DNA from: Desulfurellales bacterium
Lineage (GTDB): Bacteria; Campylobacterota_A; Desulfurellia; Desulfurellales; Hippeaceae
DNA length: 37,755 nucleotides
Assembly: GCA_027064065.1 (NCBI GenBank)
Contig: JAMOQJ010000084.1
Span: 1 to 37,755 of the forward strand
Direction: 5' to 3'
This document shows, one piece after another, positions 1 to 37,755 of the stretch. The position numbers and the translations under genes are program-made. The notes under the pieces are model-generated. The model did no database searches, was not told where the DNA came from, and saw only the letters and a list, made by a program, of their open reading frames with translations. Each line of letters begins with the position of its first letter. The first letter of the stretch is position 1.

Positions 1-51
1 ACCTGGTCTTTATATGTGGTTTTTTTAATCACAAACAACCCCCGAATAATA

Positions 52-93
52 ATTGTCTACTGTCGACAATATACAAAAAAATGAAAAAGTCAA
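52..93 (-). promoter_or_regulatory. candidate promoter with dyad operator, reading off the left edge
   Basis: On the minus strand there is TTGACT (88-93), a 16-bp spacer and TATTGT (66-71). The -10 box overlaps a 19-bp dyad, ATTGTC-N7-GACAAT (52-70), a layout typical of a repressor operator. It lies just past the terminator of the cupin unit, so it would drive a gene beyond the left edge. Box matches and dyad are seen directly. Function is inferred, and AT-rich DNA gives chance matches. Confidence 0.4.
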
Positions 94-94
94 A

Positions 95-124
95 CAAAAA
101 ACGCCCAACACAATGTCGGGCGTT
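95..124 (-). terminator. rho-independent terminator of the cupin unit
   Basis: On the minus strand an 11-bp stem (arms 114-124 and 100-110, one G-U pair, 3-nt loop) starting AACGCCC is followed by a run of T. On the plus strand the same hairpin would carry an A-C mismatch, so the minus orientation fits better. It lies 7 nt past the stop of the gene remnant at 131-322. Confidence 0.8.
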
Positions 125-130
125 AAATAA

Positions 131-322
131 CTATTTAAGCCTATACCATCTACTTCCACCAAAACCACCAGTCTTTTTTAAAGCATGAAAATTATTGCCA
201 TTATCTATCCTTAACTTTAACGTTCCTTTAAGCATATTTGAACCCTTAGGAACATCCGCCCATCTTAAATTAACAATATTCCCACAGAATCCTTCTATTA
301 AGCAAAGTCTAATAATGTCAAT
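131..322 (-). pseudogene. orphan C-terminal gene remnant downstream of the cupin gene
   Basis: This open stretch of 63 codons plus TAG begins directly after the cupin stop codon and is in the same frame. It has no ATG, GTG or TTG near its 5' end. The first internal ATG is about halfway in, and the first codon is ATT. The translation looks protein-like, with the segment NLRWADVPKG and a glycine-rich end, KTGGFGGSRWYRLK. A terminator follows immediately. The simplest reading is the 3' end of a gene whose 5' part was deleted when it became fused behind the cupin gene. Initiation at ATT, 11 nt after an AAGGAG in the cupin tail, is a less likely alternative. I do not recognise the family. Confidence 0.5.
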
Positions 323-673
323 CTACAATCTTTCTCCTTCTTTTGGAACGATACATATTACAACAAATTTTTCATTACCGGTATTCCTGTATTGATGTTC
401 AACATTGGACGGAACATACGAAACACAATCTTTTGTCATTTTATATTCTTTTCCGTCCATATATAAAATTCCTTCGCCTTCCACAACATAATTAATGTGG
501 GGCCAAGGATGAGAATGCTTCGGTGTAAAGCCGTCCTTTTCTATCGTAAAGAGTCTCATAACATGACTATCCCATCCTTCTTTTGGTCCAATCAAAATCC
601 TTTTGGTTACGTTTTTAGCGTCGCTTGAATCCATCAACCTTTCTTCTATTTTGTCTATACATCCTACAAACAT
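323..673 (-). CDS. cupin-domain protein
   Basis: This small single-domain cupin (116 aa) has the two classic motifs. Motif 1 is around GFTPKHSHPWPHINYVVEGEG, with a metal-type HSH pair and a following Glu. Motif 2 is around PSNVEHQYRNTG. Such proteins bind a metal ion or small ligand in a beta barrel, and the substrate cannot be read from sequence. The start is ATG 673: GGAGG lies 5 nt upstream of it, whereas the GTG two codons earlier overlaps the ribosome-binding site. It is transcribed divergently from the cardiolipin synthase gene and ends in the remnant and terminator on its left. Confidence 0.85.
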   Translation of the reverse strand: MFVGCIDKIEERLMDSSDAKNVTKRILIGPKEGWDSHVMRLFTIEKDGFTPKHSHPWPHINYVVEGEGILYMDGKEYKMTKDCVSYVPSNVEHQYRNTGNEKFVVICIVPKEGERL

Positions 674-702
674 ATCCACCTCCAGTGTGTTTAATTTAAA
701 TA

Positions 703-730
703 ATTATATTGAAAAATAGACAAAACAAAA
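703..730 (-). promoter_or_regulatory. candidate promoter of the cupin gene
   Basis: A perfect TATAAT lies on the minus strand at 703-708, 30 nt upstream of ATG 673. The best -35 at 16-bp spacing is only TTTTGT (725-730). The -10 is convincing and the -35 is weak. Confidence 0.35.
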
Positions 731-743
731 CTAATTTTATACT
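717..743 (+). promoter_or_regulatory. candidate promoter of cardiolipin synthase
   Basis: TAGACA (717-722), a 15-bp spacer and TATACT (738-743) lie upstream of the AAGGAG ribosome-binding site and ATG 768. The spacer is short. It overlaps the divergent cupin promoter, so the two genes may compete for polymerase. Confidence 0.35.
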
Positions 744-767
744 CTAATGTCTGGTAAGGAGTTTTAA

Positions 768-2153
768 ATGAATACAGATTTATTGCATTCTTTCTTTTAC
801 TACGGAATTATCATTTTATGGCAATTGCTTGTTATATCTGCCGTAATGCATATGCTCTACCAAAGAAGAACGCCTACAAGTATGATTGCGTGGCTTTTAT
901 CGATAGCCGTATTTCCCTATATTGCAGTCCCACTGTATTTTATTATAGGCACAAGAAAACACATCAATAAAAAAACCTCTGTTAAAATGAGCGCTTTACA
1001 AAACGACGAATGCACACCAAATCTTCCTGTCAGCGAAGTGCTTATTGCAAATAAGATTCCTAAGCCAACAACGGGCAACAGGGTAAAAGTCATAACTGAC
1101 GGCATAATGGCATACAATCTGTTCATCGAAAAGATTAAAAGTGCAAAGGAAAGCATATACATAAGTACTTACCTATTCGAATACGACAAAATAACCAAAA
1201 ATATAATTAAACTTTTATCTACAAAATCCAAAGAAGGTGTAAAGATAAAGATTCTTTTAGATTCGGTAGGTTCATATAAATTCTACTTTAGTAAACGATT
1301 CACAAAACGGCTGATTGATGCTGGTGTGGATATTGCCTTTTTTATGCCCATATTACGTATGCCCTTCAAAAACTACATAAACTTAAGAAATCACAGAAAA
1401 ATATATATATTTGATGAAAAAACGGTTATCTCAGGCGGCATGAATATATCAAACGACTACATGGGAACAAATAGATATCCTCCAAAATGGAATGATTTGA
1501 TGTTTATAATTGAAGGCAATGCCGTTTTTCACTATTTAGAGGTTTTCAAATCAGACTGGGCTTACGCTTCAGGAAAAAACCTTGAAATATCAACAAAAAA
1601 ACTGAAAAAGTGCGGCAACGACTGTCTTCAGGTTGTCCCGTCTGGTCCTGATATAGAAACCGATGCTCTCTTTGAAGCAATAGTTAGTTCAATACATTCA
1701 GCAAAAGAGCGTATCTGGATAGTAACGCCATATTTTGTACCCGATAGCGTTTTAATGAAATCCCTTATAATAGCAAAACACAGAGGAATAGACGTTAAAC
1801 TTATAACGCCTGCCAAATCTAACCATATTATTGCAGACCTTGGAAGAAAGAGTTATATGAGGGAACTAAAAGAAGCAGGTATTCACGTAGCTCTGTATAA
1901 TCATGCAATGTTGCATGCAAAAGCTGTCTTATTCGATAACAAAAGTGTAATGCTGGGTTCTGTAAACTTCGACAACCGAAGCCTGTTTTTGAATTATGAG
2001 ATAGCAAACTTTTCATATTCAAAAGAAACAATAAAAACTACTGAATCTTGGATGGAAGAGCTACTTAGAGATTCATCCGATGATATTCAAAAGGCTTCTA
2101 AACTCAGGCTTGTTGCGGAAAATTTCATGAGAATATTTGCTCCGCAATTATAA
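768..2153 (+). CDS. cls: cardiolipin synthase (phospholipase D superfamily)
   Basis: Cardiolipin synthase joins two phosphatidylglycerol molecules, releasing glycerol, at the inner membrane. The 461-aa protein has two N-terminal membrane segments (about residues 10-30 and 38-60) followed by two PLD half-domains, each with an HKD motif: H209, K211, D216 in NHRKIYIFD, and H383, K385, D390 in HAKAVLFD. Both are intact and the length suits the ClsA family. AAGGAG lies 7 nt before the ATG. The gene stands alone, divergent from the cupin gene. Its stop codon is 1 bp from the convergent stop of the DUF3108 gene, with no terminator hairpin visible. Confidence 0.95.
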   Translation: MNTDLLHSFFYYGIIILWQLLVISAVMHMLYQRRTPTSMIAWLLSIAVFPYIAVPLYFIIGTRKHINKKTSVKMSALQNDECTPNLPVSEVLIANKIPKPTTGNRVKVITDGIMAYNLFIEKIKSAKESIYISTYLFEYDKITKNIIKLLSTKSKEGVKIKILLDSVGSYKFYFSKRFTKRLIDAGVDIAFFMPILRMPFKNYINLRNHRKIYIFDEKTVISGGMNISNDYMGTNRYPPKWNDLMFIIEGNAVFHYLEVFKSDWAYASGKNLEISTKKLKKCGNDCLQVVPSGPDIETDALFEAIVSSIHSAKERIWIVTPYFVPDSVLMKSLIIAKHRGIDVKLITPAKSNHIIADLGRKSYMRELKEAGIHVALYNHAMLHAKAVLFDNKSVMLGSVNFDNRSLFLNYEIANFSYSKETIKTTESWMEELLRDSSDDIQKASKLRLVAENFMRIFAPQL

Positions 2154-2154
2154 T

Positions 2155-2970
2155 TTATGGAAAATTAATCTTTTTACTTGAATCCTTTGAGTATACCTGT
2201 CTTTTTGCGTATTTTAATTTTGTGAGTCTTGCCTGAAACACCCCAAGTAAATGCCACGATTCTACAAGTAAAGGTATATTTGGGTTATCCTTTGCAATCC
2301 AAGCAACAATCTTTTTCATTTTTTTATCAGGCAGCATCTTACCATTTTTGTCTATTTTAAAAAAACGTATCTCAACTTCTACAGTCTCTCTTTTTCCATG
2401 TTTATTTTTCATTCTATCTATATTGATTTGAGAAAGTTTTTTTGGCGTTATCTCAATTCTATATACATGACTTGCAACAGCAACATCTCTATAATAGGAA
2501 TCACCAAACTTTACCTTATTTGATATAAAGAAAAGATATAGAGAGATAGGCGAATAGATACCCTTTTTAGAGACAAGCTCGACCTCTTTTTTTCTTCCGT
2601 TCTTTATTATAACAACCTTGGCTTTATGTTTATTAAGAAATGTTATCTTCACGCTCTTGTTCTTTTTTGATGTTTTTTCTAAACTTTTATATATTAAATC
2701 CCTTCTTGTATCTACATCTACACTACCTTCTATATGCTCTTTTAAACGATAAAATATACTGATAAGTTTGGACGTCTTTCCGTCAAAGGTAATAGTGTAT
2801 GTCTTGTTATCTTTACTTAGCCTGCCTTTCAAGGTGCCTTTTGCAATAATCATATTACTGAATTCAAAATTATACTCAGCATCAAAATCTTCATATACAC
2901 GATTAAATGATAATGCATTCAAAGAAAAGGCGATAATAAAAAACAAAGATATAAAAAGGGATTTAAGCAT
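2155..2970 (-). CDS. DUF3108 periplasmic protein
   Basis: This 271-aa protein starts with a Sec signal peptide (hydrophobic residues about 4-20), so it should be exported. The rest is beta-rich, with a pattern of the DUF3108 family: FDAEYNFEFSNMIIAKGTL near the N-terminus and VAWIAKDNPNIPLLVESW near the C-terminus. The function of that family is not established. Its start codon overlaps the 3' end of the cinA-like gene by 8 bp and has no Shine-Dalgarno, so translation is probably coupled. It is the last gene of the tRNA-HU-cinA unit. Confidence 0.75.
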   Translation of the reverse strand: MLKSLFISLFFIIAFSLNALSFNRVYEDFDAEYNFEFSNMIIAKGTLKGRLSKDNKTYTITFDGKTSKLISIFYRLKEHIEGSVDVDTRRDLIYKSLEKTSKKNKSVKITFLNKHKAKVVIIKNGRKKEVELVSKKGIYSPISLYLFFISNKVKFGDSYYRDVAVASHVYRIEITPKKLSQINIDRMKNKHGKRETVEVEIRFFKIDKNGKMLPDKKMKKIVAWIAKDNPNIPLLVESWHLLGVFQARLTKLKYAKRQVYSKDSSKKINFP

Positions 2971-3745
2971 TATATTGTTCCAATGCCTGTTGAAGTTTGT
3001 TTTTAGTTAATTCTATCTTTGACAAACAGTCTTGATGGTCTTTACCGTAAGCCGTAAACCTTACACCCATAATTTTTGAATCAAACCCTGTCGGTAGAGA
3101 TTTTATATGCATATCAGATGATTTCAATTTATCTATAAACCTTCCTAAAATTGTTTCGTCGTTTATCCTAAATTCATAGGTTTTGCTTAGTATACAACTG
3201 TCAGAAAAACCCTTCAAAGTCTTAAACACAAAGCCTTCAAACATAGGTTTCATCTCTTTTGGAATGCCCGGCAAGCAAAAAATATGCTTTCCATTTTCCT
3301 TTAGATAAATGCCACTTGCTGCACCCACATTATTTTCTATTTCTATCGCACCTTTAGGTATGTATGCCATTTTTTTTCTTTTATCGTTCATTTCAGGCGA
3401 ATCTATTTTACCCGCATCATACAGCCTTTTATAGAATGTTTCGATACGATTATAAGATGCACGACTAAAAACAAGCTCTTTGTTAAGCGCTTTGGCTACG
3501 GATGAAACGGTTATATCATCAAATGTAGGACCCAATCCACCAGTGGTTATAATGATATCAACTTTATCTAAACAAGCTTTAATACAGCTAACTATATCAC
3601 CTTCTTCATCATCTACAGATAGTATAAACCTATTATATATACCAATATTTGTTAACCTTGAAGATATAAAAAACGAATTGGTATCATTAGTGAAACCACT
3701 AATTATTTCTTTGCCTATGGATAATACACATGACGATAACATCAT
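2963..3745 (-). CDS. CinA-like molybdopterin-binding domain protein, single domain
   Basis: This 260-aa protein matches the N-terminal half of competence/damage-inducible protein CinA (MoaB/Mog fold): SIGKEIISGFTNDTNS at residues 9-24 and TTGGLGPTFDDIT at 67-79. Full CinA proteins are about 400 aa and carry a C-terminal nicotinamide-nucleotide amidase domain, which is absent here. CinA N-domains are linked to ADP-ribose pyrophosphatase activity and pyridine nucleotide repair. Whether this copy does that is unknown. The ATG follows the CCA end of tRNA-Asp by six T residues with no Shine-Dalgarno. Confidence 0.85.
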   Translation of the reverse strand: MMLSSCVLSIGKEIISGFTNDTNSFFISSRLTNIGIYNRFILSVDDEEGDIVSCIKACLDKVDIIITTGGLGPTFDDITVSSVAKALNKELVFSRASYNRIETFYKRLYDAGKIDSPEMNDKRKKMAYIPKGAIEIENNVGAASGIYLKENGKHIFCLPGIPKEMKPMFEGFVFKTLKGFSDSCILSKTYEFRINDETILGRFIDKLKSSDMHIKSLPTGFDSKIMGVRFTAYGKDHQDCLSKIELTKNKLQQALEQYNA

Positions 3746-3751
3746 AAAAAA

Positions 3752-3828
3752 TGGCGGAGCCGACGAGACTCGAACTCGCGACCTCTGGCGTGACAGGCCA
3801 GCGTTCTAACCAACTGAACTACGGCTCC
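3752..3828 (-). tRNA. tRNA-Asp (GUC)
   Basis: A cloverleaf is readable on the minus strand: acceptor GGAGCCG/CGGCTCC, anticodon loop with GTC between CTGGC and GCCAG, T-loop GTTCGAGTC, discriminator G and encoded CCA. It is the last of four tRNAs in one transcript, 6 nt before the ATG of the CinA-like gene. Confidence 0.97.
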
Positions 3829-3830
3829 AA

Positions 3831-3906
3831 TGGTGGGCGCAGCAGGACTTGAACCTACGACCCTCTGCTTGTAAGGCAGATGCTCTTCCAGCTGAGCTAT
3901 GCGCCC
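3831..3906 (-). tRNA. tRNA-Val (UAC)
   Basis: The minus-strand cloverleaf has acceptor GGGCGCA/TGCGCCC, anticodon TAC in the loop between CTGCC and the complementary arm, T-loop GTTCAAGTC, discriminator A and encoded CCA. It is separated from tRNA-Asp by 2 nt and from the HU stop codon by 21 nt. Confidence 0.97.
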
Positions 3907-3927
3907 TATTTAATACCTAAGAAGGCT

Positions 3928-4203
3928 CTACTTGTTGACCTTTTCTTTGAAAACTCTACCACATTTGAAACTTGGTAGATTGAAGGCTTCAATTGTGAGT
4001 TTCTCACCTGTTCTTGGGTTTCTACCAACCCTTGCTGCTCTTTTGCTGGTATAGAATGTCCCAAATCCAGCAAAACCAACCTTTTCACCACTTGCAACAC
4101 TATCCATAATTTCTTCAACTGTAGCATCAATAATCTTTTTTACTTCTGTCTTTGTAGCACCAATTTTTTTTGCAACTTTTTCAATTAGTTCAGCCTTAGT
4201 CAT
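3928..4203 (-). CDS. HU-family DNA-binding protein
   Basis: HU is a histone-like dimer that bends and compacts DNA. The 91-aa sequence has the standard order: the helical N-terminus MTKAELIEKVAKKIGATK, the FAGFGTF turn, and the DNA-binding arm with GRNPRTGEKLTI. The start is ATG 4203, because GGAGG lies 5 nt before it. An in-frame ATG four codons upstream overlaps that site. The gene is embedded between tRNA-Glu (19 nt upstream) and tRNA-Val (21 nt downstream), so its mRNA ends are probably made by tRNA processing. Confidence 0.96.
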   Translation of the reverse strand: MTKAELIEKVAKKIGATKTEVKKIIDATVEEIMDSVASGEKVGFAGFGTFYTSKRAARVGRNPRTGEKLTIEAFNLPSFKCGRVFKEKVNK

Positions 4204-4222
4204 AAATACCTCCATCTTAATA

Positions 4223-4299
4223 TGGCGTCCCCAGCGGGATTTGAACCCACGTTACCGCCGTGAAAGGGCGGTGTCCTTGGCCGTCTAGACGATGGGGAC
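4223..4299 (-). tRNA. tRNA-Glu (UUC)
   Basis: The minus strand reads GTCCCCATCGTCTAG at the 5' end, anticodon TTC between CCGCCC and the complementary GGCGG, T-loop GTTCAAATC, acceptor TGGGGAC, discriminator G and encoded CCA. It closely follows the usual bacterial tRNA-Glu pattern. Confidence 0.97.
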
Positions 4300-4305
4300 G
4301 CACAA

Positions 4306-4381
4306 TGGTGGGTCGTGCAGGAATCGAACCTGCGGCCAATAGCTTAAAAGGCTACTGCTCTACCGACTGAGCTAACGACCC
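4306..4381 (-). tRNA. tRNA-Lys (UUU)
   Basis: The minus-strand cloverleaf has acceptor GGGTCGT/ACGACCC, D-arm GCTCAGTCGGTAGAGC, anticodon TTT, T-loop GTTCGATTC, discriminator A and encoded CCA. It is the first tRNA of the cluster, about 13 nt downstream of the predicted transcription start. Confidence 0.97.
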
Positions 4382-4400
4382 GTTAAAAAAGGCAAGAGTG

Positions 4401-4429
4401 ATAATACATATTAGTCAACGATTTGTCAA
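4401..4429 (-). promoter_or_regulatory. strong promoter of the tRNA-HU-cinA unit
   Basis: On the minus strand TTGACA (4424-4429), a 17-bp spacer and TATTAT (4401-4406) form a near-consensus sigma-70-type promoter. The predicted start is near 4394. It lies between the thrC stop codon and tRNA-Lys, as expected for stable RNA genes. Confidence 0.8.
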
Positions 4430-4442
4430 CAAAAAATAACCA

Positions 4443-5813
4443 CTAAAATTCATTTTTTAGGTTCTCTTCCATAAATTTTTTCACTTCATCAATATCGTTG
4501 TTTAAAATGGACATTCTCTTATCTTTAGAGTGCAATTTCTTTATCGCATCAGGCTCTTTGGGCGTTTTTTTAATGGCTTTTTCTATAGCATCTGGAAACT
4601 TGGCGGGATGAGCCGTAGATAAACATATAACATCCTTATGGTTTGATTGCCATGCAGCCGATACCCCCGCTGCTGTATGAGGGTCTATTATATAATTTGT
4701 CTCTTCATAAAATCTTTTTATAGTATTAAGCGTATCTTCTGTATCGGCTCTATAAGATTCAAACTCATCCTGAACCTTTTTAAGCAATTCCTGTTTAAAC
4801 AATATCTTTTTTGTCTGCGCAAACTCATCCATAATATCTTTAACCTTATCTGCATCTTCATCAAATAGATAATAAAGATAGCGTTCAAAGTTGCTTGCTA
4901 TCTGAATATCCATGGACGGAGAAAGCGTTTGAGCTACCCCTTTTATGCTATAATCTCCAAAATTTACAAACCTATACAGTATATCATTCGAATTGGTAGC
5001 AAGAATGAGTTTTTTTATCGGCAATCCCATCTTTTTTGCAATATACCCTGCAAAAATATCACCAAAATTACCCGTAGGAACGCTAAAATAAAGCTCATCC
5101 ACTCCGCTTTTAAAGTACGCATAAAAATAATAAACAATTTGAGCCAATATCCTTGCCCAGTTTATTGAATTTACAGCTCCCAAGTTATACTTGGACTTAA
5201 ACTCCAAATCGTTAAAAATGGATTTTACTATATATTGACAATCGTCAAACGTTCCTTCTATTGCTATATTGTAAACATTTTCGTCTTCTACGGTGGTCAT
5301 CTGCATCTCTTGGATAGGACTAACCTTACCGTGCGGATGAAGAATGAATATATTTACATTCTTTTTGCCTTTTAGTCCGTATATGGCGGCGCTTCCCGTA
5401 TCTCCGCTTGTTGCTCCTAAAATATTTATATTCGAACCGGTTTTATCCAAAACATATTCAAAGAGATTGCCCAAAAACTGCAAAGCAACATCCTTAAAGG
5501 CAAATGTTGGTCCGTGGAATAGCTCAAGGATATACACACCGTCTTTTTTAACAATCGGCGTAATCTCATCCGTATCAAATGTAGAGTAACTTTTTTCTAT
5601 TAGATTTTTAATGTCTTGTTTGTCAATATCGTCTATGAATAGGCTAAATATCTCAAAGGCAAGCTCTTTGTACGCTAAATTTTTCAACTTTTCCAGCTCA
5701 ACCGTCGGTATCTTTTCGGGAATTATCAAACCGCCATCGGTTGCAAGCCCCATCAAAAAGGCTTCCGTAAAACCTAAACCGCTAACCTTGCCTCTTGTGC
5801 TTTTGTATTTCAT
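4443..5813 (-). CDS. thrC: threonine synthase
   Basis: ThrC converts O-phosphohomoserine to threonine using PLP. The 456-aa protein has the family N-terminus (YKSTRGKVSGLGFTEAFLMGLATDGGL), the PLP lysine K107 in GPTFAFKDVALQ, the ILGATSGDTGSAAIYG segment and the phosphate-binding SVPTGNFGDIFAGY. The length suits the long bacterial/fungal-type class. Its AAGGTG ribosome-binding site is formed by the last codons of the upstream oxidoreductase gene, 3 bp away, so it is the terminal gene of the methylmalonyl-CoA operon. No terminator hairpin is visible before the tRNA promoter 14 bp on. Confidence 0.96.
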   Translation of the reverse strand: MKYKSTRGKVSGLGFTEAFLMGLATDGGLIIPEKIPTVELEKLKNLAYKELAFEIFSLFIDDIDKQDIKNLIEKSYSTFDTDEITPIVKKDGVYILELFHGPTFAFKDVALQFLGNLFEYVLDKTGSNINILGATSGDTGSAAIYGLKGKKNVNIFILHPHGKVSPIQEMQMTTVEDENVYNIAIEGTFDDCQYIVKSIFNDLEFKSKYNLGAVNSINWARILAQIVYYFYAYFKSGVDELYFSVPTGNFGDIFAGYIAKKMGLPIKKLILATNSNDILYRFVNFGDYSIKGVAQTLSPSMDIQIASNFERYLYYLFDEDADKVKDIMDEFAQTKKILFKQELLKKVQDEFESYRADTEDTLNTIKRFYEETNYIIDPHTAAGVSAAWQSNHKDVICLSTAHPAKFPDAIEKAIKKTPKEPDAIKKLHSKDKRMSILNNDIDEVKKFMEENLKNEF

Positions 5814-5816
5814 AGA

Positions 5817-7166
5817 CTACACCTTCTTTATAGCCTGATTTGCACAAACCAAAATCGGGTCCCACACAGGAGCAAACGGCGGTGAATATACCAAATCAAG
5901 CCCTTGGATATCTTTAATCGTCATATTGGCATATATAGCCGTAGCCAAAACATCAATCCTTAAAGCCGCACTCTCATCTCCTATGGATTGCGCTCCTATC
6001 AATCTTCCCGTTTTCTTCTCCGTTATAAATATAATTGTAATCTTATCCTGAATAGGGTATCCGTGAGCCTTAGTAGGCGCAGTGATGGCTGTTTTAAAGG
6101 TATCAAATCCCATTTCTTGGGACTCTTTTAGAGAAATACCGGTTTTTCCGATAGCCAATCCAAAGACATCAAATGCCCTTGTGCCTACTACACCTGCAAA
6201 TTTTTCATTTGCGCCGGCTATGTTAGCTCCAGCTGTTTTACCCGATTTATTGGCGTTATTACCGCTTGGCAAGTAAATATTTTTATCGAGTATTCTATGA
6301 TACAACAGGGCGCAATCGCCTGCAGCATATACATTATCAATATTCGTTTTGAAGTATCTATCGACAACAACAGCCGTGCTATCTTTATCTATCTTAATCT
6401 TTGAACCTTCAAGAAATTCCGTATTGGGTTTAAAACCTATACCAATGTTAATAATATCGGCGTCAAAATCACCTTTGTTTGTTTTAACCGTTAAACCGTC
6501 AATCTCTTTAATATCTATGCCGGTAACAAGCTTTACGCCGTTTTTATCCAAAACCTCTCTAACCTTTTCATCAACTTCGTCTTCATATTCGTTCATCAGC
6601 CTGTCGCTTCTTTTAAGAATGGTTATATCTTCTATGCCTATCCTTTTAAAGTTATCTGCAACCTCCAAATTGATATAACCGGCACCTATTAAAACGCATC
6701 TTTTGGGCTTTTTCTCTTTTATGTAACTCTTTATCGCCCTTGCGTCGTCGAGAGTCTTAAGCGTGAACACGCCTTCATTATGCACACCATTAATGCTCGG
6801 CAAAACAGCCCTTGCTCCGGTAGCTATAACAAGATAATCATACTCAACTTCATACTTTCTGCCTGTAGCCTTATTATCAACAAAAACCTTGTTATTATCG
6901 GTATCAACACCTATTACCTCATTCAAGAGACGAACATCTATGCCGCGTTTTTCCTTAAAATCCTTAGCGCTCATCACAACAAGACCTTCAACATCAAGGT
7001 CGTATCCGATATTGTACGGCATACTGCATGCTCCGTAGGAGACATCCTCCGTTTTCTCTAACACTATTACTTCAGCCGTTTTATTTCTTCTTTTTACCTG
7101 ACTTGCCGCACTCATACCTGCGGCATCACCACCTACAACAACAACTCTCATCGGTTTTTTTTGCAT
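5817..7166 (-). CDS. CoA-disulfide reductase / NADH oxidase-type FAD oxidoreductase
   Basis: A 449-aa FAD/NAD(P)H oxidoreductase of the group that includes CoA-disulfide reductase, NADH oxidase and NAD(P)H sulfur oxidoreductase. The FAD-binding start is VVVVGGDAAGMSAA (8-20). A single redox Cys47 sits in SYGACSMPYNIG, where CoA-disulfide reductases have their active cysteine. The NAD site IGAGYINLE has Asn where Gly is usual. A second FAD motif, NVYAAGDCALL, and a C-terminal dimerisation domain follow. AAGGAG precedes the ATG. Its place between the epimerase and thrC does not fix its substrate. CoA disulfide, polysulfide or O2 are all possible. Confidence 0.85.
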   Translation of the reverse strand: MQKKPMRVVVVGGDAAGMSAASQVKRRNKTAEVIVLEKTEDVSYGACSMPYNIGYDLDVEGLVVMSAKDFKEKRGIDVRLLNEVIGVDTDNNKVFVDNKATGRKYEVEYDYLVIATGARAVLPSINGVHNEGVFTLKTLDDARAIKSYIKEKKPKRCVLIGAGYINLEVADNFKRIGIEDITILKRSDRLMNEYEDEVDEKVREVLDKNGVKLVTGIDIKEIDGLTVKTNKGDFDADIINIGIGFKPNTEFLEGSKIKIDKDSTAVVVDRYFKTNIDNVYAAGDCALLYHRILDKNIYLPSGNNANKSGKTAGANIAGANEKFAGVVGTRAFDVFGLAIGKTGISLKESQEMGFDTFKTAITAPTKAHGYPIQDKITIIFITEKKTGRLIGAQSIGDESAALRIDVLATAIYANMTIKDIQGLDLVYSPPFAPVWDPILVCANQAIKKV

Positions 7167-7169
7167 TAT

Positions 7170-7571
7170 CTACTCTCCTTTTCCAACAAGTTCCGTTAAC
7201 ACTATGCTTGACTTAGGGTGAATAAAGGCAACCTTTACGCCTGATGCACCGTCAAACGGTTCTTCATTAATAAGCTTTACGCCCTTTGATTTAAGATGCT
7301 CAAGCTCTTTGTATATATCATCGGTTCTATAGGCTATATGATGCAACCCTTCTCCATGCTTGTTCATAAACTTAGCAATCGGACTATCGTCTGCGGTAGG
7401 TTCTAAGAATTCTATATGGACACCGTTTATATTAAACTTAGCCACCTTGACTTTTTGAGATTCAACCTCTTCCGTCTCAAGAAGTTCAAGACCTATAATG
7501 TCTCTATACAACTTTATTGTATCATCGAGATTTTTAACCGCAACACCTATATGGTCTATCTGCTGAAGCAT
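7170..7571 (-). CDS. mce: methylmalonyl-CoA epimerase
   Basis: This enzyme interconverts (S)- and (R)-methylmalonyl-CoA, linking carboxylation/decarboxylation of propionyl-CoA to the mutase. The 133-aa VOC-fold protein has the metal-ligand pattern of the family: H7 in QQIDHIGVAV, His in GEGLHHIAY and Glu in IVLTELVG. Length and motifs are standard. It lies in the operon behind mutase, meaB and the lipoprotein gene, and 3 bp ahead of the oxidoreductase gene. Confidence 0.95.
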   Translation of the reverse strand: MLQQIDHIGVAVKNLDDTIKLYRDIIGLELLETEEVESQKVKVAKFNINGVHIEFLEPTADDSPIAKFMNKHGEGLHHIAYRTDDIYKELEHLKSKGVKLINEEPFDGASGVKVAFIHPKSSIVLTELVGKGE

Positions 7572-7587
7572 CAGTCTATTCTCCTTT

Positions 7588-8034
7588 TTAATACTCGTTT
7601 GTTTCTTTTGTTCCTTTACAGACCTCTTTTATCCTATCTTCTACCACCTTACCGTTTTTCACAATTCTAACATGCACCTTTTGGCAAGTGGTATGTTTAT
7701 TCGGATTGTAGTATTGATTGGATATCGGGTCTGCTTCAACCTTTTCCCATCCACCATTATTTGTCTGTCTTTGGTAGGCTACAGGTCTTTGTTGATTAAT
7801 AGCTTCCCTTATGGCTTTCTGCTGTATCTGATAATAAGCTTCACCAACCATCGAACCTATAATACCGCCTATTACGGCACCCTTCCACTTATCATTAGAT
7901 ACACTTGACCCAATTGCAGCGCCTGTTGCCGTTCCTAAAGCAACGTTTTCAGATTCTGTGGCACAAGAAGAAATCATCGTAACAATAAACACAAGCCCTA
8001 AGAAAGCCATCAATAACCCTTTAACTTTAATCAT
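7588..8034 (-). CDS. glycine-zipper lipoprotein
   Basis: A 148-aa predicted lipoprotein. A hydrophobic signal ends in the lipobox MISSC with Cys24 as the lipidation site. Residues about 32-65 form a glycine-zipper hairpin (GTATGAAIGSS, GAVIGGIIGSMVG) like those of outer-membrane SlyB/OmpA-associated proteins. The C-terminal part is polar, with Cys residues in TTCQKV and KEVCKG. GGGGGAAGG precedes the ATG. It sits between meaB and the epimerase gene, an unexpected place for an envelope protein. Its role is unknown. Confidence 0.8.
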   Translation of the reverse strand: MIKVKGLLMAFLGLVFIVTMISSCATESENVALGTATGAAIGSSVSNDKWKGAVIGGIIGSMVGEAYYQIQQKAIREAINQQRPVAYQRQTNNGGWEKVEADPISNQYYNPNKHTTCQKVHVRIVKNGKVVEDRIKEVCKGTKETNEY

Positions 8035-8046
8035 ACCTTCCCCCTT

Positions 8047-9024
8047 TTAACATCTTTTAAAGGCATTTAAAATTTTTTCAGCAGCAAAAGACGGTGTAGT
8101 TATGCTATTTTCTACAGCATATTCCATCTCTTTAGCAATAGACGATATCTCTTCATCGTTATTTAACATATCTTTTATACCGTCCATTACAACACTCCAC
8201 ATCCAATTTTTTGCTTGATTTTTCCTTTTTGCCTCAAAAAAACCATTGCTTTTTTGCATATTAACATAATTTTCTACAACATTCCACAGCTCTTTAATCC
8301 CTGTTTTTTCTTTTGCACTCGCAAGCAGCACCGGGGGAATCCACCCATTTTCAATGGGCTTTAAAATATGAATAGCATTCTCAAGTTGTCTTTTGGCTAA
8401 CGCTGCTTTTCTATAATTATCTCCGTCTGCTTTATTGATAACAACAGCATTTGCAACTTCCATTATGCCTCTTTTGATACCCTGCAGTTCATCACCTGCA
8501 TTTGACAGTTGCATTAAAACAAAAAAATCAACCATAGAAGAAACCGTAACTTCAGATTGCCCTACCCCAACAGTTTCTACTATAATTACGTCATATCCAT
8601 TTGCCTCACACAAAAATATGCTTTCTCTTGTTTTTCTCGCCACGCCGCCTAAGGAATCACCCGACGGAGACGGCCTAATAAATGCATTCTCCTGTCTTGA
8701 CAATGTCTCCATCCTGGTTTTATCGCCAAGTATCGAACCGCCTGTTATGTGAGAAGAAGGGTCTATAGCTAATACCGCAACCTTATGTCCAAGCCCTATC
8801 AAAAACATTCCAAACGCTTCTATAAAGGTGCTTTTGCCAACGCCGGGAACACCGCTAATGCCGATTCTTATAGAATTACCAGAATGCGGCAATATGGCTT
8901 CCAACAGAGCTTTTGCCTGTTTTTTATGCTCTCTGTTTTTGCTTTCTGTAAGGGTAATGGCTTTTGCCAACGCCCTTCTTCTGCCTTTTAACAAATCATT
9001 TTTTAGTTTTTCTATATCCATCAT
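8047..9024 (-). CDS. meaB: methylmalonyl-CoA mutase-associated GTPase MeaB
   Basis: MeaB is the G3E-type GTPase that gates B12 cofactor loading of, and protects, methylmalonyl-CoA mutase. The 325-aa protein has the P-loop GVPGVGKS (58-65), the switch segment [18 protein letters not shown], a DxxG-like region in [12 protein letters not shown] and the base-specificity motif NKAD. Its ATG overlaps the mutase stop codon by 4 bp (ATGA), so translation is coupled and stoichiometry linked. It has also been called ArgK in older annotations. Confidence 0.96.
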
Positions 9025-11192
9025 TTGCCGAGTATACTCTTAGGTGTTCTTTTTTCTTTTATAGCTTTTAAAACCTCTTTTGCTGATTCTATTAAGCTTG
9101 TACCTGGTCCAAATATAGCAGCAACGCCGGATTTATAAAGAAAATCGTAATCTTTCTTAGGTATTACACCACCTGCAAAGACAATTATATCGTCGTCTGC
9201 TTCCAATTTTTGAAGTTCTTTTATCAACTGTGGTACAAGAGTTTTATGTCCTGCAGCCAATGATGATGCCCCGATTGCATGAACGTCGTTTTCTACTGCC
9301 ATTTTTGCTGCTTCATCTGGTGTTTGAAATAGTGGCCCAACATCAACGTCAAATCCCATATCGGCATAAGCGGTTGCTACAACCTTTGCCCCTCTGTCGT
9401 GGCCATCTTGACCCATCTTTGCTATCAAGATTCTTGGCCTTCTACCTTCCTGTTTCTCAAATTCTTCAATCTCTTTTTTAATCTCATTAAATTCTTCGTT
9501 AGTCTCAAGCATGCTTCCGTAAGCTCCTGACACAAGTTTAATTTCTGGCTGATATCTACCATATACCTTCTCCAAAGCATAGGATATTTCACCCACTGTC
9601 GCCCTTAATCTTGCAGCTTCAACACTTAGCTCCAAAAGATTTCCATCACCAGTTTCTGCGGCTTTAGTAAGTTTGTTTAAAGCTTTTTCCACCTTATCAT
9701 TATCCCGCTCGGCTTTAATTTTTTTCAAGCGTGCAATCTGCTTTTCTCTTACAGCAGTATTGTCTATATCCAAAACCTCAACGGCTTCGTCATCTTCTTC
9801 TGGTATAATGTATTTATTAACGCCTACTATTACATATTCCTTATTATCAATCAAAGCCTGTCTTTTAGCGGCTGACTCTTCTATCCTTAATTTTGGCATA
9901 CCTGTCTCTATGGCTTTTGTCATTCCGCCAAGCTCTTCAATCTCTTTCAAAATTTTGGATGCTTCCTTAATCAAAGCGTGCGTCAATGATTCTATATAAT
10001 AAGACCCAGCAAGCGGGTCAACGCTCTTGCAGACATTGCTCTCTTCTTGGATTATTATCTGCGTATTTCGTGCAATACGAGCCGAAAAATCTGTAGGTAG
10101 GGCTATTGCTTCGTCAAGTGCGTTTGTGTGCAAAGATTGCGTTCCGCCTAAAACAGCAGCCATTGCTTCAATCGTTGTTCTTATTATGTTGTTGTACGGC
10201 TGTTGAGCTGTCAAACTCCATCCGGATGTTTGGCAGTGCGTTCTTAACGCCATAGAACGTGGATTCTTTGGATTAAATTGGCTCATAAGTTCAGCCCACA
10301 AAAACCTTGCAGCCCTTAATTTCGCTATCTCCATAAAAAAGTTCATACCTATACCAAAGAAGAACGACAATCTCGGCGCAAAAGCATCTATGTCAAGCCC
10401 TTTTGATAGTGCCGTTTTGACATATTCAAGACCGTCAGCCAATGTAAATGCAAGCTCAAGTGTAGCATTAGCTCCTGCTTCTTGAATATGGTATCCGCTT
10501 ATGCTTATAGAGTTGAATTTTGGCATATATTTACTTGTGTATTCAATAATATCGGCAATAATTCTCATAGACGGCTGTGGCGGATAGATATATGTATTTC
10601 TAACCATAAATTCTTTTAATATATCATTCTGTATCGTTCCTGCAAGCTGCTGTTGTTTTACTCCCTGCTCTTCAGCCGCCACTATATATCCCGCCATAAT
10701 CGGCAACACTGCTCCGTTCATCGTCATTGAAACAGACACTTTATCAAGCGGAATATCATCAAAAAGAATTTTCATATCTTCAACTGAATCTATCGCAACA
10801 CCGGCTTTTCCCACATCACCTACAACACGCGGATGGTCTGAATCGTATCCTCTATGCGTTGCCAAATCAAATGCCACAGACAATCCCTGTTGTCCCTGTG
10901 CCAGATTTCTTTTATAAAACGCATTTGATTCTTCTGCCGTTGAAAAACCCGCATACTGCCTTATTGTCCACGGTCTTCCAGCATACATTGTTGCTTTTGG
11001 TCCTCTAATATACGGTGGAAAGCCGGGGAATGTGTCAAGATACTCCAGTTTCTCCAAATCTTCAGCCGTATATAAGGGCTGTATGGGTATACCTTCGGGA
11101 GATTCCCATATTAAAGTATCTACACTTTTGCCCTTCAACTCTTTGCTGGCTAATTCTCTCCACTCTTCTTTTGATATCTTTTTGAAGCTCAT
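9021..11192 (-). CDS. methylmalonyl-CoA mutase, single-chain
   Basis: Adenosylcobalamin-dependent interconversion of (R)-methylmalonyl-CoA and succinyl-CoA. The 723-aa chain holds both the catalytic barrel ([21 protein letters not shown] and [16 protein letters not shown] in the N-terminal half) and a C-terminal B12 domain with the cofactor-ligating H598 in GQDGHDRG. It corresponds to the catalytically complete large chain, and no small-subunit gene is present here. AAGGAGGAG lies just before the ATG. It heads the operon mutase-meaB-lipoprotein-mce-oxidoreductase-thrC. Confidence 0.97.
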
Positions 11193-11224
11193 AACTCCTC
11201 CTTAATTTTATGAGAATCTATTAA

Positions 11225-11253
11225 CTAATACCTATATTTAACTAAAAAGTCAA
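11225..11253 (-). promoter_or_regulatory. candidate promoter of the methylmalonyl-CoA operon
   Basis: On the minus strand TTGACT (11248-11253), a 17-bp spacer and TATTAG (11225-11230) place the start near 11218, 26 nt before the mutase ATG. A second TTGACT lies 11 bp upstream as part of a tandem repeat (TTGACTATTTA then TTGACTTTTTA), which also has a TTAAAT at 17 bp. No cobalamin riboswitch is visible in the 147-bp gap. Confidence 0.55.
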
Positions 11254-11304
11254 TAAATAGTCAATATATAAAAAATAAAAATACATATTTATCATTCCAA
11301 TTTG

Positions 11305-11333
11305 TTGCTATATGCCTATATATATCTTATAAT
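11305..11333 (+). promoter_or_regulatory. promoter with -10 box 6 nt from the start codon (leaderless)
   Basis: TTGCTA (11305-11310), a 17-bp spacer and a perfect TATAAT (11328-11333). Transcription should start at or next to the A of ATG 11340. No Shine-Dalgarno could fit in the transcript. Confidence 0.65.
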
Positions 11334-11339
11334 TATCGC

Positions 11340-12263
11340 ATGGCATTGCTAAAATTAATTGTAAAAATTTTTGTGAGCATTGCACTGCTTGTCATACTTT
11401 TCTATAAAACGGATATTCGCCTATTTTTAACCACTATAACGAGTATAGGCTTATTAAATTTTTTACTTTTGAGTGCAATTTACATCTTTTCCCAGATAAT
11501 AAGCAGTATAAGATGGCATTTTGTACTAAAAAGTTTAGGTGAAAACGTAAAATCCATTGAACTCTTAAAAATTTATTTTATAGGAATGTATGCAAATCTC
11601 TTCTTGCCAAGTATAATTGGCGGAGACGCACTAAAAGCCTATATACTTTCAAAAAAAATTCCCTTAAATAAATCCATAAGCTCTATATTCTTAGAAAGAT
11701 ATAATGGACTTTTGGCTTTATTGTTTGTTTCACTGATAAGCGTTACCCTATTTAAAAGCTTTTTTAAAAAAGAGATTGTAATCATGGTGATAGCGATAAA
11801 TATATTTGCCTATTTTTCTGTATATTCTATTAAATTTTTTACTAAATACAGCAAAAAATTGGAAACATTTTTTAACAACATTAAAACTTTCCATAAAAGT
11901 AAATACTTTATTTCGGTTTCAATTTTATCACTTTTTGTTCAATTGATTGTTATATCCGTATATATTACTGCCGGCAATATGCTTGGTTTTAGGGTTAATT
12001 ACGCATATTATTTAGCTTTTATACCTATAATAAATCTTATCAGCTTCCTACCTATTTCATTTAACGGCATAGGTGTCAGAGAATCAGCATTTGTGCTATT
12101 CTTCAGCCTTGCAAACCTAAACAAAACCCAATCCTTAACCTTGAGTTTAGAAGTATTTTTTGTTACGGTATTTTGCAGTCTAATAGGAGGAATTATCTAT
12201 CTTGTCCAAAAAAGCGATTATAAAAAGATTGCAAGACTTCATAAAAGCCAATCAATTAATTAA
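11340..12263 (+). CDS. flippase-like integral membrane protein (lysylphosphatidylglycerol synthase TM family)
   Basis: A 307-aa polytopic membrane protein with about eight hydrophobic segments. The pattern is that of the UPF0104/LPG-synthase transmembrane family: FSQIISSIRWHFVL, the conserved FLPSIIGGDALKAY, and near the C-terminus FLPISFNGIGVRESAFVLFF. Family members are proposed lipid flippases or glycolipid-related transporters, and the substrate is unknown. It begins an operon with tilS and prmC and appears to be translated from a leaderless mRNA. An AGGAGG near its 3' end serves tilS. Confidence 0.85.
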   Translation: MALLKLIVKIFVSIALLVILFYKTDIRLFLTTITSIGLLNFLLLSAIYIFSQIISSIRWHFVLKSLGENVKSIELLKIYFIGMYANLFLPSIIGGDALKAYILSKKIPLNKSISSIFLERYNGLLALLFVSLISVTLFKSFFKKEIVIMVIAINIFAYFSVYSIKFFTKYSKKLETFFNNIKTFHKSKYFISVSILSLFVQLIVISVYITAGNMLGFRVNYAYYLAFIPIINLISFLPISFNGIGVRESAFVLFFSLANLNKTQSLTLSLEVFFVTVFCSLIGGIIYLVQKSDYKKIARLHKSQSIN

Positions 12264-13173
12264 TAAAGGCAAAATAGGCATAGCCGTATCGGGCGGACCC
12301 GATTCGATATTTTTAGCGCACTCTTTAAATATTTTAAAAAATGACTTAGGCATAAAGATATACATCCTGCACTTTAACCATATGTTAAGAAAAGAAGCAA
12401 AAGAAGAAGAACAGTTTGTAAAAGAATTTTCCAATTCAATAGATGCCAATTTTTTATCCGACAGCTTTGACGTTGGCAAATTTGCAAAAAACAACAAACT
12501 GTCTACTGAAGAAGCGGCAAGGATAAAAAGATACGAATTTTTAAACAGTTGCAAAACACGGCTAAATCTCAACTTAATAGCCATAGCCCACACAAAAAAC
12601 GATATTGCGGAAACATTTTTGATAAATATGTTAAGAGGCTCAAGCATAAAAGGACTATCTTCACTAAGAATAAAAAGAGGATTCTATATCAGGCCTTTGA
12701 TTTTTTTAGAAAAAAAAGAGATAATAGACTATCTAAAAGAAAATAGGATAGAATACAAAACGGACAGCTCAAATTTCTATAAAGGTTTTTTAAGAAACAG
12801 AATAAGATTAGAGCTTATGGAGCAATTGAAAGATATCAATCCGAATATAGTAGATACACTCTACAGGGAATCTGAGATACTATCAAAAGAAGACAGATTG
12901 CTGGATAATATTGCAGAAAAGGAATTTACGAAACGTTTAGTTTTATTTAACAAAGAAAGATTGATTTTGAATATAGATAGACTATCTAACGATAATGCAA
13001 TACTCTACAGGCTTATATCGATGGCCGCAAAAAAACTTCTAAACACTCAATATTCTTTGAGCTTTAAAAATATAGAAAGAATAGCACTCATTAAAAACAC
13101 CCAAACGGTGGTATTAAGAAAAAAATTAAAGGCATACACAAATAAAGACAGACTTGTTTTTGAAAAACTATGA
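12202..13173 (+). CDS. tilS: tRNA(Ile)-lysidine synthase
   Basis: TilS attaches lysine to C34 of the tRNA-Ile that reads AUA, using ATP. The 323-aa protein has the PP-loop SGGPDS (30-35) and typical segments HFNHMLRKEAKEEEQFV and NDIAETFLINMLRGSSIKGL. It lacks the extended C-terminal domain of longer homologues, like other short TilS proteins. The start is TTG 12202 with AGGAGG 11 nt upstream, giving a 62-bp overlap with the flippase gene. No ATG lies between there and the PP-loop. AUA is used often in neighbouring genes, consistent with need for this enzyme. Confidence 0.93.
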   Translation: MSKKAIIKRLQDFIKANQLINKGKIGIAVSGGPDSIFLAHSLNILKNDLGIKIYILHFNHMLRKEAKEEEQFVKEFSNSIDANFLSDSFDVGKFAKNNKLSTEEAARIKRYEFLNSCKTRLNLNLIAIAHTKNDIAETFLINMLRGSSIKGLSSLRIKRGFYIRPLIFLEKKEIIDYLKENRIEYKTDSSNFYKGFLRNRIRLELMEQLKDINPNIVDTLYRESEILSKEDRLLDNIAEKEFTKRLVLFNKERLILNIDRLSNDNAILYRLISMAAKKLLNTQYSLSFKNIERIALIKNTQTVVLRKKLKAYTNKDRLVFEKL

Positions 13174-13970
13174 ATATTAAAGAATCCCTAAGCTATTTAA
13201 TGAAAAAACTAAAAGAAGCAAATATCGCCACATACGGAATAGACGCAATGATTATATTGAAACTATCTATCAACAAAGATGAACTATTTTGCTTAACAAA
13301 CCCAGAATATAGGCTAAACGAAAAAGAGATTGAAACGCTAAAAGAACTGCTTGCCAAAAGAAAGAAAAAATATCCAATGGCGTATATTCAACACATAAAG
13401 GAGTTTTACGGATTTGAACTATACGTTGATGAAAATGTACTTATACCAAGACCGGAGACAGAGCTTTTAGTTGATACAACCTTGGAATTAGCAAAAAGGT
13501 TTATCAATCCAAAGATATTGGATGTAGGAACAGGAAGTGGAGCAATCGCTATATCACTTTCAAAAATACTAAACACAACCGTATTTGCAAGCGATATATC
13601 ATTCAACGCTCTGCTAATAGCAAAGAAAAACGCAAGAAAATTAAATGCCGACATACAATTGATAAATGCAGATACACTGTCATTTTTAAATACCAAAATC
13701 GACATAATAGTCTCAAATCCACCCTATATAGATGAAAAAGAGTACAATAATCTGCAAGATGATGTTAAATTCGAGCCAAAAAAAGCCCTTATAACAAAAA
13801 ACGGAACAGAAATAATAGAAAAACTAATCAAAGAAGCCAAACATCTCTGTAAATATTTAATCTTAGAGATAGGCTATAATCAAGAAGACTTTGTTAAAAG
13901 CTTTGACTGTTTTTATGATTTAAAAAAAGATTTTTCCAATCTGCCAAGGGTTGCCGTATTTAAATTTTAG
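13170..13970 (+). CDS. prmC: release factor glutamine methyltransferase
   Basis: PrmC methylates the GGQ glutamine of release factors RF1 and RF2. The 266-aa protein has an N-terminal helical region, the substrate-loop IPRPETELLVD, the SAM-binding motif DVGTGSGAIAISL (118-130) and the catalytic NPPY (183-186). Its ATG overlaps the tilS stop by 4 bp. It ends convergently with the ymdB-like gene, overlapping by 4 bp, with no terminator between. Confidence 0.96.
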   Translation: MNIKESLSYLMKKLKEANIATYGIDAMIILKLSINKDELFCLTNPEYRLNEKEIETLKELLAKRKKKYPMAYIQHIKEFYGFELYVDENVLIPRPETELLVDTTLELAKRFINPKILDVGTGSGAIAISLSKILNTTVFASDISFNALLIAKKNARKLNADIQLINADTLSFLNTKIDIIVSNPPYIDEKEYNNLQDDVKFEPKKALITKNGTEIIEKLIKEAKHLCKYLILEIGYNQEDFVKSFDCFYDLKKDFSNLPRVAVFKF

Positions 13971-14764
13971 TTAAGATTAACGCTTCTATTTATCCTTTGA
14001 ATATTTAATGCCTTTCCGCTTTTTGAATTAACCGTTATTATACATCCGTTTATTCTCAAATTGCTTTTACACACCTTAAGTCTTTTAGGGATATAGGTTA
14101 AAAATCTGCTTAAAGCTTCATCCTTATTAAATCCTAAAACGCCGTCATGACAACCCGTCATACCAACATCTGTAATATATGCCGTTCCATTTGGCAAAAC
14201 CCTTTCATCGGCAGTTTGAACATGGGTGTGAGTGCCAAGAACAGCACTCACACGCCCGTCAAAATACCATCCAAAAGCCTGTTTTTCGCTTGTCGCTTCG
14301 GCATGAAAGTCAACTATTTTTATCTTTATATCATCAGGTATCTCATCTTCTAACAACTCTTCCACTTCATAAAAAGGATTATCGACAGGCATCATAAAAA
14401 CCCTGCCTATTGCGTTAATAACAGCAATCTCAAAACCGTTTATAGGAACTATTCTATAGCCTAAGCCGGGCGCTTTTTTGGAAAAATTTATAGGTCTTAT
14501 AATCTTTGGCATCGAATCCACATCTTTCAAAAATTCCTTCTTATCCCACGTATGATTGCCCAGCGTTAAAACATCTCCGCACTTCTCAATATCATCGTAA
14601 ACCTTTTTATTTATACCAAATCCGTCAGCCGCATTTTCGGCGTTAATAACAGTAAAATCTATATCAAATTCTCTTTTTATGCTATCTATTTCGTTTCGAA
14701 GTATTCTTCTGCCGTATCTGCCGACAACATCACCTATAAACAGTATGTTTACGTTAGTTTGCAT
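13967..14764 (-). CDS. ymdB: YmdB-family metallophosphoesterase
   Basis: YmdB-type enzymes (TIGR00282 family) are dimetal 2',3'-cyclic nucleotide phosphodiesterases. The 265-aa protein shows the metal-ligand blocks in order: [39 protein letters not shown] and [11 protein letters not shown]. It overlaps the end of rny by 11 bp. The rny-ymdB pair is a conserved neighbourhood in many bacteria and suggests a shared role in RNA turnover or signalling. Confidence 0.94.
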
Positions 14765-16316
14765 ATTCTATCGCCCTATTCTCCCTTATTACCACAACCT
14801 TAACCTGACCTGTGTATGATACCTGATCAGCTATCTCGTGTGCTATATCCCTTGCAACCATCAAACTTTGAGAATCATCAACAAGCGTATGCTCAACTAT
14901 AACCCTTAGTTCTCTTCCTGCTTGAATTGCGTATGCTTCTTTTACACCTTCTTTTGTTTTTGCAATACCTTCAAGTTCTTCAAGTCTTTGTATGTAATTC
15001 TCCAACCTTTCACGCCTTGCTCCAGGCCTTGCTGCACTCAATGTGTCGGCAATTGAAACCAAAACGCTTTCTGGACACATAGGCTCAACCTCGCCGTGAT
15101 GAGACATTATAGCATTTATGACACACTTATTTTCTCCATATTTTTTAGCCAAATCAGCTCCAATTTTTGTATGAGAGCCTTCAATTTCTTGGTCTACAGC
15201 CTTTCCTATATCGTGTAATAAACCCGACCTTTTAGCCAATTTAACGTTCAATCCAAGCTCACCAGCCATAATACCCGCAAGGTATGCAACCTCAACAGAA
15301 TGAGCCAATACGTTTTGTGTATAACTTGTTCTATACTTCAACAGTCCCAAGTATTTAATCAATTCAGGGTGCATATTACCAACATCCAAATCAAATACAA
15401 CCTGCTTTGCTTCTTCCGAAGCTTCTTGATAGAGCTCTTCTTTAACCTTCTCAACAGTCTCTTCAATTCTTGCTGGATGAATCCTTCCGTCTTTTATCAA
15501 TTTTTCCAAAGCAATCCTTGCTATCTCTCTTCTTAATGGATTAAAGCTTGATATAACAACAATCTCAGGCGTATCGTCTATAATTAAATCCGTACCGGTT
15601 TCTTTTTCAAAAGACCTAATGTTGCGCCCTTCCCTACCTATTATCCTTCCCTTCATCTCATCATTAGGTAAGGTAACTGTAGATACTGTCTTTTCAGCTA
15701 CGTAATTACTTGCTATACGCTCCATAGACATAGCCAAAATCTCTTGAGACATCTTCTTTGCTTCTTCTTTTAATTCCTCTTCTATTTTTTTAATCTTATT
15801 TGCCGCTTTTCTTTTGGCATCTTCTTCAATACTCTTTATAAGTTCTTCTTTAGCTTCTTCCTGCGACATTCCGCTTATTTTCTCTAACTTATTCTGTTCT
15901 TTTTTAATAAGCTCATCTATCTCTTCCATTTTCTTTTCAAGCTCTTTTTCAACATTCGCTATATCTTCCTGTTTTTGTGTAATACTTTCCAATTTATCGT
16001 CAAGATAGGATTGCTTTTTATCTAAACTCATCTCTTTTGATTGAAGCCTTTTTTCCCATTTTTGTATCTCTTTCTTAGATTCTTTTTCTAAGTTTTCTAT
16101 TTCATTTTTTGCTTTAATCATATACTCTTTTGCTTCAATCTCTGCGCTCTTTAAAATATTTTCTTTTTCCTTTTCCGCTGATTTTAAAATATCGTCGGCA
16201 CTCTGCCTTGCATACTCCTTCTTCTTAACAACAAATTGATGATAAGCAAAAGCACCTATGGATATACCAACAGCAACAGAAAGAATAATTAGTAACACTA
16301 CTATTAACGTACTCAT
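14754..16316 (-). CDS. rny: ribonuclease Y
   Basis: RNase Y is a membrane-anchored endoribonuclease that starts mRNA decay. The 520-aa protein has an N-terminal membrane helix (about residues 4-26), a long charged coiled coil up to about residue 200, a KH domain ([19 protein letters not shown]) and an HD domain ([12 protein letters not shown]). Order and length are standard. AAGGAG lies in the last codons of fthC, 3 bp upstream. RNase Y is best known from Gram-positive bacteria but also occurs in several anaerobic diderm lineages. Confidence 0.97.
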
Positions 16317-16319
16317 CTT

Positions 16320-16856
16320 CTATCTCCTTAATTTACATATAATATTTCTTTTTTCCGTTATAACATAATCTACAGCAATGTCGTGAATTTGATGTTCAAT
16401 CTTATCCACAATACAGCAATCGTAAGCCACACCTATCTTTAGACCATCAAAATCCTTCAAGAATCTATCGTAAAATCCTCCGCCGTAACCTATTCTGTAA
16501 CCCTTCAAATCAAATACCAACGCCGGGACTATTATTGCTTCAATCTCTTTTTTAAACACCTTACAACAAGCACCAAACGGCTCCATCACACCCATCTGTT
16601 TTCTAATAAAGCCTTGTCTTGGTAGGCACATATCCATATCTTTACCTTTTATCTTGGGAAACAAGAGAATCTTGTCGATTAATTTGAGATTTGGATTAAC
16701 TTCTTTATTAAAAGGGTAATATGTCGCGATAAATCTGTATTTTTTTAGAAATATTGAAACTTTTAAAGATATAATAAGGCTTTTTAGGTATATATATTTT
16801 TTATCTAAAGCGCCACGCGCAATTTTAAACCTTTTCCTAAGGTTTTCCTTATCCAT
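16320..16856 (-). CDS. fthC: 5-formyltetrahydrofolate cyclo-ligase
   Basis: This enzyme converts 5-formyl-THF to 5,10-methenyl-THF with ATP. The 178-aa protein has the family motif RIGYGGGFYDRFL and the preceding IIVPALVFDLKGY. GAGGG precedes the ATG at short spacing. It lies immediately downstream of the 6S-like RNA, an arrangement well known from Proteobacteria (ssrS-ygfA), and upstream of rny with a 3-bp gap. Confidence 0.94.
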   Translation of the reverse strand: MDKENLRKRFKIARGALDKKYIYLKSLIISLKVSIFLKKYRFIATYYPFNKEVNPNLKLIDKILLFPKIKGKDMDMCLPRQGFIRKQMGVMEPFGACCKVFKKEIEAIIVPALVFDLKGYRIGYGGGFYDRFLKDFDGLKIGVAYDCCIVDKIEHQIHDIAVDYVITEKRNIICKLRR

Positions 16857-16920
16857 GCTGCCCTCTTTTATTATGGCGGATATATATCAAAAAAATTGTT
16901 TAATCCGTCAATATATCTAA

Positions 16921-17103
16921 AACCCCAGCGCACCGTGTGCAGTATTTTTCCTAGAACCTAACAACGATAGGTGGGGATATCGAAAAAGGCGGCAGCACAT
17001 CCTTTTCTCGGATAAAAGGCCCATCTGCCGTACCTTTTAAGCCAATCCCCCATTGTCAGGTGTTGGCTCTAAGGAAAAAAGTACATCACGCATGCGCCAG
17101 GGC
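16921..17103 (-). ncRNA. ssrS: 6S RNA candidate
   Basis: This non-coding gap of about 250 nt folds on the minus strand as a long rod. The closing stem pairs CCCTGGCGCA with TGCGCTGGGG, then TTTTTCCTTAGAGCC with GGTTCTAGGAAAAA. A central bubble (around CCTGACAAT and ACCTATCG) follows. Distal stems pair GGGG with CCCC and CGGCA with TGCCG, and a CCTTTT/AAAAGG hairpin caps the rod. Rod, central bubble, about 183-nt length and position upstream of fthC all match 6S RNA, which binds sigma-70 RNA polymerase. No clear promoter is visible. It starts 7 nt after the glutamate synthase operon, so it may be processed from that transcript. Confidence 0.78.
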
Positions 17104-17109
17104 ATACAA

Positions 17110-17856
17110 TTAAGGTCCGGGTATGTAAAGATCGCCATAGGGTCTTGTGGACTTAGGCACCACCTTCACAAACTCCTCATTCATAATTTCATTATAATCA
17201 TTTTTAAATATATTGCAAAATTCTTTTACATTCTCTTTTATTAAGTCATAGTCCTCTAAAGAAGGTTCTTCTGTTTTTACCTGTTCCCACAAAAGATGAG
17301 GCTCAACGCTGCCTCTTATAAAAATAGAGCCGCCATGCATACCCGTTGCTAAATAGTTACCCGTTATGGGTTTATTTTTACTCTTCGTTAAACCAAGAAG
17401 TATAAGCGTTCCACCGGCCATATATTCACCCATAAAGGCTCCAGCACAACCTCCAACTACAACTGTAGGATTCATTTCTTTGTAGGCTTTCATATGAATA
17501 CAAGCCCTGTAACCAACATCCCTTTCTATAAATAGAGAACCACCTCGCATACTGTATGCCAAAACATCTCCAGCACTTCCATGCACTATTATTCTACCGC
17601 CATTCATAGTATTACCGACACCATCTTGGGCATCGTCAAGAACAACAATTTCAGGTCCGTTCATAAATGCTCCAAGGTCATTGCCAGGCACACCATGCAA
17701 AGTAATTGTTACATCAGGGTCGGATAAGCCACAACCAATATAATATTGCCCGCAGACATTCTCTATAACTAATTCTTTATTATGGTTTTTAATTGCGTTT
17801 CTTATCTGTTCATTTAAATCTCTATAATAAACATCTTTTGCATCTATTTCATACAT
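17110..17856 (-). CDS. glutamate synthase GXGXG-domain subunit
   Basis: A 248-aa free-standing version of the C-terminal GXGXG domain of glutamate synthase large subunit (GltB), also related to FwdC/FmdC. Repeated turns of a right-handed beta-helix are visible: GVPGNDLGAFMNG, GVGNTMNGGRIIVHGSAGD, GGCAGAFMGEYMAGGTLILLG, ATGMHGGSIFIRG. It is structural rather than catalytic. AAGGAG lies 6 nt before the ATG. It is the last protein gene of the five-gene operon, 19 bp after the amidotransferase gene. Confidence 0.93.
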   Translation of the reverse strand: MYEIDAKDVYYRDLNEQIRNAIKNHNKELVIENVCGQYYIGCGLSDPDVTITLHGVPGNDLGAFMNGPEIVVLDDAQDGVGNTMNGGRIIVHGSAGDVLAYSMRGGSLFIERDVGYRACIHMKAYKEMNPTVVVGGCAGAFMGEYMAGGTLILLGLTKSKNKPITGNYLATGMHGGSIFIRGSVEPHLLWEQVKTEEPSLEDYDLIKENVKEFCNIFKNDYNEIMNEEFVKVVPKSTRPYGDLYIPGP

Positions 17857-17875
17857 CTAAAGCTCCTTAAACTTG

Positions 17876-18982
17876 TTAACCGTAAATTTTTCTATATCCT
17901 TCTTCCGTAAGATTCACAACCACAGGCTCGCCTGCCTTTGGCATCCATATCTCATCCAAATCTTTAGCTATATATCTTATCGCTGATTCCTCACTTGCCA
18001 TAAATACCGTAGCACCCTTTTTTGCCGCAACAAGCGGTCTTAATTTTATTCTATCGTTAAGTCCAAACATTCCGCCCTGATACCCAACTATTATAGAAAA
18101 AGGACCGTTGAGCAGGGCGCCGCCGTAGGTCATTCTTAAAGCCGTATATAGTTCTTTTTCCTCTTTAGGCATTTTTTCTATCTCTTCCCATAAAGGTGGA
18201 GAAAATATTTTGCCTACCATATCGAAAGACAAACCATGCTTTCTTGATATTAAATCCAACAGATAGGCTACAACTTCCGTATCGGTCTTCTGAGTACATT
18301 TATATCCATACATCTCAAGATACCTTTTATTTGCGCCATACGATGATATCTCTCCGTTATGAACAACCGTCCAATATAAAAGAGAAAATGGATGAGCTCC
18401 GCCCCACCAGCCGGGTGTATTTGTAGGAAATCTGTTATGAGCCGTCCAGCAGCAAGCTTTATACTCATCAACCCTAAAAAAATTAGCTATTTCATCCGGA
18501 TATCCAACGCCTTTAAATACACCCATATTCTTTCCGCTTGAAATAACAAAAGCTCCGTCAATCTTTTCGTTTATATGCATAACAAGTTTAACCATAAACT
18601 CATCTTCTTCTTCTTTTCTAAACTCTTCACTTTCGGCTTTTGTACTTTGCTCTCTTGGCTCAACAAAATAAACAAAAAATATTGGTCTTTTCTTCTTTAT
18701 AGGCCTTGTAGGCATACCTCCGTGCTGTTCTATATGTAGCTTTCTATCAAGATACTCTTCTGTTATTTTTCTTGCATGCTCATCATCATACATTATATGC
18801 AAAGCATAAAAATCTTTAAAGTCAGGGTAGATACCGTATGCTGCAAAACCAGCTCCAAGACCATTTCCCCTATCCTTCATCAATGTAATAGAGTCAACTA
18901 TATCTATGCCGGATACCAAAGAACCATCAGTATTGATAAAACCGGCTATACCACACCCCGATATATCTTTAGCAAGTTCCAT
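17876..18982 (-). CDS. glutamate synthase glutamine amidotransferase subunit
   Basis: A class II (Ntn) glutamine amidotransferase of 368 aa that releases ammonia from glutamine for the synthase subunit. The catalytic cysteine is Cys10 in SGCGIAGF, so nine residues must be removed to expose it. Other class II features are [45 protein letters not shown] and [14 protein letters not shown]. It corresponds to domain 1 of GltB, encoded as a separate protein as in archaea and some anaerobes. GGGAG lies 7 nt before the ATG. Confidence 0.94.
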
Positions 18983-18994
18983 AAGCTCTCCCGT

Positions 18995-20251
18995 TTACTT
19001 TATTTTTCTATCTAATCTTAAAACCCTAAAGGCTTTATTAAAATACTTCCATCCAAAATCACTATTCAAAAAGGTGTCTTTAATCCAAGAAACATCAAAT
19101 TTATTCTGTATCATCCAGTTAAACATACCGGCTTTTTCTATATTGCCGACCAATATTGCACCCACTAATTTATTATCATCAATAAGAAATTTTCTGTATT
19201 CGTTACCGTTTTGAATCTGCAATACTTCAAACTCGTCAGAATCTACAATTCCCATAGATATAAAACTTGTTTTACCGATTGTTATGGAGTTTGTAGGAAA
19301 TCCACCTTTGTATTTTATATTTGAGTCTATTATATTTAAACCTGCTATTCTGCCCTGTCTTGCAGCAAGTGGCAAAATAGGAATTGGTCTTTTTTGAGCA
19401 ATCACTATATCGTATGCTTCAACAACATCTCCAGCAGCATATATCGTATCGATGTTTGTTTGCATATAGTCATTTACCAATATACCTTTATTTGTCTCAA
19501 TATCGGAATCACTCACAAAATCAAGATTCGGCCTAACGCCTACTGCAACAACAACACTGTCTGTTTCTATCTTTTTTCCGCTTGATAGGACAACTTCCTT
19601 AACCTTTTTATCACCTTTGAGTTCAACAACAGAATCCTCAAGAATTAGTTTTACGCCTAAATTTTTCAATTCCTTATGGATATAGTCTGCACCTGTATCA
19701 TCCAAGACAGGAAACAAAACACGCTTCATCAATTCAACAAGCGTTACCTTAATGCCTTTTTTAGCAAGCTTCTCGGCAGTTTTACTCCCAATAAGTCCAC
19801 CACCCACAACAACACAGCTTTTTATATCTGATAGCTCAGATTTTAGCCTATCGGCAGATTTTATATTGGTTAAGGTATGAACACCTTCAAGTTCAACGCC
19901 CTGCATTTTGGGTATGATGGGCTTACCTCCGCAGGCGATTAACAGTTTGTCATATTCAACCTTTTCTTCATTATTTAATTGAACATACTTATTTTTAGGA
20001 AATACCTTAACGACACTTTTGCCTAAGATTGTTTTTACATTATTTTTTTCATAAAAAGCTCTATGTCTATAATAAAACCTCTCTTCAGCCCTGCTTACAT
20101 CACCAACTACAAAGTTTGGAAGAAGCGGATGGGAATAGGCTCTTGTTTGCTCATCCGATATAACCCTAATATCTGAAATCTTATCTTTTTCTCTAATTGC
20201 TTCAACAGCGTTAATACCAGCAACAGAGTTACCTATTATTACAATTTTCAT
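18995..20251 (-). CDS. FAD/NAD(P)-dependent oxidoreductase of the glutamate synthase operon
   Basis: A 418-aa pyridine-nucleotide oxidoreductase. It has the FAD start IVIIGNSVAGINAVEAI, the NAD(P)-binding VVVGGGLIGSKTAEKLAKKG and the second FAD motif TIYAAGDVVEAYD. No redox CxxxxC disulfide motif is seen near the N-terminus, so it resembles ferredoxin or nitrite-reductase-type reductases more than disulfide reductases. In this operon it probably passes electrons from NAD(P)H to the ferredoxin and synthase subunits, doing the job of GltD. That role is inferred from context. Confidence 0.88.
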   Translation of the reverse strand: MKIVIIGNSVAGINAVEAIREKDKISDIRVISDEQTRAYSHPLLPNFVVGDVSRAEERFYYRHRAFYEKNNVKTILGKSVVKVFPKNKYVQLNNEEKVEYDKLLIACGGKPIIPKMQGVELEGVHTLTNIKSADRLKSELSDIKSCVVVGGGLIGSKTAEKLAKKGIKVTLVELMKRVLFPVLDDTGADYIHKELKNLGVKLILEDSVVELKGDKKVKEVVLSSGKKIETDSVVVAVGVRPNLDFVSDSDIETNKGILVNDYMQTNIDTIYAAGDVVEAYDIVIAQKRPIPILPLAARQGRIAGLNIIDSNIKYKGGFPTNSITIGKTSFISMGIVDSDEFEVLQIQNGNEYRKFLIDDNKLVGAILVGNIEKAGMFNWMIQNKFDVSWIKDTFLNSDFGWKYFNKAFRVLRLDRKIK

Positions 20252-20265
20252 TTTTTCCCCTTTTT

Positions 20266-20706
20266 TTATATTTCTTCAAACGTCAATGCGTTATTAGGAC
20301 AGGCTTCAACACATGCCGGAATTTTTCTATCGGGACATGCGTCGCACTTTGTAGACAAGCCCCAAACCTCTCTTCTTGTATCCCGTTTTATAACACCATA
20401 CGGACAAGCCATTACACACATCCAACACCCTACACATTTATTAGAATCAACCGTTACATAACCACGCTCATCCCTATGCATAGCACCATTCTGACACGCT
20501 TCCATACATGGAGCATCATCACAATGTCTACACATAATAGACAGCGATAATGGATAGTTAAATTCAACGCTACATCTTGCAATAGGCCTTTCTTCTTTTT
20601 TAAAAGCCTTTATAATATCTTTCGATTGAGAATGCTCAACGATACATGCCACTTCACAGAGATGACAATATATACAATTATCTTCATTAATTTTTACGAT
20701 TTTCAT
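20266..20706 (-). CDS. polyferredoxin (four [4Fe-4S]) of the glutamate synthase operon
   Basis: A 146-aa iron-sulfur protein of the CooF/HycB/DmsB electron-transfer type. Cysteine groups appear as C11-C14-C17-C21, CRHCDDAPCMEAC, CVGCWMCVMACPYG and CDACPDRKIPACVEAC, enough for four [4Fe-4S] clusters. There is no signal peptide, so it is cytoplasmic. It lies between the synthase and the FAD oxidoreductase, and the likely role is electron shuttle between them. AAGGAG precedes the ATG. Confidence 0.92.
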   Translation of the reverse strand: MKIVKINEDNCIYCHLCEVACIVEHSQSKDIIKAFKKEERPIARCSVEFNYPLSLSIMCRHCDDAPCMEACQNGAMHRDERGYVTVDSNKCVGCWMCVMACPYGVIKRDTRREVWGLSTKCDACPDRKIPACVEACPNNALTFEEI

Positions 20707-20717
20707 ACAAAAACTCC

Positions 20718-22232
20718 TTACTCACCTGCCGGAAGAATTCCAAGAATTTCAAGTTCTCTATCTGACAAATCTATTCCTCTTAAGTTCAGCCTGTTGCCTC
20801 TTAAGGATTCTATAGAGTTGATTCCCATAGCACCCATAGTTTCTTTTATTTCAAGAGACCAAACTTTAAGAAGATTTATAAGTCTTTCGCTTGCTATATC
20901 CGGATTAACTCTTTTTGAAAGATGCGGATCTTGCGTCGTAATACCCCAAGCGCAACGCCCGGTATGACACTGTTGACACATTGTACAACCTATCGCTAAA
21001 AGTGCTGCCGTTCCAATATAAACTGCATCAGCACCAAGAGCTATAGCTTTAACAACATCCATAGAATTTCTTATTCCGCCGCTTGCTATAATAGATATAT
21101 CCTGCCTTATGCCTTCGCTTCTCAAACGTTCATCCACAACAGCCAAAGCAAGCTCTATAGGCAATCCAACATTATCCCTAATAACCTGAGGCGATGCACC
21201 TGTTCCACCCTTAAATCCATCTATGCATATTATATCGGCTCCGGCTCTCGTTATGCCGCTCGCAATCGCAGCAACGTTATGAACCGCAGCAATTTTTACT
21301 ATAATCGGCTTTGTATATTCAGTGGCTTCTTTAAGTGCATATATCAACTGCCTTAAATCTTCAATAGAATAAACATCATGGTGTGGTGCTGGTGATATGG
21401 CATCAGAACCTTGTGGCATCATTCTCGTTTCAGATATAGTTTCTGTTACCTTTTCACCTGGAAGATGTCCACCTATGCCCGGCTTTGCTCCCTGTCCTAT
21501 TTTTATCTCAATAGCACTTCCAACATCCAAATATGGCTTATGAACGCCAAATCTTCCGCTTGCAACCTGAACAATAATATTACCTTTAAACTTATAATGG
21601 TCTTTATTAAGGCCACCTTCGCCGGAATTGTAAAATGTTCCCATCTCCTTTGCTGCTCTGCCTAAAGCCTCAACCACATTATAACTTAAAGCGCCGTAGC
21701 TCATTGCTGCAAACATTATCGGCACATCAAGCTCCAATTGAGGCGATAGCTTAGTTTTTAGAGAAACATTTTCAACACTTATCGAATGAGGTTTCTTACC
21801 CAAAAACGTTTTTAACTCCATAGGTTCACGTAATGGGTCTATAGATGGATTTGTTACCTGAGATGCGTTAAGAAGCATATGGTCCCAATAAATCTTATAC
21901 GGCTTATCGTTTCCCATGGAAACAACGGGCGTTCCTCCGAAAATGGCTCTCTTTTTTAGACCGTCTATATGAGATTCCCAACTATAATTTCTTCTATAGC
22001 TATAATCTCTTTTCTCTATCGTTATTGCCTCTGTTGGACATATAGCAGCACAACGATTACAACTTACGCAATTTGAGTCCCAATTCCAAACCTTATCTTC
22101 TTCTTCATCATAGAAGGTAGCATCAAATGAGCACTGCTCCACACACGCCTTGCATCTTATGCATCTATCGTTATCTCTTATAACTGTAAACGCAGGCGGC
22201 GTATAGGTTTTTAAATTCTTCATCCACTTCAC
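20718..22232 (-). CDS. glutamate synthase FMN/Fe-S catalytic subunit with N-terminal ferredoxin domain
   Basis: This 504-aa protein is the alpha2 part of glutamate synthase: 2-oxoglutarate, ammonia and electrons give glutamate at an FMN. An N-terminal 2[4Fe-4S] domain has Cys 24, 27, 30, 34 and 55, 58, 61, 65. The FMN barrel shows GGLNKDHYKFKGN, GQGAKPGIGGHLPGEKV, ICIDGFKGGTGASPQ and the Fe-S segment CTMCQQCHTGRCAWG. The start is GTG 22232, with AAGGAG 7 nt upstream. An in-frame ATG at 22286 lies upstream of the predicted transcription start and is rejected. First gene of the operon. Confidence 0.95.
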   Translation of the reverse strand: MKWMKNLKTYTPPAFTVIRDNDRCIRCKACVEQCSFDATFYDEEEDKVWNWDSNCVSCNRCAAICPTEAITIEKRDYSYRRNYSWESHIDGLKKRAIFGGTPVVSMGNDKPYKIYWDHMLLNASQVTNPSIDPLREPMELKTFLGKKPHSISVENVSLKTKLSPQLELDVPIMFAAMSYGALSYNVVEALGRAAKEMGTFYNSGEGGLNKDHYKFKGNIIVQVASGRFGVHKPYLDVGSAIEIKIGQGAKPGIGGHLPGEKVTETISETRMMPQGSDAISPAPHHDVYSIEDLRQLIYALKEATEYTKPIIVKIAAVHNVAAIASGITRAGADIICIDGFKGGTGASPQVIRDNVGLPIELALAVVDERLRSEGIRQDISIIASGGIRNSMDVVKAIALGADAVYIGTAALLAIGCTMCQQCHTGRCAWGITTQDPHLSKRVNPDIASERLINLLKVWSLEIKETMGAMGINSIESLRGNRLNLRGIDLSDRELEILGILPAGE

Positions 22233-22267
22233 TTTTTTTCTCCTTAATGTTGTATAGTAGGGATTAC

Positions 22268-22296
22268 ATAGTATCAAAATAGCCATCTATTGTCAA
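22268..22296 (-). promoter_or_regulatory. promoter of the glutamate synthase operon
   Basis: On the minus strand TTGACA (22291-22296), a 17-bp spacer and TACTAT (22268-22273), preceded by TG at the extended -10 position. The predicted start is near 22260, leaving a leader of about 28 nt that contains AAGGAG. Confidence 0.75.
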
Positions 22297-22299
22297 TGA

Positions 22300-22327
22300 T
22301 GTGACAGATGCAAAAGTAATGGTCACA
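22300..22327. promoter_or_regulatory. TGTGAC-N16-GTCACA dyad upstream of the glutamate synthase promoter
   Basis: A perfect 6-bp inverted repeat with a 16-bp centre ends 4 bp upstream of the -35 box, where activators usually bind. The half-site resembles CRP/FNR-family half-sites, but the spacing is much wider than the 6 bp expected for a CRP site. The dyad is seen directly. The binding protein is unknown. Confidence 0.45.
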
Positions 22328-22392
22328 ATATAATGTAAATTTTATAGTAAAATATTTTTTAATTGTTTAATTGTTGATTCTACTCGGTTTTA

Positions 22393-23911
22393 TTATGCTA
22401 TCCTACCTTCCTTAATTAACTTCTTTATATCGTCAATAACTATCTTGCCCATAGTATTTTTTGGAATCTCGTCAACTATATAAATCTTTTTTGGACATTT
22501 ATAGTGAGCCAGTTTATTCCTTGTGAACTCTAACAAACTCTTTTCATCTATACATCCAGGTTTCTTGAGCCTTACTACGGCTTCAACCCTTTCTCCGAAA
22601 TCCTCGTCATCCACACCTAATACGGCTGCTTCAAGCACACAATCGTTTTCTTCAATTACATATTCGACCTCTTTAGGATAAACGTTGTATCCACCACTGA
22701 TTATCATATCATTTGACCTTCCCACCAAAAAAAGCCTTCCTGTTTTATCCATATATCCCATATCTCCTGTTGCAAACCAACCGTCTACAAACGATTCTTT
22801 CGTTTTTTTTGGCATTCTCCAATACCCTTTAAACACGTTGTTTCCTCTTATGTAAACGTCTCCCACCTCATTGGGTTTGGCATCGCTTCCGCCGCTATTA
22901 ACAATCTTTATTTCGCAACCGTCAAGCGCATAACCGACGCTTTTTGGAATCCTTTGGTCTTGCTCGTATGGGTTGGATGTTATCATTCCTGCTTCCGTCA
23001 TTCCGTATCTTTCCAAAATCCTGTGTCCCGTTATTTTTTTAAACTCGTAAAATAGTTTTTCGGATAATGGCACAGAACCTGAAATAAATACCCTCATAGA
23101 ACTGATATCTGGCTTTTTGTCCATTTTATTCCATGCCTCTACCATTCTAAAGTAAAGCGTAGGAACACCCATAAACATAGTTATCTTTTCTTCTTCTATT
23201 GTTTTCCAAACACGCTCAGGGTTAAATTTTTTATGCATTATAACTTTGCTTTTTGCGTTTAGAGCTCCGTGAAGCGCAACGCCCAAACCATGAAAATGGT
23301 ACAACGGCAAAACATGCAACAGAACATCGTCGCTTGCCCATCTCCATCTTTTTCTTAATGCTTCCATATTCAAAACAAGATTATCGTGCGTTATCATAGC
23401 GCCTTTTTCTACCTGTCGTTCCCGATGTATAGCCTATCATACCCACATCGCCGCCCTTGGCAACAAAATCAGGTCTCAACGGGTCATACGAGACAATTTC
23501 ATCCTGATAAAAAATTGTTCCTTCCATCGGTTTATCGACCGTAATAACTGTTATACTTAGCCTATCAAGCATATCCTTTAATCTCAAATAGTTATCTTTA
23601 TAGGTAACAAAGAATGCGCTTTCAGAATCGGTCAAAAAATACTCCACTTCCTGCACGCTATATTCCGTATTGAGTGGCAACGTTATAGCGCCCAATGTAA
23701 GATTGGCTAAATGAAAATAAACAAACTCGATAAGTTTGGGCATCTGTATGGCGACTCTATCACCGAACTTTACACCGATATCCTGCATAAACGATGCAGT
23801 TTTTAAAATCATTATGTCAATATCGCCAAAGGTGTAGTGTTTGTCTTCAAAAATAAAAGGCGTTTCTTGCGCAGCTATCATGGAATCGTGTAATTTTTTG
23901 GCTAAATTCAT
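22393..23911 (-). pseudogene. MatB-like acyl-CoA synthetase, frameshifted in the P-loop
   Basis: The two reading frames together make one AMP-forming acyl-CoA synthetase of about 505 aa. The N-terminal frame runs from ATG 23911 (GGAGG 9 nt upstream) through TSGTTGR. The frame breaks at an A5 run (23404-23408), and the protein resumes as AMITHDNL with all later motifs intact: RYGMTEAG, the GDMGYMDKTGRLFLVGRSND segment, and the C-terminal lysine loop PKNTMGKI. Segments FISGSVPLSEKL and ILERYGMTEAGMITSNPY resemble malonyl-CoA/methylmalonyl-CoA synthetase. A gain of one A or a loss of two explains the break. It may be a recent mutation, transcriptional slippage or a sequencing error. Confidence 0.85.
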
Positions 23912-24001
23912 TATTTTGTACCTCCATATCAACAATTAATACATTTATATTGTTAAAATACTTGGTAAAGGTTTATTTGCATTCAGATTGCAGGTTATAC
24001 G

Positions 24002-25378
24002 TTATTCTATAATCTCTTTTAACTGTTTCGGTATGTTGTTGCTTAAAACCTTACACCCATCCTGCGTTATCAATACATCGTCTTCTATTCTTATTCCGCC
24101 AAAATCAAACATACTTTCAATTTTATCGTAATTTATAAAATCTTTAAAAGCATTCCCGCCTTTCCATTTCTTGATAAGCGGCTCTATAAAATACACACCG
24201 GGCTCTATAGTCATTACGTAACCGCTTTTTAGCTCTTTTGCAAAACGCAAGCTTGATAACCCAAAAAGATTACTTCTTTTTACGGTTTCATCATACCCCA
24301 CATACTCTTCGCCCAAACCTTCCATATCGTGAACATCTAATCCCATAGGATGTCCTATGCCGTGCGGGAAAAATAGTGCGTACGCCCCACTTTCAACTAC
24401 ATCATCTGCCTTCCCTGCTAAAAAACCTAAATCTATAAGTCCTTCTGCAATCGTCAACGCAGCTTTAATATGAACATTAAGAAAAGAAATTCCTTCTTTT
24501 GCCATATCTATACAATTCGTTTGAGCTTCCAAAACTATATTGTAAACATCCTTTTGCAACTGAGTTGCTTTCTTATCGACAAAAATCGTACGAGTTATAT
24601 CGCTTGCATAGTGTTCAAAAGATTCTACTCCCGAATCAAACACAACCATATCGCCCTTTTTTAATAAATTTTCGTGGCTGTAGTTGTGCAATATAGAGCC
24701 CTTTGATGTAAATATTGTCGGAAAAGAAAGCCAAACACCCTTTGATATGGCATAGCCTTCTAAAAGTCCCAACACTTCCCTTTCATATCTGCCGCTTACC
24801 GTTTCCTTAAAGGCTATTTCATACATACCCTTGCTTATTTTTATTGCTTTTTTTATCTCTTGGATTTCCACATCTGATTTCTTTAATCTATCTTCAACTA
24901 TGGCTTTTATTAATTTTGAAGATGAAAACTTATTGACAAAATAGGATTTAATGCCTGTTAATTTCTCTATTTTTACAGCATTATCGCTTCTATATTGAGG
25001 CAGGTAATGAATATCTCTTTTTTTACTTAACGCTTTATCTACATAATCTTCAAGGTTGCCATACGGCTTAAGTTCCAATATACCCGTTTTTTCACATAAG
25101 CTCTTCAAAGATTCTCGATAGCCACTCCATACCATATCATCCATCGTATCTTCATTACCAAATATTATCTCTTTATTGTTATCTACGTCTATTACTCCAG
25201 CAATATTTGGCCTATCTATACCAAAATAGTACAAAAAACTACTATCCTGTCTAAAACGATAGTCGTTTCCTTTGTAATTCATTGGAATATTTGAATTACC
25301 CATAAATAGCAAAATGCCACTTTTCATACGCTTTTTTAATTTATCTCTTCTTTTAATATATATATTCTTTTCAAACAC
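24002..25378 (-). CDS. pepP: aminopeptidase P family protein (Xaa-Pro aminopeptidase)
   Basis: A 458-aa M24B metallopeptidase that removes N-terminal residues before proline. The N-terminal half is the AMP_N/creatinase-like domain (RRDKLKKRMKSGILLFMGNSN). The catalytic half has all five dimetal ligands: Asp in VVFDSGVE, Asp in ASDITRT, His in FFPHGIGHPMGLDVHD, Glu in TIEPGVYF and Glu in GGIRIEDDVLIT. The start is GTG 25378, with GAGGT about 8 nt upstream. It is divergent from the HDOD gene and lies 90 bp upstream of the frameshifted synthetase. Confidence 0.93.
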   Translation of the reverse strand: MFEKNIYIKRRDKLKKRMKSGILLFMGNSNIPMNYKGNDYRFRQDSSFLYYFGIDRPNIAGVIDVDNNKEIIFGNEDTMDDMVWSGYRESLKSLCEKTGILELKPYGNLEDYVDKALSKKRDIHYLPQYRSDNAVKIEKLTGIKSYFVNKFSSSKLIKAIVEDRLKKSDVEIQEIKKAIKISKGMYEIAFKETVSGRYEREVLGLLEGYAISKGVWLSFPTIFTSKGSILHNYSHENLLKKGDMVVFDSGVESFEHYASDITRTIFVDKKATQLQKDVYNIVLEAQTNCIDMAKEGISFLNVHIKAALTIAEGLIDLGFLAGKADDVVESGAYALFFPHGIGHPMGLDVHDMEGLGEEYVGYDETVKRSNLFGLSSLRFAKELKSGYVMTIEPGVYFIEPLIKKWKGGNAFKDFINYDKIESMFDFGGIRIEDDVLITQDGCKVLSNNIPKQLKEIIE

Positions 25379-25475
25379 CTTTAATACCTCTTTTTTTAAT
25401 AATGATATACAAAAAACTCAAAAAATCTAATAAAATATTTTTATTTTTTACACCTTTTTACATAGATTTATATGC

Positions 25476-25503
25476 TTGACTTATTTTTATTATTATGTAG
25501 AAT
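25476..25503 (+). promoter_or_regulatory. promoter with -10 box 6 nt from the start codon (leaderless)
   Basis: TTGACT (25476-25481), a 16-bp spacer and TAGAAT (25498-25503). The ATG of the HDOD gene begins 6 nt after the -10, so the transcript should start at or beside the A of ATG. No Shine-Dalgarno is present. Confidence 0.65.
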
Positions 25504-25509
25504 TTTGCT

Positions 25510-26385
25510 ATGAGTAAGTTGCAAGACTTGTATGAAAACCTTGATACAATAGAAGATTTGCCCGCTTTTCCTGCCATAGCTTTTGAAGTAATTAGACTTA
25601 CAAGGGATGCTTCATCAACATCAAAAGACATAGAAAACGTAATCAAAAAAGACCCTAACCTTGTAAGCCAAATCTTAAAAATGGCAAACTCTTCTTTCTA
25701 CGGACTATCAAGAAATGTTCAGTCCTTAAACCATGCTATAAATATGCTTGGATTTGTTCAAGTTGAAAATATAGTAATGATATCCGTTATGCTAACAAGT
25801 GTTAAAAAGATGCCCTTACATAAACACTTTAACAGGGATAAATTTTTAGAGCACTCTTTTGGATGTGGCGTAACGGCAAAAATCATAACAAATATACTAA
25901 ACTTAGATTTTAGTTCCGCTGAATTTAGTAGCGGCGTAATGCACGATATAGGTAAGGTTTTATTAGATTTATACGCTCCGGAAGCATTAGACGAGATATT
26001 GGACAATGCCTATAAAAAAGGTTTGTCATTTTATGATTCCGAGATGGAGTTATACGGCATAAACCATGCAGCATTGGGCTCAAAGCTTTTATCGGTGTGG
26101 GGACTGCCAAATGAAATAATAGACATAGTTGCCAACCACCACAATCCATCAAATGCAAACAATCACCTTTTGGCTTCTATAGTGCATGTAGCAGACCTGT
26201 TAACCTACTCAGAAGGTATAGGTTTTGGAGGCAACTACTCAAAATTCACCTTAGAAGAAGATGAAGGCTGGAAAATCATACTTAAAGAAGCGGAAGCATC
26301 TTCAAAAATAGATTTGGAGTTTTTTACATTTAAACTATATGAAGAAATAGATAACGTAAAGCAATTATATTTTAGTGGGAGCTAA
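25510..26385 (+). CDS. HDOD-domain signalling protein
   Basis: A 291-aa protein made almost wholly of one HDOD domain, a divergent HD-like fold found in bacterial signalling proteins. Visible features are LPAFPAIAFEVIRL near the N-terminus, KKDPNLVSQILKMANSSFYG, the helix ending in MHDIGKVLLDLYAPE, and WGLPNEIIDIVANHHNP. Such proteins usually act as scaffolds or regulators, often in chemotaxis or c-di-GMP circuits, and lack confirmed catalysis. It is followed 3 bp on by cheR, supporting a signalling role. Confidence 0.92.
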   Translation: MSKLQDLYENLDTIEDLPAFPAIAFEVIRLTRDASSTSKDIENVIKKDPNLVSQILKMANSSFYGLSRNVQSLNHAINMLGFVQVENIVMISVMLTSVKKMPLHKHFNRDKFLEHSFGCGVTAKIITNILNLDFSSAEFSSGVMHDIGKVLLDLYAPEALDEILDNAYKKGLSFYDSEMELYGINHAALGSKLLSVWGLPNEIIDIVANHHNPSNANNHLLASIVHVADLLTYSEGIGFGGNYSKFTLEEDEGWKIILKEAEASSKIDLEFFTFKLYEEIDNVKQLYFSGS

Positions 26386-26388
26386 GAA

Positions 26389-27210
26389 GTGGCAGAGAAA
26401 ATGGATCCGAAAACATTCGAAGATATAAGAAAATTTATATACGAAAAATCTGGAATTTTTTTTGAAAAAAACAAAGAGTATCTATTGGTTAATAGATTAA
26501 AGAAAAGGCTTGATGCCCTTAAAATGTCAACATTTGAAGAATACCTTAGATATATAAAGTCGCCATCAGGCGCAAAAGAGATGACCAATCTTTTTGATGC
26601 TGTTACAATAAACGAAACCTACTTTTTCAGACATATCAATCAAATAAATGCATTTAAAGACTCAATTGTTCCAGAAATATTAAAAAGAAAAAGAATGATG
26701 ACTATATGGAGTGCAGCGTGCTCAAGCGGTGAAGAGCCGTATACATTAGTCATTGCTTTGATGGAAAAATATGGTCAAAATATACCAGCAAGAATTCTTG
26801 CAAGCGATATCAGCAATGAAATACTCGAAAAGGCTAAAAAAGGCATCTACGGAGAATATTCTTTAAAAGAACTATCGCTCGATATGAAGAAAAAATATTT
26901 TGACAACATTGGGCCCGGTAAATATCAAATAAAAGACTTTGTAAAAAGAAAATGCGTATTCAAAAATATAAACCTTACAGACGATAGACAACTACGCTCC
27001 ATAGGAAAGATGGATGTTATATTTTGTAGAAACGTATTAATATATTTCGACAACACATCAAGACAAAAGGTAATAGATAAATTTTACAACGATATCTTAA
27101 ATCCGGGTGGATATTTGATACTCGGTGCAACAGAATCTATATCAAGACTTAAAACCAAATTCAAACTTTGCCACTTTAAAATGGCAATAGCATACCAAAA
27201 AGCCGAATAA
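26389..27210 (+). CDS. cheR: CheR-type protein-glutamate methyltransferase
   Basis: CheR uses SAM to methylate glutamates of chemoreceptors. The 273-aa protein has the N-terminal helical domain, the junction motif TINETYFFRH (73-82), the SAM site IWSAACSSGEEPYTL (106-120), ILASDIS and the conserved DVIFCRNVLIYFD. No C-terminal NWETF-binding or TPR extension is present. The start is GTG 26389, with GGGAG 7 nt upstream inside the end of the HDOD gene. No other chemotaxis gene is in the window. It ends 9 bp before the convergent rnpB 3' end. Confidence 0.94.
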   Translation: MAEKMDPKTFEDIRKFIYEKSGIFFEKNKEYLLVNRLKKRLDALKMSTFEEYLRYIKSPSGAKEMTNLFDAVTINETYFFRHINQINAFKDSIVPEILKRKRMMTIWSAACSSGEEPYTLVIALMEKYGQNIPARILASDISNEILEKAKKGIYGEYSLKELSLDMKKKYFDNIGPGKYQIKDFVKRKCVFKNINLTDDRQLRSIGKMDVIFCRNVLIYFDNTSRQKVIDKFYNDILNPGGYLILGATESISRLKTKFKLCHFKMAIAYQKAE

Positions 27211-27219
27211 AACAAAAAA

Positions 27220-27701
27220 GCAAAGCGGGTCTATAAGCCGGGTTCTGTATCCGAGCCGTCACAATTTTGGATTTTAAGATTTTAGCTTTTGATGAATATC
27301 ATTGTTCCAAAATGGTGATGGATCGGCGATAGTCATTTATCTAAGCGACCTACCCGAAAACCCCCGCCAAAAAGCGAAGAGGCAGGGTTAACCTCAATTA
27401 GGGTTTTCCTATTTGGTCTTGCTCCAAGGTGGGGTTTGCCGTGCCTTGAGATATTGCTATCTCAAGCGGTGGTCTCTTACACCACCATTTCAACCTTACC
27501 CAGCACCATTTTGCTTTTTAAAAAACTCTTAAATTTAGAATGTCTTTATCAAACAAAATGGTGCTGGGCGGTGTCTTTTCTGTGGCACTTTCCTGTGGGT
27601 TACCCCAACCGGCCTTTCGACCGACACCTTAACCCTGACGGAGCCCGGACTTTCCTCTTGATGAAAAAATATTCACCAAGCGACTATCCGACCCACTTTG
27701 C
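27220..27701 (-). ncRNA. rnpB: RNase P RNA (bacterial type A-like, enlarged P12 and P19)
   Basis: The catalytic RNA that matures tRNA 5' ends. On the minus strand the P1 ends pair (GCAAAGTGGGTC with GACCCGCTTTGC). Conserved blocks are in order: GAGGAAAGTCCGGGCTCC, GGTGAAATGGTGGTGTAAGAGACCACC-like core (here GGTTGAAATGGTGG), GATAAATGACTATCGCC and ACAGAACCCGGCTTAT. At about 482 nt it is longer than usual because of two AT-rich hairpin expansions (27499-27568 and 27256-27321). Six T residues follow the 3' end. It is 43 bp downstream of an 88-aa gene, and its own promoter is not clear. Confidence 0.95.
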
Positions 27702-27744
27702 ACTACATAATTACTACAATTTTAGATAAATTCAAGTAAGAAAA

Positions 27745-28011
27745 TCACCAGCTCCAGCCTTCATCAAGAAGCTGTCTCATTACAGGAAAAACCTTTTCGT
27801 ATGTTCCTTCAAAATAACCTTTAATAGTTCCTTCTTTCGATAAATCAAACGTTATACCCAAATCCTCAAGATGTCTTCTTAGCTGTTCCTTTTCGCTTTC
27901 ATCAACATGGTCTGCATATATATCTAAATAACATACACCATCCATAGACCATTTTGCAGCATTATAAAACCCTACCAACTTTTTATGATTATCACCATGA
28001 CCGTGAGACAT
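27745..28011 (-). CDS. small protein of unknown function upstream of rnpB
   Basis: An 88-aa acidic, aromatic-rich protein that I do not recognise. It starts with a histidine-containing MSHGHGDNHKK, followed by a mixed alpha/beta pattern and the ending LLDEGWSW. It has no signal peptide or membrane segment. GGAGG lies 6 nt before the ATG, and a near-consensus promoter (28045-28073) precedes it, so it is very likely real and well expressed. The His-rich N-terminus might bind a metal, which is speculation. Confidence 0.75.
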   Translation of the reverse strand: MSHGHGDNHKKLVGFYNAAKWSMDGVCYLDIYADHVDESEKEQLRRHLEDLGITFDLSKEGTIKGYFEGTYEKVFPVMRQLLDEGWSW

Positions 28012-28044
28012 GACATACCTCCAAACTCTTATTTATTTGCTTGA

Positions 28045-28073
28045 AATATATTACTTTAAATTTTAAATGTCAA
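28045..28073 (-). promoter_or_regulatory. strong promoter of the 88-aa gene, possibly also rnpB
   Basis: On the minus strand TTGACA (28068-28073), a 17-bp spacer and TATATT (28045-28050). The predicted start is near 28038, 27 nt before the ATG. No terminator lies between this gene and rnpB, so the RNase P RNA may be transcribed from here. Confidence 0.7.
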
Positions 28074-28084
28074 ACACAAGCACA

Positions 28085-28336
28085 TCAAGCCTTTAAATCT
28101 ATATGCCCTTCTTTATGTCGATTCTTCTTTTTATGCCTTTCTTTCTTTTCATCAATAGCATTATCTGTTTCATGCTCGGTTTCATTTATCTGTTCAGCTT
28201 TTACTTCTTCTTCTTTTTTGTTCATTATTCCTTTAAAAGCTTCAGAAACCGCAGCCTGTGCTAAAGAATTGCTATTGATTTGGCTTTGAGATGTGGCATT
28301 GAGTATGACATTTTGCAAATCAATAGGGCCTACCAT
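28085..28336 (-). CDS. small highly charged protein
   Basis: An 83-aa protein of unknown function. It starts MVGPIDLQNVILNAT, has a polar middle (SQSQINSNSLAQAAVSEAF), and ends in a long charged tail of Glu then Lys/His/Arg. The tail is probably disordered. GGGG in the last codons of the apgM-type gene, 2 bp away, can serve as ribosome-binding site, so the two are translationally linked. The start resembles short proteins found near flagellar genes in some bacteria, but that is a loose impression and no flagellar gene is nearby. Confidence 0.6.
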   Translation of the reverse strand: MVGPIDLQNVILNATSQSQINSNSLAQAAVSEAFKGIMNKKEEEVKAEQINETEHETDNAIDEKKERHKKKNRHKEGHIDLKA

Positions 28337-28338
28337 CT

Positions 28339-29502
28339 TTACCCCTTAAATAAAACATCCTTTATTAAACTATAACCGTTTTCTATAAAAACACCGCTTT
28401 GCTTACAATAATTTTCAGTATATTGTCCAATTTTATCAATTACTTGCCCTGTGTCAAACATAGCAAATGGCACAGGTTCGCTTGTGTGGGTTTTTATCTC
28501 TATCGGCGTAGGATGGTCTGGTAAAACGGCTATTCTTAAGCCGCCTTCAATCTCATCAGCCATCCTTAAAGCTTCGCCTACTATTTTTTTATCAAACAGC
28601 TCTATGGCTTTTATTTTTGTATCCAATTCTCCCATATGGCCTGCTTCATCTGTTGCTTCAACATGAACGTATGCAAAATCTCCTCCGTGTTTAAAAAAAT
28701 CAAAAGCGGCATTTATCTTTCCTTCATAATTCGTATCTATAAAACCGGTCATCCCTTCAACATTTGGTATTTCAAGACCTGTCAATCTTCCTATACCCAC
28801 CATCAAATCCACAGCGCTAATCATACAACCGTTTTTTTGAAACATATCGTAAAAAAGCGGCATAGACGGCTTTTTACCTTCCCCCCACAGCCATATAGCA
28901 TTTGCTTCCTTGTGGATATCATTATTTTGTAGAATCTTCTTGGCTTCGTTCATGATAGCGTTTAAGGTGTCTTTCGCATCTCCTTTAGGAAGATGTTCGT
29001 CAATCTGTTTATCGGATATATCATGTGGCGGTGTCGTATCGTCTGTCAAACCATTTCTCCAAATCATAAGGTTTCTATAACTTACGCCGCCGAAAAACTC
29101 TATACCTTCAAAGTTTAACTTCTCATTTAAAAGCTCTATAAGCTTATGTGCCTTATCGGTAGAGATATGCCCTGCCGCAAAATCCTTCATTATTCCGTTT
29201 TCTATATTTACGAAATTGCATCTATACGCAACATCGCTATCGTTCATCGGTACGCCTTTACTTGCCGCTTCAAGCGGTGCTCTTCCTGTATAATATTTTT
29301 TCGGGTCGTATCCCAAAACACTTAGATTTGCAACATCACTTCCCGGCGGATAGCCATCTGGAACGGTTTTTACCATACCTACAACTCCGCCTGCAATTCT
29401 ATCCATATTCGGCGTATCTGCATATTCCAAAGGGGTTTTCCCATCCAACTGTTTAATAGGCCAATCGGCCATTCCATCTCCAAGCAGTATCAAATACTTC
29501 AT
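28339..29502 (-). CDS. apgM-family phosphoglycerate mutase / proposed homoserine kinase
   Basis: A 387-aa alkaline-phosphatase-superfamily protein. Metal and phosphate-site residues are visible: D9 in LILLGDGMADWP, Ser55 in PPGSDVANLSVLGYDP, the HVEATDEAGHMGELD block and LPDHPTPIEIKTHTSEPVPF. Family members are annotated as cofactor-independent phosphoglycerate mutase, while one subgroup (TIGR02535) is proposed to be an alternative homoserine kinase. thrC elsewhere in this window and the absence of a visible thrB make the second option worth considering. Its ribosome-binding site lies in the end of yjbQ, 4 bp upstream. Confidence 0.85.
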   Translation of the reverse strand: MKYLILLGDGMADWPIKQLDGKTPLEYADTPNMDRIAGGVVGMVKTVPDGYPPGSDVANLSVLGYDPKKYYTGRAPLEAASKGVPMNDSDVAYRCNFVNIENGIMKDFAAGHISTDKAHKLIELLNEKLNFEGIEFFGGVSYRNLMIWRNGLTDDTTPPHDISDKQIDEHLPKGDAKDTLNAIMNEAKKILQNNDIHKEANAIWLWGEGKKPSMPLFYDMFQKNGCMISAVDLMVGIGRLTGLEIPNVEGMTGFIDTNYEGKINAAFDFFKHGGDFAYVHVEATDEAGHMGELDTKIKAIELFDKKIVGEALRMADEIEGGLRIAVLPDHPTPIEIKTHTSEPVPFAMFDTGQVIDKIGQYTENYCKQSGVFIENGYSLIKDVLFKG

Positions 29503-29506
29503 AATA

Positions 29507-29893
29507 TTACCCTTCCATCGTTTTTATATATATTTCTCTATTTCTTGGCCCATCAAACTCCATAAAAAATATACCCTGCCATCTCCCAAGTTTGAGTTTG
29601 CCGTCTTTTATGATAATTGTAACGTTAGAGCCGATTAAAGAAGCTTGAATATGAGCATCGGAATTTCCTTCAAGATGTCTGTAGTTGTTTGAATATGGCA
29701 CAAGCTCTTCAAGTCTGTTTAATAAATCAAAAGCAACATCTTTATCGTATGATTCGTTGATTGTTACTCCAGCCGTTGTGTGAGGAACGTAAACTACAGC
29801 TATACCGTTTTGAATATCAATGTTTTTTTCTACAATATTGGTTATATCTACTGCCTGTTTTCTTTGAGTTGTTTTAATAGATATTCTTTTCAT
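29507..29893 (-). CDS. YjbQ family protein (UPF0047)
   Basis: A small trimeric beta-fold protein of 128 aa. The family signatures are VVYVPHTTAGVTINES, the HLEGNSDAHIQASLIG block and LGRWQGIFFMEFDGPRNR. Some members have weak thiamine-phosphate synthase activity in vitro and are annotated as secondary thiamine-phosphate synthase. The physiological role is uncertain. The start is ATG 29893, with AGGAG 6 nt upstream. The ATG two codons earlier touches that site. First gene of the yjbQ-apgM-83-aa unit. Confidence 0.92.
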   Translation of the reverse strand: MKRISIKTTQRKQAVDITNIVEKNIDIQNGIAVVYVPHTTAGVTINESYDKDVAFDLLNRLEELVPYSNNYRHLEGNSDAHIQASLIGSNVTIIIKDGKLKLGRWQGIFFMEFDGPRNREIYIKTMEG

Positions 29894-29912
29894 AACCATC
29901 TCCTACAGTAAA

Positions 29913-29940
29913 AATGTATATAATTTAACAAAAAAGTCAA
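29913..29940 (-). promoter_or_regulatory. candidate promoter of the yjbQ-apgM unit
   Basis: On the minus strand TTGACT (29935-29940), a 16-bp spacer and TACATT (29913-29918). The predicted start is near 29906, leaving a very short leader that begins close to the AGGAG. Confidence 0.45.
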
Positions 29941-29978
29941 AGATTTCGTTATAAATAGATTATTTTTTAGCTTTTTTA

Positions 29979-30007
29979 TTTACATAAATGAATTGTTTGT
30001 ATATATT
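29979..30007 (+). promoter_or_regulatory. promoter of the alr-mla operon
   Basis: TTTACA (29979-29984), a 17-bp spacer and TATATT (30002-30007). The predicted start is near 30014, followed by AAGAGG and ATG 30039. Confidence 0.6.
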
Positions 30008-30038
30008 AGCGTATGTATTTTATTAAGAGGTGTCGTAC

Positions 30039-31160
30039 ATGAATTTTCACAGCAGCGCTATTGTGCATCTTGGTAATTTTCATAATAACTTTAAATCCAT
30101 ATCCGAGTTTTTAGGCGGAAACGTAAGTATAATACCTGTAATAAAAGCCGACGGATACGGACATGGTATGATAAGAATAGCAAGGGAACTTCAAACATAC
30201 GGCAATGTTGCGTATTTGGGTGTAGCCCATATAAAAGAAGGCGTTATTTTAAGAAAAAACGGAATAAAACAACCTATCTTGGCAATGAGCTGCCTTGACT
30301 CTTTCGATGTTGACATGATGGACGAATTTAATATAACACCGGTCGTTCACAGTTTTTATCTGCTGAAGAAGGTTATAGATTATGCCAAATCTTACAACAA
30401 AAGAATAAAGGTGCATCTTAAATTTGATACAGGCATGGCAAGATTAGGTATAAGGAAAGAGGATATAGAAGAATCTATCGCTCTATGCAAAAAGGAAAAA
30501 GACTATATAGAGCTCGACGGTCTTATGAGTCATTTTAGCGATTCCGAAAGCAATAAAGAGTGGACTCTTAAACAAAACTCACTATTTAAAAATATAGTAG
30601 ATTTTGTAGAAAATGAAGGATTCAACCCTAAGTACAAGCATATCGCAAACTCTGGAGCAATACTACAATTTAAAGAAACACACTATAACTGCGTAAGGCC
30701 TGGCTTGATACTTTACGGTTATACGCCTTCTTGCAATCTAAAAGGAATAATAGACATACAACCTGTTTTAGAGATAAAATCTCAGCTTATTAGCATACAT
30801 TCTTTAAAAAAAGGAGAAGGCATAAGTTACGGAAGAACATTTATCGCTCCCTATGATATGGTCGTGGGCGTTGTGGCGTTTGGATATGCCGACGGACTCT
30901 TTAGAAACCTATCCAATAAACTGGAATGCTTAATAAACGGTAAGCGATGCAAAAGCGTTGGAACGATTTGTATGGATATGTTTATGTGCGATATTACAGA
31001 TATAGAAGCAAGCATATCAGACGAAGCAATCATAATAGGCAAAGATAAAGAAGAAGAAATTACAATAGACGATTTGGCAAGGGAAAGTAAAACCATAAAT
31101 TATGAGATACTCACAAATATAGGTAAGAGTATCAGAGTAAATAGAGTGTATATGGATTAA
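30039..31160 (+). CDS. alr: alanine racemase
   Basis: Alr is the PLP enzyme that makes D-alanine for peptidoglycan. The 373-aa protein has the PLP lysine K36 in PVIKADGYGHG, the FDTGMARLG and GLMSHFSDSE barrel segments, and the second catalytic residue Tyr in GISYGRTF. A C-terminal beta domain contains SVGTICMDMFMCDIT. The start is ATG 30039, with GAGG 8 nt upstream. A GTG three codons earlier overlaps that site. It heads an operon with the Mla-type lipid transport genes, 3 bp apart. Confidence 0.96.
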   Translation: MNFHSSAIVHLGNFHNNFKSISEFLGGNVSIIPVIKADGYGHGMIRIARELQTYGNVAYLGVAHIKEGVILRKNGIKQPILAMSCLDSFDVDMMDEFNITPVVHSFYLLKKVIDYAKSYNKRIKVHLKFDTGMARLGIRKEDIEESIALCKKEKDYIELDGLMSHFSDSESNKEWTLKQNSLFKNIVDFVENEGFNPKYKHIANSGAILQFKETHYNCVRPGLILYGYTPSCNLKGIIDIQPVLEIKSQLISIHSLKKGEGISYGRTFIAPYDMVVGVVAFGYADGLFRNLSNKLECLINGKRCKSVGTICMDMFMCDITDIEASISDEAIIIGKDKEEEITIDDLARESKTINYEILTNIGKSIRVNRVYMD

Positions 31161-31163
31161 ACT

Positions 31164-31934
31164 ATGCTAAAGTTATTTGAAAACATTGGGGCATCTACCA
31201 TAAATCTTTTAAAAGATACGGGCGGTATAGTCAAATTGATGGCAAATGTTATACTTTCCGTATTTACGGGACCTGTAAGACTTCATAAAACCTTTGAACA
31301 GATGTACTATGTCGGCGTACGCTCAACGCTTATCGTGCTTTTGACATCTATGTTTGTAGGAATGGTTGAAGCGCTGCAAATATATCACGGTTTTCATAAA
31401 TTCGGAGCTGAAAATATGATAGGTTATACTGTTGCCGTATCGCTGGGAAGGGAGCTTTCACCTGTATTAACAGCCTTAATGATTGTTGCAAGGAGTGTCT
31501 CGGCAATGGCAGCAGAAATAGGCACAATGCGAGTTACACAACAGATAGACGCACTTGAAGTTATGGCTGTAAACCCTGTTAATTTCCTTGTAACACCAAG
31601 GGTTATAGCAATGACCATTATGCTTCCAGCTTTGGTTATTGTTTCAAACGCAGTGGGCAACTTTGGCGGCTATTTGGTTGGAACAGGTGTTTTAGGTTTA
31701 AACCCTACAGCATATATAAAAAATATTCAAATATACATAGACATGAGTGATTTGACATACGGATTTATAAAGGCTTCTGTATTCGGATTTATAGTATCTC
31801 TTATAGGATGTTATATGGGTTTATCTACAACAAAAGGTGCAAAGGGTGTAGGTGTATCAACGACAAAAGCTGTTGTTGCATCAAGTATAACCGTACTTAT
31901 CGCTGATTATTTTTTGACGGCATTTTTGTTTTAA
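31164..31934 (+). CDS. mlaE: MlaE-family ABC transporter permease
   Basis: Inner-membrane permease of a lipid (Mla/MCE) transporter that moves phospholipids between membranes. The 256-aa protein has an N-terminal amphipathic region, about five membrane helices and the MlaE signature: LGRELSPVLTALMIVARSVSAMAAEIGTMRVTQQIDALEVM. It is followed 1 bp on by the ATPase gene. In Gram-negative bacteria such systems maintain outer-membrane lipid asymmetry, and this supports a diderm cell plan. Confidence 0.95.
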   Translation: MLKLFENIGASTINLLKDTGGIVKLMANVILSVFTGPVRLHKTFEQMYYVGVRSTLIVLLTSMFVGMVEALQIYHGFHKFGAENMIGYTVAVSLGRELSPVLTALMIVARSVSAMAAEIGTMRVTQQIDALEVMAVNPVNFLVTPRVIAMTIMLPALVIVSNAVGNFGGYLVGTGVLGLNPTAYIKNIQIYIDMSDLTYGFIKASVFGFIVSLIGCYMGLSTTKGAKGVGVSTTKAVVASSITVLIADYFLTAFLF

Positions 31935-31935
31935 T

Positions 31936-32679
31936 ATGATTGAAGTAAAAGATTTAAAAAAGAGTTTCGGTACTCAAACCGTTTTAAACGGTGTAAATTT
32001 TGAAATAGAAGATAAAAAGATAACAGTTATATTAGGTAAAAGCGGTGTAGGGAAAAGTGTATTGCTAAGCAATATAATAGGCTTAACCATACCTGATTCA
32101 GGCAGTATATTCTATAAAGATAAAGATATAACAAAATTAAACTTAAAAGAATTGAATAAAATAAGAAAGAACTTTGGTGTCCTATTTCAAGATGCAGCGC
32201 TATTTGATTCGTTAAATGTCTTTGAAAACATAGCATTTCCTTTAATTGAACACAAAACCGTAAAAAACAAAAAAGAGATAAAACAGCGCGTGGCAGATAT
32301 GCTAAAGCTCGTCGGCTTAAGTGATATTGAACATAAAATGCCATCTGAGCTATCGGGTGGAATGAGAAAAAGGGTTGCATTGGCAAGAGCTATCATTACA
32401 AATCCTGAAGTTGTCTTCTTCGATGAACCAACAACAGGGCTCGACCCGGTTTCTGCGATGTCCATAGCAAATCTAATTAAAGATATGCAAGAAAAATTAT
32501 CTACAACCTGTTTTATAATAAGCCACGATTTATCTCTAACATTTAACATTGCCCATAAAATAGGACTTTTAGATAGCGGGAAAATTGTAGATTTCGGCGA
32601 TAGAAACCATTTTTTAAATTCCGATAACAATATAGTAAAAAATTTTATAAACGCTTATAGTTTGGGAGATACGATATGA
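31936..32679 (+). CDS. mlaF: MlaF-family ABC transporter ATPase
   Basis: Cytoplasmic ATPase of the Mla-type lipid transporter, 247 aa. It has Walker A GKSGVGKS, Q-loop LFQDAALFDSL, signature LSGGMRKRVALARAI, Walker B VVFFDEPTTGLDP and the switch His in IISHDL. GGMRKR is typical of MlaF/Ttg2A ATPases. There is no Shine-Dalgarno, so translation is probably coupled to mlaE. Its stop overlaps the mlaD start (ATGA). Confidence 0.96.
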   Translation: MIEVKDLKKSFGTQTVLNGVNFEIEDKKITVILGKSGVGKSVLLSNIIGLTIPDSGSIFYKDKDITKLNLKELNKIRKNFGVLFQDAALFDSLNVFENIAFPLIEHKTVKNKKEIKQRVADMLKLVGLSDIEHKMPSELSGGMRKRVALARAIITNPEVVFFDEPTTGLDPVSAMSIANLIKDMQEKLSTTCFIISHDLSLTFNIAHKIGLLDSGKIVDFGDRNHFLNSDNNIVKNFINAYSLGDTI

Positions 32680-33941
32680 GAAATAAGAATTTTGAAGTTA
32701 TAGTTGGTATGTTTGTAGTTTTGGTTTTGATTTTATTGGGATGGCTTACAACTCAAATGGGTAAATTCAATATCAAGTCAAAGCCTGTTTACACAATCTA
32801 TGCTCCATTTGATGACATTGCAGGTCTTGACGTAAACACAAAGATTAAGGTAGCAGGCGTTGATATAGGCGTTATAAAAGATATAAAATTAGAAAACGGA
32901 AAGGCTATTGTTACGCTCGCCATTTACGATAAATACAAGATTCCAAAAGACTCTTTGGCTTTAATAAGAAGCAAAAGCATGCTTGGTGATAAGTTCTTAG
33001 AGATAAAATTTGGGCACTCCAAACAATTCTTATCAGATGGTGATTTCTTGACACACACAGAATCTGCAACGGATGTAGGAGCTTTAATCAACAACATAAA
33101 CAAAATCTTTAACAATCAACAAAAGGATATACAACTTGCTGTTGAAAATGCAAGATTATCCATGGAAAAATTAAATAAAACGCTTGATAATCTATATTTT
33201 ATGACCTACAGAATGAAACAAGGTAAAGGTACAATAGGAAAATTCATAAGCGATGACGGACTTTATAAAAACTTAAATTCCACATCAGGAAATTTAAGCG
33301 ATATTAGCTCTAAAATAAAAAACGGAGAAGGAACGCTTGGGAAACTGGTCAACGATGATGGAGTTTATAACAATTTGAACGACACGCTCAAATACATAAA
33401 GAAATACCTAACAAAAGCAAACAGAATCCTCATCAATGTTTCGGCAAGAACCCAATACGGTTTTAGAGACCAAGAATCCAAAGGTAAGATATATGCTGAT
33501 ATATATACAATGCCGGATAAATTCTACAGAATAGGTATAACAGACGAAACAGACCATTCCGAAGAAAATAAAAAAGACGACGACAATAAGATGAGAATTA
33601 CAGCTTTGATGGGTAAAAAATATTATGATTTTACGCTAAAAGGTGGAATTATAGAATCAACATTTGGTTTAGGCGTTGACTATAGCATGCTTGACAACAA
33701 ATTAATGTTTAGTGTAGATGCTTTCGATTTTAATCACGACAACGATATAAGAGACAAAAATGCCCAAGTAAGAGCTGAGCTTGCTTATACGTTACTTAGA
33801 CATTTCAGTGTATTCGGCGGCGTAGATGAGATTTTAAACTCAAAAACTCGTTCAGCTTACATTGGAGCAGGTATGGAATTTTCAAACGACGATTTAAAAT
33901 ATTTTATGGACAAAGCACCTACGGGAGCATTTAGCAAGTAA
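32676..33941 (+). CDS. mlaD: MlaD/MCE protein with a long C-terminal beta-rich domain
   Basis: Substrate-binding component of the Mla-type transporter, 421 aa. It has an N-terminal membrane anchor (about 8-27), one MCE domain (about 37-115, with DDIAGLDVNTKIKVAGVDIG and GDKFLEIKFG), a helical region (about 120-250) with two GxxGKxxxDxGxYxNL repeats, and a beta-rich C-terminus (about 255-420). The C-terminal strands alternate polar and hydrophobic residues, with IESTFGLGVDYSML and RHFSVFGGVDEI like outer-membrane barrels. Typical MlaD is about 180 aa, so this is a long form. GGGAG precedes the ATG. It overlaps the convergent mqnA end by 11 bp. Confidence 0.9.
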   Translation: MRNKNFEVIVGMFVVLVLILLGWLTTQMGKFNIKSKPVYTIYAPFDDIAGLDVNTKIKVAGVDIGVIKDIKLENGKAIVTLAIYDKYKIPKDSLALIRSKSMLGDKFLEIKFGHSKQFLSDGDFLTHTESATDVGALINNINKIFNNQQKDIQLAVENARLSMEKLNKTLDNLYFMTYRMKQGKGTIGKFISDDGLYKNLNSTSGNLSDISSKIKNGEGTLGKLVNDDGVYNNLNDTLKYIKKYLTKANRILINVSARTQYGFRDQESKGKIYADIYTMPDKFYRIGITDETDHSEENKKDDDNKMRITALMGKKYYDFTLKGGIIESTFGLGVDYSMLDNKLMFSVDAFDFNHDNDIRDKNAQVRAELAYTLLRHFSVFGGVDEILNSKTRSAYIGAGMEFSNDDLKYFMDKAPTGAFSK

Positions 33942-34692
33942 ATTTCAGCTCAGGATTATCGTCTATAATTCCACACTGTTTAGCATAGAAAAGAAATTGT
34001 TTTATCGATTCTATTTTATGCTCGTCTAAATCGTATGATATATTGTTTCTTAAATAGCTTAAGCATTCATCCTTGCTAATTAAATTGAGAGCATTTGCAC
34101 TTTCGCAAATAATATCTATATTGCTTTTTCCCCACTCTTTGGATTTGATAAACAGCTCTTTGGTTTTTTCGTCCGTCTCTATATTTGAAAGCCATGCTGC
34201 AAAAACAAAAGGCAATCCCGTAAACCTATTCCACTCAACGGCTAAATCCAGCCTTTTGGCATTTTCATTTTCCTTTATTCTTTTTAAGGCTTTATCACCT
34301 ATCACAAGTTCACAATCAGCATATCCGTCGTATGCATAATCTACTGTTATGTTGTATTTAAATCTAAACAGAATCTTCGTCAAAGCAACCGACGTATTGG
34401 AGTTTGAATCCAATTTAACCTTCCTTACGCTATTTATCGGCTTATTCAAAAATAGCACTACACTTTTAACTTCTTTATTGCTTGCTATACAGCAGTCTTT
34501 TATAATCTTATAGTTACCCTTTGCATATTCAATTATAGGAACGTTACCTACATCAACCTTTTTATCTCTTAAAAGCCTTGCACAAACGCTTGGCGGATAA
34601 GAATAAAATTCAAAATTATGTTTTATTATATTTTTTTGTAGTGCAAAATATAATGGATAAGCGTTTAAAAACTCTACAAGCGCTACCTTCAT
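33931..34692 (-). CDS. mqnA: chorismate dehydratase, futalosine menaquinone pathway
   Basis: MqnA makes 3-enolpyruvyl-benzoate from chorismate, the first step of futalosine menaquinone synthesis. The 253-aa periplasmic-binding-like fold protein has the family start KVALVEFLNAYPLYFAL, the VDVGNVPIIEYAK segment, SNTSVALTKILF, and a C-terminal helical end. The ATG fits the family start, but it has no Shine-Dalgarno and lies only 4 nt after the U-tract of the ilvE terminator. How it is expressed is unclear. No other mqn genes are in the window. Confidence 0.9.
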   Translation of the reverse strand: MKVALVEFLNAYPLYFALQKNIIKHNFEFYSYPPSVCARLLRDKKVDVGNVPIIEYAKGNYKIIKDCCIASNKEVKSVVLFLNKPINSVRKVKLDSNSNTSVALTKILFRFKYNITVDYAYDGYADCELVIGDKALKRIKENENAKRLDLAVEWNRFTGLPFVFAAWLSNIETDEKTKELFIKSKEWGKSNIDIICESANALNLISKDECLSYLRNNISYDLDEHKIESIKQFLFYAKQCGIIDDNPELKFTC

Positions 34693-34696
34693 AACG

Positions 34697-34722
34697 AAAA
34701 AAAGGCGACTTTTTAAGCCGCC
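34697..34722 (-). terminator. rho-independent terminator between ilvE and mqnA
   Basis: On the minus strand an 8-bp stem (GGCGGCTT with AAGTCGCC, one G-U pair, AAA loop, 34704-34722) is followed by seven T residues (34703-34697). It directly follows the ilvE stop codon and directly precedes the mqnA ATG in the same orientation, so it may act as an attenuator for mqnA. Confidence 0.85.
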
Positions 34723-35811
34723 CTAAATTTTCCTTTCTACCTTTCTTAGCCAACCCTTAGGCGCTTCTACTTTTCCAGTCTGTATGCCTGTATAATATTC
34801 GTAGATTTTCTTGGTATTTTCACCTATTTCACCATTTCCAACAACGAGTGAACTTCCGTCTTCAAATACATATTCGCCTACAGGAGATATAACGGCAGCC
34901 GTTCCAAAGCCTCCTGCTTCCGTTATTTTTTTATCTTTTACATCTTCTATGAATTCCTTTATTTTCACCCTTTTTTGGGTTACCTTCATTTCTAACTTAT
35001 CGGATAACTCTATTATGGATTCCGACGTTATAGAACGCAATACAGAATCAACAAATTCAGGTATTACGACTTCTCCGTCTTTGGTTATGTGAAAATGGTT
35101 CATCGCTCCTGCTTCTTCGATGTATGTATTAGTTGTATCGAGATATAACACTTGGCTTGCGCCGAATTTTTTTGCAAATTCTCCAGCTCTTAAGGATGCT
35201 GCATAGTTGCCTGCCGCTTTGGATGAACCGGTGCCGCCTGGTGCTGCTCTGTGGAATTTTTCTGTTATCAATAGTTTTATCGGTTTTGTAAATCCTGCTG
35301 GATAGTATGGACCGCTTGGCGAGAGTATAACCATAAATTTATAGGAACTACTTGGATGAACGCCCAAAGAGTCCTGGGTTGCAAATATAAATGGCCTTAT
35401 GTATAACGATGCGCCTTCCTGCTGTGGAAACCACAACCTATCCACATCTATCAAAGCATGCACTGCTTCTATCTGTATCTCTTCAGGAATATTGGGAATG
35501 CATACTATATCAGCGGATTTATTCATTCTCTTTGCATTTTTGTCTATTCTAAATGTGTAAATTTCGCCGTCTTCATGTTGGAAAGCTTTTGCGCCTTCAA
35601 ATATCGCTTGACCATAATGAAGCGCTATAGCTCCAGGCGATATAGCTATATCTTCATACGGAACTATACGAGCATTTTGCCATTCTCCATCTTCGTAATC
35701 CATAATAAACATATGGTCTGTTCGTAAAACGCCAAAAGGTAGTGGTTCATTTGGTATTAGCGGTTCTGTTCTCCTTTGTGTTTTGTCTTTTAATTCGTAT
35801 TTTATATCCAC
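34723..35811 (-). CDS. ilvE: branched-chain amino acid aminotransferase
   Basis: IlvE transfers the amino group between glutamate and the keto acids of valine, leucine and isoleucine. The 362-aa fold-type IV PLP enzyme matches the longer class (TIGR01123-like). The PLP lysine is in GTGSSKAAGNYAASL. The segments ALHYGQAIFEGAKAF, LYIRPFIFATQDSLGVHPS and YIEEAGAMNHFHI are standard. The start is GTG, with GGAGG 6 nt upstream. It is a single gene between a clear promoter and a clear terminator. Confidence 0.95.
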   Translation of the reverse strand: MDIKYELKDKTQRRTEPLIPNEPLPFGVLRTDHMFIMDYEDGEWQNARIVPYEDIAISPGAIALHYGQAIFEGAKAFQHEDGEIYTFRIDKNAKRMNKSADIVCIPNIPEEIQIEAVHALIDVDRLWFPQQEGASLYIRPFIFATQDSLGVHPSSSYKFMVILSPSGPYYPAGFTKPIKLLITEKFHRAAPGGTGSSKAAGNYAASLRAGEFAKKFGASQVLYLDTTNTYIEEAGAMNHFHITKDGEVVIPEFVDSVLRSITSESIIELSDKLEMKVTQKRVKIKEFIEDVKDKKITEAGGFGTAAVISPVGEYVFEDGSSLVVGNGEIGENTKKIYEYYTGIQTGKVEAPKGWLRKVERKI

Positions 35812-35834
35812 GCTTCACCTCCAATTTTTTTACA

Positions 35835-35862
35835 AATATATCTTTTCATAGAAAAAAGTCAA
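35835..35862 (-). promoter_or_regulatory. promoter of ilvE
   Basis: On the minus strand TTGACT (35857-35862), a 16-bp spacer and TATATT (35835-35840). The predicted start is near 35828, leaving a 17-nt leader with GGAGG. Confidence 0.65.
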
Positions 35863-35886
35863 AAAATATAAAAAACCGATTTAATT

Positions 35887-36681
35887 TTATTTTTTAGTTA
35901 AAAGTTTATACACATCTTGAGGTGTCTTATTTAGCTGTTCGGCTATGGACTTTATTGTAGTATCTTGGTCTACGTTTTTTGCACCATTATTTTTTAGTTT
36001 CTCAATGCTCTTTCTTAAATCTATCTGAACAATAGCACATAGCTCTTTTAGTGTTTTTCTGCCCAAAGACGATATAATGATGTTGTTATCTGTTTTTATT
36101 ATATCGTATATTTCTTTAGGTGTCTTGTTGTTGTTTTTTGCTATTTCTTTCAATGTTTCAGCTTCATCTGTTATCTTTATGCCATGTTTTTGTAGTTTAT
36201 TTATTGCCGTTTGCAGATTTATATCTAGTTTCTTACAAAAAGACTTAAGCGATGATTCTTCGGCATGTCCATAGGGAGGCTCTCCATATAGTTTAGTCCA
36301 ATGCCCTTTTATATTGTTTTCAAAATCTAAATACGCTTTAAACGGCTGAATAGTATATATGCTCCCAATAAGAAACAGCACATTCAACACAACAGCTACT
36401 ACGACATCTTTCTTTGTAAAAGATATTTTTTTATTTTTATTTTTCAAATATGCAACAATCGGCTTCCAATTAAGATATATATGCAATACGCCAAAGACAA
36501 GAAACAATACCATAAAGGTCGTATGTATATTTCCATATTGCGTTTTTGTTAAGCCCAACAATTTCCAATCACTCCAATATGCAACCCTTCCTTGCGGAAC
36601 TATAAACAGCACTATGCCTGTAAACGACATTATAATAAACGACAAAAATAAGCTAAGCGATGTTAGACGCCTAAGTTTCAT
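35887..36681 (-). CDS. DUF4405 membrane protein with tandem helical repeats
   Basis: A 264-aa protein. The N-terminal 110 residues hold three membrane helices in the DUF4405 pattern, with histidines in NIHTTFMVLFLVFGVLHIYLNW that could ligate heme. The C-terminal half consists of two related units of about 60 residues (SLKSFCKKLDINLQTAINKL with TLKEIAKNNNKTPKEIYDII, and TLKELCAIVQIDLRKSIEKL with TIKSIAEQLNKTPQDVYKLL). The function is unknown. The fold suggests a cytochrome-like membrane anchor with soluble binding modules. AAGGAG lies 7 nt before the ATG. It is divergent from the lipoprotein gene at the right edge. Confidence 0.82.
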   Translation of the reverse strand: MKLRRLTSLSLFLSFIIMSFTGIVLFIVPQGRVAYWSDWKLLGLTKTQYGNIHTTFMVLFLVFGVLHIYLNWKPIVAYLKNKNKKISFTKKDVVVAVVLNVLFLIGSIYTIQPFKAYLDFENNIKGHWTKLYGEPPYGHAEESSLKSFCKKLDINLQTAINKLQKHGIKITDEAETLKEIAKNNNKTPKEIYDIIKTDNNIIISSLGRKTLKELCAIVQIDLRKSIEKLKNNGAKNVDQDTTIKSIAEQLNKTPQDVYKLLTKK

Positions 36682-36717
36682 ACCAATACTCCTTCTATTT
36701 TTTTAGTGATATAAAGC

Positions 36718-36747
36718 ATAATATGAAATATAATCAAGCTATGTCAA
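36718..36747 (-). promoter_or_regulatory. promoter of the DUF4405 gene
   Basis: On the minus strand TTGACA (36742-36747), an 18-bp spacer and TATTAT (36718-36723). The predicted start is near 36711, 30 nt before the ATG. The promoter overlaps the possible start codons (36723 and 36741) of the divergent lipoprotein gene, so the two genes likely exclude or influence each other. Confidence 0.7.
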
Positions 36748-37755
36748 TAATTATGCGCTACCTATTTAAGCAGGTGGTTTTATTGATTATAACCGTTATG
36801 CTTATATACAGCTGCAACAATAATAATGAAGCAACAAAAGCTCAATTAGACTTAGCTACCGTTGATAATATATCTGTAGGCTATGTCAAAATATTTAATC
36901 TAAAAAACGGTAAACTACTGTTTACATCACGCATAAAAAACGGCAAGTTTAACACGTTTTACAATAAACTAAACAACAACGACTTATACCTATATAAAAT
37001 TTACAAACCTAAATCAAAACAATCATTTATTAGGGCTTTGGCATACGGCAGCAGCATAAAAAAACTAAAAGGTAAAATAAACATTACTTTTTTATCTGAG
37101 TTGCAGTATAGATACTTAAAAAACAAAAAAACAACATCAAAAGTCAATCTGGATAAATCAGCAAAATTTTTTATATCCAAAGACATAAACGGCGATAATA
37201 AAATTGACAATTTGGACATACTGTCTTTTGATTTAAAAAACGATAAAAACCTATCATACGCAATAAAAAATAACTTAAATAAAATAAAATCGGATATTTA
37301 TTCATTAAAACCCTTTATTTGGTTTAAGGTAGGAACAATAGAAACACCATATCCAGCAAGCAATCTTGTCTACAAAGGAAGATATGGATTTATACAAGAA
37401 AACGCTTTGGGATTGCAGCTTGTTAAACTCGATAATATTAGCAGACCTAAAACAATAGGTTATATGCAAGGCGCTGACCTTATAAGCAAGATTGCAATAA
37501 AGAATAAGTATTTATATATAGCTGACAGCAACGGATTGGCTATCTTGGACATCTCAAAACCCACGCACCCAAAGGTAGCAAACAGGCTTAAGCTTGGATT
37601 TATAGTCAATATAGGCATAATAAAGCATTACATAATAGCTTTTACTCTGTGGAATAGAATATTTTGCATAGACATCAAAAACCCCAAAAAACCAAAAATA
37701 ATATACAAACTCATGGAAACACCCAAAACTGTTAGAGATATAGCTTATGGACAAG
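36741..37755 (+). CDS. LVIVD-repeat beta-propeller lipoprotein, partial at right edge
   Basis: An open frame of 338 codons runs off the window end. A signal sequence ends in the lipobox LIYSC (Cys25). Residues 148-159 (DINGDNKIDNLD) match a calcium-binding EF-hand/dockerin loop. From about residue 200, repeats of the LVIVD type appear: GLQLVKLDNISRPKTIGYM, GLAILDISKPTHPKVANRL and RIFCIDIKNPKKPKIIYKL, indicating a beta-propeller. It is probably a cell-surface or outer-membrane protein. The start is uncertain: ATG 36741 has TATAAT ending 6 nt upstream, ATG 36723 follows an extended -10 (TGATATAAA), and ATG 36753 is also possible. No Shine-Dalgarno is seen at any of them. Confidence 0.82.
   Translation, partial: MSIIMRYLFKQVVLLIITVMLIYSCNNNNEATKAQLDLATVDNISVGYVKIFNLKNGKLLFTSRIKNGKFNTFYNKLNNNDLYLYKIYKPKSKQSFIRALAYGSSIKKLKGKINITFLSELQYRYLKNKKTTSKVNLDKSAKFFISKDINGDNKIDNLDILSFDLKNDKNLSYAIKNNLNKIKSDIYSLKPFIWFKVGTIETPYPASNLVYKGRYGFIQENALGLQLVKLDNISRPKTIGYMQGADLISKIAIKNKYLYIADSNGLAILDISKPTHPKVANRLKLGFIVNIGIIKHYIIAFTLWNRIFCIDIKNPKKPKIIYKLMETPKTVRDIAYGQ

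Follow-up and report, generated by a model that had tools for sequence, protein, structure and literature searches.

MCE systems most similar to the locus

The closest described counterpart of the gene examined here is the MlaD protein of Veillonella parvula (Grasekamp et al. 2023, PMC10665443). As set out in the main text of that report, this protein of 419 amino acids carries a transmembrane (TM) helix, an MCE domain, approximately 150 helical residues and ten antiparallel strands, and its host possesses MlaEFD only, with no MlaA or MlaC. When fractionated, the MCE part was recovered with the inner membrane and the isolated barrel with the outer membrane, and a model of the protein reaches about 23.5 nm. 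Barrels were predicted for about 10% of MlaD sequences (103 of them), and the bridge was called ancestral. The same text judges the V. parvula barrel too narrow for a phospholipid and names anchoring as a possible role, assigns retrograde transport to MlaEFD, and proposes TamB as the partner working in the opposite direction.

The idea of a one-piece, transenvelope MlaD is therefore already published (PMC10665443), and the protein described below fits what is reported for V. parvula. Judged by that description, the two proteins share the order of TM helix, MCE domain, helical region and ten-stranded barrel, are of nearly equal length (419 versus 421 amino acids), and occur with mlaE and mlaF in organisms for which MlaA and MlaC are not found. 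They differ in that the present protein belongs to another phylum, has a linker of 120 residues rather than about 150 helical residues, carries two GxGTxGKL repeats, and comes from a phylum in whose genomes we did not find TamB. Our literature search uncovered no paper linking MlaD with Desulfurella.

Other MCE systems are less similar. The MlaFEDB complex of Escherichia coli has an MCE domain, MlaE and MlaF in common with our locus, but its MlaD is a barrel-less protein of 183 amino acids that relies on a relay through MlaC and MlaA, whereas neither of these was found in the genome studied here and the operon includes no recognizable MlaB gene among its ORFs. PqiB and LetB (YebT) are also MCE proteins thought to span the periplasm; each of their chains has more than one MCE ring and is not known to carry an outer-membrane barrel, unlike the present protein with its one MCE domain and predicted barrel. 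Mycobacterial Mce1 (PDB 8fed) offers the precedent of a helical tunnel beyond the MCE ring, and is the top Foldseek row for our full-length model (E 9.5e-12, with TM-scores of only 0.27 and 0.34). However, Mce1 is a hetero-hexamer, and each of its chains is described as contributing one strand to a shared six-stranded barrel (PMC10665443), whereas each chain of the protein presented herein is predicted to form its own ten-stranded barrel.

Gene context and domain architecture

The window, by which we mean the whole stretch of 37,755 nucleotides that was analysed, derives from a Desulfurellales bacterium (GenBank assembly GCA_027064065.1, contig JAMOQJ010000084.1). Its long mlaD gene and the features discussed below are collected in Table 1.

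Table 1. Positions in the window of the mlaD gene, its two upstream partners and the parts of the encoded protein
Feature	Position	Strand	Basis
mlaE, inner-membrane permease, 256 aa	31164..31934	+	Pfam MlaE E 3.5e-80; TIGR00056 270.1 bits (cut-off 212.2)
mlaF, ABC ATPase, 247 aa	31936..32679	+	Pfam ABC_tran E 2e-36
Long mlaD with predicted barrel	32676..33941	+	421-aa ORF, ATG start, Pfam MlaD
N-terminal helix, probable inner-membrane anchor, residues 4-29	32685..32762	+	AlphaFold2 helix; hydrophobic by eye
MCE (MlaD) domain, residues 39-113	32790..33014	+	Pfam PF02470, 66.9 bits (cut-off 25.1), E 1.9e-18
Predicted helical linker, residues 131-251	33066..33428	+	AlphaFold2 helices, pLDDT < 50 at 133-250
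Junction of 60-codon in-frame deletion, after residue 149	33122..33123	+	DNA and protein alignment with L004 (same genus)
Upstream copy of GxGTxGKL repeat, residues 183-200	33222..33275	+	In 18/81 distinct relatives, families f1 and f2
Barrel-proximal GxGTxGKL motif, residues 217-234	33324..33377	+	In 81/81 distinct relatives
Predicted 10-stranded beta barrel, residues 252-403	33429..33884	+	AlphaFold2, structural matches, alternation
Last-strand YIGAGMEF, presumed BAM-type beta-signal, residues 395-402	33858..33881	+	Pattern in 81/81 relatives
Post-barrel tail with predicted helix, residues 404-421	33885..33938	+	Helix 404 to 413; D406 invariant, 81/81

The genes are arranged in the order alr-mlaE-mlaF-mlaD, with alr at positions 30030-31160, a 4-base overlap between mlaF and mlaD, and mlaD in the terminal position, followed by a convergent gene for menaquinone biosynthesis (PF02621). 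The top NCBIfam score of mlaF is for MlaF (PRK11831), although its 188.7 bits fall below the cut-off of 441. Within the same phylum, mlaF lies 5′ of mlaD in all 23 loci fetched (L004-L026) and mlaE does so in 20 of them, and the order including alr recurs in each of four named records that have long flanking sequence (L033-L036). This arrangement does not hold everywhere: in the phylum represented by genome G034, 18 of 30 fetched loci showed mlaF, and the stretch fetched for the other 12 yielded neither mlaE nor mlaF.

The nearest named relatives are metagenome assemblies assigned to Desulfurellales and Desulfurellaceae (NCBI class Desulfurellia). A plasmid search with the MlaD query returned 20 records, all with coverage below 80% of the query, and the matches listed (for 10 of the 20 records) span residues 1-137 only. 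Elsewhere in the window, a gene on the minus strand (35887-36681) encodes a DUF4405 membrane domain followed by two stretches of about 50 residues that appear similar by eye.

The preliminary description of this DNA had noted one MCE domain in the encoded protein, and Pfam indeed gives a single match to PF02470 over the whole chain. Structures of the E. coli MlaD ectodomain are among the matches to this domain (target TM-score 0.85-0.91), while the model for E. coli-type MlaD equivalogs (TIGR04430) is narrowly missed at 129 versus 135 bits. When the full family profile was compared with solved structures, its 23 rows were all MCE proteins apart from two chains that are designed or coiled, and no matched stretch extended into the barrel. 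Chain I of PDB entry 13hr, an Mce/MlaD-domain chain of 312 amino acids in an entry of eight chains, matches positions 1-200 of the profile.

A full-length AlphaFold2 model was built from 27 sequences, one of which (L009) is incomplete, after nine rows corresponding to repeat fetches, fragments and barrel-less proteins had been omitted. With a mean pLDDT of 60.5, it places helices within residues 134-246 of the low-confidence linker and ten strands after residue 251. Residues 236-421 folded alone, using 51 of 89 alignment rows once near-identical ones were removed, give a more confident model (mean pLDDT 83.7, pTM 0.75), in which ten strands are followed by a short C-terminal helix. The top Foldseek match of this domain is 8uzl, a designed transmembrane barrel of ten strands (E 3.4e-5). 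In VIA-align, 8uzl (rmsd 2.4 across 133 residues) and the outer-membrane protease (omptin) Pla share first place at Z 15.3, ahead of OpcA and Legionella porin I, each at Z 14.8. The barrel-like, beta-rich C-terminus of the preliminary description thus reappears in the structure prediction, and the matches to closed barrels suggest that the predicted barrel is itself closed.

A candidate bridge between the two membranes

We consider it likely that the gene encodes a transenvelope MlaD of the Veillonella type that carries lipids between the membranes without MlaC or MlaA. A single chain running from inner to outer membrane in place of the MlaD-MlaC-MlaA relay had been suggested in the preliminary description, and as a prediction the suggestion gains support from the barrel model and from the lack of MlaA and MlaC matches in 25 genomes. 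The features that carry this reading are the domain order, the predicted barrel fold, the last-strand signal, the neighbouring mlaE and mlaF genes, and the absence of detectable MlaA and MlaC.

By analogy with homologous systems and with the account given for V. parvula (PMC10665443), the bridge could be organized as follows. The N-terminal helix and MCE domain, presumably hexameric, would sit on the inner-membrane ABC transporter formed by MlaE and MlaF. Helices from the linkers of six chains might then form a hydrophobic conduit across the periplasm, although such a tunnel is only a proposal given the pLDDT values below 50 in the linker. At the end of each chain, a small barrel of ten strands would be inserted into the outer membrane by BAM. 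Glycerophospholipids would probably travel along the bridge, most likely from the outer to the inner membrane, and with a direct connection of this kind MlaC and MlaA would not be needed. Several results detailed below and above run against the bridge reading, namely the resemblance of the barrel to soluble ones, the published judgement that the V. parvula barrel is too narrow for a phospholipid and the prediction of barrels in only about 10% of MlaD sequences (PMC10665443), the missing TamB matches in all 25 genomes of the phylum, the score below the TIGR04430 cut-off, the shortest linker among 81 relatives, the loci in the phylum of G034 at which mlaE and mlaF were not detected, an MlaC match in genome G038, and a second MCE system in the genome to which the window belongs.

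Another quite possible arrangement, although not the one we favour, is that the barrel acts solely as an outer-membrane anchor by which the inner-membrane complex is held or docked, with lipids gaining access to the tunnel either from the inner leaflet or through some other protein, and none passing through the barrel itself. Each chain is modelled with one barrel of ten strands, and the V. parvula barrel was judged too narrow for a phospholipid in the main text describing it (PMC10665443). The GxGTxGKL motif that precedes the barrel is, moreover, retained as judged by eye in the barrel-less relatives L031 and L037. However, glycines assigned to the inward phase of the strands (G324, G331, G333, G382 and G397) are invariant or nearly so, and the hairpin at residues 319-336 is conserved. 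These features suggest that the barrel does more than anchor, while constraints on folding might also account for them.

Distribution of Mla components and other lipid transport genes

The preliminary description had pointed to mlaA and mlaC as the genes to look for elsewhere in the genome; profile searches found neither there. The same searches gave no match to MlaA (PF04333) or MlaC (PF05494) in any of 25 genomes of the phylum, the present one included. This genome is 97% complete, and completeness reaches 90% or more in 16 of the 25. E. coli and Caulobacter, among 14 control genomes, were positive in both searches. All 25 genomes encode a match to the MlaD protein of the window, and the search for MCE domains finds 24 of them, because the match in the remaining genome (G015) consists of a C-terminal fragment located where a contig ends.

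Two further observations concern individual mlaD genes. The gene of genome G009 (L009) contains internal stops in its N-terminal part, and is either a pseudogene or the product of a sequencing fault. A further barrel-type MlaD paralogue of 523 amino acids is encoded at G017:C52:11-1564.

Two of 16 genomes sampled outside the phylum (G029 and G032) have MlaA, and their MlaD matches lie only in frames of 128 and 162 amino acids. Also outside the phylum, G038 combines an MlaC match with a barrel-bearing MlaD and no MlaA match, so the exclusion between MlaC and the barrel form is not absolute. The family profile matches 96 of 101 genomes in the phylum of G034, from which only the best 30 loci were fetched, and 30 of 30 in that of G035, with not all matches covering the barrel. 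To the published claim (PMC10665443), our survey adds 25 genomes of one phylum, every one with a match to the protein and none with detectable MlaA or MlaC. This addition supports the view that a direct bridge, rather than a shuttle, is a common solution.

The genome holds a second MCE operon (L002, contig C96, 138-2835), which encodes MlaE, an ATPase, a barrel-less MCE protein of 286 amino acids and a putative lipoprotein with a weak match to PF03886 (18.8 bits versus a cut-off of 26). The candidate bridge and this second system may therefore share the work. LolA is present.

Transport through the bridge could also run from the inner to the outer membrane, or the cargo could be something other than phospholipid, both of which we regard as unlikely. 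TamB (PF04357) matched none of the 25 genomes of the phylum, compared with 6 of 14 controls, and no AsmA (PF05170) match was found in the present genome, which leaves room for another exporter. However, AsmA-like exporters may escape these profiles. AsmA matches occur in 9 of the 25 genomes, with 3 scoring above the cut-off, and in 2 of the 14 controls. In addition, MlaEFD is assigned retrograde transport in the V. parvula study (PMC10665443).

A conserved linker motif and a shortened spacer

The family was examined through 81 distinct barrel-bearing relatives, which remained from 100 profile hits after the 89 rows that extend through the barrel were retained and repeat fetches removed. As these relatives were picked by a profile match through the barrel, conservation of the barrel is partly a result of selection.

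Two repeats had been noted in the linker from the outset, and both are present, with a spacing of 34 residues. When the linker (residues 141-250) was compared with itself, the best match reached 71 for a length of 18 residues and 90 for a length of 30, whereas the highest values among 1000 shuffles were 44 and 47, respectively. The similarity therefore extends across some 30 residues and is not limited to 18. Shuffles of the whole protein (300) reached maxima of 43 and 48 for the two lengths. The second repeat is universal: in 81 of 81 relatives its distance to the first strand is exactly 35 residues, and G217 and G219 are invariant. At 0.85 bits in 12-residue windows, this motif and the barrel hairpin (0.86) are jointly the most conserved segments of the protein, compared with 1.19 for the best MCE stretch. 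With windows of 18 residues, the motif (1.10) is second to the hairpin (0.98) and remains ahead of the best MCE stretch (1.39).

The first repeat, in contrast, is confined to two families (f1 and f2) of the same phylum and is absent from six loci of families f3 and f4, so the tandem arrangement looks like a clade-specific duplication of the GxGTxGKL motif. By eye, the barrel-less MCE protein L031 holds approximately four copies of a GxGTxGK-type motif, and copy number therefore varies. The NCBIfam model for Leptospira Mce matches the linker alone (E 3.4e-13, below the cut-off of the model), and a comparison of the linker profile with solved structures returned only T-cell-receptor rows (E 0.17-0.27). 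We found no published description of the motif in the literature searched, which included the main text of PMC10665443. It might serve to seal or gate the tunnel on the outer-membrane side, and a conserved motif at a fixed distance before the barrel provides a testable handle. The modest new points of this study are the fixed position of this motif, its clade-specific duplication and the shortened linker.

No other among the 81 relatives has a linker as short as the 120 residues counted here from residue 130 to 250; the next has 146, the median is 195 and the longest reaches 211. Alignment with genome G001 of the same genus reveals that the protein has undergone a private in-frame deletion of 60 codons, whose junction displays by eye only an AAAA microhomology. 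As a helix rises by 0.15 nm per residue, the lost codons are predicted to shorten the bridge by up to about 9 nm. The envelope of this organism may be thinner, or the linker may not be one straight helix, or the deletion may be tolerated, or the assembly may be at fault.

A rather doubtful proposal, which we put forward tentatively, is that the bridge is built from modules. One of these, invariable and belonging to the outer membrane, would comprise the motif (GxGTxGKLxxDxxxY), the spacing of exactly 35 residues, the barrel of ten strands and the tail with D406. It would be combined with a spacer that shortens or lengthens in evolution as helical units are lost or gained, and whose length tracks the width of the periplasm. 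The motif would then act as a gasket or gate at the junction between tunnel and outer membrane. If this proposal is true, the envelope of the organism would be up to about 9 nm thinner than that of its congener. A natural shortening by 60 codons within one genus offers a handle on how bridge length relates to periplasm width.

We judge it improbable that the deletion has instead left a broken or slack bridge, too short to span the periplasm and either decaying or acting differently, or that it reflects an assembly error. This reading draws on the extreme shortness of the linker and on the private nature of the loss. However, the deletion is in frame with microhomology of only four bases, which we consider hard to create by misassembly, and the conserved motif, the predicted barrel and the last-strand signal are all intact. 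Relative to G001, the pN/pS ratio is 0.17 for the whole protein and 0.16 for the barrel, values that reflect long-term constraint and, because synonymous sites are saturated, say nothing about constraint since the deletion. Furthermore, the V. parvula model attains its reported reach with only about 150 helical residues (PMC10665443).

Predicted placement of the barrel in the outer membrane

Lower in the VIA-align ranking (Z 11.4-12.5) are BFA1 (12.5), a DUF3598 protein (12.1), Rv2717c (12.0) and nitrobindins (11.4-11.7, with Arabidopsis nitrobindin at 11.7), all of which we take to be soluble barrels. Their presence among the matches means that the fold alone does not decide whether the domain enters a membrane. 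Alternation, the last strand and the asymmetry of turns and loops, as read from the sequence and the predicted strand ends, speak for a membrane barrel. The hydrophobic alternation of the strands is 3.30, compared with 1.49 +/- 0.34 for shuffles within strands, and none of 5000 shuffles reaches the observed value. Mean hydrophobicities of -0.99 for the inside and 2.04 for the outside accompany this result and are not independent evidence, as the phase was itself chosen by hydrophobicity. The domain has both its ends on the near side, and the predicted turns there have 2, 2, 4 and 3 residues, while far-side loops have 4, 11, 2, 13 and 8.

The pattern [YFM]xGx[GAS]hx[FL], which we take to be a BAM-type beta-signal, ends 19 residues before the C-terminus and is present in 81 of 81 relatives, a count that stands without a shuffled control for a pattern fixed after the alignment had been viewed. 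A looser version was dropped in favour of this position-fixed one after it matched 958 of 1780 shuffled tails.

With these features in mind, it is very improbable that the C-terminal domain is a soluble, nitrobindin-like periplasmic barrel of ten strands that binds lipids, since transmembrane barrels rank above the presumed soluble ones at Z 11.4-12.5, the alternation and the last-strand signal are as just described, and the isolated V. parvula barrel is reported to fractionate with the outer membrane (PMC10665443).

Assignment of the domain to a known Pfam barrel family was considered and rejected, as its only match is to BBP2_2 at E 0.034, short of the cut-off. The barrel profile likewise had no sequence matches to solved structures at E values up to 1. 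Ten of 51 relatives touch OMP_b-brl, with a best E of 0.00019. The genome also encodes a BamA/Omp85 protein (Omp85 E 3.4e-61).
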